A stretch of 36,381 nucleotides of DNA from positions 1-36,381 of the forward strand of contig JAKFUF010000031.1 in NCBI GenBank assembly GCA_021732845.1, written 5' to 3'. A program made the position numbers and the translations under genes. Source of the DNA: Planctomycetaceae bacterium. GTDB lineage: Bacteria > Planctomycetota > Planctomycetia > Planctomycetales > Planctomycetaceae. Positions 1 to 36,381 of the stretch are shown here, one piece after another (position 1 is the first letter of the stretch; each line of letters opens with the position of its first letter). Below the pieces are notes generated by a model that did not search any database, had not been told where the DNA came from, and worked only from the letters and a program-made list of their open reading frames with translations.

Positions 1-129
1 GGTCAATCATCTCCCGCTGCTCCCCACCCCGCCTCACGGCGACGCAGTTGCGGTCGACTACAGGATCAAACTTAAACCTCCTGGCTGGGACTTTCACCCG
101 CCGATTCAACAAACGTGCAAGCGCACGAG
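1..129. other. Left edge, no recognised gene
   Basis: No gene or known element recognised. The short open frames here overlap in several phases and carry no recognisable domain. Detectable similarity to the right-hand repeat array begins only near position 130. Confidence 0.4.
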
Positions 130-345
130 GGCTCCAGCTCCTGCTGAGCCACGGTGAAGGGTGGGCGCTGCTTGGGTGTGAACGATTCGCAAATGACTCG
201 AAAGTCCTTCGAAAACGCCGGATCGTCTGTTGCCCGCAACTCTGGAGGACCAGAGCCCTCCCGCCACGCCGATTGACAAATGGAAACAACCGGCTTGTCC
301 CAGCGTATCACCGGACGGCTTGCGCCATGCCGCTACAAGTGAATG

Positions 346-482
346 GCGTAAAGGCGTCTTTTGTTCCGCAAAATAACGCGACCGTCTGGCGCTAATGTCG
401 ACAGCGTGAATCCAGAGCCTCCGTGTTTGTCCGCGTCGGACCACGCTCGTGTCCTTTCGCAGGAGCGAAAGGCGGCACAAAG
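346..482. repeat. MITE-like unit, left copy 1
   Basis: A 137-base unit beginning GCGTAAAGGCGTC and ending in a degraded inverted copy of that end (GGCGGCACAAAG). It carries an inner hairpin CTTTCGC-AGGA-GCGAAAG at about 454-471. It belongs to the same family as 783-918 and 35059-35196. No coding capacity. Confidence 0.7.
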
Positions 483-487
483 TAGTC

Positions 488-1055
488 GAGTCACTCCGTG
501 ACTCGCATCGTGGCTTCCTCGACGGCTTGCAATTCAGAGACAGCGGCAGGGCACAAGCCCTCTGGTGAGTCTCAATGTCGTCCAGTCACTCCGTGACTGG
601 GATCGAGTCACGGAGTGACTCGGCAACTTTGCGGTGCCCGAGTGAGGACGACGTGAAGCTTGCGAGTTGCCCGCGGCTCTGGAGGACCAGAGCCCTTCCG
701 CCACGCCGATCGACAAATGGAAACAACCGGTTTGTCCCAGCGGCTCACCGGACGGCTTGCGCCGTGCCGCCACAAGTGAATGGCGTAAAGTCGTCTTTTG
801 CTCCGCAAAAGAACGCGAACGTCTGGCGACAATGCCGACAGCGCGAATCCAGAGCCTCCGTGTTGGGCCTCGCCGGACCACGCTCGCGTCCTTTCGCCGA
901 GCAAAAGGCAACACAAAGTAGTCGAGTCACTCCGTGACTCGCATCGTGGCTTCCTCGACGGCTTGCCCTCCAGAGCGAGCGGCAGGGCGCAAGCAAACTG
1001 GGGAGTCTCAAAGTCGCCCAGTCACTCCGGATGGGTTCGAGTCACGGAGTGACTC
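488..1055. repeat. REP-like 17-bp palindromes, left set
   Basis: Four exact copies of GAGTCACTCCGTGACTC or its complement lie at 488-504, 605-621, 924-940 and 1039-1055. A variant with outer CC/GG ends lies at 582-600 and a decayed one near 1019. Each can form a 7-bp stem with a 3-base loop. They resemble REP sequences in form, but no REP-type Y1 transposase gene is in the window. Confidence 0.85.
783..918. repeat. MITE-like unit, left copy 2
   Basis: A 136-base unit. Its left end, GCGTAAAGTCGTC, matches the family terminal inverted repeat; its right end, GGCAACACAAAG, is degraded. It is followed at once by TAGTC and a 17-bp palindrome, as the first left copy is. Confidence 0.7.
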
Positions 1056-1108
1056 GCCTACTTGACCCGGCGTCGCGAAACGACATAGAAAGTCTGCCGT
1101 TTTTGTGT

Positions 1109-1137
1109 TTGACTTAGACACGACAAGCGGATAATAT
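1109..1137 (+). promoter_or_regulatory. Sigma70-type promoter of left HTH gene
   Basis: TTGACT at 1109-1114 and TAATAT at 1132-1137 are separated by exactly 17 bases. The start codon at 1177 is about 40 bases downstream of the -10 box. The same arrangement is conserved upstream of the inverted paralogue (34988-35016), which supports a real promoter. Confidence 0.75.
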
Positions 1138-1176
1138 ATTTTATACATGGGTACATTGTGTTTTATCGGGTGAATT

Positions 1177-2409
1177 ATGGAAGTTTTCATTCAGGATTCG
1201 GTGGCTCCCCAAAGCCCTCCAGGCGTGGCTCCATCCGGCGAGGGGCGGGCGCGGAAGGAGCGGGCGGACTGCAAGGTGTCGGACGAGGGTTTGTACCACG
1301 CCATCGTGGCTCATCTCGGCGTCCTGTCGTATGTGGCGATCGCGGTGGGGATCAACCGTTCGGCGCTGTACAAGCGGATCGAGCGTGCCCCCGCACTGCA
1401 GGCGGCGCGCGATGGGGCGCGGCGGATGCTGTTGTCGCGGGCGACCTACCATTTGCGCAAGGCACTGCACGCGGGGATCGACTGGGCCGTCCACTACGTC
1501 ATGTGCCGCGAAGACCAGCTCTGGACGCCATTCAATGAGCCACAGCCGCCGACGGAAGCGCAGGCGAACAGGGCTCCGCGCGAGCCGAAGTTGGAAGAGG
1601 CGGAAGAGGTTGAGGAACAGCCGGAGCGGGCGGGCAAGTCGCTGCGGCGGTTGATTCGCGCGGTGGAGCGGGGGGAGCCGTGGGCGGTCAAGTACTGTTT
1701 GAATCACCTGGACCCGCGCGGCCGGTATGCGAAGAAATCCTGCGGCCGAAAGGCGGAAGCCACGGTTGGACAGGTCGCGCCCCAACCGCCGGTCGTCATT
1801 GATGAAGTCGCCGCCGAACTGGCGAAGGCGGTCTTTGATGCGGAACGCGGCCGTGGGACAGGCCAACGCCAAGAGAAAGCTGCGCCGCCTGTCTGCGATT
1901 CTGCCGCCCCTGCGGCCGAGCCCAAAGCAATCGTCGAGACCGCGCAAGAAAGCACTCCGCCCACGCTGGCGTTGGTGTCCGACGCGATTCCCCACGAAGA
2001 AGTGGTGATCGCTTCGCAATTCGCACTACAGTCCGAGAATTCCGCGCCCACCCTCGAGACAGAATCAGCGCCCACTCTTTCAGTGAACGGACCGAATCTA
2101 AGCCACGAGTTTGCGCCCACCGTGGATGTCGGGTTCGACGACAACTCCACTTCTCGACCGCCGATCGCCGCGCCGCTCCTCACGGCGATCGCGCCTGAAC
2201 CGTTCGCGCCCACCTTCGATCCAGCGCCCACTTTGCACGCCGCACCACCTCCAGACAGCGCGCCCACCAAACCCGCGAAGTGTTCGCCATCGCCGAAGCG
2301 CAAACAACAAAAGCCTCAATCCCGCGACCGCACCCGAAAACGGCGCGTACGGCCTCTTTCAACGAAAAAGCGCAGCCACGTCCGCCGGTCACACTCGCCC
2401 ATCGGTTGA
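1177..2409 (+). CDS. HTH / terminase-small-subunit-like protein with APT repeats and Arg-rich tail, left copy
   Basis: 410 residues. Residues about 36-70 look like a helix-turn-helix (LGVLSYVAIAVGINRSALYK). This is followed by two copies of a motif seen in phage terminase small subunits and related HTH proteins: AL-H-AGIDWAVHYVM near residues 100-109, and AVERGEPWAVKYCLNHLDP with RGRY at about 160-182. Residues about 270-365 contain at least six 'APT' tripeptides, most encoded by the octamer GCGCCCAC. The last 40 residues are rich in Arg and Lys (KRKQQK, RTRKRRVR) and probably bind nucleic acid. The start is the ATG after a weak GGGTG site and matches the start of the paralogue. Function is unknown; DNA binding is inferred. 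Its conserved promoter and upstream repeat array suggest a mobile or repeat-associated family. Confidence 0.75.
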   Translation: MEVFIQDSVAPQSPPGVAPSGEGRARKERADCKVSDEGLYHAIVAHLGVLSYVAIAVGINRSALYKRIERAPALQAARDGARRMLLSRATYHLRKALHAGIDWAVHYVMCREDQLWTPFNEPQPPTEAQANRAPREPKLEEAEEVEEQPERAGKSLRRLIRAVERGEPWAVKYCLNHLDPRGRYAKKSCGRKAEATVGQVAPQPPVVIDEVAAELAKAVFDAERGRGTGQRQEKAAPPVCDSAAPAAEPKAIVETAQESTPPTLALVSDAIPHEEVVIASQFALQSENSAPTLETESAPTLSVNGPNLSHEFAPTVDVGFDDNSTSRPPIAAPLLTAIAPEPFAPTFDPAPTLHAAPPPDSAPTKPAKCSPSPKRKQQKPQSRDRTRKRRVRPLSTKKRSHVRRSHSPIG

Positions 2410-2571
2410 CCGTGGCTCAAGGCCAGATCAAGAATGACTGTCGAGTTTGGAACGGACGAACCACCGTGGGCGACGATGCAGACAGATCATCCCTCCAGGA
2501 TCAACCTTCGTCACGCCACTCCTGACATCGTGCCGACATAAAATTCACTTCTATTGATGACGCGATTTTCA
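2410..2571. other. Intergenic, no feature
   Basis: Similarity to the region beyond the right HTH paralogue stops at the stop codon. I see no promoter or hairpin of note before the MlrC gene. Confidence 0.4.
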
Positions 2572-4089
2572 ATGAGCCACCGCATCGCCATCGGCTCGAT
2601 CTTCACCGAGTGCAATCACTTTCGGGGCAATCCGCTGACCCTCGAAGACTTCTCCCGGAATGAACTGCGGCGCGGCACCGAAGTGCTGGAGCAATCGTCC
2701 GGGACCGTGGGCGGGATGCTGCATGTCTTGGCTGACCAGGGCTGCGACGTGTCTCCGCTGTTGGTCGCCAGCACCTGCCCCGGCGGGCCAGTTTCTTCCG
2801 GGTGTTACCGGCAGCTCAAAACCGAACTGCTGGAGCGCCTGCGAACTGCCCTGCCGGTGGCGGGCGTGCTGCTCTCGCTGCACGGCGCGGCCACAGTGGA
2901 GGATGTGGATGACCTGGAGGGCGACCTGCTGGAAGCGGTGCGGGGCATTGTGGGCGAGGCGGTGCTGGTGGTGGCCACGCTGGACCTGCATGCGCACGTA
3001 ACCGACTGCATGGTGCATAACGCCGACGCCTTGGTCGCCTGGGAGACCTATCCCCATCGAGACGCATTCACCACCGGCGAACGTGGAGCCCGCCTGCTGC
3101 TGGACATGCTGGAAGGTCGGTGTCGACCCACGATGGCGATGGCCAAGGTTCCCGTGATGGTCACCGCCATCCACGGCGGCACCGAAGGCGAAGGGCCGTT
3201 TGCCGACTGCATGCGGATGGCCAAGCGTGAGGAGGGCAAGAGCGGCGTGCTCTCCACCAGCATGTTCCTGGTGCATCCCTATGTCGACCTGCCCGAAATG
3301 GGCGGTGGCTGCGTGGTGATCACCGACAACGACCTGGAAGCCGCGGTCACGCTGGCCAGTTCGATTGCCGAATACTATTGGCAACGTCGCATGGATCTGG
3401 AGCCTGTCCTGCATACGCCGGAATCCGCCATCCGCCTTGGGTAGGCCCATGAAGGCGGGCCAGTCATCCTGCTCGAAACCGCCGATTGTTGCGGCGGCGG
3501 CGCGGCCGGCGACAGTGTGGCCACACTGCGGGCACTGCTGGCGGCTGAGCTGAAGCCCACGGAAACTGCCCTGGTGCCCGTCGTGGACCCGGAAGCTGCC
3601 GCGCTGTGCCACGCGGCAGGAGTTGGGACAAAACTACAGCTTTCGCTGGGTCACAAGATCGACCCCCGCTGGGGAGCCCCCGTCCCTGTCACCGGTGAAG
3701 TCATGCGGCTCAGCGACGGAAAATTCCTCTATTCCGGCGGCATCTGGGGCGGACAGCAGGGAGACCTGGGTCCGTCCGCCGTGTTCCGCAGTGGCTCCCT
3801 CGACATCCTGATCAGCACGCACGCCACCTACGATTGGAACGATGAGCAGTTTCAGTCGGTTGGCCTGGACGCCAGAAAGTCCAAGTTCGTCGTCGCCAAA
3901 AACCCCATGAACTACCGCATGGCCTACGGCCCCTTCGCCAAGACGGTCTTCATCCTCGACACCCCTGGCCCCACGCCCGCCACCCTGCGGCACCTGAAGT
4001 TTTATCGGTTGCAGCGGCCTTACTTTCCCCTCGATCAGGAGATCCCTGCGTTGCGGCCAACGATCTATCGGTCGGTTGCCCGCTGTTGA
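2572..4089 (+). pseudogene. MlrC-like M81 metallopeptidase, interrupted by one in-frame TAG
   Basis: Continuous homology to the M81/MlrC (microcystinase C) family, whose members are zinc peptidases or amidohydrolase-like enzymes of about 500 residues. The N-terminal part includes IGSIFTECNHF, LSLHGAA, TLDLHAH and WETYPHRD. The C-terminal part resumes with GGPVILLETADCCGGGAAGD, YSGGIWGGQ and LISTHATYD. A single TAG at 3442-3444 splits it at codon 291. The frame before and after is the same, so this is a nonsense codon and not a frameshift; CAG to TAG is the simplest origin. The ATG at 2572 gives the family N-terminus (RIAIGSIF); TTG 2554 and ATG 2557 are upstream alternatives. It may be a recent pseudogene, a sequence error, or two separately translated halves (GTG at 3517). 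Confidence 0.85.
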
Positions 4090-4166
4090 AAACGATAGCC
4101 CTCTTAAAGGCTTTCATACGACTTTGCCCGTCAGCGAAAGGTGATCACTTTCGAGACTCACTATCT

Positions 4167-4472
4167 ATGGAACGATCGATCAGCGCGGCGTCTTTACATC
4201 CAGTGATCGGCCAGGCACTTCGAGCCAGAGGATGGACTCCGGACCGACGATGCAACATCGAAGTGCTTTCCGCTCAAATGCGGGCGTTAGGGTTGCCGAT
4301 GGGGAAACGCGGCCACGCCATTCTGGCAAACTTGGATGGACTTGGCATCGAAGATGACATCACCTTTTCCCCAGATGCCATCATAAAGACTGGCGGACCC
4401 GGTGTGGCGGACAGCATTCTTTATTGTAGGCGATTCTCTCGGTCACATCGTGTCAGTTGTTGGCGGGTTTGA
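4167..4472 (+). pseudogene. SUKH-3-like immunity protein, probably frameshifted
   Basis: The stretch HPVIGQALRARGWTPDRRCN followed by DGLGIEDDITFSPDA resembles the N-terminal half of SUKH-3 proteins (GW-PxR motif, GL, then a xFxP motif). These are immunity proteins of polymorphic toxin systems. After about 4384-4405 the expected C-terminal half (IVGDSLGHIVSVVG, then FDHNFMILV) lies in another frame, read from about 4387 to 4491. That suggests a single indel. The open frame could begin at TTG 4086, overlapping the end of the MlrC gene, but the recognisable domain starts after ATG 4167. No toxin gene is adjacent. The family call is from motif memory and is moderate. Confidence 0.5.
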
Positions 4473-4536
4473 TCACAACTTCATGATCCTTGTTCCTCGG
4501 TGTGCAGAAACTTGTCGACCTGCCTTGCCCGACCGG

Positions 4537-7500
4537 TCATCTCGTCGCGGGCGCGGCCCCTTGGCGGAGTTTCGCCGCCTCCTGCTTGATTTGCTGGTAC
4601 AACACGCGCGTTTGCCAGTCGAGACGTTCGGGGTTCGTCGGAGGTGTCATCGCGGCAAAAAGTGCGGTGAGTTCTTCTTTCGGTTCTGGCGGAGGCAGAG
4701 GACGCAAGCGAACGGGATAGCGCTCGCGACGGGGATCCTGAGACAGGTCGACTTTGAGGGCCGCGTCCAGGTCAGATAACCAACTCTTGGCTTCCTCCGC
4801 GTTGCCCAATTGTTGGTGTGCCATTGCCATGACCGCCTGAATCAAGAGCGGCGGTTGTCTGTCTGGACGCACAAGATCTTTGTCGATATCGATTGCTTCT
4901 TGAAATTTCCCGGCCCGATAGTTGGCCAGAGCCAGCAGCGATTTCTCAGTTTGGAATGGCAGCGAGCGTTCGTTGATTTGCTCGGCCAGCTCCATCAGGA
5001 AAGGACGGTTCCCCAATTCGGCGATGGGCAGGATGGATTGCAGGATTTTCAGGGCAAGTGGGTCTGGCACCGGTCCCACAACACCCAGGGCCGCCTGCAG
5101 CCGATCCACGTGCTTCTGTGCCGCGGGGAGGTCCTTTCCCGCCACCGCCAGTACTGCCAGCCGCGCGAGGGTGTGGCAATCCGCCGGATCGAGAGTGACG
5201 GCCCCTTCGAACAGGGCAGCAGCCGATTCCAGGTCGCCCAGTTCCGCCCTGACGTTCGCCAATTGCACATGCGCCCGTGCGGAGTTCGGATCGGTTTTGA
5301 GAGTTTCCTCCAGATGGAATTTTGCCCCAATCCAGTCGCCGCGGATCTCTGCTTCGGCGGCTTCCACTTCATGGCGCACCTGAAACCGGTCTTGGCGGCT
5401 GGACCAGAATCTGACCCACTCGACATTCTTGCCAAGCTCCTCGTGCCGGGGCTCCCACTCCGACCGGTGATCGAGCGGCCGGAACCGCCAGGTGCCATTC
5501 TTGGGGTCGCCGGTCAGCGATTCGGCGGTCACATCTTCGAGCCACGGTTCGAAGCTGGTTGCTGCAACACTCACGTGGCTCACATCCCAGATGCGCGCGA
5601 TCTGCTCCTCGTCGACCGTCACGACCCGCGTTCCATCAGGGCTCACATCATAGTCGTCACTGCTTGACGTGTGGGCCTGGCGGCTCATGACGAGCGGCAT
5701 TGGATCTCCGAGGGATGCACCCGTGCGCGCGTCCCAGCTCCGCAGCCGGTTGTTCAGCCCGAAAAAGAGCTGGCTTCCATCTTGACTAAACTTGAGACCA
5801 CCATCGCCGTTTGGCATGGCCAGGCCGACAGGTGCGCCGGTCTTCGCGTCCCACATCTGCACGAGGCTCGCACGCGTGACGATCCGCGAGCTGTCCGGGC
5901 TGAAGATCATCCCCCGCACGCGGCTGTCGTGCGGCATCGGCCGGCCGACCGCCTTGAGCGCTTCACTGTCCCACAGGCGGACGGTGCCGTCTTCGCTGGA
6001 TGTGGCAAACCGCGCGCGATCGGGACTGAACACCATCTTCTCAATGTTGCCTTCCAGCGTCACCAGTTCGCCCAGGGCAGCGCCGGTCCGGCTGTCCCAC
6101 CGACCCACGAGGTTGCCGCCGGCGGCCTTGGAAATGATCGTTCGACCATCGGCGGAGAAGGTCGCCCATCCGGCGTCCGAGTAAAGGGTCGCTTCCAGGC
6201 TGTCGTCACAGGGGATTGGATTCTTCAATGATTCGCCTGTCCGCCAATTCCAGACCTGCAAGCCAGTTTTGCTGATTGCCAGCAGCACCCGTTCGCCATC
6301 CACGCTGAAGGATGCCTTGACGATTCGTTCCTCGACTTCCAGGGGTTCACCGACCAACGCCCCCGTTTGTGCGTCGTGGATTTCAGCCCGCCCCTCCACG
6401 GTGATCAACCAATGTTTGCCGTCGGGAGTGAACAGGCAGTCATGGATGAAGTCATCAAAAATCAACGGCTCACAAATCGCAGCACCGGTCAGTCCATGCC
6501 AGAGGCTGGCTGTAAACTCAGAATCGCCCAGCAGGACGCCACCATTGCATTTGACCAGGAGCCGTGAGCCATCAGCATTGAAGAGGACGTTGTTGACAGC
6601 GTCGTCGTGCTGCATCGGCTTGCCCATCGGCCGGCCGTCGCGGCTGTCCCAGAGCCGCATCGTCTCGTCGAAGCTTCCCGTGACAATTCGCGTGCCGTCC
6701 GGGCTGAACTGGGCATCATAGATTCTCTGGCCACCCATCAGTGGGGGCGCGACTTGCGCATCGCCGCGCAGATCCCAGATGTGTGCGGCAGTGCCGGCGA
6801 TCGATGCAAACCGCAGGCCGTCGGGACTGAAAGCAAACACCCCCATGCGTCCAGATCCGGGAAACTCCGCCAGCGAAGCGCCCGTCCAACCGTCACAGAC
6901 GCGAATGGAATCTTCGCCCGGAACGGCGACCCGCATCCCATCGGGGCTGAAGTTCGCCAAATGGGCATAGGTTCCCCGCATCGGATCGCCCAGTTTCGTC
7001 ATGGTCCGGGTGTCCCAGATCTGGGCCATGCGGCTGCCACCAACAACCAACCGTTCGCCATGCGGGCTGAACTTGACTGAACCGGCACCCTCCTCCTGCA
7101 GGAGTGGGTCACCAATTTTCGCGCCCGTTTGACTGTCCCAGAACTGCACCGTGCGGTCCCAGCAACTGGTGACGAGGCGCTGCCCATCGGGGCTGAACTC
7201 GGCTTCCCCAACATTCGCCGTGTGAATTAAGGCGCTGCCCCGTGGCTCACCCGTCACGCCATCCCACAATTGGGCCGTCCCGTCCCAACTGGCAGTGGCA
7301 ATCAACTTGCCATCGGGACTGAACCGGATCGACCCGACCATGCCCTTGTGGGGAAGTTTTCTCGCCGTCGGCTCCGCCAGAGTCCACAGCCATCCATTGT
7401 CTCCACTGTTTGCCGCGACCCGCTCTCCATCGGGACTGAATTGCACCGAATGAACAATGGAGCCCTCCATTTTGGCCGGCTCTCCCGCCTTTGCTCCATC

Positions 7501-8256
7501 CGTGGCATTCCACAAATGGAGTTTGTCATCGTACCCACCCGTGACGATCTTCGAGCCGTCAGGACTGAATGTGGCAATGGTCACTGCCGATTCATGCACG
7601 AGGGGCCGACAGAGCTGCACACCGGTGAGGGCATTCCAGACTCTCGCCGTTTTATCATGGCCCGCAGTCACCACGCGCGTGCCATCGGGGCTAAAACTGA
7701 CCGACAACACTGCCTTTGCATGCCGCAATGGCGGCACCAGCAGCCGTCCGCCAAACAGCACGCGATCGGCCAGCACCTGTCGCATCCCATCCGCATCCGA
7801 GTGTCCCGGCTGCAGCAGTTTCAGCGCCAGCCGCAGTTCGCGAACCCCTTCAGGATGTTGCCCGGCGTCGTACAACGTCACCCCATTTTGAAAGTGACGC
7901 CAGACCGTGGCTTCCTCAAGCTGCTGCTTTTGCCGAGCGATCTGCAGGCTTGCCGCCGCGTGCGCCTCAACCGCAGCCTGCTGCTTCGCGTGCGTGGCCA
8001 GTTCCTGTTCCCGCAGGAGGAGTTTCTGCTGCTCCAGAGCCTGCTGCACCTGCGGGAGAGCCAGTTGCTGCTCGACCAGCCGCGCCTTCTCCTGAGTCAG
8101 GCGTTCGTTGTCGCGCTGGACCCGCCGGGCGAGGCGTTCGCTTCGCACCAGGCCGATGACAGTGCCCGCCGACAGCACGAGCAGCACCACGAACCAAGCC
8201 GCCGACATGACAAGCCGGCCAGTATTCGCGGGCGGAGCGGGATTGTCTTCAAGCAT
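4537..8256 (-). CDS. Membrane-anchored WD40/TPR repeat protein
   Basis: 1239 residues. A single transmembrane helix lies at about 17-38 (MSAAWFVVLLVLSAGTVIGL), followed by a Gln/Glu-rich coiled coil at about 42-115. About seventeen WD40 blades follow between roughly 175 and 905, marked by recurring FSPDG and xxWD. TPR-like helices then occupy about 960-1220 (SARAHVQLANVRAELGDLES). WD40 propellers are protein-interaction scaffolds. In planctomycetes this layout is commonly the C-terminal part of Ser/Thr protein kinases, with the kinase before the membrane helix. Here no kinase domain is present and the sequence upstream on the minus strand does not encode one. The short acidic/proline N-terminus (MLEDNPAPPANTG) looks like such a linker. 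The topology is probably a short cytoplasmic tail with extracytoplasmic repeats. Confidence 0.85.
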   Translation of the reverse strand: MLEDNPAPPANTGRLVMSAAWFVVLLVLSAGTVIGLVRSERLARRVQRDNERLTQEKARLVEQQLALPQVQQALEQQKLLLREQELATHAKQQAAVEAHAAASLQIARQKQQLEEATVWRHFQNGVTLYDAGQHPEGVRELRLALKLLQPGHSDADGMRQVLADRVLFGGRLLVPPLRHAKAVLSVSFSPDGTRVVTAGHDKTARVWNALTGVQLCRPLVHESAVTIATFSPDGSKIVTGGYDDKLHLWNATDGAKAGEPAKMEGSIVHSVQFSPDGERVAANSGDNGWLWTLAEPTARKLPHKGMVGSIRFSPDGKLIATASWDGTAQLWDGVTGEPRGSALIHTANVGEAEFSPDGQRLVTSCWDRTVQFWDSQTGAKIGDPLLQEEGAGSVKFSPHGERLVVGGSRMAQIWDTRTMTKLGDPMRGTYAHLANFSPDGMRVAVPGEDSIRVCDGWTGASLAEFPGSGRMGVFAFSPDGLRFASIAGTAAHIWDLRGDAQVAPPLMGGQRIYDAQFSPDGTRIVTGSFDETMRLWDSRDGRPMGKPMQHDDAVNNVLFNADGSRLLVKCNGGVLLGDSEFTASLWHGLTGAAICEPLIFDDFIHDCLFTPDGKHWLITVEGRAEIHDAQTGALVGEPLEVEERIVKASFSVDGERVLLAISKTGLQVWNWRTGESLKNPIPCDDSLEATLYSDAGWATFSADGRTIISKAAGGNLVGRWDSRTGAALGELVTLEGNIEKMVFSPDRARFATSSEDGTVRLWDSEALKAVGRPMPHDSRVRGMIFSPDSSRIVTRASLVQMWDAKTGAPVGLAMPNGDGGLKFSQDGSQLFFGLNNRLRSWDARTGASLGDPMPLVMSRQAHTSSSDDYDVSPDGTRVVTVDEEQIARIWDVSHVSVAATSFEPWLEDVTAESLTGDPKNGTWRFRPLDHRSEWEPRHEELGKNVEWVRFWSSRQDRFQVRHEVEAAEAEIRGDWIGAKFHLEETLKTDPNSARAHVQLANVRAELGDLESAAALFEGAVTLDPADCHTLARLAVLAVAGKDLPAAQKHVDRLQAALGVVGPVPDPLALKILQSILPIAELGNRPFLMELAEQINERSLPFQTEKSLLALANYRAGKFQEAIDIDKDLVRPDRQPPLLIQAVMAMAHQQLGNAEEAKSWLSDLDAALKVDLSQDPRRERYPVRLRPLPPPEPKEELTALFAAMTPPTNPERLDWQTRVLYQQIKQEAAKLRQGAAPATR

Positions 8257-8594
8257 TGGTGTGGCCCGGATACAAATTTTGGCTATGGTGCTGTCAACCG
8301 GCCAAACCTCAGCTTTCGTCGTAAGCCTGGATCGGTCGGTATGAACCAGGAGCGAACCATTGTCACACGATTTCCGCGAGCGTCACAAGGGCTGGCCACC
8401 TTTCAATTTCGGCAACGGCTTGTCGCTTTGCTCTTATCCACGACCCGACCGGATTGCGAACGGCACCAGCCGGACGGCCTGCGCCCAGCCTCTTGGCTGC
8501 GCTGTCAAGGGTCCAACCGCAAGTGCAATTCAGATATCACTGACTGGACATCTCCCTATAATGTCGTGGGGATTTTCCCAATGAGGGGCCACTC
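8257..8594. other. Divergent intergenic region
   Basis: About 340 bases between the divergent WD40 gene and DCC gene. No credible gene is seen. A short stretch at 8465-8490 (CCGGACGGCCTGCGCC) is reminiscent of the repeat arrays at the edges. Promoters for both flanking genes must lie here, but I cannot assign them. Confidence 0.4.
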
Positions 8595-9011
8595 ATGACA
8601 ACTGCATTGGCAACCACGGACGTGTATCCCGTTGTGTATTTCGACGGGGTTTGCGGAATGTGCAACAAGGCGGTGGATTTCATCATTCGCCGCGACCGTC
8701 GCCACACCTTTCACTTTGCGCCACTCCAGGGAGAGACCGCCCGGCGGTTGGCATTGCCCGAGGGCGAGTTGCTGAATTCCCTCGTCTACGAAGACCAGAC
8801 CGGGCACTACCGCAAAACGGACGCGGTGTGGCGGATTTTGGTGGGGATCGGCGGGGTCTGGGGCGGCCTCGGCTGGATGTTGCGGCTGCTGCCGCGGTTC
8901 CTCCGCGACTGGGGCTACGATCTCATCGCCCGCAACCGCTACCGGATCTTCGGGAAAAAAGAATCCTGCCGCCTGCCGACGCGGGAAGAACGCGCGCTGT
9001 TTTTGCCGTGA
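8595..9011 (+). CDS. DCC-family thiol-disulfide oxidoreductase
   Basis: 138 residues, typical length for the DCC/DUF393 (YuxK-like) family. The family signature YFDGVCGMCNKAVDFIIRRD is present, with the predicted redox cysteines C20 and C23 in a CxxC arrangement after Asp17. The aromatic W-I-L-G-G-W region and the C-terminal YRIFGK are also typical. Members are predicted thioredoxin-fold proteins; physiological substrates are not well defined. The ATG at 8595 is preceded by GAGGGG at 8583-8588, one of the better ribosome-binding sites in the window. It is divergent from the WD40 gene and appears monocistronic. Confidence 0.92.
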   Translation: MTTALATTDVYPVVYFDGVCGMCNKAVDFIIRRDRRHTFHFAPLQGETARRLALPEGELLNSLVYEDQTGHYRKTDAVWRILVGIGGVWGGLGWMLRLLPRFLRDWGYDLIARNRYRIFGKKESCRLPTREERALFLP

Positions 9012-9203
9012 TCCGTGGCTCCGATCCCGAGACAGCGCCAATGCCGGTTCCGTCTGTCCGATGTGGTGCTCTGCCTTTCAGCAGCATCTGATCGGCAGGG
9101 CGAGAGTTGCGTTCAGTGCTGGAGAAATGCATCAGACAGTCGAAGTCCCTGCCCAGACTGTGACATTTGAAAGCTGAAACTGGCGTTTTCGACAGACAAT
9201 GCT

Positions 9204-9680
9204 TCAGATCTTCGTCCACTTCCCTTTGGGAATAGCTGCCGCTGGATCTTTAAGCAGTTCGGGAACAGGCAGTTCGACCTTGATGCGAACGGGGGCCTGC
9301 TCAGCCTCCCGTGAGACGACATAGACCTCCAAAACCTCGTAGCTCTCAAGTTTGATCTGCCGTTTGGCGATCTCCACGACCTTCGGGATCATCGCCAGCA
9401 CGCGAGGATCCGTCGGTTCGGGGCGGAAGTCGACATGCAGGGCGATTCGCAGAATGACCGGCCCGTTCTTGTGCCGGCCGCCGTCGACCCGCGGGGACGA
9501 CTTGGGGAAGGCCTCATTCAGCGCTTTTTGCAGTGGGAAGAAGGGGGCGAGATTCAGCTTCCAGTAAGTCCACATCCCGCCGGCCATCAGCATGCCAAAC
9601 AGCAGCACGCCGATCACCACCCATTTGCCGGGAACGGTCAACGGCTGCGGCGGTGCTTCAATTGGAGAATCAGAATTCAC
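9204..9680 (-). CDS. Membrane-anchored hypothetical protein
   Basis: 158 residues starting from GTG (complement of 9678-9680). One transmembrane segment lies at about 19-39 (WVVIGVLLFGMLMAGGMWTYW) after a short N-terminal cytoplasmic stretch. A soluble domain of about 110 residues follows, predicted alpha/beta, with no motif I recognise. The segment between this gene and the DCC gene contains CAGACTGTGACATTTGAAA near 9155, similar to a sequence near 30774. No function is proposed. It may share a transcript with nothing, as the ZIP gene upstream is separated by about 120 bases. Confidence 0.6.
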   Translation of the reverse strand: MNSDSPIEAPPQPLTVPGKWVVIGVLLFGMLMAGGMWTYWKLNLAPFFPLQKALNEAFPKSSPRVDGGRHKNGPVILRIALHVDFRPEPTDPRVLAMIPKVVEIAKRQIKLESYEVLEVYVVSREAEQAPVRIKVELPVPELLKDPAAAIPKGKWTKI

Positions 9681-9802
9681 GTGTGGCTCAGGAATGAATT
9701 GAGAAGGCGAATCATTGGGCTATGGAGTGGGCGGTGCGACCGCAACGACACCGTCGATGAAGACACGAATTTGAGGGTGCTGAATTCTTACGTGCCCCCA
9801 TC

Positions 9803-10795
9803 CTAGCGCGGCGTTGTTAAAGGCGGTGAGAGCGGGCCAGACTCATGGTGATGATGCGCTGGTTCCAGGAAACCAATCGCGTATGCTAAGGCTACGCCAC
9901 TGAGCAAGGCGACGGAAAGTAAGAGGCGGTCGTGCGCGTGGAACTCGATTTCCGGAAGCAGGTCGCCCAAGGCGATGCACAGAAAGACACCCGCTGAGAA
10001 TGCCAGAGCGCAGCCGACGACAGCATGCTGCTGGGATTCAAACAATCCGATGCCAAACAAAAAGCACAGGGCCCCCACGGGCACCATCAGGGCGAAGGCT
10101 CCATTGATCAGGTGCCGGGCGGCGGGTGGCCAGCCACCCGCCGCCATCAGCGAGGTGATCGACGCCGCGTCCAGAGGCTTGTGCAGCAAGATCGCGGCGA
10201 AGGCCGGCAGTCCCAGAATCCACGGATTCGCCCCCTTCATGGCCGCATCCGCCTGCACGCTCGTTGCCAGAGCCACGCCGTCGATCAGCGTGTGGATCGC
10301 CAGCCCAAAGGCAATTCCCAGCCAACTGAACGGATGCGAGGGCGGTGCGACAGGTTGAGAGTGTTCGTGCCGGTGATCATGGTCATGATCGTGCGCGTGG
10401 TCGTGTCCATGATCGTGGTCGTGATGATGATGACCGGGCGAGTGCGCATCGCCATCACTTTCCACCGATCCGTGCTGGTGAAAGTGGAAGGCCCGGAGCA
10501 GGAAGAACATGGTCAGCATGCCGATCATCATCCACCACACACCGCGGTCGACGCTGCCGGTTTCGTGGATGGCATGCGGAAGCATATGGAACATCCCCAC
10601 GCCCAGCATCAAACCCGCGACCAGGCTGATGATCACCTGTAGGCGACGGTGGGTGAGCCGCAGCATGACCGGGGCAAACCCACCCGCCAGCGAGGCCAGA
10701 CAGATTGCCAGGCAGTACAGAACAAGCAGCCACGCTGGCCACGAAGACCCGATGAGGGCCATTGGCAGGGGAGAAAACAGGGGGTCCAAACGCAT
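9803..10795 (-). CDS. ZIP-family metal transporter with His-rich loop
   Basis: 330 residues from ATG at 10795; TTG at 10801 is an alternative two codons earlier. About eight hydrophobic segments. The variable loop between TM3 and TM4 is extremely His/Asp-rich (GHHHHDHDHGHDHAHDHDHD), a hallmark of ZIP zinc/iron transporters. TM4 carries HTLIDGVALA and TM5 LLHKPLDAAS, which correspond to the conserved metal-site helices (HNxxDG and HExP/HKxP-D). It probably imports Zn2+ or another divalent metal across the inner membrane. A second short His run (AHHHHES) is at the C-terminus. No metal-responsive operator was identified. Confidence 0.9.
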   Translation of the reverse strand: MRLDPLFSPLPMALIGSSWPAWLLVLYCLAICLASLAGGFAPVMLRLTHRRLQVIISLVAGLMLGVGMFHMLPHAIHETGSVDRGVWWMMIGMLTMFFLLRAFHFHQHGSVESDGDAHSPGHHHHDHDHGHDHAHDHDHDHRHEHSQPVAPPSHPFSWLGIAFGLAIHTLIDGVALATSVQADAAMKGANPWILGLPAFAAILLHKPLDAASITSLMAAGGWPPAARHLINGAFALMVPVGALCFLFGIGLFESQQHAVVGCALAFSAGVFLCIALGDLLPEIEFHAHDRLLLSVALLSGVALAYAIGFLEPAHHHHESGPLSPPLTTPR

Positions 10796-11210
10796 GGCCA
10801 ACTCTTTGCGGACGCACAGTTGGCGTCAAACTGATTTTGGGGCACACTGCTGCAATCACATTCCGGCGCGAGGTTTATGCTGTTCGCACCGAACGCAATT
10901 GAATTGCAGTTGCCATGTCTTGCGAAACTGCATTGTGAGCATCGACTGCAGGAAGGGCAAGGGCGCGGTACGGTTGTCTGAAGTTAGGTCGAGAGTTGAA
11001 GATGGCGGCGGCGAGGGGACGATCTTCCGGCCTCGCTGGCGCGTCGGGTTCCAAGTGATTGGTGATACGCAGGCTGGGACCTCACCGTCCACGCGATGTA
11101 ACCAAACCGTGTGAATCTGCAACACTTCGCGCTGCATTTTGCATTTGCGGAGTCCGTTTCTCGCTGATATAGTCGCATCCGCAGACAGGGTGGTTTGTAT
11201 CCGCGTACAG
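10796..11210. other. Intergenic, repeat-like string
   Basis: About 415 bases without a convincing gene. The string CCTCGCTGGCGCGTCGGGTT near 11033-11054 resembles a dispersed planctomycete intergenic string that I remember; this is not verified. Confidence 0.3.
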
Positions 11211-11221
11211 GGAGGGGTCAG

Positions 11222-11446
11222 ATGGAGGGCTCATGGAGAGAGATCGACCTAGCTGTTGGAGATGCGCTGCGGATCGGATCGTTCACCCTCACCGTGGTGG
11301 ACATTGAAGACGGCGACGTCTGCTTTCATCTCGATTCCGAAGACGAGGGCGTCGAACTCGATCCGCCTCCCTTCCTCCAGGTCACGCCTCACGGCCTCTG
11401 GCGTCTCGCCAACTCCTCCACGCTGGTCTCACTGCAGAATAACTGA
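11222..11446 (+). CDS. Small protein with CsrA-like strand pattern
   Basis: 74 residues from ATG 11222, chosen because GGAGGGG at 11211-11217 sits five bases upstream. The core LAVGDALRIGSFTLTVVDIEDGDVCFHLDSEDEG alternates beta-strand residues and Gly/Asp turns much like CsrA (vGExIxIGdxIxVxVlxIxGxxVrxGI). However, it lacks the MLVLTRK start and the C-terminal PVHREE segment of true CsrA. It is acidic (DSEDEGVELDPPP), unlike an RNA-binding protein. I would call it a hypothetical small beta-rich protein; an FHA- or CsrA-related origin is only a suggestion. Confidence 0.6.
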   Translation: MEGSWREIDLAVGDALRIGSFTLTVVDIEDGDVCFHLDSEDEGVELDPPPFLQVTPHGLWRLANSSTLVSLQNN

Positions 11447-11455
11447 GTCGGCATC

Positions 11456-11662
11456 ATGCTGACCTTCCGCAGACTGACATTCGTCACGGTCGTTGTGACG
11501 CTTTCAGCCGTCATTGGTTTTCCTGCCGCCATCATTGCCAGGCATCGCCTGGCGGTGTCTGTGCTGGAGCAGGCGTGCGCGTCTGGTCAGAAGCACCTCC
11601 ATTGCAGGAATGGGTTCAGGAATTCGGGCATGCAGTCCGACTTGAAGGTGAACAGCGAATAG
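11456..11662 (+). CDS. Possible small membrane protein
   Basis: 68 residues, starting ten bases after the preceding stop. Residues 7-29 form one hydrophobic helix (LTFVTVVVTLSAVIGFPAAII). The rest has no recognisable domain and includes Cys-x3-His-x-His-Cys (GQKHLHC). There is no clear ribosome-binding site, and the C-terminal half could be chance reading. Weakly supported. The following 186 bases to the next gene show nothing. Confidence 0.35.
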   Translation: MLTFRRLTFVTVVVTLSAVIGFPAAIIARHRLAVSVLEQACASGQKHLHCRNGFRNSGMQSDLKVNSE

Positions 11663-11848
11663 CTGCCAGCGGACGGACTTCTCGACTGTACATCCCGCAG
11701 ACGCGGCACGGAGTTGGCTGAATCTTGCCGCCCGGCGGAATCGCTGCTTGCCAGAGGCTCAAAACGCGGGCTATAGTGGATTGGAGACAATTCTGCCGGC
11801 GGAGATTCCCTTCCACCGGCCTGTGGCCGACAGTGTTCAGGTGGGTGC

Positions 11849-12604
11849 ATGAGCTTCATCAATCGCCGCCAGTTTCTTGCCACCTCGCTGGCCGCCACTG
11901 GCGCAGTCTCAACCGGGCTGCTGCATCCGTTTGGAATGGGTGGAGAGGCGTTTGCCAAGCCACAGATTCCCGGCATCGAAACGCGAGCCCCGGGTCTGAT
12001 TACGGGCGAGGAGCGGACCGCTCAACCGGACATCTGGACGCTGGAAGTCCTGTACAAGCCAGTGCGGATGATTGAAGTCGCGATCCCTGACAAAACCGGA
12101 AAGCCGGTCAAGCAACTGCTGTGGTACCTCGTTTACCGCGTCATCAACCGCGAAGACACGTTGGCATCGGCGGCCGCGCCAGAGGCCAAACGGCCGCTGT
12201 TCGTCCCGGAGCTAACGTTGTTGACCGATGACAACGGTGTGCAGAAGCGGTACTTCGACCGTGTGATTCCCATCGCGCAGGCCGCCATCAACAAGCGGGA
12301 ACGGCACAAGTCGCTGAACTCCGTGGAGATTGTCCAGGAGCTTCCGCCGCCCGTGAAGCTCAACGTGGTTGACGCCCCCACGCTGGATGGCGTGGCGATC
12401 TGGCGTGGTGTCGATCCGCACACCGACTACTTCAAGGTCTTCTTCTCTGGCTTCTCCAACGGCTACCGCGTGACGATGGTCGAGGACAAGGAGGTCGTGC
12501 AGCGAAAAACGCTGGTGCAGGAATTTGAACGCCCCAGTGATGCTCTCCAGCAGAGCGAAGAAGAGATCAAGCTGGTCGGCGAAGCCCAGTGGGTTTATCG
12601 CTAA
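11849..12604 (+). CDS. Tat-exported hypothetical protein
   Basis: 251 residues. The N-terminus has a twin-arginine signal, NRRQFLATSLAATGA, with a hydrophobic stretch ending near AFA (residues about 6-36). It should therefore be exported folded by the Tat pathway. The mature part (DIWTLEVLYKPVRMIEV, LLWYLVYRVIN, ELTLLTDDNGVQKRYFDRVIP) is not a family whose function I know; it looks beta-rich. Its length and signal suggest a complete gene. Flanked downstream by MazG on the opposite strand. Confidence 0.75.
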   Translation: MSFINRRQFLATSLAATGAVSTGLLHPFGMGGEAFAKPQIPGIETRAPGLITGEERTAQPDIWTLEVLYKPVRMIEVAIPDKTGKPVKQLLWYLVYRVINREDTLASAAAPEAKRPLFVPELTLLTDDNGVQKRYFDRVIPIAQAAINKRERHKSLNSVEIVQELPPPVKLNVVDAPTLDGVAIWRGVDPHTDYFKVFFSGFSNGYRVTMVEDKEVVQRKTLVQEFERPSDALQQSEEEIKLVGEAQWVYR

Positions 12605-12623
12605 GGGCAGCGAAGCGACTGGC

Positions 12624-13283
12624 CTATTGACTGTCAGATGCGTTGGGCTTGGCGGTTTGCGCCTGACGCAACAGTTCAGCTCGCAGGGCCTCTTCGGCGG
12701 AAATGCCTTGGGCTGACGCGGCCTGCACTAATCGCAGCAGTTGAATTCCCACGCCCTCCGGATCTGCGGCTGTTGGGGTTGGGAGGGGGTGTTTCTTGAG
12801 CCACTTCTCCGCTTGCAGTAAGGCGGGCAGGTGGCGGGGAATCCCTTCCAGGCCGATCGTTAGGGGTCGCGTTCCGCGGGCCGCTTTTTCCGCCTGCTTG
12901 ATCTGTTCCCACTGTGTCAGCACTTCGTTGGCGTCATCGGCGCGGGCCGTACCGAAAACGTGCGGGTGCCGGCGGAGCATCTTCTCGGTGATTCCGCGGC
13001 AGACATCCGTGAAATTGAACGCGCCGCGTTCGCTGGCCATCTGGGCGTGGAACACGACCTGCAGCAGCACGTCTCCCAGTTCGTCGGCGATCGACGGGTC
13101 ATCATTCGCTTCAATGGCATCCAGCAGTTCATACGCCTCTTCAATGGCGTACTTCCGCAAGGTCATGTGGTCCTGCTCGCGATCCCACGGACAACCGTTT
13201 GGAGCCCGGAGCCGGGCCATGACATCCAACAGCGCCTGAATGGGCTGGGAGGCAGAATGCTCGGGCGTGTCGATGGGTTCCAT
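12624..13283 (-). CDS. mazG: Nucleoside triphosphate pyrophosphohydrolase MazG
   Basis: 219 residues. MazG hydrolyses (d)NTPs to the monophosphate and pyrophosphate, cleaning nucleotide pools and, in E. coli, lowering ppGpp. The helical metal-binding motifs are clear: PNGCPWDREQDHMTLRKY, then IEEAYELLDAIE (ExxE) and DELGDVLLQVVFHA (ExxD), followed by RRHPHVF and W-E--K. It is somewhat shorter than the E. coli enzyme (about 263 residues), mainly in the second half. The Ala/Gln-rich C-terminus is not typical. It converges with the Tat-secreted gene. Confidence 0.93.
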   Translation of the reverse strand: MEPIDTPEHSASQPIQALLDVMARLRAPNGCPWDREQDHMTLRKYAIEEAYELLDAIEANDDPSIADELGDVLLQVVFHAQMASERGAFNFTDVCRGITEKMLRRHPHVFGTARADDANEVLTQWEQIKQAEKAARGTRPLTIGLEGIPRHLPALLQAEKWLKKHPLPTPTAADPEGVGIQLLRLVQAASAQGISAEEALRAELLRQAQTAKPNASDSQ

Positions 13284-13434
13284 CCTTCACCGGCCGGGGG
13301 TTGGCAGCCTGCGTAGCCCCGAGCCGCCTCGGGAGCCACCGCTTGGTCTGCTCCGTTCGGTGTCATCATAGTCGATGGCCTGGCGGAATCGAAGATGCCC
13401 CGGCCAGCGCTGTCACGGATGCGGCACCAGCGCT

Positions 13435-13857
13435 CTACCAGATCTCTTCCCAGACCTGGTCATGAATATGCACCAACCGGCCCGAATGGAACCGGTCGGG
13501 TGCCTGAGCCAGGATCCGCAGCCAGACCGCGTGGCCCTCGTAGGTTCCTTCGAGCGAGACATGGGCCCCAAGCTCGTCATCGCGGGCCACGGGCAAAGAC
13601 TGCCACTCGAACCGTTTGACGTCGCTGAAAATGCCCTGAATGCCTCCCAGATCGGCGTTGAACCGCGACGGGTGCCGCGCGCCGTCACGGCGGCCGCCCA
13701 CCATCTCGGTCGAAGCGGCAAACAGCGTCACTTCCCATTGGTCATGCACATGCACGTAGTGACAGCCCAGTGGCGGGAACAGCTCCCACGGCTGCAAGTA
13801 CAAAGCCACGGCATTCGCCATCTCCTGCAACCATGGGGGCGGCGACGCTAGTGGCAT
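13435..13857 (-). CDS. Conserved hypothetical protein
   Basis: 140 residues if started at ATG 13857 (MPLASPPPWLQEMANAVALYL). The frame stays open to 14055, but the upstream part is Arg/His/Trp-rich and looks non-coding, so I prefer the inner start. The sequence has GCHYVHVHDQWEVTLFAAST, an Arg/Gly-rich stretch, then HVSLEGTYEGHAVWLRILAQAP. This gives the impression of a compact alpha/beta protein; I do not recognise its family or function. The first half resembles sequences I associate with planctomycete hypothetical proteins, which is only an impression. Confidence 0.6.
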   Translation of the reverse strand: MPLASPPPWLQEMANAVALYLQPWELFPPLGCHYVHVHDQWEVTLFAASTEMVGGRRDGARHPSRFNADLGGIQGIFSDVKRFEWQSLPVARDDELGAHVSLEGTYEGHAVWLRILAQAPDRFHSGRLVHIHDQVWEEIW

Positions 13858-14072
13858 GGTGATCCAATGGGGAAGGAGCAATTGCAAAATTCCAAAACTG
13901 GCTCGCTGGAGCCACAGAGCCTCAATCGGCAACTTCTGTACCGGCACAGCCTTTCCGTGAAACATCGCGCCCCGTCTGGCGTTCAAACGCCAATCATGGC
14001 GGGCGTGAAAAACCCATGTTTCATTTTGTAAACATCGAGCGTTCACGCCTTGCACGCAGCTTTGTCAACACT

Positions 14073-14102
14073 GTCGTCTTTTCGCAGGAGCGAAAGGCGA
14101 CA
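14073..14102. repeat. Solo hairpin built from MITE-like ends
   Basis: GTCGTCTTTTCGC and GCGAAAGGCGAC face each other across AGGA, giving a compact stem. Both arms match ends or inner hairpins of the edge MITE-like units. This looks like a relic with the centre deleted. Confidence 0.6.
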
Positions 14103-14194
14103 TTACGCCGCCCTGAATCGTTTGTGTCACACTTCCCCGCTGAGCTTGCCTCAGTGGATTCGGGCCTTTGAACTACGTCGGATCGCAGTCCGCG

Positions 14195-14357
14195 CGGGGT
14201 AGTGCAAAGGCCCGTTCACCACCGAGATGAACTCGGTGGGGTGGAGGCCGCGATTGTCGGCCTCGTGACGTAAAGTCGTCTTTTGCTCCTCCCACAACAG
14301 TGCTTTCCCGCGCCGGACCGACGCTCGCATCCTTTCGCAGGAGCGCAAGGCGACAGT
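14195..14357. repeat. Interior MITE-like relic and hairpin
   Basis: At 14268-14289 the left end of the MITE-like family (ACGTAAAGTCGTC...GCTCC) is present, and at about 14311-14357 its right part (CGCCGGACC...CTTTCGCAGGAGCGCAAGG), so the unit is about 90 bases with an internal deletion. Just upstream, CACCGAG/CTCGGTG near 14220 forms another short hairpin. It is the only near-complete interior member I found outside the two edge arrays. It lies between two minus-strand genes. Confidence 0.6.
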
Positions 14358-14404
14358 TCCGATGACGCATGTGGAGCCATGCCACCCGAATCGTGCCAGC
14401 CCTT

Positions 14405-15148
14405 TCAGGTCTGCTCCGGCTTCGTCACGGGCACGCCGGTCACGCGATCAACCCCCAGGCGAAAGATCACCCATAGCGCGGAATAGACCTCGCGCAGGTT
14501 GATCTTGGACGAGCCGAAGCGACGGTCCTCGAACACAATGGGTGTTTCCCGCATGCGGCAGCCGACGCGGCGGCAGCGATACAGCGCCTCTTGCTGAAAG
14601 GCATACCCCCGCGCACGAAAGCGGGTGAGATCCAATTCCCTTAGCTTGGAGACCCGGTAACAGCGGTAACTGCCACTGGTGTCACGGGCCGGGATCCCCA
14701 AAAACAGCCGCGCGTACCAGTTGATCCCCTGGCTCATGAAGTGCCGTTTGAAATTCCACCCGACCACGCCGCCGCCAGGAATATACCGTGAACCGATGGC
14801 CACATCGGCTTGGGACATGCACTCCAGCAGTGCCGACAGATGCCGCGGGTGGTGGCTGAAATCGGCATCCATGTTGATCACGTACTCATAGTCGTGATCG
14901 ATGGCGTACTGCAGTCCGGCCAGAATCGCCGTCCCCAACCCGAGCTTGCCAGCGCGGTGCAGCACTTTCACGCGCGGATCGCGCGCCGCCGCGTCATCGG
15001 CCAGCTTGCCGGTTCCATCGGGGGAATTGTCATCCACGACCAGAATGTCCGCGTGTGGCACCTGCGAGTGGATCTCCGCGAGCATTGGCGGCAGATTCTC
15101 ACGCTCGTTGTAGGTGCACAGCGTGACCAGCAGCTTCTCAGAACTCAT
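14405..15148 (-). CDS. Polyprenol monophosphomannose synthase-like GT2 glycosyltransferase
   Basis: 247 residues from ATG 15148. GT-A fold of the DPM1/dolichol-phosphate mannosyltransferase type: TYNERENLP at the start, VVDDNSPDGT, the metal-binding NMDADFSHHP, then GSRYIPGGGV and DTSGSYRCYR, and FEDRRFGSSK near the end. It should transfer a hexose from a nucleotide sugar to a polyprenyl phosphate at the inner membrane, supplying a lipid-linked sugar for extracytoplasmic glycosylation. It lacks extra C-terminal membrane helices. The longer open frame upstream lies inside the preceding gene; the ATG at 15148 overlaps that gene's stop (15138) by 11 bases, so translational coupling is likely. 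Confidence 0.92.
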   Translation of the reverse strand: MSSEKLLVTLCTYNERENLPPMLAEIHSQVPHADILVVDDNSPDGTGKLADDAAARDPRVKVLHRAGKLGLGTAILAGLQYAIDHDYEYVINMDADFSHHPRHLSALLECMSQADVAIGSRYIPGGGVVGWNFKRHFMSQGINWYARLFLGIPARDTSGSYRCYRVSKLRELDLTRFRARGYAFQQEALYRCRRVGCRMRETPIVFEDRRFGSSKINLREVYSALWVIFRLGVDRVTGVPVTKPEQT

Positions 15149-16589
15149 CACCAAACCGGTCGTCGGGCAGGAGCGGACCGATTTTCCGCGTGGGGCGGAC
15201 GGCCTTTGGAGCGGGCCTGGTCGGGAAGTCAACCACGGCCGGCCCCTGCGGTCCGGCAATGGCGGGCGGGACCAACTCCGGTCCCTCGTTCGAATTGTCG
15301 CGAGGCGTCACGATTTCCGGCCCGCGTGCCACGCCGTTCACTTTCGGCCCGACGGGCGTCCGGACGGGAGCCCGACGGTTTTGGACGGAGGGCGGGGTCA
15401 CGGTGGGATCCATGGGCTGTGGCTCAACAGCCCCATCCACTGCCGGCGGGTTAATCTTCGGCCGGCCCGGCTCAATGACCTGCGGTGCCTTGGCACCCGC
15501 TGCCGGCTCGAATTCGACACGCTTGAAGAAACCTCGCATGTACTCTGGCGACCCCAGGAGGTTGGAGGCCGTTTTCAGGAACGGCAGCGCCTGGTCGAGG
15601 TCCTCATTCAAAAACAGCAGGGTCCCCATGACCAGGATGCGGTTGGGGTCGCGGAGATCTTCCTTCACCCAGTCGGCAACAGTGAGCAACATTCCATTGC
15701 GGGCGATGGCACCGGCTTCTCCAAAGATCGTTTCCAGGCGGTCGGTCGTTTGAATGCACAGCGGATCGGTTCGCAAGGCCCGTTTCACCTCGCGAACAGC
15801 CAGGTCTCCGTTGTTCATGGCGCAGAGAGCCACGGCCATCCGCAGGCGCGGAGCGGGGAGGTCGATCGCCGTTGTGGCCGCCTGTTTGTAGTGCGTGTAG
15901 GCCTGCATCCAGTTGCGTCTGGCAAGCCACTCATCGCCCTGCGCCTGGAAACGGAGGCTCTTCAGGCGCGCCTCAGCGCTGGAGGGCTGCAGATTCAACA
16001 AGTTGACGGGCTCGGCCTGAAGTTGTTCGCGCAGTTGCTGTTCAAGCTGTGCATTCGGATTGGGATTCACGGCACCGTCAAAGCCCGGCACCGCGGCACC
16101 ATTGAAACCTGGGGCGACATTCACCCCCGCCGCATCGTCGAACAACACGGGGTTGTTTGCGGGGAACGGCGCGGTATAGGCAAAGACTGGCGGAATCACC
16201 GGAGCCTGTGTGACGTAAGCTTGGGGCCAGGCACCATACGCCCCATACGAACCATAAAATGGTCCGGCATAGACAGGCCCTCTGTAATAGTTCAGCCCGC
16301 CGAATCCCGTGGAGAGGCTGAAGCCATTGTACCCACCATACAGTCCGCCATAGCCGTAGGTGCTGTATCCGAGCCCGCCAAAACCAAAGGACCGGTAGCC
16401 GAAGCCACTGTAGCCCAGCCCGCCGCCGCCGCCGTAGCCACGGTAACCGCGATATCCACCAATGTTTCCGTAGCCGTGGTTATGGCCGAATCCGCCACCT
16501 CCGTGATGGTGATGCTGGGCCGAGGCGACGGAAGTGAATGCGGTCGTTGTTGCGCCGAAAGCGAGTGCGAGTGTCAGGAACCAGCGCAT
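15138..16589 (-). CDS. Secreted Gly/Tyr-rich protein with TPR-like domain
   Basis: 483 residues from ATG 16589. A clear Sec signal peptide MRWFLTLALAFGATTTAFTSVASAQ is followed by HHHHGG. A low-complexity region of GYGG, GFGG, YGGLYGG and YRG repeats spans residues about 30-130. A helical repeat domain resembling TPR (LRFQAQGDEWLARRNWMQAYTHY, MAVALCAMNNGDLAVREVKRAL) lies at about 215-355. The last 110 residues are Pro-rich. Such proteins are frequent in planctomycetes and are probably surface or periplasmic scaffolds; function is not established. The start was chosen because it gives the signal peptide. It is translationally coupled to the downstream glycosyltransferase, hinting at a link with cell-surface glycosylation. 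Confidence 0.8.
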   Translation of the reverse strand: MRWFLTLALAFGATTTAFTSVASAQHHHHGGGGFGHNHGYGNIGGYRGYRGYGGGGGLGYSGFGYRSFGFGGLGYSTYGYGGLYGGYNGFSLSTGFGGLNYYRGPVYAGPFYGSYGAYGAWPQAYVTQAPVIPPVFAYTAPFPANNPVLFDDAAGVNVAPGFNGAAVPGFDGAVNPNPNAQLEQQLREQLQAEPVNLLNLQPSSAEARLKSLRFQAQGDEWLARRNWMQAYTHYKQAATTAIDLPAPRLRMAVALCAMNNGDLAVREVKRALRTDPLCIQTTDRLETIFGEAGAIARNGMLLTVADWVKEDLRDPNRILVMGTLLFLNEDLDQALPFLKTASNLLGSPEYMRGFFKRVEFEPAAGAKAPQVIEPGRPKINPPAVDGAVEPQPMDPTVTPPSVQNRRAPVRTPVGPKVNGVARGPEIVTPRDNSNEGPELVPPAIAGPQGPAVVDFPTRPAPKAVRPTRKIGPLLPDDRFGDEF

Positions 16590-16908
16590 GTCATGGCTCA
16601 CTTTCCAAGTGGGACACGATCGCCATGTCCCCAGCGACACTGAAAACAGGTCGAACAACCCGCCAGGTCAAACACGAAAGCCCGGGAATCAGGTCCGCCC
16701 GACCCCAGCCTGCTCGCACTTTCATTATCAGAGCCCACCCGCAGATCGTCAAGGAGCGGATTTCCCGACTTCCCAACGCGTCCGCGCTGTCGGGAATCGG
16801 AGCAATTCCCGCCGATTGCCATCAAATACATCGGGCATTTCGGCTTTGTCCTTTCCACTTCGGTGGAACGCGGCATACAATCGATCTTCTCAGGGACGAT
16901 GCCTTTCG
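16590..16908. other. Divergent intergenic region
   Basis: About 320 bases separating the Gly-rich protein gene (minus) from the ACT-domain gene (plus). I see no gene or clear promoter. Confidence 0.35.
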
Positions 16909-16919
16909 CAGGAGTAGCC

Positions 16920-17501
16920 ATGTCCAAGCGGTACATTATTGGGCTGATGGGTGCGAATCGGACCGGCGTGTTGACGGCTGTCACTAACGCGCTCGCGGAA
17001 CTCGGCGGCGACATTCACGAAGCCAGTCAGAAGGTCCTGCAGGGGCACTTCACAATTCTGCTGGCTGCCGATTTTCCGGCGCACCGCAACATGCACGTCA
17101 TTGAAACGCATTTGCGCGGGATCTGCGCGGCGTTCGGCGTCGACATCTATATTCACGACCCGACCCGCGATTCGTTCGACGGCCTGAGCAACCGAGATGT
17201 GCGGACATCACCGTACAGCCTCACGGTGTCGGGGCTCAACGCTCCGGGCGTCATTGGCCATATCTCCGCCCGCCTCGCCCGCGACAACGTCGACATCGGC
17301 GACCTCTACGGAGTGCAGCAGTCTCCCGACGCGTCGTTCATGCTCATGCTGGAACTGCTGGTTCCCGAGCTGGTGGAGGTCGAAGCGCTGGAGCAGGATC
17401 TGCTCGCGCTTGGTCATTCGCTCGGCTTGGAAATTTGCCTCCGTCCCGCAGAGGTTGGTGAGAGCGTGGTCTGTGCCCCGTCCAGTGCCGTGGCTCATTG
17501 A
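16920..17501 (+). CDS. GcvR-like protein with two ACT domains
   Basis: 193 residues from ATG 16920, chosen because AGGAG at 16910-16914 is five bases upstream. Two ACT domains are evident: residues about 3-75 (RYIIGLMGANRTGVLTAVTNALAELGGDIHEASQKVLQGHFTILL) and about 95-170 (YSLTVSGLNAPGVIGHISARLARDNVDIGDL). This is the layout of the glycine cleavage system repressor GcvR and related amino-acid-sensing proteins. No DNA-binding domain is present; GcvR acts through another regulator. No glycine cleavage genes are nearby, so the ligand cannot be assigned from context. Confidence 0.85.
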   Translation: MSKRYIIGLMGANRTGVLTAVTNALAELGGDIHEASQKVLQGHFTILLAADFPAHRNMHVIETHLRGICAAFGVDIYIHDPTRDSFDGLSNRDVRTSPYSLTVSGLNAPGVIGHISARLARDNVDIGDLYGVQQSPDASFMLMLELLVPELVEVEALEQDLLALGHSLGLEICLRPAEVGESVVCAPSSAVAH

Positions 17502-17560
17502 CGTCTGCCTGAGCCACCGATTGAATGGGTACGGATGCGTTCCGCGTGTTCGAGGTCTCT

Positions 17561-18592
17561 ATGACAAAGGCTGCCTCGATGGCGTGGTGGTTCCCTCGTT
17601 CAATTCTCGCCCTCTTCTTGGTGATGATGGCGGGCACCTCAGCAAGGGCACAGTCGATGAAGATACTGGGCGGCATTTCGAGGCTCGATCCCGTAATCAA
17701 CGCGCTCGTTCCCGAAGACGCCAAGATTGAGGTTCTGGCGTCGGGCTTCACCTGGACCGAAGGTCCGATCTGGTTCAAAAACGGCGGCCACCTGCTCTTC
17801 TCGGACATCCCCCGCAACTCCGTGATGAAGTGGAAGGAGGGGGAAGGCGTCAGCGTCTACCTGCAACCGTCCGGGTACACCGGTCACGTCTATTACGGAT
17901 TGGAGCCCGGCTCCAATGGACTGACGATCAACAGCGAGGGGTTGCTGGTCTCTTGCGAGCATGGCGACCGGAGAATTTCCGTGCTGACGCCCGGAGGCGG
18001 CAAGCGGACACTGGTAGATAACTATCTGGGGAAGCGGCTGAACAGCCCGAATGACCTCTGCTACAAGTCCAACGGCGATTTGTATTTCACCGATCCACCC
18101 TACGGCCTGCCCGACCGCGAGAAGGATCCCAGACGCGAACTCGACTTCTTTGGCGTGTATCGGCTGGGGAAAGATGGCCAGTTGACGCTGCTCACCAAGG
18201 AGATGACGCGCCCGAACGGCCTGGCGTTCTCCCCCGACGAAAAGATCCTCTATGTCGGCCAGTCCGATCCCGCCGCCGCGGTGATCAAAACATTCCCCGT
18301 GAAAGCCGATGGCACGCTGGGCGACAGCAAGATCTTCACGGACATGACCCCGCTGGTCGGCAAGAAAAAGGGCCTGCCCGACGGCATGAAGGTCGATCAG
18401 CACGGAAACCTGTTTGCGACTGGCCCTGGCGGCGTGCTGATCTTCGCGCCTGACGCCAAACACCTTGGCACGCTGGAGACGGGCGAAGCCACGGCGAACT
18501 GTGGCTGGGGCGAAGAGGGCTCGACCCTGTTCATCTGCGCCGACGCCCACCTCTGCCGCATCCGCCTGACAACCAAGGGGGCGGGCTGGTAG
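17561..18592 (+). CDS. SMP-30/gluconolactonase family lactonase, secreted
   Basis: 343 residues from ATG 17561, which follows GAGG at about 17549 and gives a good signal peptide (MTKAASMAWWFPRSILALFLVMMAGTSARAQ). The six-bladed propeller family residues are present: WTEGPIW (metal Glu), NSPNDLCYKSNGDLYFTDPPYG (Asn and Asp), and LPDGMKVDQHGNLFATGPGG (Asp). These enzymes hydrolyse sugar lactones with a divalent metal. Many planctomycetes carry several secreted copies used in sugar catabolism. The mature protein should act in the periplasm. Substrate is unknown. Confidence 0.9.
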   Translation: MTKAASMAWWFPRSILALFLVMMAGTSARAQSMKILGGISRLDPVINALVPEDAKIEVLASGFTWTEGPIWFKNGGHLLFSDIPRNSVMKWKEGEGVSVYLQPSGYTGHVYYGLEPGSNGLTINSEGLLVSCEHGDRRISVLTPGGGKRTLVDNYLGKRLNSPNDLCYKSNGDLYFTDPPYGLPDREKDPRRELDFFGVYRLGKDGQLTLLTKEMTRPNGLAFSPDEKILYVGQSDPAAAVIKTFPVKADGTLGDSKIFTDMTPLVGKKKGLPDGMKVDQHGNLFATGPGGVLIFAPDAKHLGTLETGEATANCGWGEEGSTLFICADAHLCRIRLTTKGAGW

Positions 18593-18990
18593 GACAGGTA
18601 CGGGGGCGGGCTGGCATTCCCGTTTTCCATTCACCGGCCGGCGTGGCGGGAAGACCCTGGTCCACCAGAGCCGCGAGTCTGGAAAGATTCGAGTGTCTGG
18701 TACGCTTCGCCCTCCCGCGACGTCGCCCTGCTGTTCGGCGGCGTGAGACATCCGTTCTCCTTGCGCTTCCAATGCCGGCGCGTTCGCTGCGGACGGTGCG
18801 GATCTCTGTTTTCAAAAGCAAAAATCCAATCTTGAGTCATTTTCACCACACCGATATCCTTCCCTCCTCTCTCCCCCTTTCCATCTCGTTTCGTCCCATC
18901 GACCGGGCTTCCGGCGGCGGATCGGCGTTTGCCTTCGCTTTGTCTTCCTTTTGACAAACGCGTGGGGTCGTTCGTTCGCGCGTTGAGCCA
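18593..18990. repeat. Intergenic with fragment of the edge repeat
   Basis: The stretch 18621-18680 (TCCATTCACCGGCCGGCGTG, then GGCGGGAAGACC...CCAGAGCCGCGAG) matches the segment of the edge arrays near 35258-35300 and 35686-35735 in order and orientation. The rest of the roughly 400 bases holds nothing recognisable. Confidence 0.5.
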
Positions 18991-19006
18991 CGGCGAGGAG
19001 TTCGCC

Positions 19007-19798
19007 ATGCGTCTCCGGATCAGCCTTGCCTGCCTGTTGCTGGCCACGACCATCAACACTGGTGCTGCACAGGAGTTTATGGTCACCACCAAACTCTACC
19101 AGCAGCAGCCAACGGAGACGCTGGTCGCGCGGAGCATGTCGGTATTTCACGCCGGGCGCGTGTACGACTACGTGGACACTGTCGGTGAACTGACAGTCTT
19201 TGAGCCGGCTCAGAAGCGGTTTCTGATCGTCAACACTGGTGGCATGGTCGCCACGGTCCTGAGCTTCGCCGACATTGAAACGTACATCTACCAGACGGAA
19301 GCCCGCGCCAAGCAAATCGTGGCTCAGAAGGACGGGGCGAACCTGGCCGCCATTGCCTTTCAGCTCAAACCCGATTTCGAAACGAGCTACGACAAGGCCC
19401 GAAAGCAACTGCAGCTCAACCACTCCCTGCTTTCGTACAACGTGGAGTGTGCCGAGGGAAGCGAAGAGGCGCTGGCCACCTACTGCAACTACATCAACTG
19501 GACGGCAAAGCTGAACTACATCTTGCACCCGCAGGTGCTCCCCAATCCGCGGCTGGCATTGAATGCCGCCCTGGAGAGCCACAGGGTGCTGCCGCTGGAA
19601 CTGAAGCTGGATTCCAATCTGGGCAGCGGATTGCATCTCAAGGCCGTTCACAAGTATTACTGGAGACTCGACGACGGAACTCGCCGCCAAATTGTCCACT
19701 GGAACAGCGTGCTGAAGGATCCAAACCTGAAGCAGGTCAAGTTCAAGGAGTTCCAACTGCCCAAACGGGGCACAGTGGAAGTGTCGGTTTCGCGGTGA
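19007..19798 (+). CDS. Secreted hypothetical protein
   Basis: 263 residues from ATG 19007, preceded by GAGGAG at 18995-19000, a good ribosome-binding site that settles the start. A signal peptide MRLRISLACLLLATTINTGAAQ is followed by a mature domain (EFMVTTKLYQQQPTETLVARSMSVFHAGRVYDYVDTVGELTVFEP). It has alternating strands, then a helical part (YDKARKQLQLNHSLLSYNVEC, EALATYCNYINWTAKLNYIL). I do not recognise a named domain. The final QLPKRGTVEVSVSR looks complete. It has a homologue-like feel of a planctomycete periplasmic protein, but no function can be given. Confidence 0.75.
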   Translation: MRLRISLACLLLATTINTGAAQEFMVTTKLYQQQPTETLVARSMSVFHAGRVYDYVDTVGELTVFEPAQKRFLIVNTGGMVATVLSFADIETYIYQTEARAKQIVAQKDGANLAAIAFQLKPDFETSYDKARKQLQLNHSLLSYNVECAEGSEEALATYCNYINWTAKLNYILHPQVLPNPRLALNAALESHRVLPLELKLDSNLGSGLHLKAVHKYYWRLDDGTRRQIVHWNSVLKDPNLKQVKFKEFQLPKRGTVEVSVSR

Positions 19799-19858
19799 GA
19801 TTGGCTCCCGCAAAGACCCGCCACAACAGCGCATTGACGCCACAACTTGAGATTCTCC

Positions 19859-20761
19859 ATGGCGAAGACAGTCAGGGTGCCGCCAGCCGACCTGCCAGAC
19901 GTCATACTGGGTCTGCTGGGGGCGGATGGGATGCCGTTGGCGGTCGGCAAGATCAAGCCACGGCTGACGGGGGCCTACAAGATGGCACCGGCAGTGCTCG
20001 TCGAGCTGCTGGAATCGTTGGTTCATGGCGGCCGCTGCCACCGCTTCCCGCAGGGCAAGGGCGTGGCTTACGGCGCGCTGGCACCCGTGGTGTATGCCCG
20101 GCGGGCCCTGGAATCGATGCTCGCCAAGCCGAAGAAAAAGTACAAACCAGACAAACTGCAGGCTGAAGTCCGCAAGCTGACTCCGCAGGTGTCGCCAGTC
20201 GAGTTTGAGACGCTCGTCGATGCCGCGCGAACCGCTCGAAAGCTATTCATCCATCCGGCCCCCACGGCCAAGGGGAAGCCCCAGTATGCGGGATTCCCGC
20301 CGGATCCAGCGACCTATCTCAAGTCGCCTTTGAAAGCGCTGGAGAAGATTGTCGCTTACCTGGCACACAACGGCATTTCCCGCGAACAGTCGCTGCAGGC
20401 TGTCTCCCAGAGCCTCAATCTGCCTTCGCCCAACGCGGCGGCGGATGCTGGGCCGGCGAGTGTCGCGGCAGTCAAAACACCGTCGCTGGAAGAATGCGGC
20501 GAGGCCCTTCTGCGGGCCATGCCGCAGATTGATGCCGCCGCGCAACTGGGAAGCCTGATTTTCTTCCGCGATCTGCGGCGGGCTTTGCCCACGCTCGACA
20601 AACCCACCTTTGACCGGGCAGTGATTCACCTCGCCCAGACCCGGGGGGATGTCGCCCTGCACCACCACGATCATGCCCTGCGGTTACCGGCGGAAGAGCG
20701 CGCCACCCTCGTGGAAGGGCCGGATCAGCGGCACTACATTGGCATCGCGCTCAAACGCTGA
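19859..20761 (+). CDS. Hypothetical protein, possible winged-helix domains
   Basis: 300 residues from ATG 19859 (MAKTVRVPPADLPDVILGLLGADG); the frame is open a little further upstream without a better start. Residues 10-80 look like a winged-helix fold (VILGLLGADGMPLAVGKIKPRLTGAYKMAPAVLVELLESLVHGGRCHRFPQG). A lysine-rich linker (KPKKKYKPDKLQ) follows near 95. The C-terminal 80 residues form a second wHTH-like unit ending in ALRLPAEERATLVEGPDQRHYIGIALKR. No signal peptide. The arrangement suggests a nucleic-acid-associated protein, but this is inference. It begins about 60 bases after the preceding secreted protein on the same strand. Confidence 0.65.
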   Translation: MAKTVRVPPADLPDVILGLLGADGMPLAVGKIKPRLTGAYKMAPAVLVELLESLVHGGRCHRFPQGKGVAYGALAPVVYARRALESMLAKPKKKYKPDKLQAEVRKLTPQVSPVEFETLVDAARTARKLFIHPAPTAKGKPQYAGFPPDPATYLKSPLKALEKIVAYLAHNGISREQSLQAVSQSLNLPSPNAAADAGPASVAAVKTPSLEECGEALLRAMPQIDAAAQLGSLIFFRDLRRALPTLDKPTFDRAVIHLAQTRGDVALHHHDHALRLPAEERATLVEGPDQRHYIGIALKR

Positions 20762-20793
20762 CGTCGCTTGGCAGTATGTCGTTTGAAAGCCTC

Positions 20794-21030
20794 TCAATGC
20801 ACGGCAACGTGACAGGTCTGCGGCACTGTATTCGGCTGCAGATACTGTTTGAGCCGCAGGCGGCAGGCGGTGCAGCCGGCACCAGCATTGGTGAAGCGGC
20901 ACAGCTCCTTGACCGTGGTCATGTTCCAAAGCTCAACCGCGTCGACAATCGTCGATTCCGTGACCTTGAAGCAGGCACAGACGATTTTGTCGGTATGTGC
21001 TTCGGATGCGTCGTCGTGGAGGGCGGGCAT
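20794..21030 (-). CDS. Bfd-like [2Fe-2S] ferredoxin
   Basis: 78 residues. The BFD-like domain has four Cys in the right spacing: C18-x-C20 (KIVCACF) and C53-x2-C56 (GAGCTACR), with the helical region between. Bacterioferritin-associated ferredoxin reduces the iron core of bacterioferritin to mobilise iron, and is usually induced by iron starvation. A probable Fur box lies about 55 bases upstream at 21085-21103, which fits. The bacterioferritin gene is not adjacent. Converges with the wHTH-like hypothetical gene. Confidence 0.88.
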   Translation of the reverse strand: MPALHDDASEAHTDKIVCACFKVTESTIVDAVELWNMTTVKELCRFTNAGAGCTACRLRLKQYLQPNTVPQTCHVAVH

Positions 21031-21084
21031 GGCGGGGTCGGCGAGGCTAGAAGAGTCGTACTACGCTTGCGGCCTGCACTGCTA

Positions 21085-21103
21085 TTGAGAATGAGTCTCA
21101 ATT
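21085..21103 (-). promoter_or_regulatory. Probable Fur box upstream of the Bfd-like gene
   Basis: TTGAGAATGAGTCTCAATT is an almost perfect inverted repeat. It matches the 7-1-7 Fur pattern TGAGAAT-N-ATTCTCA with one mismatch. It lies 55 bases upstream of the start of an iron-regulated protein, which supports Fur control. Confidence 0.7.
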
Positions 21104-21172
21104 CCATAAGTGATTATCGGCAGACTTAGAATCGTTGTCAACAGAACTTTAGAAGTTTTGCAGGTTGATCCT

Positions 21173-21203
21173 CACACCGGACGGCTTGCGCCATTGCGCT
21201 TGC
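21173..21203. repeat. Short relic of the edge repeat
   Basis: CACCGGACGGCTTGCGCCAT is identical to a segment of the edge arrays (compare 310-329) and continues with further partial similarity. It lies between the Fur-linked gene and the zinc-ribbon membrane protein gene. Confidence 0.4.
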
Positions 21204-21287
21204 ACTGCGGGAAATCCATGTCGTTTGGTTTGGGTCACGGCCTGCGAGGGTCGAGCCGAAATTCAAAAACCACGGGTTCGGAATGCC

Positions 21288-22421
21288 TCAAAGGTCCACA
21301 TCGGCCGGCGTGGGGATCGCGATTGTCTGGGCATGGTCGCGGGTCCTGCGCGAGCCGTAGCCCAGCGCATCGCGGTTGCGGCGGAGAATGTGTCCCAGCG
21401 TTTGCACATTGATGAAGTTGGTCATGACCAGAATGGTCATGGCCGTTATGTAGCACAGCGTCATCACGCCGAGGATCGACAGCACCGACAGAGACCCAAA
21501 CAACTCTCTGGACGCCCCCACCGAAGCCAGCACCCCTGTGAAGATCGGGATCAGCAGCACAACTCCGAAAAACACCACGTTGACCACGCCGTTGTAGAGC
21601 CACCACAGGATCAAGTCCCCTCTCCACCTTGGGTCCGAGAAACTCAGGGTGAAATAGCGCCAAGTGGTGCCGAGGGACACGCTGCCGGTCGTCGCGTGCG
21701 TGGCGATGGACATGGGGATGTACACGGCGAACCAGGTCGTCGCCGCCAGCGCGAGGCCGGCGGAGGCAATCACCGCGCCGGTCACCAGCGCGGGGGTCTC
21801 CGTTTTCATGGCAATTCCCACAGCGATGTCCGCGATAAAGCCGGTCAGTACCAGTGGCCCTGCAGCCAGCAGGCCCACCAGCACCACGGTCCCCACGGAG
21901 TTCTCTTCCGGTTGAATGTCTCCACCCGCCGCGTCGGCGCAGACTTCGGACATCCGGGTGAACAGCCATCCCATGTGGTAAATCATGCCGATCAATCCGG
22001 GAAACACACAGACAATGAACCCAATCGCATTGGCCATGGACCAGCCAATCGAGATCAGCGTGACGATCAGCGCCTTGCCCCAGAGTTCGCCGTCGATCGG
22101 GGTCTTCAGGATGGTGATCCATGTGACCTCGGGCTCCTTCGGCTCCTTCTTTTTCTTGGCCTTTTTGGGCGAGGGGGCGGGGCGAAAGACACTCGCTTCG
22201 CGCTCCGCCTGTGCCAGCAGGTCGAGGTCCAGATTTCCTTCGTTCACCGGGTCGCTTTTGTCGCTTTCGCGGTCGGACTTGGCCGGTTTCTGCGGCGGTC
22301 CAATGTTCGCAGGCAACGTGAACTTTGTGCCACACTCGCGGCACGTCGCCTTCTTGCCGGCGGATTCATCCTTGAACTTGGTGGCTTGGCCGCATTCCGG
22401 ACAGTTGAACCGAAACGACAT
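21288..22421 (-). CDS. Zinc-ribbon multi-pass membrane protein
   Basis: 377 residues from ATG 22421. An N-terminal zinc ribbon has C7-x2-C10 (CPEC) and C27-x2-C30 (CREC). It is followed by a charged linker with a Lys-rich stretch (KKAKKKKEPKEPE) at about 80-95. Then come about six transmembrane helices from residue 110 to 350 (e.g. LIVTLISIGWSMANAIGFIVCVF, VLVGLLAAGPLVLTGFIADIAVG). The C-terminus is hydrophilic (SRRTRDHAQTIAIP). The layout, zinc ribbon plus multi-pass membrane domain, is common in planctomycetes, and no biochemical role is known to me. The longer open frame upstream is unlikely to be translated. Confidence 0.82.
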   Translation of the reverse strand: MSFRFNCPECGQATKFKDESAGKKATCRECGTKFTLPANIGPPQKPAKSDRESDKSDPVNEGNLDLDLLAQAEREASVFRPAPSPKKAKKKKEPKEPEVTWITILKTPIDGELWGKALIVTLISIGWSMANAIGFIVCVFPGLIGMIYHMGWLFTRMSEVCADAAGGDIQPEENSVGTVVLVGLLAAGPLVLTGFIADIAVGIAMKTETPALVTGAVIASAGLALAATTWFAVYIPMSIATHATTGSVSLGTTWRYFTLSFSDPRWRGDLILWWLYNGVVNVVFFGVVLLIPIFTGVLASVGASRELFGSLSVLSILGVMTLCYITAMTILVMTNFINVQTLGHILRRNRDALGYGSRRTRDHAQTIAIPTPADVDL

Positions 22422-22681
22422 GACGCCGCCCCCTCGTCTGGATACTGGAAAGGTCGATCTCGCAGGCATTTGCGACACTTTATCAGCTCCACTGTGTGAG
22501 TGACAGAAGATTCTCCATGCAAGCGAGAATCCTGTCCCGTTGCTGAAGTGGACGAAGCCCCGACACACGCGACATGTCGGCGAGATCGGACGACCAACGC
22601 CGTTGCCGAGGCTTCGGATCACAAGTCGCCCCTGAGGCCAAATATTGGTCTTGGTCCTCCTTGGCATCGCGTCTACAATTA
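22422..22681. other. Divergent intergenic region
   Basis: No gene. The TetR operator candidate at the end of this gap is listed separately. Confidence 0.35.
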
Positions 22682-22699
22682 ACGGACTGACCCGTCCGT
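22682..22699 (+). promoter_or_regulatory. Candidate TetR operator
   Basis: ACGGAC-TGACCC-GTCCGT is an 18-base perfect inverted repeat. It lies 37 bases upstream of the TetR start codon at 22736. TetR regulators often bind such palindromes in their own promoters and repress themselves plus the efflux genes that follow. The operator role is inferred. Confidence 0.6.
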
Positions 22700-22735
22700 C
22701 CGATTATTTTCGCTCGCCAAGGTGCTGCTCTCGAC

Positions 22736-23383
22736 ATGACGGTTACGAAGAAACCCGGTCGCCCAAAGGATGAACAGTTACAGGCACGGCGCGAAGAAGA
22801 AATCCTTGATGCCGCCGCAGTGCTCTTCGCCAAAACGGGTTATGCCGACACCGATGTTCAGGTGTTGGCCGACCAGTTGCAGGTGGGCAAGGGGACGATC
22901 TACCGGTATTTCCCCAGCAAGCGCGAGCTGTTTTTAGCCACGGTTGATCGAGGCATGCAGCGGCTGCACGCCGCCGTCGAAGCTCGCGTGGCTCAGGTCG
23001 ACGACGGGCTGGAACGGATCGTCACGGCGATCACCGCGTTTTTGCAGTTCTTTTCGGAACAGCCGGAACTGGTTGAACTGTTCGTGCAGGAGCGGGCGCA
23101 CTTCAAGGACCGCGCCCAGCCGGCTTATTTCGCGGTGCATCAAGCGAAGGTCGGGCCGTGGCGGGAGATGTACCAGCAACTCGTGGCTGCCGGTCGGGTG
23201 CGCGACTGTGACCATGCAAAAGAGCACGATGTGGTCAGCGACCTGCTCTATGGCACCATCCTCGCAAACCACTTTACGGGGCGACGGGTCTCGTTTGAGA
23301 CTCAATCGCGAAATATTGTGGACCTGGTGTTTCTCGGCATCCTGACCGAGTCCGAACGTCGACGCTTTCAAGTCACGAAGTAG
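22736..23383 (+). CDS. TetR/AcrR-family transcriptional regulator
   Basis: 215 residues. The N-terminal TetR helix-turn-helix is textbook: EEEILDAAAVLFAKTGYADTDVQVLADQLQVGKGTIYRYFPSKRELFLATVD (residues about 20-70). The C-terminal two thirds form the ligand-binding and dimerisation domain (FSEQPELVELFVQERAHFKDRAQPAYFAVHQAKVGPWREM). It is followed 30 bases later by RND adaptor and then permease genes on the same strand, the classic arrangement of a local repressor of a drug/metabolite efflux pump. The inverted repeat at 22682-22699 is a candidate binding site. Confidence 0.92.
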   Translation: MTVTKKPGRPKDEQLQARREEEILDAAAVLFAKTGYADTDVQVLADQLQVGKGTIYRYFPSKRELFLATVDRGMQRLHAAVEARVAQVDDGLERIVTAITAFLQFFSEQPELVELFVQERAHFKDRAQPAYFAVHQAKVGPWREMYQQLVAAGRVRDCDHAKEHDVVSDLLYGTILANHFTGRRVSFETQSRNIVDLVFLGILTESERRRFQVTK

Positions 23384-23413
23384 TCCTCCAGCATTCATTC
23401 AAGCAGAAGTTCC

Positions 23414-24718
23414 ATGAAATTCGTGCAAAAACTGTTTGTTCCGGCGGTCCTGCTCGTGGCGGGTGTCGTGGGGCTGTTGTGGTTTGGCGGACATCTGACC
23501 GGCCACGCCGCCGGACCGCATAAGCCACAGGTGCAGGAGACGCAGCGGGAGCCGGTGAGCGTGACGCTCGCTCCGGTGCAGCAGCGGAAAATCGAGCGGA
23601 CGGTGGACGCCGTGGGCACCCTCCACGGCTTCGAGGAGGTGGTGGTCGCCGCCAAGGTGGAGGGGTATGTCCTCAAGGTCGACCACGACATGGCCGACTC
23701 GGTGAAGCCGGGCCAGGTGCTGCTCCAGATCGATCCCACCGACAGCGAGCTGGCGGTTCGCGAAGCTGAGAAAAACCTGCTCGTCGACCTCTCCAAACTT
23801 GGTTTGAGCGAGTTGCCGGAAAAGGGGTTCGATGTCCGGCAGGTGCCGGTCGTGGTGCAGGCCAAGGCGAAGCTGGAGAACGCCGAGGCCCGGTGGGAAC
23901 GGGCCAAGCGGCTGCAGAAAACGATCACTCCCGAAGAGCTGGCCGACAAGGCGACCGAGCAGCGGACCGCCCAGGCCGAGTTCGACAACCAGGTGCTGAT
24001 CGCCCGCACCAGCCTGGCCACCATCGAACTCAAGCAGGCCGAACTGTTGACCGCTAAGCAAAAACTGCAGGACACTAAAATCAAGGTTCCCGCACCGACA
24101 CAGGCCCTGCCCAACGGACAGCCGCCAACGTATGTCATTTCTCAACGTGAAGTGGCCGAGGGCGACATGGTGCGGCCGGGAACGCAGGTCTTCCGCCTGG
24201 TGATGGACCATATCCTGAAGCTCCGTGCCCCGCTGCCAGAGCGGTATATCAGCGATGTCAAACTCGGCCAGTTGGTCCACGTGACCACGACCGCACGCAA
24301 GACTTTTGAAGGCAAAGTCACCCGCATCAGCCCGCATGTCGACGCCACGGTCCGGACCTTCGACGTGGAGATTCAGGTTCCCAACCCCACGGGTGAACTC
24401 AAGTCCGGCAGCTTTGCCAAGGTGGCCATCGTGACCCGCACGGAATCCGAAGCCACGACAGTGCCGCTGGAATCCGTCGTCTCCTTTGCGGGCAACAATA
24501 AGATCTTCCTGGCCGAGGACGGCAAGGCCCGCGAGATCCTCGTCACCCTGGGCCTGCAGGGAACCGAATGGATCGAGATCGCCTCGCCGAAACTCCCGGA
24601 AGGGGCAAAAGTCGTTACCAGCGGACAGTCTGTGCTGACAAATGGGGCATCGGTAATGGTGCGAACAGTAAATGCGGGAACCAAGGAGCGTGTGCGTAGC
24701 GGGGCTAAAGCACAATGA
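23414..24718 (+). CDS. RND efflux periplasmic adaptor (membrane fusion protein)
   Basis: 434 residues. It has an N-terminal membrane anchor or signal (VPAVLLVAGVVGLLWFGG, about 9-26) and a lipoyl/barrel-sandwich half (VEGYVLKVDHDMADSVKPGQVLLQIDPTD at about 82-110). An alpha-hairpin follows at about 115-225, longer than in short adaptors. The second barrel half is REVAEGDMVRPGTQVFRLV. Beta-barrel and membrane-proximal domains run to about residue 420 (TTVPLESVVSF). It links the inner-membrane pump with an outer-membrane channel. The outer-membrane partner is not in the window. It starts 30 bases after the TetR gene, so co-transcription is likely. Confidence 0.93.
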   Translation: MKFVQKLFVPAVLLVAGVVGLLWFGGHLTGHAAGPHKPQVQETQREPVSVTLAPVQQRKIERTVDAVGTLHGFEEVVVAAKVEGYVLKVDHDMADSVKPGQVLLQIDPTDSELAVREAEKNLLVDLSKLGLSELPEKGFDVRQVPVVVQAKAKLENAEARWERAKRLQKTITPEELADKATEQRTAQAEFDNQVLIARTSLATIELKQAELLTAKQKLQDTKIKVPAPTQALPNGQPPTYVISQREVAEGDMVRPGTQVFRLVMDHILKLRAPLPERYISDVKLGQLVHVTTTARKTFEGKVTRISPHVDATVRTFDVEIQVPNPTGELKSGSFAKVAIVTRTESEATTVPLESVVSFAGNNKIFLAEDGKAREILVTLGLQGTEWIEIASPKLPEGAKVVTSGQSVLTNGASVMVRTVNAGTKERVRSGAKAQ

Positions 24719-24768
24719 GACGAAGCGCCGCACCGACTTCGATGGTGACGGGGAACGGAGTGTCACGG

Positions 24769-25107
24769 ATGAAATGCTGGAAAATACTTTCGACAGTGGT
24801 GGTTATCGTTGTGTGTGCCGCGGTGCTGAGGTGTTCTCAACCTAAGGAGGTGCGGGAGTACGCCTGGTCCCTCGAAGCCGGCTTGCTGAAAGGCCCAGAC
24901 CGTGTCGGGGCCGGCCGCTCACTTTGTGGCCTTGTCTCGTGGAGATTGGGCATCTCGGATGAACCGAAAGAGTATTACTTTTTCCAGGCACTCAGCGGCG
25001 TGTCAGGCACATCAGTGCCTGAGCCTTTTATCGGATATGGAGACTACGCGCACTGGCAGGCTCTTATGAAAAAGAAGGCCCGCTATTCATCAGCCGGATT
25101 GCGGTAG
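24769..25107 (+). CDS. Small hypothetical membrane or lipoprotein
   Basis: 112 residues from ATG 24769, which follows GGAG eight bases upstream. A hydrophobic segment (WKILSTVVVIVVCAAVLRCS) ends in a Cys and could be a lipoprotein signal or a transmembrane anchor. The frame is open from ATG 24715, overlapping the adaptor stop by four bases. The rest (YAWSLEAGLLKGPDRVGAGRSLCGLVSW, YYFFQALSGVSGTSVPEPFIG) is unknown. It sits between the adaptor and permease genes where no gene is normally found, so it is perhaps an insertion in the operon. Confidence 0.5.
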   Translation: MKCWKILSTVVVIVVCAAVLRCSQPKEVREYAWSLEAGLLKGPDRVGAGRSLCGLVSWRLGISDEPKEYYFFQALSGVSGTSVPEPFIGYGDYAHWQALMKKKARYSSAGLR

Positions 25108-25178
25108 AGGATCTGCGCAACAATCGCTGCACGCTTCAAAGTGCTTCTCGAAGGTCGACCACAGATAGCGAGAAGAGG

Positions 25179-25302
25179 AACCACGAATTTGCACGAATAC
25201 GACGAATGACACGAATCACAACAAAGTGAACCCCATCACCCGCGATGCGAATCCGGTTGACGATTCGTGAGATTCGTAGGATTCGTGAAGATTCGTGGTC
25301 AA
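25179..25302. repeat. CACGAAT inverted repeat, large hairpin
   Basis: The left arm (25179-25219) contains four spaced copies of ACGAAT; the right arm (25259-25302) contains four spaced copies of ATTCGT. The arms are separated by about 40 bases. Together they can fold into a long imperfect hairpin. Comparable strings occur between genes of several environmental bacteria, in my recollection. It sits between the adaptor and permease genes and could act as an attenuator or simply be a mobile repeat. Confidence 0.7.
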
Positions 25303-25420
25303 ATTTATGGTCGTTCGATAACCGGCAGCCTTGCCGTACTTGGTGACTTTTGTAGTTGAGATGGGACTACGGTCCGCGTGGTTTGTTCATCGGCCCGTCT
25401 AACTTCCTTCGTGGTTTTCC

Positions 25421-28400
25421 ATGTCGATTTCCGATCTCTGCATCCGCCGGCCTGTCTTCACCTGGGTGCTGGTCTCCATTCCCGTCGTGCTGGGGCTGGT
25501 CTCCTACTTCAAGCTGGGCGTCGACCTGTTTCCCAAGGTCGACTTTCCTGTCGTCTCGGTGACGGCCAATCTTCCCGGCACGAGTGCCGAGGAGATGGAA
25601 ACGAGTGTCACCCGGCTCATCGAAGAAGCGATCAACTCGGTGTCGGGTGTGGACGAGCTGCGGTCGACGGTGCGGGAGGGCGTGACCACGGTCACCGCCC
25701 AGTTCCTGCTGGAGAAGGACGGTACGGTGGCCGCCCAGGAGGTCCGCGACAAGGTGTCGTCGATCGTCAAGCAGCTTCCCAAGGGGATGGACCCGCCGCT
25801 CGTGAACCGCTTCGACTTGGATGCGGCACCCATTCTCACGGTGGGCATCTCCGGTGACCGCGATGTCCGCGAAGTCACGGAAATCGCCAAGCATCAGATC
25901 CAGGAATCGCTGCAGACGGTGTATGGCGTCGGTTCGGTGTTTCTCTCGGGTGGACGCAGCCGCGCGATTCAGGTGATCGTCAACACCGACCGGCTGGCGG
26001 CGTCCGGTCTGTCGATTGAAGACGTGCGGAGTGCCCTCCTTTCGCAGAACATCGAAGTGCCGGGCGGTACGGTGCTGCAGGGGCCGAGGGAATTGACTCT
26101 CAGAACGCTGGGACGCGTGCAGGCGGCGGCCGAATTCAACGATCTGATTGTCTCCACACAGAACGGTTACCCGATCCGCATCCGCGACATTGGCCGGGCG
26201 GAGGACTCGGAGGAGGAGCCACGGGGTCTGACGCGGCTCGATGGCCGCAACGCGGTGAGCCTGTTCGTGCAAAAGCAGTCGGGCACCAACACCATCCAGG
26301 TAGCCGATGCCGTCATTCGCCGCCTCGAACGAATCAAGAAGGCGCTGCCGGCGGACATCAAGGTGGAGATGATTCAGGACCAGTCGCGGTTCGTGCGGCA
26401 GTCGATGGAAGAGGTGAAGTTCCACCTGCTGCTGGCGGGCGTCCTGGTCTCGCTGACCATCCTGATGTTCATCCGCGACTGGCGAACCACGGTGATCGCC
26501 ACGCTGGCGATCCCCACGTCGATCCTGCCGACGTTTCTGTTCATGATGTATATGGGCTTCTCGCTCAACAACATCACCATGCTGGCCTTGATTCTGGCCA
26601 TCGGCATCGTGATCGACGACGCGGTGGTCGTGCATGAGAACATCTTTCGACATATGGAAGAGGGCGGCTTGGATGCCATGACCGCCGCGCGAATCGGCAC
26701 GCGGGAAATCGCCCTCGCCGTGCTGGCGACGAGCCTGTCGCTGGTCGTGATCTTCCTGCCGGTGGCGTTCATGGGCGGGATGGTCGGCCGCTTTTTCAGC
26801 AGCTTCGGCATGACGGTGGCCTTCGCCATCATCATGAGTTTGTTTGTCTCGTTCACACTCACCCCGATGCTCTGCTCGCGGTTTCTGAAGCTCGACCCAT
26901 CTGAGGCGGGGCATGGCAAATCCAAATCCGGATTCATCTACAAGCTGGTCGATGGCGCGTACGGCATCGCTCTTCGGTGGGCGATGCGCAACCGGTTGAC
27001 GATGGTTGTGCTCTGCTTTCTGGTCGTTTGCTCGACCGTGCCCATCGCCATGGTGATGGGGGCCAACCTTGTGCCACGTGACGACCAGAGCGAATTCCAG
27101 GTGACCTACATCACCCCCCAAGGCTACTCGCTCGAACGCACCAACGCTGTCATCACCGAGATCGAGGGCCGGCTGTCCAAACTGCCGGAGGTCCGCAATT
27201 GCTTCACGGTCATCGGCGAAAACAACGGTGCGGCCGGCAAGGGGCAGGGCGATGTCACCCGTGGCTCAATGTACTTCCGCCTGCAGGAGCTCCACGAACG
27301 CAAGCGCTCGCAATTCGAGATCATGGCCGCCGCCCGCGAGATCCTGAAAGAGTACCCCGACCTGCGGTGTTCGGTTTCCGACGTGGCCGCGATTCAGGCC
27401 TCAGGTCAAGATACGCGGACCTTCCAAATGAGCATCCAGGGTCCGGACCTTGACAAGCTGGAACAATACGCCACCACCCTCAAAGGCAAGCTCAAATCGA
27501 TTGAAGGGCTGGCAGATGTCGACACCACCTGGGCCAATCGCAAGCCCGAAGTGCAGGTGACCATCGACCGCGAGCGGGCCAGCGACCTCGGGATCTCGGT
27601 GGAGACGATCGCCAACTCGCTGAACATCCTCGTCGGCGGCCAGCCAATCTCACGCTACAAGGAAGGCACCGAGCAGTACGACGTGTGGCTCAGAGCCGAC
27701 AAGCCGTTCCGCGCCATCCCCCAAACGCTGGAATCGCTCACCATCCCTTCACCCAACAAGAAACTGGTGCAACTGGCCAGCCTCGGCACGTTGACGGAAG
27801 CCCGTGGCCCGAGCCAGATTGACCGGTTTAACCGCCAACGCACCGTCACGATTCTGGCCAATCCCGATAAGGTCTCGCTGAACGATGCCGTCAACCGCGC
27901 CAAGGCGTTTGTCACCGAGATGAACCTGCCGCCGGAGTTCGAAGTCACCTACGGCGGGCAGGCCAAGACGCTGGGCGACACCGCCTACTATTTCCTGGTC
28001 GCGCTGGTGCTCAGCATCCTGTTCATGTTCATGATTCTGGCGGCCCAGTTCGAAAGCTGGCTGCACCCGATCAGCATTCTCGCCGCCCTGCCGGTGACCA
28101 TTCCGTTCGGCTTGATTTCACTGGTGCTGTTCCGGCAGCCGATGGACCTGTATGCGATGTTCGGGCTGTTCATGCTGATCGGCATCGTCAAAAAGAACGG
28201 CATTCTACAGGTCGACAAGACGAACGAACTGCGGCACGCCGGCATGGGCCGAGAACAGGCGATCCTCGAAGCCAACCACACCCGCCTGCGGCCGATCCTC
28301 ATGACCACGGTGATGCTCATCGCCGCCATGGTGCCGATCGCCCTCGGCCAGGGTCCGGGTGCCGGAGCCCGCGCCAGCATGGCCAAGGTGATCATCGGCG

Positions 28401-28519
28401 GCCAGATGCTGAGCCTCGTCCTCGCCCTGCTCGTCACCCCCGTGGCCTACTCGCTCTTCGATGACCTGGCCAACTTCTGGCACCGGATCACACGGACGAC
28501 GCCGACGTTTAATTCTTGA
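25421..28519 (+). CDS. RND efflux permease (HAE1/AcrB type)
   Basis: 1032 residues, full length for the family. N-terminal signature CIRRPVFTWVLVSIPVVLGLVSYFKLGVDLFPKVDFPVVSV. The proton-relay TM4 region LAIGIVIDDAVVVHENIFRHM lies at about residues 395-412, with two adjacent Asp. The C-terminal half repeats the fold: AQFESWLHPISILAALPVTIPFG, and LIGIVKKNGILQVDK in TM10. It should be a proton-driven exporter in the inner membrane that works with the adaptor at 23414. The 700-base gap before it contains a small gene and a hairpin, unusual for such an operon. The last 24 codons recur at 29431-29502. Confidence 0.95.
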   Translation: MSISDLCIRRPVFTWVLVSIPVVLGLVSYFKLGVDLFPKVDFPVVSVTANLPGTSAEEMETSVTRLIEEAINSVSGVDELRSTVREGVTTVTAQFLLEKDGTVAAQEVRDKVSSIVKQLPKGMDPPLVNRFDLDAAPILTVGISGDRDVREVTEIAKHQIQESLQTVYGVGSVFLSGGRSRAIQVIVNTDRLAASGLSIEDVRSALLSQNIEVPGGTVLQGPRELTLRTLGRVQAAAEFNDLIVSTQNGYPIRIRDIGRAEDSEEEPRGLTRLDGRNAVSLFVQKQSGTNTIQVADAVIRRLERIKKALPADIKVEMIQDQSRFVRQSMEEVKFHLLLAGVLVSLTILMFIRDWRTTVIATLAIPTSILPTFLFMMYMGFSLNNITMLALILAIGIVIDDAVVVHENIFRHMEEGGLDAMTAARIGTREIALAVLATSLSLVVIFLPVAFMGGMVGRFFSSFGMTVAFAIIMSLFVSFTLTPMLCSRFLKLDPSEAGHGKSKSGFIYKLVDGAYGIALRWAMRNRLTMVVLCFLVVCSTVPIAMVMGANLVPRDDQSEFQVTYITPQGYSLERTNAVITEIEGRLSKLPEVRNCFTVIGENNGAAGKGQGDVTRGSMYFRLQELHERKRSQFEIMAAAREILKEYPDLRCSVSDVAAIQASGQDTRTFQMSIQGPDLDKLEQYATTLKGKLKSIEGLADVDTTWANRKPEVQVTIDRERASDLGISVETIANSLNILVGGQPISRYKEGTEQYDVWLRADKPFRAIPQTLESLTIPSPNKKLVQLASLGTLTEARGPSQIDRFNRQRTVTILANPDKVSLNDAVNRAKAFVTEMNLPPEFEVTYGGQAKTLGDTAYYFLVALVLSILFMFMILAAQFESWLHPISILAALPVTIPFGLISLVLFRQPMDLYAMFGLFMLIGIVKKNGILQVDKTNELRHAGMGREQAILEANHTRLRPILMTTVMLIAAMVPIALGQGPGAGARASMAKVIIGGQMLSLVLALLVTPVAYSLFDDLANFWHRITRTTPTFNS

Positions 28520-28557
28520 CGGTCGACTTTAGTCTGAACCTTAGGCGGATTCGAGCA

Positions 28558-28926
28558 ATGCGAGATCTACCTGTCATCCTCGCCAAAGTGACGTTTCTCA
28601 GTCAGGTGAATGGCGGACGAGTCACGATGCCAGCATTAGAGTCCGGCCAGTACATGCCGCATCTCGTTGTGCAACCCCACGCCGTCCGTGTTGTCCGAAC
28701 GATCAACCACAGAGAGATCGTTGATGACTATTTGGGAGTCAGATTTTTATCCGGTCCGACAAATGTCATTCGTGATGAACCATGCGACTGTTCCATGGAG
28801 CTGATGTATCATCCGAACGTCAAGTATGACGCACTTCACACTGGTGCACCATTCACTGTCCGGGAAGGCGGCAAGATAGTCGGGTTCGGTACAGTTGAGA
28901 ACAGCTTTGAGCACTCTGAGGAGTGA
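28558..28926 (+). CDS. Stand-alone EF-Tu domain III-like protein
   Basis: 122 residues from ATG 28558. The whole protein resembles the third domain of elongation factor Tu: AKVTFLSQVNGGRVTMPALESGQYMPHLVV near the start, CSMELMYHPNVKYDALHTGAPFTVREGGKIVGFGTVEN at the end. The EF-Tu counterpart has EGGR, Y-P-F and REGGRTVG-G-V. There is no GTPase domain, so it cannot act as a translation factor by itself. The frame is open to 28516, overlapping the permease stop by four bases, but ATG 28558 matches the domain start. Domain-III-only proteins are known in bacteria; their role is unclear and an immunity or toxin-binding role is a guess. Confidence 0.8.
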   Translation: MRDLPVILAKVTFLSQVNGGRVTMPALESGQYMPHLVVQPHAVRVVRTINHREIVDDYLGVRFLSGPTNVIRDEPCDCSMELMYHPNVKYDALHTGAPFTVREGGKIVGFGTVENSFEHSEE

Positions 28927-29050
28927 CAAGCGGTTGGAGCCGAAATCTGATTCATTAGCGGCAGTCACCACATGTTGTCGCACTCGGGCGAATTTCGATC
29001 ACGACCGTGCTGCGGCGCATGAGTCTAACCTGGAGTAGTTTGTGTGACTT

Positions 29051-29430
29051 AGGATCGCAGCAACAATAACAGGGGCATTTTGCTTGCTAGATGGCTGGCC
29101 GATGTGAACGAGTCCATCAGTCGGCACGCGTTAGGACCGCGGCAAGAATAACTGTCGACTTTTGACAAGCCGTACAGCCAATGAGCCGGAGGGCCTTAGC
29201 CCCCGGTTGGAGGATAATCGGAAGACGCCAACGCCACGAACCGGACGCTAACGCGTGCCGGTTGATGAATCTGCTCTCAATCGGCGTCCATCCCAAGCAA
29301 CTTCACCATATTATTGTTGCCGCGATCCTTAGCGTCCGGTTCCGGCAGTCGTAAAACCGGACGCTAACGCGTGCCGGCTCATTGGCGGATCAACGAATCG
29401 AAATCGAACAGTTGTTTTTGCGGCGATCCT
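29051..29430. repeat. Cluster of dispersed intergenic repeats
   Basis: Several short palindromic or repeated strings lie here. AGGATCGCAGCAACAATAA at 29051-29069 has an inverted near-copy at 29311-29330, a diverged copy at about 29134-29152, and a further inverted copy at 33621-33640. The hairpin CCGGACGCTAACGCGTGCCGG occurs exactly at 29241-29261 and 29357-29377. GCCGGAGGGCCTTAGCCCCC at 29184-29203 is of the same kind. The stretch GCGGCGATCCTTA at 29420 ends directly at the pump-tail remnant. No gene is present in this region. Confidence 0.8.
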
Positions 29431-29502
29431 TACTTACTCTTGGACGACCTCGCCAACTTGGGGCCGCGGATCGCACGGACGACGCCGACGTTTAATTCGT
29501 AG
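29431..29502 (+). pseudogene. Remnant of an RND permease 3' end
   Basis: 72 bases translate to YLLLDDLANLGPRIARTTPTFNS and stop. This matches the last 23 codons of the permease at 28448-28519 (YSLFDDLANFWHRITRTTPTFNS), with about 59 of 72 bases identical. The upstream rest of the gene is missing; the dispersed repeat abuts the fragment. It is probably the tail of a second, deleted RND pump gene, or a partial duplication. Confidence 0.85.
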
Positions 29503-29521
29503 TCAGATCACGACTCGTCCC

Positions 29522-29938
29522 ATGAAACGCGCCGAGCAGTACCTTTCACGCATTTTTCATGCGCTGCGGCACAAGCAACTGGCCGGGGAGCCCATTCGCC
29601 CAGAAGCCGAGCCTCCGTTGCCGCACCTGCTCGCCGCGAGATTCTGGTATGACATCTCGCAGGGAGGGTTCTCGCAGCTCTTGTTCAATTTGCAGGGCGA
29701 GTATCTTCATGAGACGGAGGACATGCTCATCGGCGCTCAAGCGTGCTGCGCACACGCCTTTTTCGTCCGCGCCATCCGTATCTGTTCCTCAAATCGAGAA
29801 GAGTATCAGAGATTTCTTGCTTCCGACTACCTGACGAGCAACGACGTCAAACATGGGCTTCAGCAATTGTCGATCGAGTACTTCGCATTGAACATCGATT
29901 TTGTGGATGAGATCGCCTCATTCATTAATGCGGCCTGA
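29522..29938 (+). CDS. DMP19/DUF4375-like protein
   Basis: 138 residues from ATG 29522. RFWYDISQGGFSQLLFNLQGEY followed by EDMLIGAQACCAHAFFVRAI is the recognisable DMP19 (DUF4375) signature, and the following SNREEYQRF fits. Some members mimic DNA or bind toxins and have been discussed as immunity proteins. The final LSIEYFALNIDFVDEIASFI is also typical. It starts only 20 bases after the pump-tail remnant. No toxin partner is seen. A possible ribosome-binding site is weak. Confidence 0.8.
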   Translation: MKRAEQYLSRIFHALRHKQLAGEPIRPEAEPPLPHLLAARFWYDISQGGFSQLLFNLQGEYLHETEDMLIGAQACCAHAFFVRAIRICSSNREEYQRFLASDYLTSNDVKHGLQQLSIEYFALNIDFVDEIASFINAA

Positions 29939-29992
29939 AGCTGACCGGAAGTTGCCGTCAAACGGCCCTTGCGCTTGGCACAAGCCTCTGGG

Positions 29993-30514
29993 TCAGCGAA
30001 ACTGTACATACCACCGCAGCAGCGTCGCCAAGCAGGGCGAGAACAGGTCCGGCTGGCGGTCGAGCATCGCGGAGATTTCCTCCAGCGGATGAAAGGTGAC
30101 CGCGGTGACCTCCTGCGGATCGATCCGCATGTCTTCGGCCCGGACGTTGCAGACCGTTTTATATAACACCGTATGTTCGTACGACGTTTCGGGTCCGGCT
30201 GAAAACTTGTGAACCCACTCCAGCGGGCTGGCATCCTCGGGAATTCGCAGTCCCAGTTCTTCCTCCAATTCCCTGGGTGCGGCAAACTCGTAGGACTCCC
30301 CTGTGCCGAGATGTCCCGATGCTGATGAGGTGTAGGTTGACGGGTACTCGTCCTTCCAGGGCGACCGCATCTGCAGGAGCAGTTCGCCCTGCGGATTGAA
30401 CACGAACACATGCACCGCCCGGTGCAGCCAATGGTTGGCATGCACCGCCGACCGCGGAGCCTGCCGGACGACTTGGTCCTGCTCATCAACGACATCAAAG
30501 ATTTCTTCGGGCAC
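29993..30514 (-). CDS. Nudix hydrolase
   Basis: 173 residues. The Nudix box is intact: G-x5-E-x7-REx2EExGL, seen as GHLGTGESYEFAAPRELEEE plus LGL (about residues 67-89). The N-terminal part (EIFDVVDEQDQVVRQAPRSAVHANHWLHRAVHVFVFNPQGELLLQMRS) is like YfcD and isopentenyl-diphosphate isomerase-type Nudix enzymes. It should cleave a nucleoside diphosphate-linked substrate. Start is the ATG at 30514 because it gives the family N-terminus (MPEEIFDVVDE). The gene converges with the DMP19-like gene. Confidence 0.9.
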   Translation of the reverse strand: MPEEIFDVVDEQDQVVRQAPRSAVHANHWLHRAVHVFVFNPQGELLLQMRSPWKDEYPSTYTSSASGHLGTGESYEFAAPRELEEELGLRIPEDASPLEWVHKFSAGPETSYEHTVLYKTVCNVRAEDMRIDPQEVTAVTFHPLEEISAMLDRQPDLFSPCLATLLRWYVQFR

Positions 30515-30616
30515 GGGAATGAATCACGAGGGCGTTGGTTGGGGGCTGCAGGGGGAGGCGAACCGTCACGAATCATTTGGGGGGCGGACTGTCAGATTAA
30601 CGGAGGTTTGGAGAGA

Positions 30617-30740
30617 GGACTTTGGGACAGGATTGAAAGGATGAGACAGGATAATAAGAAAGGATTATGTCATTGAAAGCTGGTTCAAACAGATCCTTCG
30701 CTGATCCTCTCACATCCTTTTCCATCCTGTCCAAAATTCC
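30617..30740. repeat. Long inverted repeat between Nudix and kinase genes
   Basis: The left arm (30617-30652) reads GGACTTTGGGACAGGATTG, then AAAGGATGAGACAGGAT. The right arm (30703-30740) is its near-complement, GATCCTCTCACATCC, then TTTTCCATCCTGTCC. About 36 bases pair with few mismatches around a 50-base loop. It might terminate kinase transcription or be a mobile repeat. The rest of the roughly 350-base gap contains CACAGACTGTGAATTTTGAA at about 30774, similar to a string near 9155. Confidence 0.75.
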
Positions 30741-30864
30741 TGACCACCTTTGCCGACAGTTCGACGCCGCTCCACAGACTGTGAATTTTGAAGTCTGAAA
30801 TTTGAAAGTATTTAACCCATAACTATGTGCGGTTACGGCCAATCTGACGGGCATGAAGAAAGGC

Positions 30865-32481
30865 CTACGCCGCTCCCCTTTGTGCCGCCCGGCGGGGCAG
30901 GCGGACGCAGAAGCTGCTGCCTTGGCCGGGGCCGGGGCTGCTGACGGAGATTGAGCCACCGTGCTGGTTCACGATCCGGTGGCTGATTGAAAGGCCGAGG
31001 CCGGTGCCCTGGCCGACTTCTTTTTGAGTAAAAAACGGCTCAAAGATCTTTTCGATCACTTCCTGAGTCATGCCGCACCCCTCGTCGTCGAACTGCACGC
31101 GGAGGTTGTCGGTCTGTTCCGAGATTTGGATCCGCAGGGTTTTGCCGCGGTCCATCGCCTCCAGTCCGTTGGCGACCAGGTTCAAGATCACCTGTTTGAT
31201 CTCGGGGCCGTTGACTTCGGCCAGGCACGAGCTGTGGGGGGCGAAGTCGATGTGCTTTTCGCGATACTTGCTGAGGTGCTGAACCATGCCGACCACCTCG
31301 GTAACCAGCCGCGTGATATCCGTCGGCTCGCGGACATGGTCGCGGCCGCGGGCAAAATCAAGCAGCCGCTCGGTGATCTGCCGGCAGCGGACCGATTCGT
31401 TCTGGATCATTTCCAGGTACTGGCGGACGATTTTGATTTCGTCGGGGCTGAGCTGTTCGAGGTTGCCAGACATCCGTTCGGCAACCGATTCGGCCGCCAT
31501 GCTGATCGCCGCGAGCGGGTTGTTGATCTCGTGAGCCACACCGGCGGAAAGGAAGCCGACGCCGGCCAGCCGTTCGGACCGCACGAGCTGCTGGCTGCGT
31601 TCGCGAACCTGCCGGTCGAGGTCGCCGGCGGTATCCTGGAAGCGGTTGGCCATCTCGTTAAAGGCTGCGGCGAGTTCGGCCATTTCGTCGCGGGTGGTCA
31701 ACTGCAGGCGAAAATCGAAGTCGCCATGTGCCACGCGGATCGCTCCCTGATGCAGCTTGCGGATCGGATCGAAGATGGCGCTGTAGGCAAAGCGCATCAG
31801 GCTGAGAAAAATCAGCACGCCAGCTCCCGCCGCGGCGTAAATGATGTTGAGCTTGTTTTTGGAAACGGTCAACGCCTGCTGCAGGGTCTTGCCCAATGCG
31901 TCCGCAGGATCGTCGACTTTTTGTGCCAATAGTTCCAAGTCTGCCACCGTTTGCAGCATGCGGCTGACCACCGCGTCATGCGCTTCCAGGTCGTTCAGCG
32001 ACTCATGGTCCACCGCCAGTTGCCGCATCTTCTTGCGGATGTCGATGAGTGTCCCTTCGATGAAGGTGCGCTGCAGCGAGGGAAGTTCCGTGCTGGTCAG
32101 CGCGTCCATCCTCCGATGGAACTGGTCGATTCCCTTATAGGATTCACCCAATTGCTCCTGGAACCGCTTCTGCTGATCGTTGATCGCTTCCTGTCGCAAC
32201 GAACTGTCCGCGGCCGGCTTGCGGCGTTTCGGGTCGGGCCGCGTGTTCTCCGTCGCTGCGGGCTCGGGGATGGGGAGCCGCAGGGGTTCAAAGAGCATGG
32301 CCACGCTGCGCGCGAGCTGGGCACGATGCGGGGCCTGATTTTGGTTGCGGTCGAGTTCCCGCACGAAGTTGCGATAGGAATGCAGGCCGGTGATCCCGCT
32401 GATGGCGAGCGTCACGACCATGACGAGGACCAGTCCCAGCCCCAGCACCAACTTGCGTTGGATCGTCTTTGTGAAAAACAC
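30865..32481 (-). CDS. Membrane sensor histidine kinase with HAMP domain, orphan
   Basis: 538 residues. TM1 at about 10-32 (KLVLGLGLVLVMVVTLAISGITG), then a periplasmic helical domain of about 180 residues with Pro/Arg-rich insert (PEPAATENTRPDPKRRKP), and TM2 at about 213-233. A HAMP domain follows (FDPIRKLHQGAIRVAHGDFDFRL). The HisKA phospho-acceptor motif is AGVAHEINNPLAAI near residue 316. The ATPase domain has NLVANGLEAM, DEGCGM and GTGLGLSISHRIV. It should autophosphorylate in response to an unknown signal. No response regulator gene is next to it. A roughly 180-base gap separates it from the methyltransferase gene, both on the minus strand. Confidence 0.93.
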   Translation of the reverse strand: MFFTKTIQRKLVLGLGLVLVMVVTLAISGITGLHSYRNFVRELDRNQNQAPHRAQLARSVAMLFEPLRLPIPEPAATENTRPDPKRRKPAADSSLRQEAINDQQKRFQEQLGESYKGIDQFHRRMDALTSTELPSLQRTFIEGTLIDIRKKMRQLAVDHESLNDLEAHDAVVSRMLQTVADLELLAQKVDDPADALGKTLQQALTVSKNKLNIIYAAAGAGVLIFLSLMRFAYSAIFDPIRKLHQGAIRVAHGDFDFRLQLTTRDEMAELAAAFNEMANRFQDTAGDLDRQVRERSQQLVRSERLAGVGFLSAGVAHEINNPLAAISMAAESVAERMSGNLEQLSPDEIKIVRQYLEMIQNESVRCRQITERLLDFARGRDHVREPTDITRLVTEVVGMVQHLSKYREKHIDFAPHSSCLAEVNGPEIKQVILNLVANGLEAMDRGKTLRIQISEQTDNLRVQFDDEGCGMTQEVIEKIFEPFFTQKEVGQGTGLGLSISHRIVNQHGGSISVSSPGPGQGSSFCVRLPRRAAQRGAA

Positions 32482-32663
32482 GCGCGCCTCCTTGCTGCGT
32501 GATCGTCACCATCGCGGAGGCCCCCCCTCGCACGCCGCAGCGATCGCCGGAAGTCTATCACTCCCCGCAATTTCGGGGCAAGATCGATTGGCGGTTCCGG
32601 ACGGGAAGGCCCCTGAGGGGATCATCGTACTCTGGAGGTGATCATCTCCGAACTGGACACCGA

Positions 32664-33335
32664 TCAAAACACCCCCGCAACCAGCATGAATCGTACCGAC
32701 TGGGCATAGTTGGCGTACCCTGGCAGCTCGCGCTGCAGCAGCCGGTCTTCCAACAGGGTTCGCCGAACGAACAAGAGGGCGAAGCCGACAATCGGCAGCA
32801 TCCCGATCCACGAGCCCATTGCCATCCCGCCCAGCAGCGTGGCACAGATCGTGGCGGCATAGCCCGGATGGCGGACAAAGCGATAGGGGCCAACCGACAC
32901 CGCCCGCTGGTCCCGGTCGGTCTGCACCCGAACGACAGACGAATAGAACGGATTGCAGCGGATGGCCCAAAGGTTCACGGAGAGTGCCGCTCCGTATCCG
33001 ATGACTCCCGCCAACTGCAGTTGCCACGGTACGAGAGACCAATGCCAGCGGCCCACATCCAGCCCCCCAACAACCCAGTGGCTCAACAGGCAGGCTGCCC
33101 CCAGCGGCTGGGTGACCCGATCCTGATTGGCCGCGGCCGGTGCCTGTCGCTCGCGGATCATGCCGGAATCGCCTACGGCGGCCAGCAGAATATAGAAGAC
33201 CCAGATTTCCGCGAGGATCACCCACACAAACGGCAAGTCCCAGCGCCCCGCCGAGATGAACACGATGCCCGCCACGACTCCCAGGGCGAGGAGTGGCTGA
33301 AAAACGAGTTTCAGTTGAGCCACGGGACGCTCCAC
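32664..33335 (-). CDS. Isoprenylcysteine methyltransferase-like membrane protein
   Basis: 223 residues starting with GTG. About five transmembrane helices, then the conserved C-terminal motif GPYRFVRHPGY and LLEDRLLQRELPGYANYAQSVRF, hallmarks of the ICMT/PEMT-like membrane methyltransferases. These use S-adenosylmethionine and methylate a lipid or an isoprenoid/fatty substrate at the membrane. The bacterial substrate here is unknown. The preceding helices (IGYGAALSVNLWAIRCNPFYSSVVRVQTDRDQ) are typical. It lies downstream of the HTH paralogue region. Confidence 0.88.
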   Translation of the reverse strand: MERPVAQLKLVFQPLLALGVVAGIVFISAGRWDLPFVWVILAEIWVFYILLAAVGDSGMIRERQAPAAANQDRVTQPLGAACLLSHWVVGGLDVGRWHWSLVPWQLQLAGVIGYGAALSVNLWAIRCNPFYSSVVRVQTDRDQRAVSVGPYRFVRHPGYAATICATLLGGMAMGSWIGMLPIVGFALLFVRRTLLEDRLLQRELPGYANYAQSVRFMLVAGVF

Positions 33336-33709
33336 GCGAGGGATGTGACGAGCAGTTCGCCATTGTGCTGGATGCCGTGTGGAATTCGTAGCGTGGGCAT
33401 GGTTTCGGCCAGGGCTGGCCCGTCGAGGTGCTCACCACCAGGGACCGCACAAAGAATAAGAGCACGCTTCAAGATGCTGACCGAAGGCCGGAATTAGGCA
33501 ACGAGAAGGGGGATCGTGGTTCACTTTATGACCCTGCGACTCCCGCACCGTTTTGCCAGGCCTGTCGACTTCATTCGTTGTCCCTGATGGCGTCGCTGCT
33601 GGATCGGGCCACAAATGTCATAGTTATTGTTGCTGCGATCCCAAGCCAGAGATTGGCGCGGTCCACCAGAGTCGGTGCTTTCAGGCAAGATCTGGCCGCA
33701 TCTGGACAC
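33336..33709. other. Intergenic with dispersed repeat strings
   Basis: No gene. It holds the TTATTGTTGCTGCGATCC repeat (33621-33640, counterpart at 29311-29330) and a string CACGCTTCAAGATGCT near 33461 similar to one near 25130. Confidence 0.5.
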
Positions 33710-34948
33710 TCACTGGCCGATGAGCGAATGTGACCTCGGCACGCGGCTGCGCTTTTTCGTTGAGAGGGGCCGCACGCGCCGTTTTCGGGTGCGGTCGCGG
33801 GATTGAGCCTTTTGCTGCTTGCGCTTCGGCGATGGCGAACACTTGGCGGGCTTGGTGGGCGCACCGGTCGGTGGCGGTGCGGCGTCCAAAGTGGGCGCTG
33901 GTTCGAGGGTGGGCGCGAACGGTTCAGGCGCGGTCCCCGTGAGGTGCGGTGCGGCTGGCAGTTGAGAAGTGGAGTTGCGCGTGAACCCGACATCCACGGT
34001 GGGCGCGAACTCGTGGCTCAGATTCTGTCCGTTCACTGAAACAGTGGGCGCTGATTCTGTTTCGAGGGTGGGCGCGGAAACCAGGGGCTGTTGAGCGTGT
34101 GCCGAAGAGGTCATCGCTTCTTCCTGGCAAGCCGCCTCTGACATCAACACCCGCGCGGGCGCGGGCGAAGCGGTTTCGTTCAAAGTCTCAATCGACGTGG
34201 TAAGTTCTTCCGCCGCCGCGCGCTGATCACAGACAGCCGGCGCAGCTTGCTTTTGACGTTGGTCTGTCCCACGGCCGCGTTCCGCATCAAAGACCGCCTT
34301 CGCCAGTTCGGCGGCGACTTCATCAATAACCACCGGCGGTGCCTCGGGCGGAGTCGTTCCAACTGTGGCTTCCGCCTTCCGGCCACGGGATTTCTTCGCG
34401 TAGCGGCCACGCGGGTCCAGGTGATTCAAACAGTACTTGACCGCCCACGGCTCCCCCCGCTCCACCGCGCGGATCAGCCGCCGCAGCGACTTGCCCGCCC
34501 GCTCCGGCTGTTCCTCAACCTCCTCCGCCTCCAGTTTCGGCTCGCGCGGAGCCCTGTTCGCCTGCGCTTCCGTCGGCGGCTGTGGCTCATTGAACGGCGT
34601 CCAGAGCTGGTCCTCGCGGCACATGACGTAGTGGACCGCCCAGTCAATCCCCGCGTGCAGTGCCTTGCGCAAATGGTAGGTCGCCCGCGACAACAGCATC
34701 CGCCGCGCCCCATCGCGGGCGGCCTGCAGTGCGGGGGCACGCTCAATCCGCTTGTAGAGCGCCGAGCGGTTGATCCCCACCGCGAGCGCAACATACGACA
34801 GGACGCCGAGATGGGCCACGATGGCGTGGTACAAACCCTCGTCCGTCACCTTGCAGTCCGCCCGCTCCTTCCGCGCCCGCCCCTCGCCGGATGGAGCCAC
34901 ACCTGGAGGACTTTGGGAAGCCACCGAATCCTGAATAAAAACTTCCAT
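33710..34948 (-). CDS. HTH / terminase-small-subunit-like protein with APT repeats and Arg-rich tail, right copy
   Basis: 412 residues; the inverted paralogue of the gene at 1177. The first 197 residues differ from that copy at only a handful of positions, including the predicted helix-turn-helix and both AVERGEPWAVKY-type motifs. Residues about 198-275 diverge strongly. The APT repeat region and the basic tail (PSPKRKQQK, RTRKRRVRPLSTKKRS) are again conserved. The C-terminal end is one residue longer. The divergence pattern (conserved ends, variable middle) is unusual for a recent duplicate and may reflect selection or gene conversion. No partner gene; function unknown. Confidence 0.75.
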   Translation of the reverse strand: MEVFIQDSVASQSPPGVAPSGEGRARKERADCKVTDEGLYHAIVAHLGVLSYVALAVGINRSALYKRIERAPALQAARDGARRMLLSRATYHLRKALHAGIDWAVHYVMCREDQLWTPFNEPQPPTEAQANRAPREPKLEAEEVEEQPERAGKSLRRLIRAVERGEPWAVKYCLNHLDPRGRYAKKSRGRKAEATVGTTPPEAPPVVIDEVAAELAKAVFDAERGRGTDQRQKQAAPAVCDQRAAAEELTTSIETLNETASPAPARVLMSEAACQEEAMTSSAHAQQPLVSAPTLETESAPTVSVNGQNLSHEFAPTVDVGFTRNSTSQLPAAPHLTGTAPEPFAPTLEPAPTLDAAPPPTGAPTKPAKCSPSPKRKQQKAQSRDRTRKRRVRPLSTKKRSRVPRSHSLIGQ

Positions 34949-34987
34949 AATTCACCCGACAAAACACAATGTACCCATGTATCAAAT

Positions 34988-35016
34988 ACATTATCCGCCT
35001 GTCCTGTCGAAGTCAA
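34988..35016 (-). promoter_or_regulatory. Sigma70-type promoter of right HTH gene
   Basis: On the minus strand TTGACT (35011-35016) and TAATGT (34988-34993) are 17 bases apart, as in the left copy. The -10 box differs at one base from the left copy (TAATAT). Confidence 0.7.
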
Positions 35017-35058
35017 ACACAAAAACGGCAGAATTTCTATGTCGTTTCGCGCTTGTCA

Positions 35059-35196
35059 GCGTAAAGTCGACTTTCGCTCCTGCGAAAGGAGGCGAGCGTG
35101 GTCCGGCGCGGGCAAACACGGAGGCTCTGGATTCGCGCTGTCGGCATTGTCGCCAGACGTTCGCGTTCTTGTGCGGAGCAAAAGACGACTTTACGC
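35059..35196. repeat. MITE-like unit, best-preserved copy
   Basis: A 138-base unit with 22-base terminal inverted repeats, 20 of 22 positions identical (ends begin GCGTAAAGTCG on both strands). An inner hairpin is CTTTCGC-TCCT-GCGAAAG. No coding capacity. No obvious target-site duplication is visible. Confidence 0.8.
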
Positions 35197-35355
35197 CATT
35201 CACTTGTAGCGGCACGGCGCAAGCCGTCCGGTGATGCGCTGGGACAAACCGGTTGTTCCATTTGTCGATCGGCGTGGCGGGAGGGCTTTGGTCTCCAGAG
35301 CAGCGGGCAACTCGCAAGCCTCACGTCTTCCTCACTCGGGCACCGCAACGTTGCC

Positions 35356-36032
35356 GAGTCACTCCGTGACTCGAACCCAGCCGGACTGGCTGGGCGACTC
35401 TGAGGCTCACCGGAGGGCTTGTGCCCTGCCTGTCTGTGAATTGCAAGCCGTCGAGGAAGCCACGATGCGAGTCACGGAGTGACTCGACTACTTTGTGTTG
35501 CCTCTCGCTCGGCGAAAGGACGCGAGCATGGTCCGGCGCGGACAGACACGGAGGCTCTGGATTCGCGATGTCGGCATTGTCGCCAGACGTTCGCGTTCTG
35601 TTGCGGAGCACAAGACGACATTACGCCCACTTGTAGCGGCACGGCGCAAGCCGTCCGGTGAGCCGCTGGGACAAACCGGTTGTTTCCATTCGCCGATCGG
35701 CGTGGCGGGAGGGCTTTGGTCCTCCAGAGCCGCGGGCAACAGACGATCCGGGGTTTTCGAAGGACTTTCGAGTCATTTGCGAATCGTTCACACACCCAAG
35801 CAGCGCCCACCCTTCACCGTGGCTCAGCAGGAGCTGGAGCCCTCCCGCCGCGTCGATCGCAAGCTTCACGTCGTCCTCTCTCGGACACCGCAACGTTGCC
35901 GAGTCACTCCGTGACTCGAACCCGGCCTGAGTGACTGGGCGACTTTGAAACTCACCAGAGGGCTTGTGCCCTGCTGCTCGCTCTGGAGGGCAAGCCGTCG
36001 AGGAAGCCACGATGCGAGTCACGGAGTGACTC
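35356..36032. repeat. REP-like 17-bp palindromes, right set
   Basis: Four exact copies of GAGTCACTCCGTGACTC or its complement lie at 35356-35372, 35469-35485, 35901-35917 and 36016-36032. Together with four on the left they are the only exact copies I found in the window. Confidence 0.85.
35491..35626. repeat. MITE-like unit, right copy 2
   Basis: 136 bases with the intact GACGACATTACGC end on the right and a degraded CTTTGTGTTGCC end on the left. Confidence 0.7.
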
Positions 36033-36037
36033 GACTA

Positions 36038-36173
36038 CTTTGTGTTGCCTCTCGCTCTGCGAGAGGACGCGGGCGTGGTCCGGCGTGGACAAACACGGAG
36101 GCTCTGGATTCACGCTGTCGGCATTGTCGCCAGACGTTCGCGTTCTTGTGCGGATAAAAAGACGACTTTACGC
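36038..36173. repeat. MITE-like unit, right copy 3
   Basis: 136 bases, same ends as the second right copy; right end AAGACGACTTTACGC. Confidence 0.7.
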
Positions 36174-36255
36174 CCACTTGTAGCGGCACGGCGCGAGCCG
36201 TCCGGTGATACGCTGGGACAAACCGGTTGTTTCCATTTGTCGATCGGCGTGGCGG

Positions 36256-36381
36256 ATAGGGGTAGGGAGGGCCGATTGGTTTCGGCTCCCCCCTCCCTCC
36301 GAACCGGACTGGCGGATTTCCCGCATCCGGCTCTCCAGTTGATGGTCTTACCTGGGACAGGGTTGAAGTGCGAGTTTGTGG
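36256..36381 (-). mobile_element. 3' end of a group II intron (domains V-VI), truncated by window edge
   Basis: On the minus strand, 36333-36301 reads as a domain V: GAGCCGGA pairs with TCCGGTTC, the catalytic AGC triad is present, and a GAAA-type loop caps an upper GCGG/CCGC stem. The following 45 bases form a domain VI-like hairpin with a candidate branch-point A eight bases from the 3' end, and the intron ends in CCCTACCCCTAT at 36256, an AY terminus. The repeat sequence CCGCCACGCCGATCG resumes exactly at the junction (36255). The intron-encoded reverse transcriptase lies outside the window. Confidence 0.85.

What the first reader, a model, noticed from the sequence alone, without database searches (positions are those of the whole stretch)
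36256..36381. Group II intron inserted in the right-hand repeat array
Seen: domain V fold, domain VI-like hairpin with branch-point A eight bases from the end, AY terminus, and exact resumption of the repeat at 36255. Known: such ends define bacterial group II introns. The target is the multi-copy repeat, so the intron may be able to spread harmlessly through many genomic copies. The uninterrupted repeat copies (e.g. 35686-35735) show the empty site.
Basis: partly seen in the sequence, partly recalled or inferred. Interest (0 to 1): 0.6.

Follow-up and report, generated by a model that had tools for sequence, protein, structure and literature searches.

The report
Hairpin-targeting group II intron, many copies
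The right end of this contig is the tail of a group II intron (a self-splicing mobile RNA element) that occurs in at least 32-33 copies with identical ends in this bacterial genome, nearly always just after one kind of small DNA hairpin; this is a known way for such introns to spread, here aimed at a dispersed hairpin repeat.

Summary
Confirmed and extended. Bases 36256-36335 (minus strand) are domains V and VI of a group II intron (Rfam RF00029, 54 bits, cut-off 40). The repeat resumes at 36255. The contig stops at 36381 because of the intron itself: the same 3' end sits at 32 contig ends of this 262-contig genome, and one 5' end (GTGCG...) at 33, including the window's own left end (1-126). 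The window lies between two copies in the same orientation. The intron body was not found in the assembly. A relative in the same family carries a complete 1843-nt intron encoding a reverse transcriptase/maturase. In 55 relatives a 5-nt exon stretch covaries with one intron site (42 of 55 over 4 bases, 37 of 55 over 5), and no second pairing was detected. This is the group IIC mode of targeting, except that domain V carries AGC, not the CGC reported for IIC. Ordinary in kind; notable for copy number and its dispersed hairpin target.

The parts
36256..36381 (-). last 126 nt of a group II intron copy (3' end), cut by the contig end
   Evidence: the same sequence at 32 contig ends, 31 over 126 nt and one over 122 nt
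36256..36335 (-). domains V and VI
   Evidence: RF00029 54 bits; fold z -5.2
36263..36263 (-). bulged branch-point A, 8 bases from the 3' end
   Evidence: MFE fold
35981..36255 (.). repeat copy interrupted by the intron; 3' exon (minus strand CCGCCACGCC...) starts at 36255
   Evidence: 92% identical to 35434-35708
35434..35708 (.). uninterrupted repeat copy; empty site between 35708 and 35709
35709..35732 (-). hairpin plus IBS1 (GCCCTC) of an empty site; the stem carries one mismatch (CCAAAGC)
35821..35844 (+). second, oppositely oriented empty target hairpin (GGCTCAGC-AGGA-GCTGGAGCC-CTC)
35281..35304 (-). further empty target site with a mismatched hairpin
237..260 (+). empty target hairpin in the left-hand array
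1..126 (-). first 126 nt (GTGCGCTTGC...) of another copy of the same intron
127..150 (-). 5' exon hairpin plus IBS1 of that left-hand copy

Best explanation
A recently active group II intron retroelement of the hairpin-targeting (group IIC-like) type. Shown: both ends, copy number, target sites, hairpin at the target. Inferred: the spliced intron RNA with its reverse transcriptase binds hairpin DNA, pairs its EBS1 with the 5-nt exon stretch CCCTC beside the stem and EBS3 with the first 3' exon base C, reverse-splices in, and is copied to DNA, probably with a replication-fork primer since the relative's protein shows no endonuclease domain. The host genome carries this hairpin in a dispersed repeat, so the intron has many landing sites.
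For: RF00029 match and fold. 32 3' ends and 33 5' ends, all at contig ends; every held base of the 33 5' ends agrees (30 over 126 nt, the others 103, 101 and 84 nt), and no diverged copy came up with up to 3 mismatches in 40. Complete relatives of 1843 nt (two identical copies) and 1896 nt with similar 5' and 3' ends; TIGR04416 377.9 bits, RVT_1 plus GIIM and no endonuclease domain matched; best solved relatives GsI-IIC RT 240.6 and 7uim 213.5 bits, against 145.1 for 6me0 and 139.4 for LtrA. In this genome 32 of 33 occupied sites fold at -11 kcal/mol or better against 52 of 81 unoccupied contexts with the same AGCCCTCCCGCC core, Fisher p 1.3e-4. In 55 relatives: hairpin stem of 6 or more in 39 of 55 against 3.1% of 2713 intron-internal windows and 2.0% of 2750 shuffled exons; EBS1-IBS1 pairing at one column in 42 of 55 (4 bp) and 37 of 55 (5 bp), next best column 11 and 8, and at most 13 for any column in 100 shuffles at 4 bp; no second pairing at exon offsets 4-21, best 6 of 55, while 20 shuffles reached 7.
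Against: The intron body and any reverse transcriptase of this intron are not in the assembly as searched: GIIM 0 matches, and of the 5 RVT_1 matches 3 align to the relative's protein, at 27-29% identity. So EBS1 here is a prediction (GAGGG), and an ORF-less intron driven in trans is not excluded. Domain V has AGC where CGC is reported for IIC. 13 of 55 relatives do not pair at the EBS1 column, and shuffling does not keep relatedness. The hairpin contrast between occupied and unoccupied sites is partial: both have a median of -11.7 kcal/mol (Mann-Whitney p 0.016), four thresholds were tried, and repeat copies are not independent; with distinct 24-mers only it is 7 of 8 against 15 of 39 at -11 (p 0.018), p 0.048 at -9.5 and p 0.23 at -8. 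One of 33 sites (contig C198) has a weaker, different hairpin. Identical ends are partly expected, because the assembly breaks where copies are identical; one search scored 150 of 545 first-look candidates, so more or diverged copies may exist.
Confidence: 0.92

Rival explanations
1. The intron is ORF-less in this genome and was spread by a reverse transcriptase acting from elsewhere, or has lost mobility since.
For: No GIIM domain in the assembly; relatives G050 and G058 have broken reading frames.
Against: The closest full-length relative encodes an unbroken frame and its 3' end is 85% identical over query bases 16-126. A collapsed intron body of about 1.85 kb could be missing anyway: the smallest of 262 contigs is 2765 bases. 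Ends without a difference point to a recent burst.
Confidence: 0.15
2. The intron was carried passively: the repeat duplicated after one insertion.
For: 26 of 33 5' exons are copies of one repeat family.
Against: Occupied sites use two hairpin types and different flanks; 6 of 33 5' exons share only the 32-44 nt around the hairpin and one has another hairpin; the intron ends are identical while the exons differ.
Confidence: 0.03
3. The intron belongs to an endonuclease-less group IIB class (such as D, E or F) and the hairpins are incidental.
For: AGC triad in domain V; no class tree was built.
Against: No EBS2-IBS2 pairing detected and a 5-bp IBS1 in relatives; hairpins far above control; unoccupied sites with the same IBS1 have weaker hairpins more often; protein ranks closest to IIC structures.
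Confidence: 0.1
4. Assembly artefact: one intron end attached wrongly to many contigs.
For: All copies found end at contig ends.
Against: A fixed overlap of 126 bases is what a k=127 graph leaves at a true repeat (inference); the joins fall at the intron boundary; two single-contig or scaffolded relatives have complete introns.
Confidence: 0.01

Closest known systems
Group IIC introns (E. rectale complex, PMC10190682, passages and section 8; PMC3898094, PMC4424553, PMC7923331, passages)
   Same: hairpin in the 5' exon in place of IBS2, short IBS1, no endonuclease domain, closest proteins by sequence
   Different: the stem stands 3-4 nt from the site in 32 of 33 sites here and most often 4 nt in relatives (15 of 49), against 8 (4 spacer plus 4 IBS1) in the E. 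rectale target; IBS1 is not T-rich; AGC instead of CGC triad; no T run follows the hairpin here (whether it can end transcription was not tested)
Thermosynechococcus elongatus introns (PMC2882425, abstract and passages)
   Same: [quoted passage not shown] some insert into another mobile element
   Different: another intron class with other target rules (recalled); several related kinds there, one identical-ended kind here
Bacterial-C, g6, U1 and U2 intron types found after terminators (PMC8919778, passages)
   Same: insertion straight after a hairpin, 400-500 aa proteins without endonuclease
   Different: the type of this protein was not determined; the main text of that survey has 0 occurrences of 'planctomyc'

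Membership tests
group II intron | domain V and VI with bulged branch A | tested here: met
group II intron | 5' GUGYG and 3' AY ends | tested here: met
   33 of 33 5' ends GTGCG, 3' end AT
group II intron | intron-encoded reverse transcriptase/maturase | tested here: inconclusive
   not found in the assembly; present in relatives
group II intron | splicing and retromobility | not testable with these tools
   needs RNA or mobility assays
group IIC | hairpin next to the insertion site | tested here: met
   32 of 33 own sites at -11 kcal/mol or better; 39 of 55 relatives with a stem of 6 or more
group IIC | short EBS1-IBS1, no EBS2-IBS2 | tested here: met
   in relatives only: 5 bp, nothing above shuffles at offsets 4-21; own intron body not held
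group IIC | one-base IBS3-EBS3 | tested here: inconclusive
   best column pairs in 36 of 45, but that column is mostly G (33 of 45) and the exon base mostly C (33 of 45)
group IIC | CGC catalytic triad in domain V (reported in PMC7923331) | tested here: not met
   AGC in GAGAGCCG
group IIC | no endonuclease domain in the protein | tested here: met
   in one relative: Pfam scan lists RVT_1 and GIIM only
group IIC | protein in the bacterial-C clade | not tested
   no class tree; only ranking against solved structures

The most novel reading that the evidence does not exclude
A widespread lineage of hairpin-reading group II introns changes targets naturally by drifting a 5-nt EBS1 while keeping recognition of hairpin shape. 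In this genome one of them has specialised on a dispersed hairpin repeat and used it as a safe haven for a burst to 33 or more copies.
Probability: 0.4. Interest if true: 0.5.

Novelty: new member of a known kind. Interest (0 to 1): 0.38.

Why it matters
It is a natural experiment in target choice: 33 occupied sites beside 81 unoccupied contexts with the same IBS1 core allow a test of what the hairpin must look like. The EBS1-IBS1 covariation across 55 relatives, from several phyla by record title, gives a simple rule for predicting the targets of such introns. It also accounts for about one contig end in eight of this draft genome (65 of 524).

Tried and rejected
Reading on beyond 36381 is impossible: the window is the whole contig. 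Rfam domain I-IV models: one sub-threshold match in the relative, group-II-D1D4-4, 37.7 bits against 49, not used. A link to REP elements and their transposases was looked at only in passing. No structure was predicted and no fold search was run.

Literature: nine searches of the held library, among them group II intron with group IIC/terminator terms, REP, Planctomycet, palindrome/interspersed repeat, and planctomycete genera. In the titles and abstract starts listed I saw no paper on group II introns in such repeats of Planctomycetes. The listings were cut (20 of 28, 15 of 273, where the listed papers hold no 'group II intron'), and most subscription papers are not held, so this is no proof of absence. 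The look-up of Robart 2007 failed; the primary IIC papers are known here only through citing passages.

Rows dropped before counts: of 80 named loci (the best 80 of 457), 68 had a domain I match, 53 a GTGYG end with enough exon, 46 distinct exons. To these 9 of 13 unnamed relatives were added; L111 (same intron as L112) and L198, L206, L209 (same exons, by eye, as L234, L246, L266) were left out. The 86 unoccupied matches gave 81 distinct contexts. In one search the window's left copy appears twice, as L141 and L062; counted once. In some searches the tallies count the window's own genome.

Full report
WHAT WAS CLAIMED AND WHAT IS THERE. That is correct. RF00029 matches 36256-36335 on the minus strand with 54 bits against a cut-off of 40. 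The RNA folds into domain V and a domain VI stem with a bulged A eight bases from the end; 0 of 200 shuffles fold as well. The interrupted repeat ends exactly at 36255 and its uninterrupted copy runs on at 35708/35709.

WHY THE SEQUENCE STOPS. The window is a complete contig of a 9.25-Mb, 262-contig genome. RF00029 gives 38 places in it, 32 at 54 bits and 6 at 46.4 bits (150 of 545 first-look candidates were scored, so 38 is a lower bound). The 32 carry the same last bases of the intron, 31 of them over 126 bases and one over 122, and all lie at a contig end (31 loci plus the window). The 5' end was first found by asking for AGCCCTC followed by GTGYG: 34 matches, 0 for the reversed control, of which two (C88, C240) are not the intron. 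A search with the intron's own first 40 bases gave 33 places, all exact although 3 mismatches were allowed. All 33 agree over every base held: 30 over 126 bases, the others over 103, 101 and 84. One of them is the left end of this window. A constant 126-base overlap is what a k=127 assembly graph leaves at a collapsed repeat (inference). So 65 of 524 contig ends are ends of this one intron. Its body, expected at about 1.85 kb, was not found: no GIIM domain, and no match to the relative's intron in the twelve fetched contig pieces L119-L130. The smallest contig is 2765 bases, so a shorter collapsed body could have been left out.

THE WHOLE INTRON IN RELATIVES. Of 58 relatives, 16 have DNA similar to the 3' end (tallies 17 of 59 with the window's genome counted). 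One, a single-contig genome of the same family, has two identical 1843-nt introns with both ends; another of the same class has one of 1896 nt. The 494-aa frame of the first matches the group II reverse transcriptase/maturase model with 377.9 bits (cut-off 300), plus RVT_1 and GIIM; no endonuclease domain is listed. The nearest solved structures are GsI-IIC RT and 7uim, the latter recalled as the E. rectale IIC complex. Of 297 genomes of the class (own included) 181 have a match to this protein at E 0.001 or better, many of them distant reverse transcriptases. The named scan of genome contigs kept the best 80 of 457 relatives; by my count of record titles 42 of the 80 are planctomycetes in the broad sense, the rest Acidobacteria, Verrucomicrobia, Nitrospira, Proteobacteria and others.

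THE TARGET. In this genome 32 of 33 5' exons end in GCCCTC directly after a hairpin: GGCTCTGG-AGGA-CCAGAGCC or a shortened or loop variant of it, or GGCTCAGC-AGGA-GCTGGAGCC or a one-base variant; the other site has a different, weaker hairpin. All 32 3' exons (31 loci and the window) begin with C, 24 of the 31 with CCGCC (the window). Two of the window's repeat units hold two hairpins in inverted orientation (127-150 minus with 237-260 plus; 35709-35732 minus with 35821-35844 plus); the site at 35281 has no such partner with this core. 26 of 33 5' exons lie in the window's repeat family over at least 60 of 250 bases; 6 share only 32-44 bases; one none. On the 3' side 20 of 32 lie in the repeat. 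The uninterrupted core AGCCCTCCCGCC occurs 86 times, against 3 for the reversed control.

DOES THE HAIRPIN MATTER. The unoccupied sites have the same core, so they serve as controls. Of 33 occupied sites 32 fold at -11 kcal/mol or better; of 81 unoccupied contexts 52 do (p 1.3e-4). With distinct 24-mers only it is 7 of 8 against 15 of 39 (p 0.018); at -9.5 p is 0.048 and at -8 it is 0.23. The medians are equal at -11.7: many unoccupied sites have good hairpins, while occupied ones rarely have bad ones. A 4-base loop is present in all 17 occupied sites with the perfect CTCTGG/CCAGAG stem, while 10 of 36 unoccupied ones with that stem have a 3-base loop (p 0.021). The mismatched stem CCAAAGC is in 0 of 33 occupied and 8 of 81 unoccupied sites. 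Repeat copies are related, so these p values are optimistic.

TARGET RULES IN THE FAMILY. Among 55 relatives with distinct exons, 49 have a stem of 5 or more and 39 of 6 or more beside the site; controls give 10% and 3.1% of 2713 intron-internal windows, and 7.9% and 2.0% of 2750 shuffled exons. One place in domain I pairs with the last four exon bases in 42 of 55 (36 with Watson-Crick pairs only); over 100 shuffles of exons no column exceeded 13, though shuffling ignores relatedness. The pairing holds for 5 bases in 37 of 55 and for 6 in only 15; no second pairing shows at exon offsets 4-21. The exon stretch is diverse (CCCTA, GGCTA, AGAAG, GGGGA, TTTTG and others), so the introns have changed targets while keeping the hairpin. 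For the window's intron this predicts EBS1 GAGGG.

WHAT IT IS. A group II intron beyond reasonable doubt. It works like group IIC: hairpin at the site, and in relatives a short IBS1, no detectable IBS2 and no endonuclease. I do not file it formally as IIC, because its domain V has AGC where CGC is reported for IIC (PMC7923331, passage) and no class tree was made. In the E. rectale IIC complex the stem lies 8 bases (4 spacer, 4 IBS1) from the site (PMC10190682, section 8); here it lies 3-4.

NOVELTY. Spread of one intron to dozens of copies, and insertion into other mobile elements, are known (28 copies in Thermosynechococcus elongatus, PMC2882425, abstract and passages; 101 group II introns in Arthrospira platensis, PMC8919778, passage). 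Insertion after hairpins is known for IIC (PMC3898094, PMC4424553, passages). The present case is a new member, with a dispersed hairpin repeat without a T run as target and a clear targeting rule among its relatives.

Noticed in passing
G000 contigs C62, C83, C118, C144, C166, C257 (L045-L050): A second group II intron with 6 identical 3' ends at contig ends; all 3' exons begin TGGT and 5 of 6 look like one further repeat family.
   Followed up: partly
window 1177-2409 (+) and 33710-34948 (-): Two similar frames of 410 and 412 aa in inverted orientation, each beside a repeat array; only a weak, sub-cut-off P22 Cro-like helix-turn-helix match (17.5 and 17.6 bits, cut-off 30.2).
   Followed up: partly
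window 35203, 35630, 36177 (+) and elsewhere in G000: The repeat unit holds a GTAGCGGCACGGCG... palindrome that looks like a REP element (resemblance recalled): CTTGTAGCGGCACGGCG has 129 matches with up to 2 mismatches against 22 for the reversed control.
   Followed up: partly
G000:C228:1195-1866: A Y1 transposase (PF01797, 34.7 bits) lies about 360 bases from a REP-like sequence, as REP-associated transposases do (recalled); 5 Y1 matches in the genome.
   Followed up: no
L244-L246, L250, L253, L254, L256, L258, L260, L261 (Singulisphaera sp. GP187): 10 loci of the related intron in one named genome among the 80 kept; the three distinct exons checked have a CGACGC-GGA-GCGTCG hairpin.
   Followed up: no
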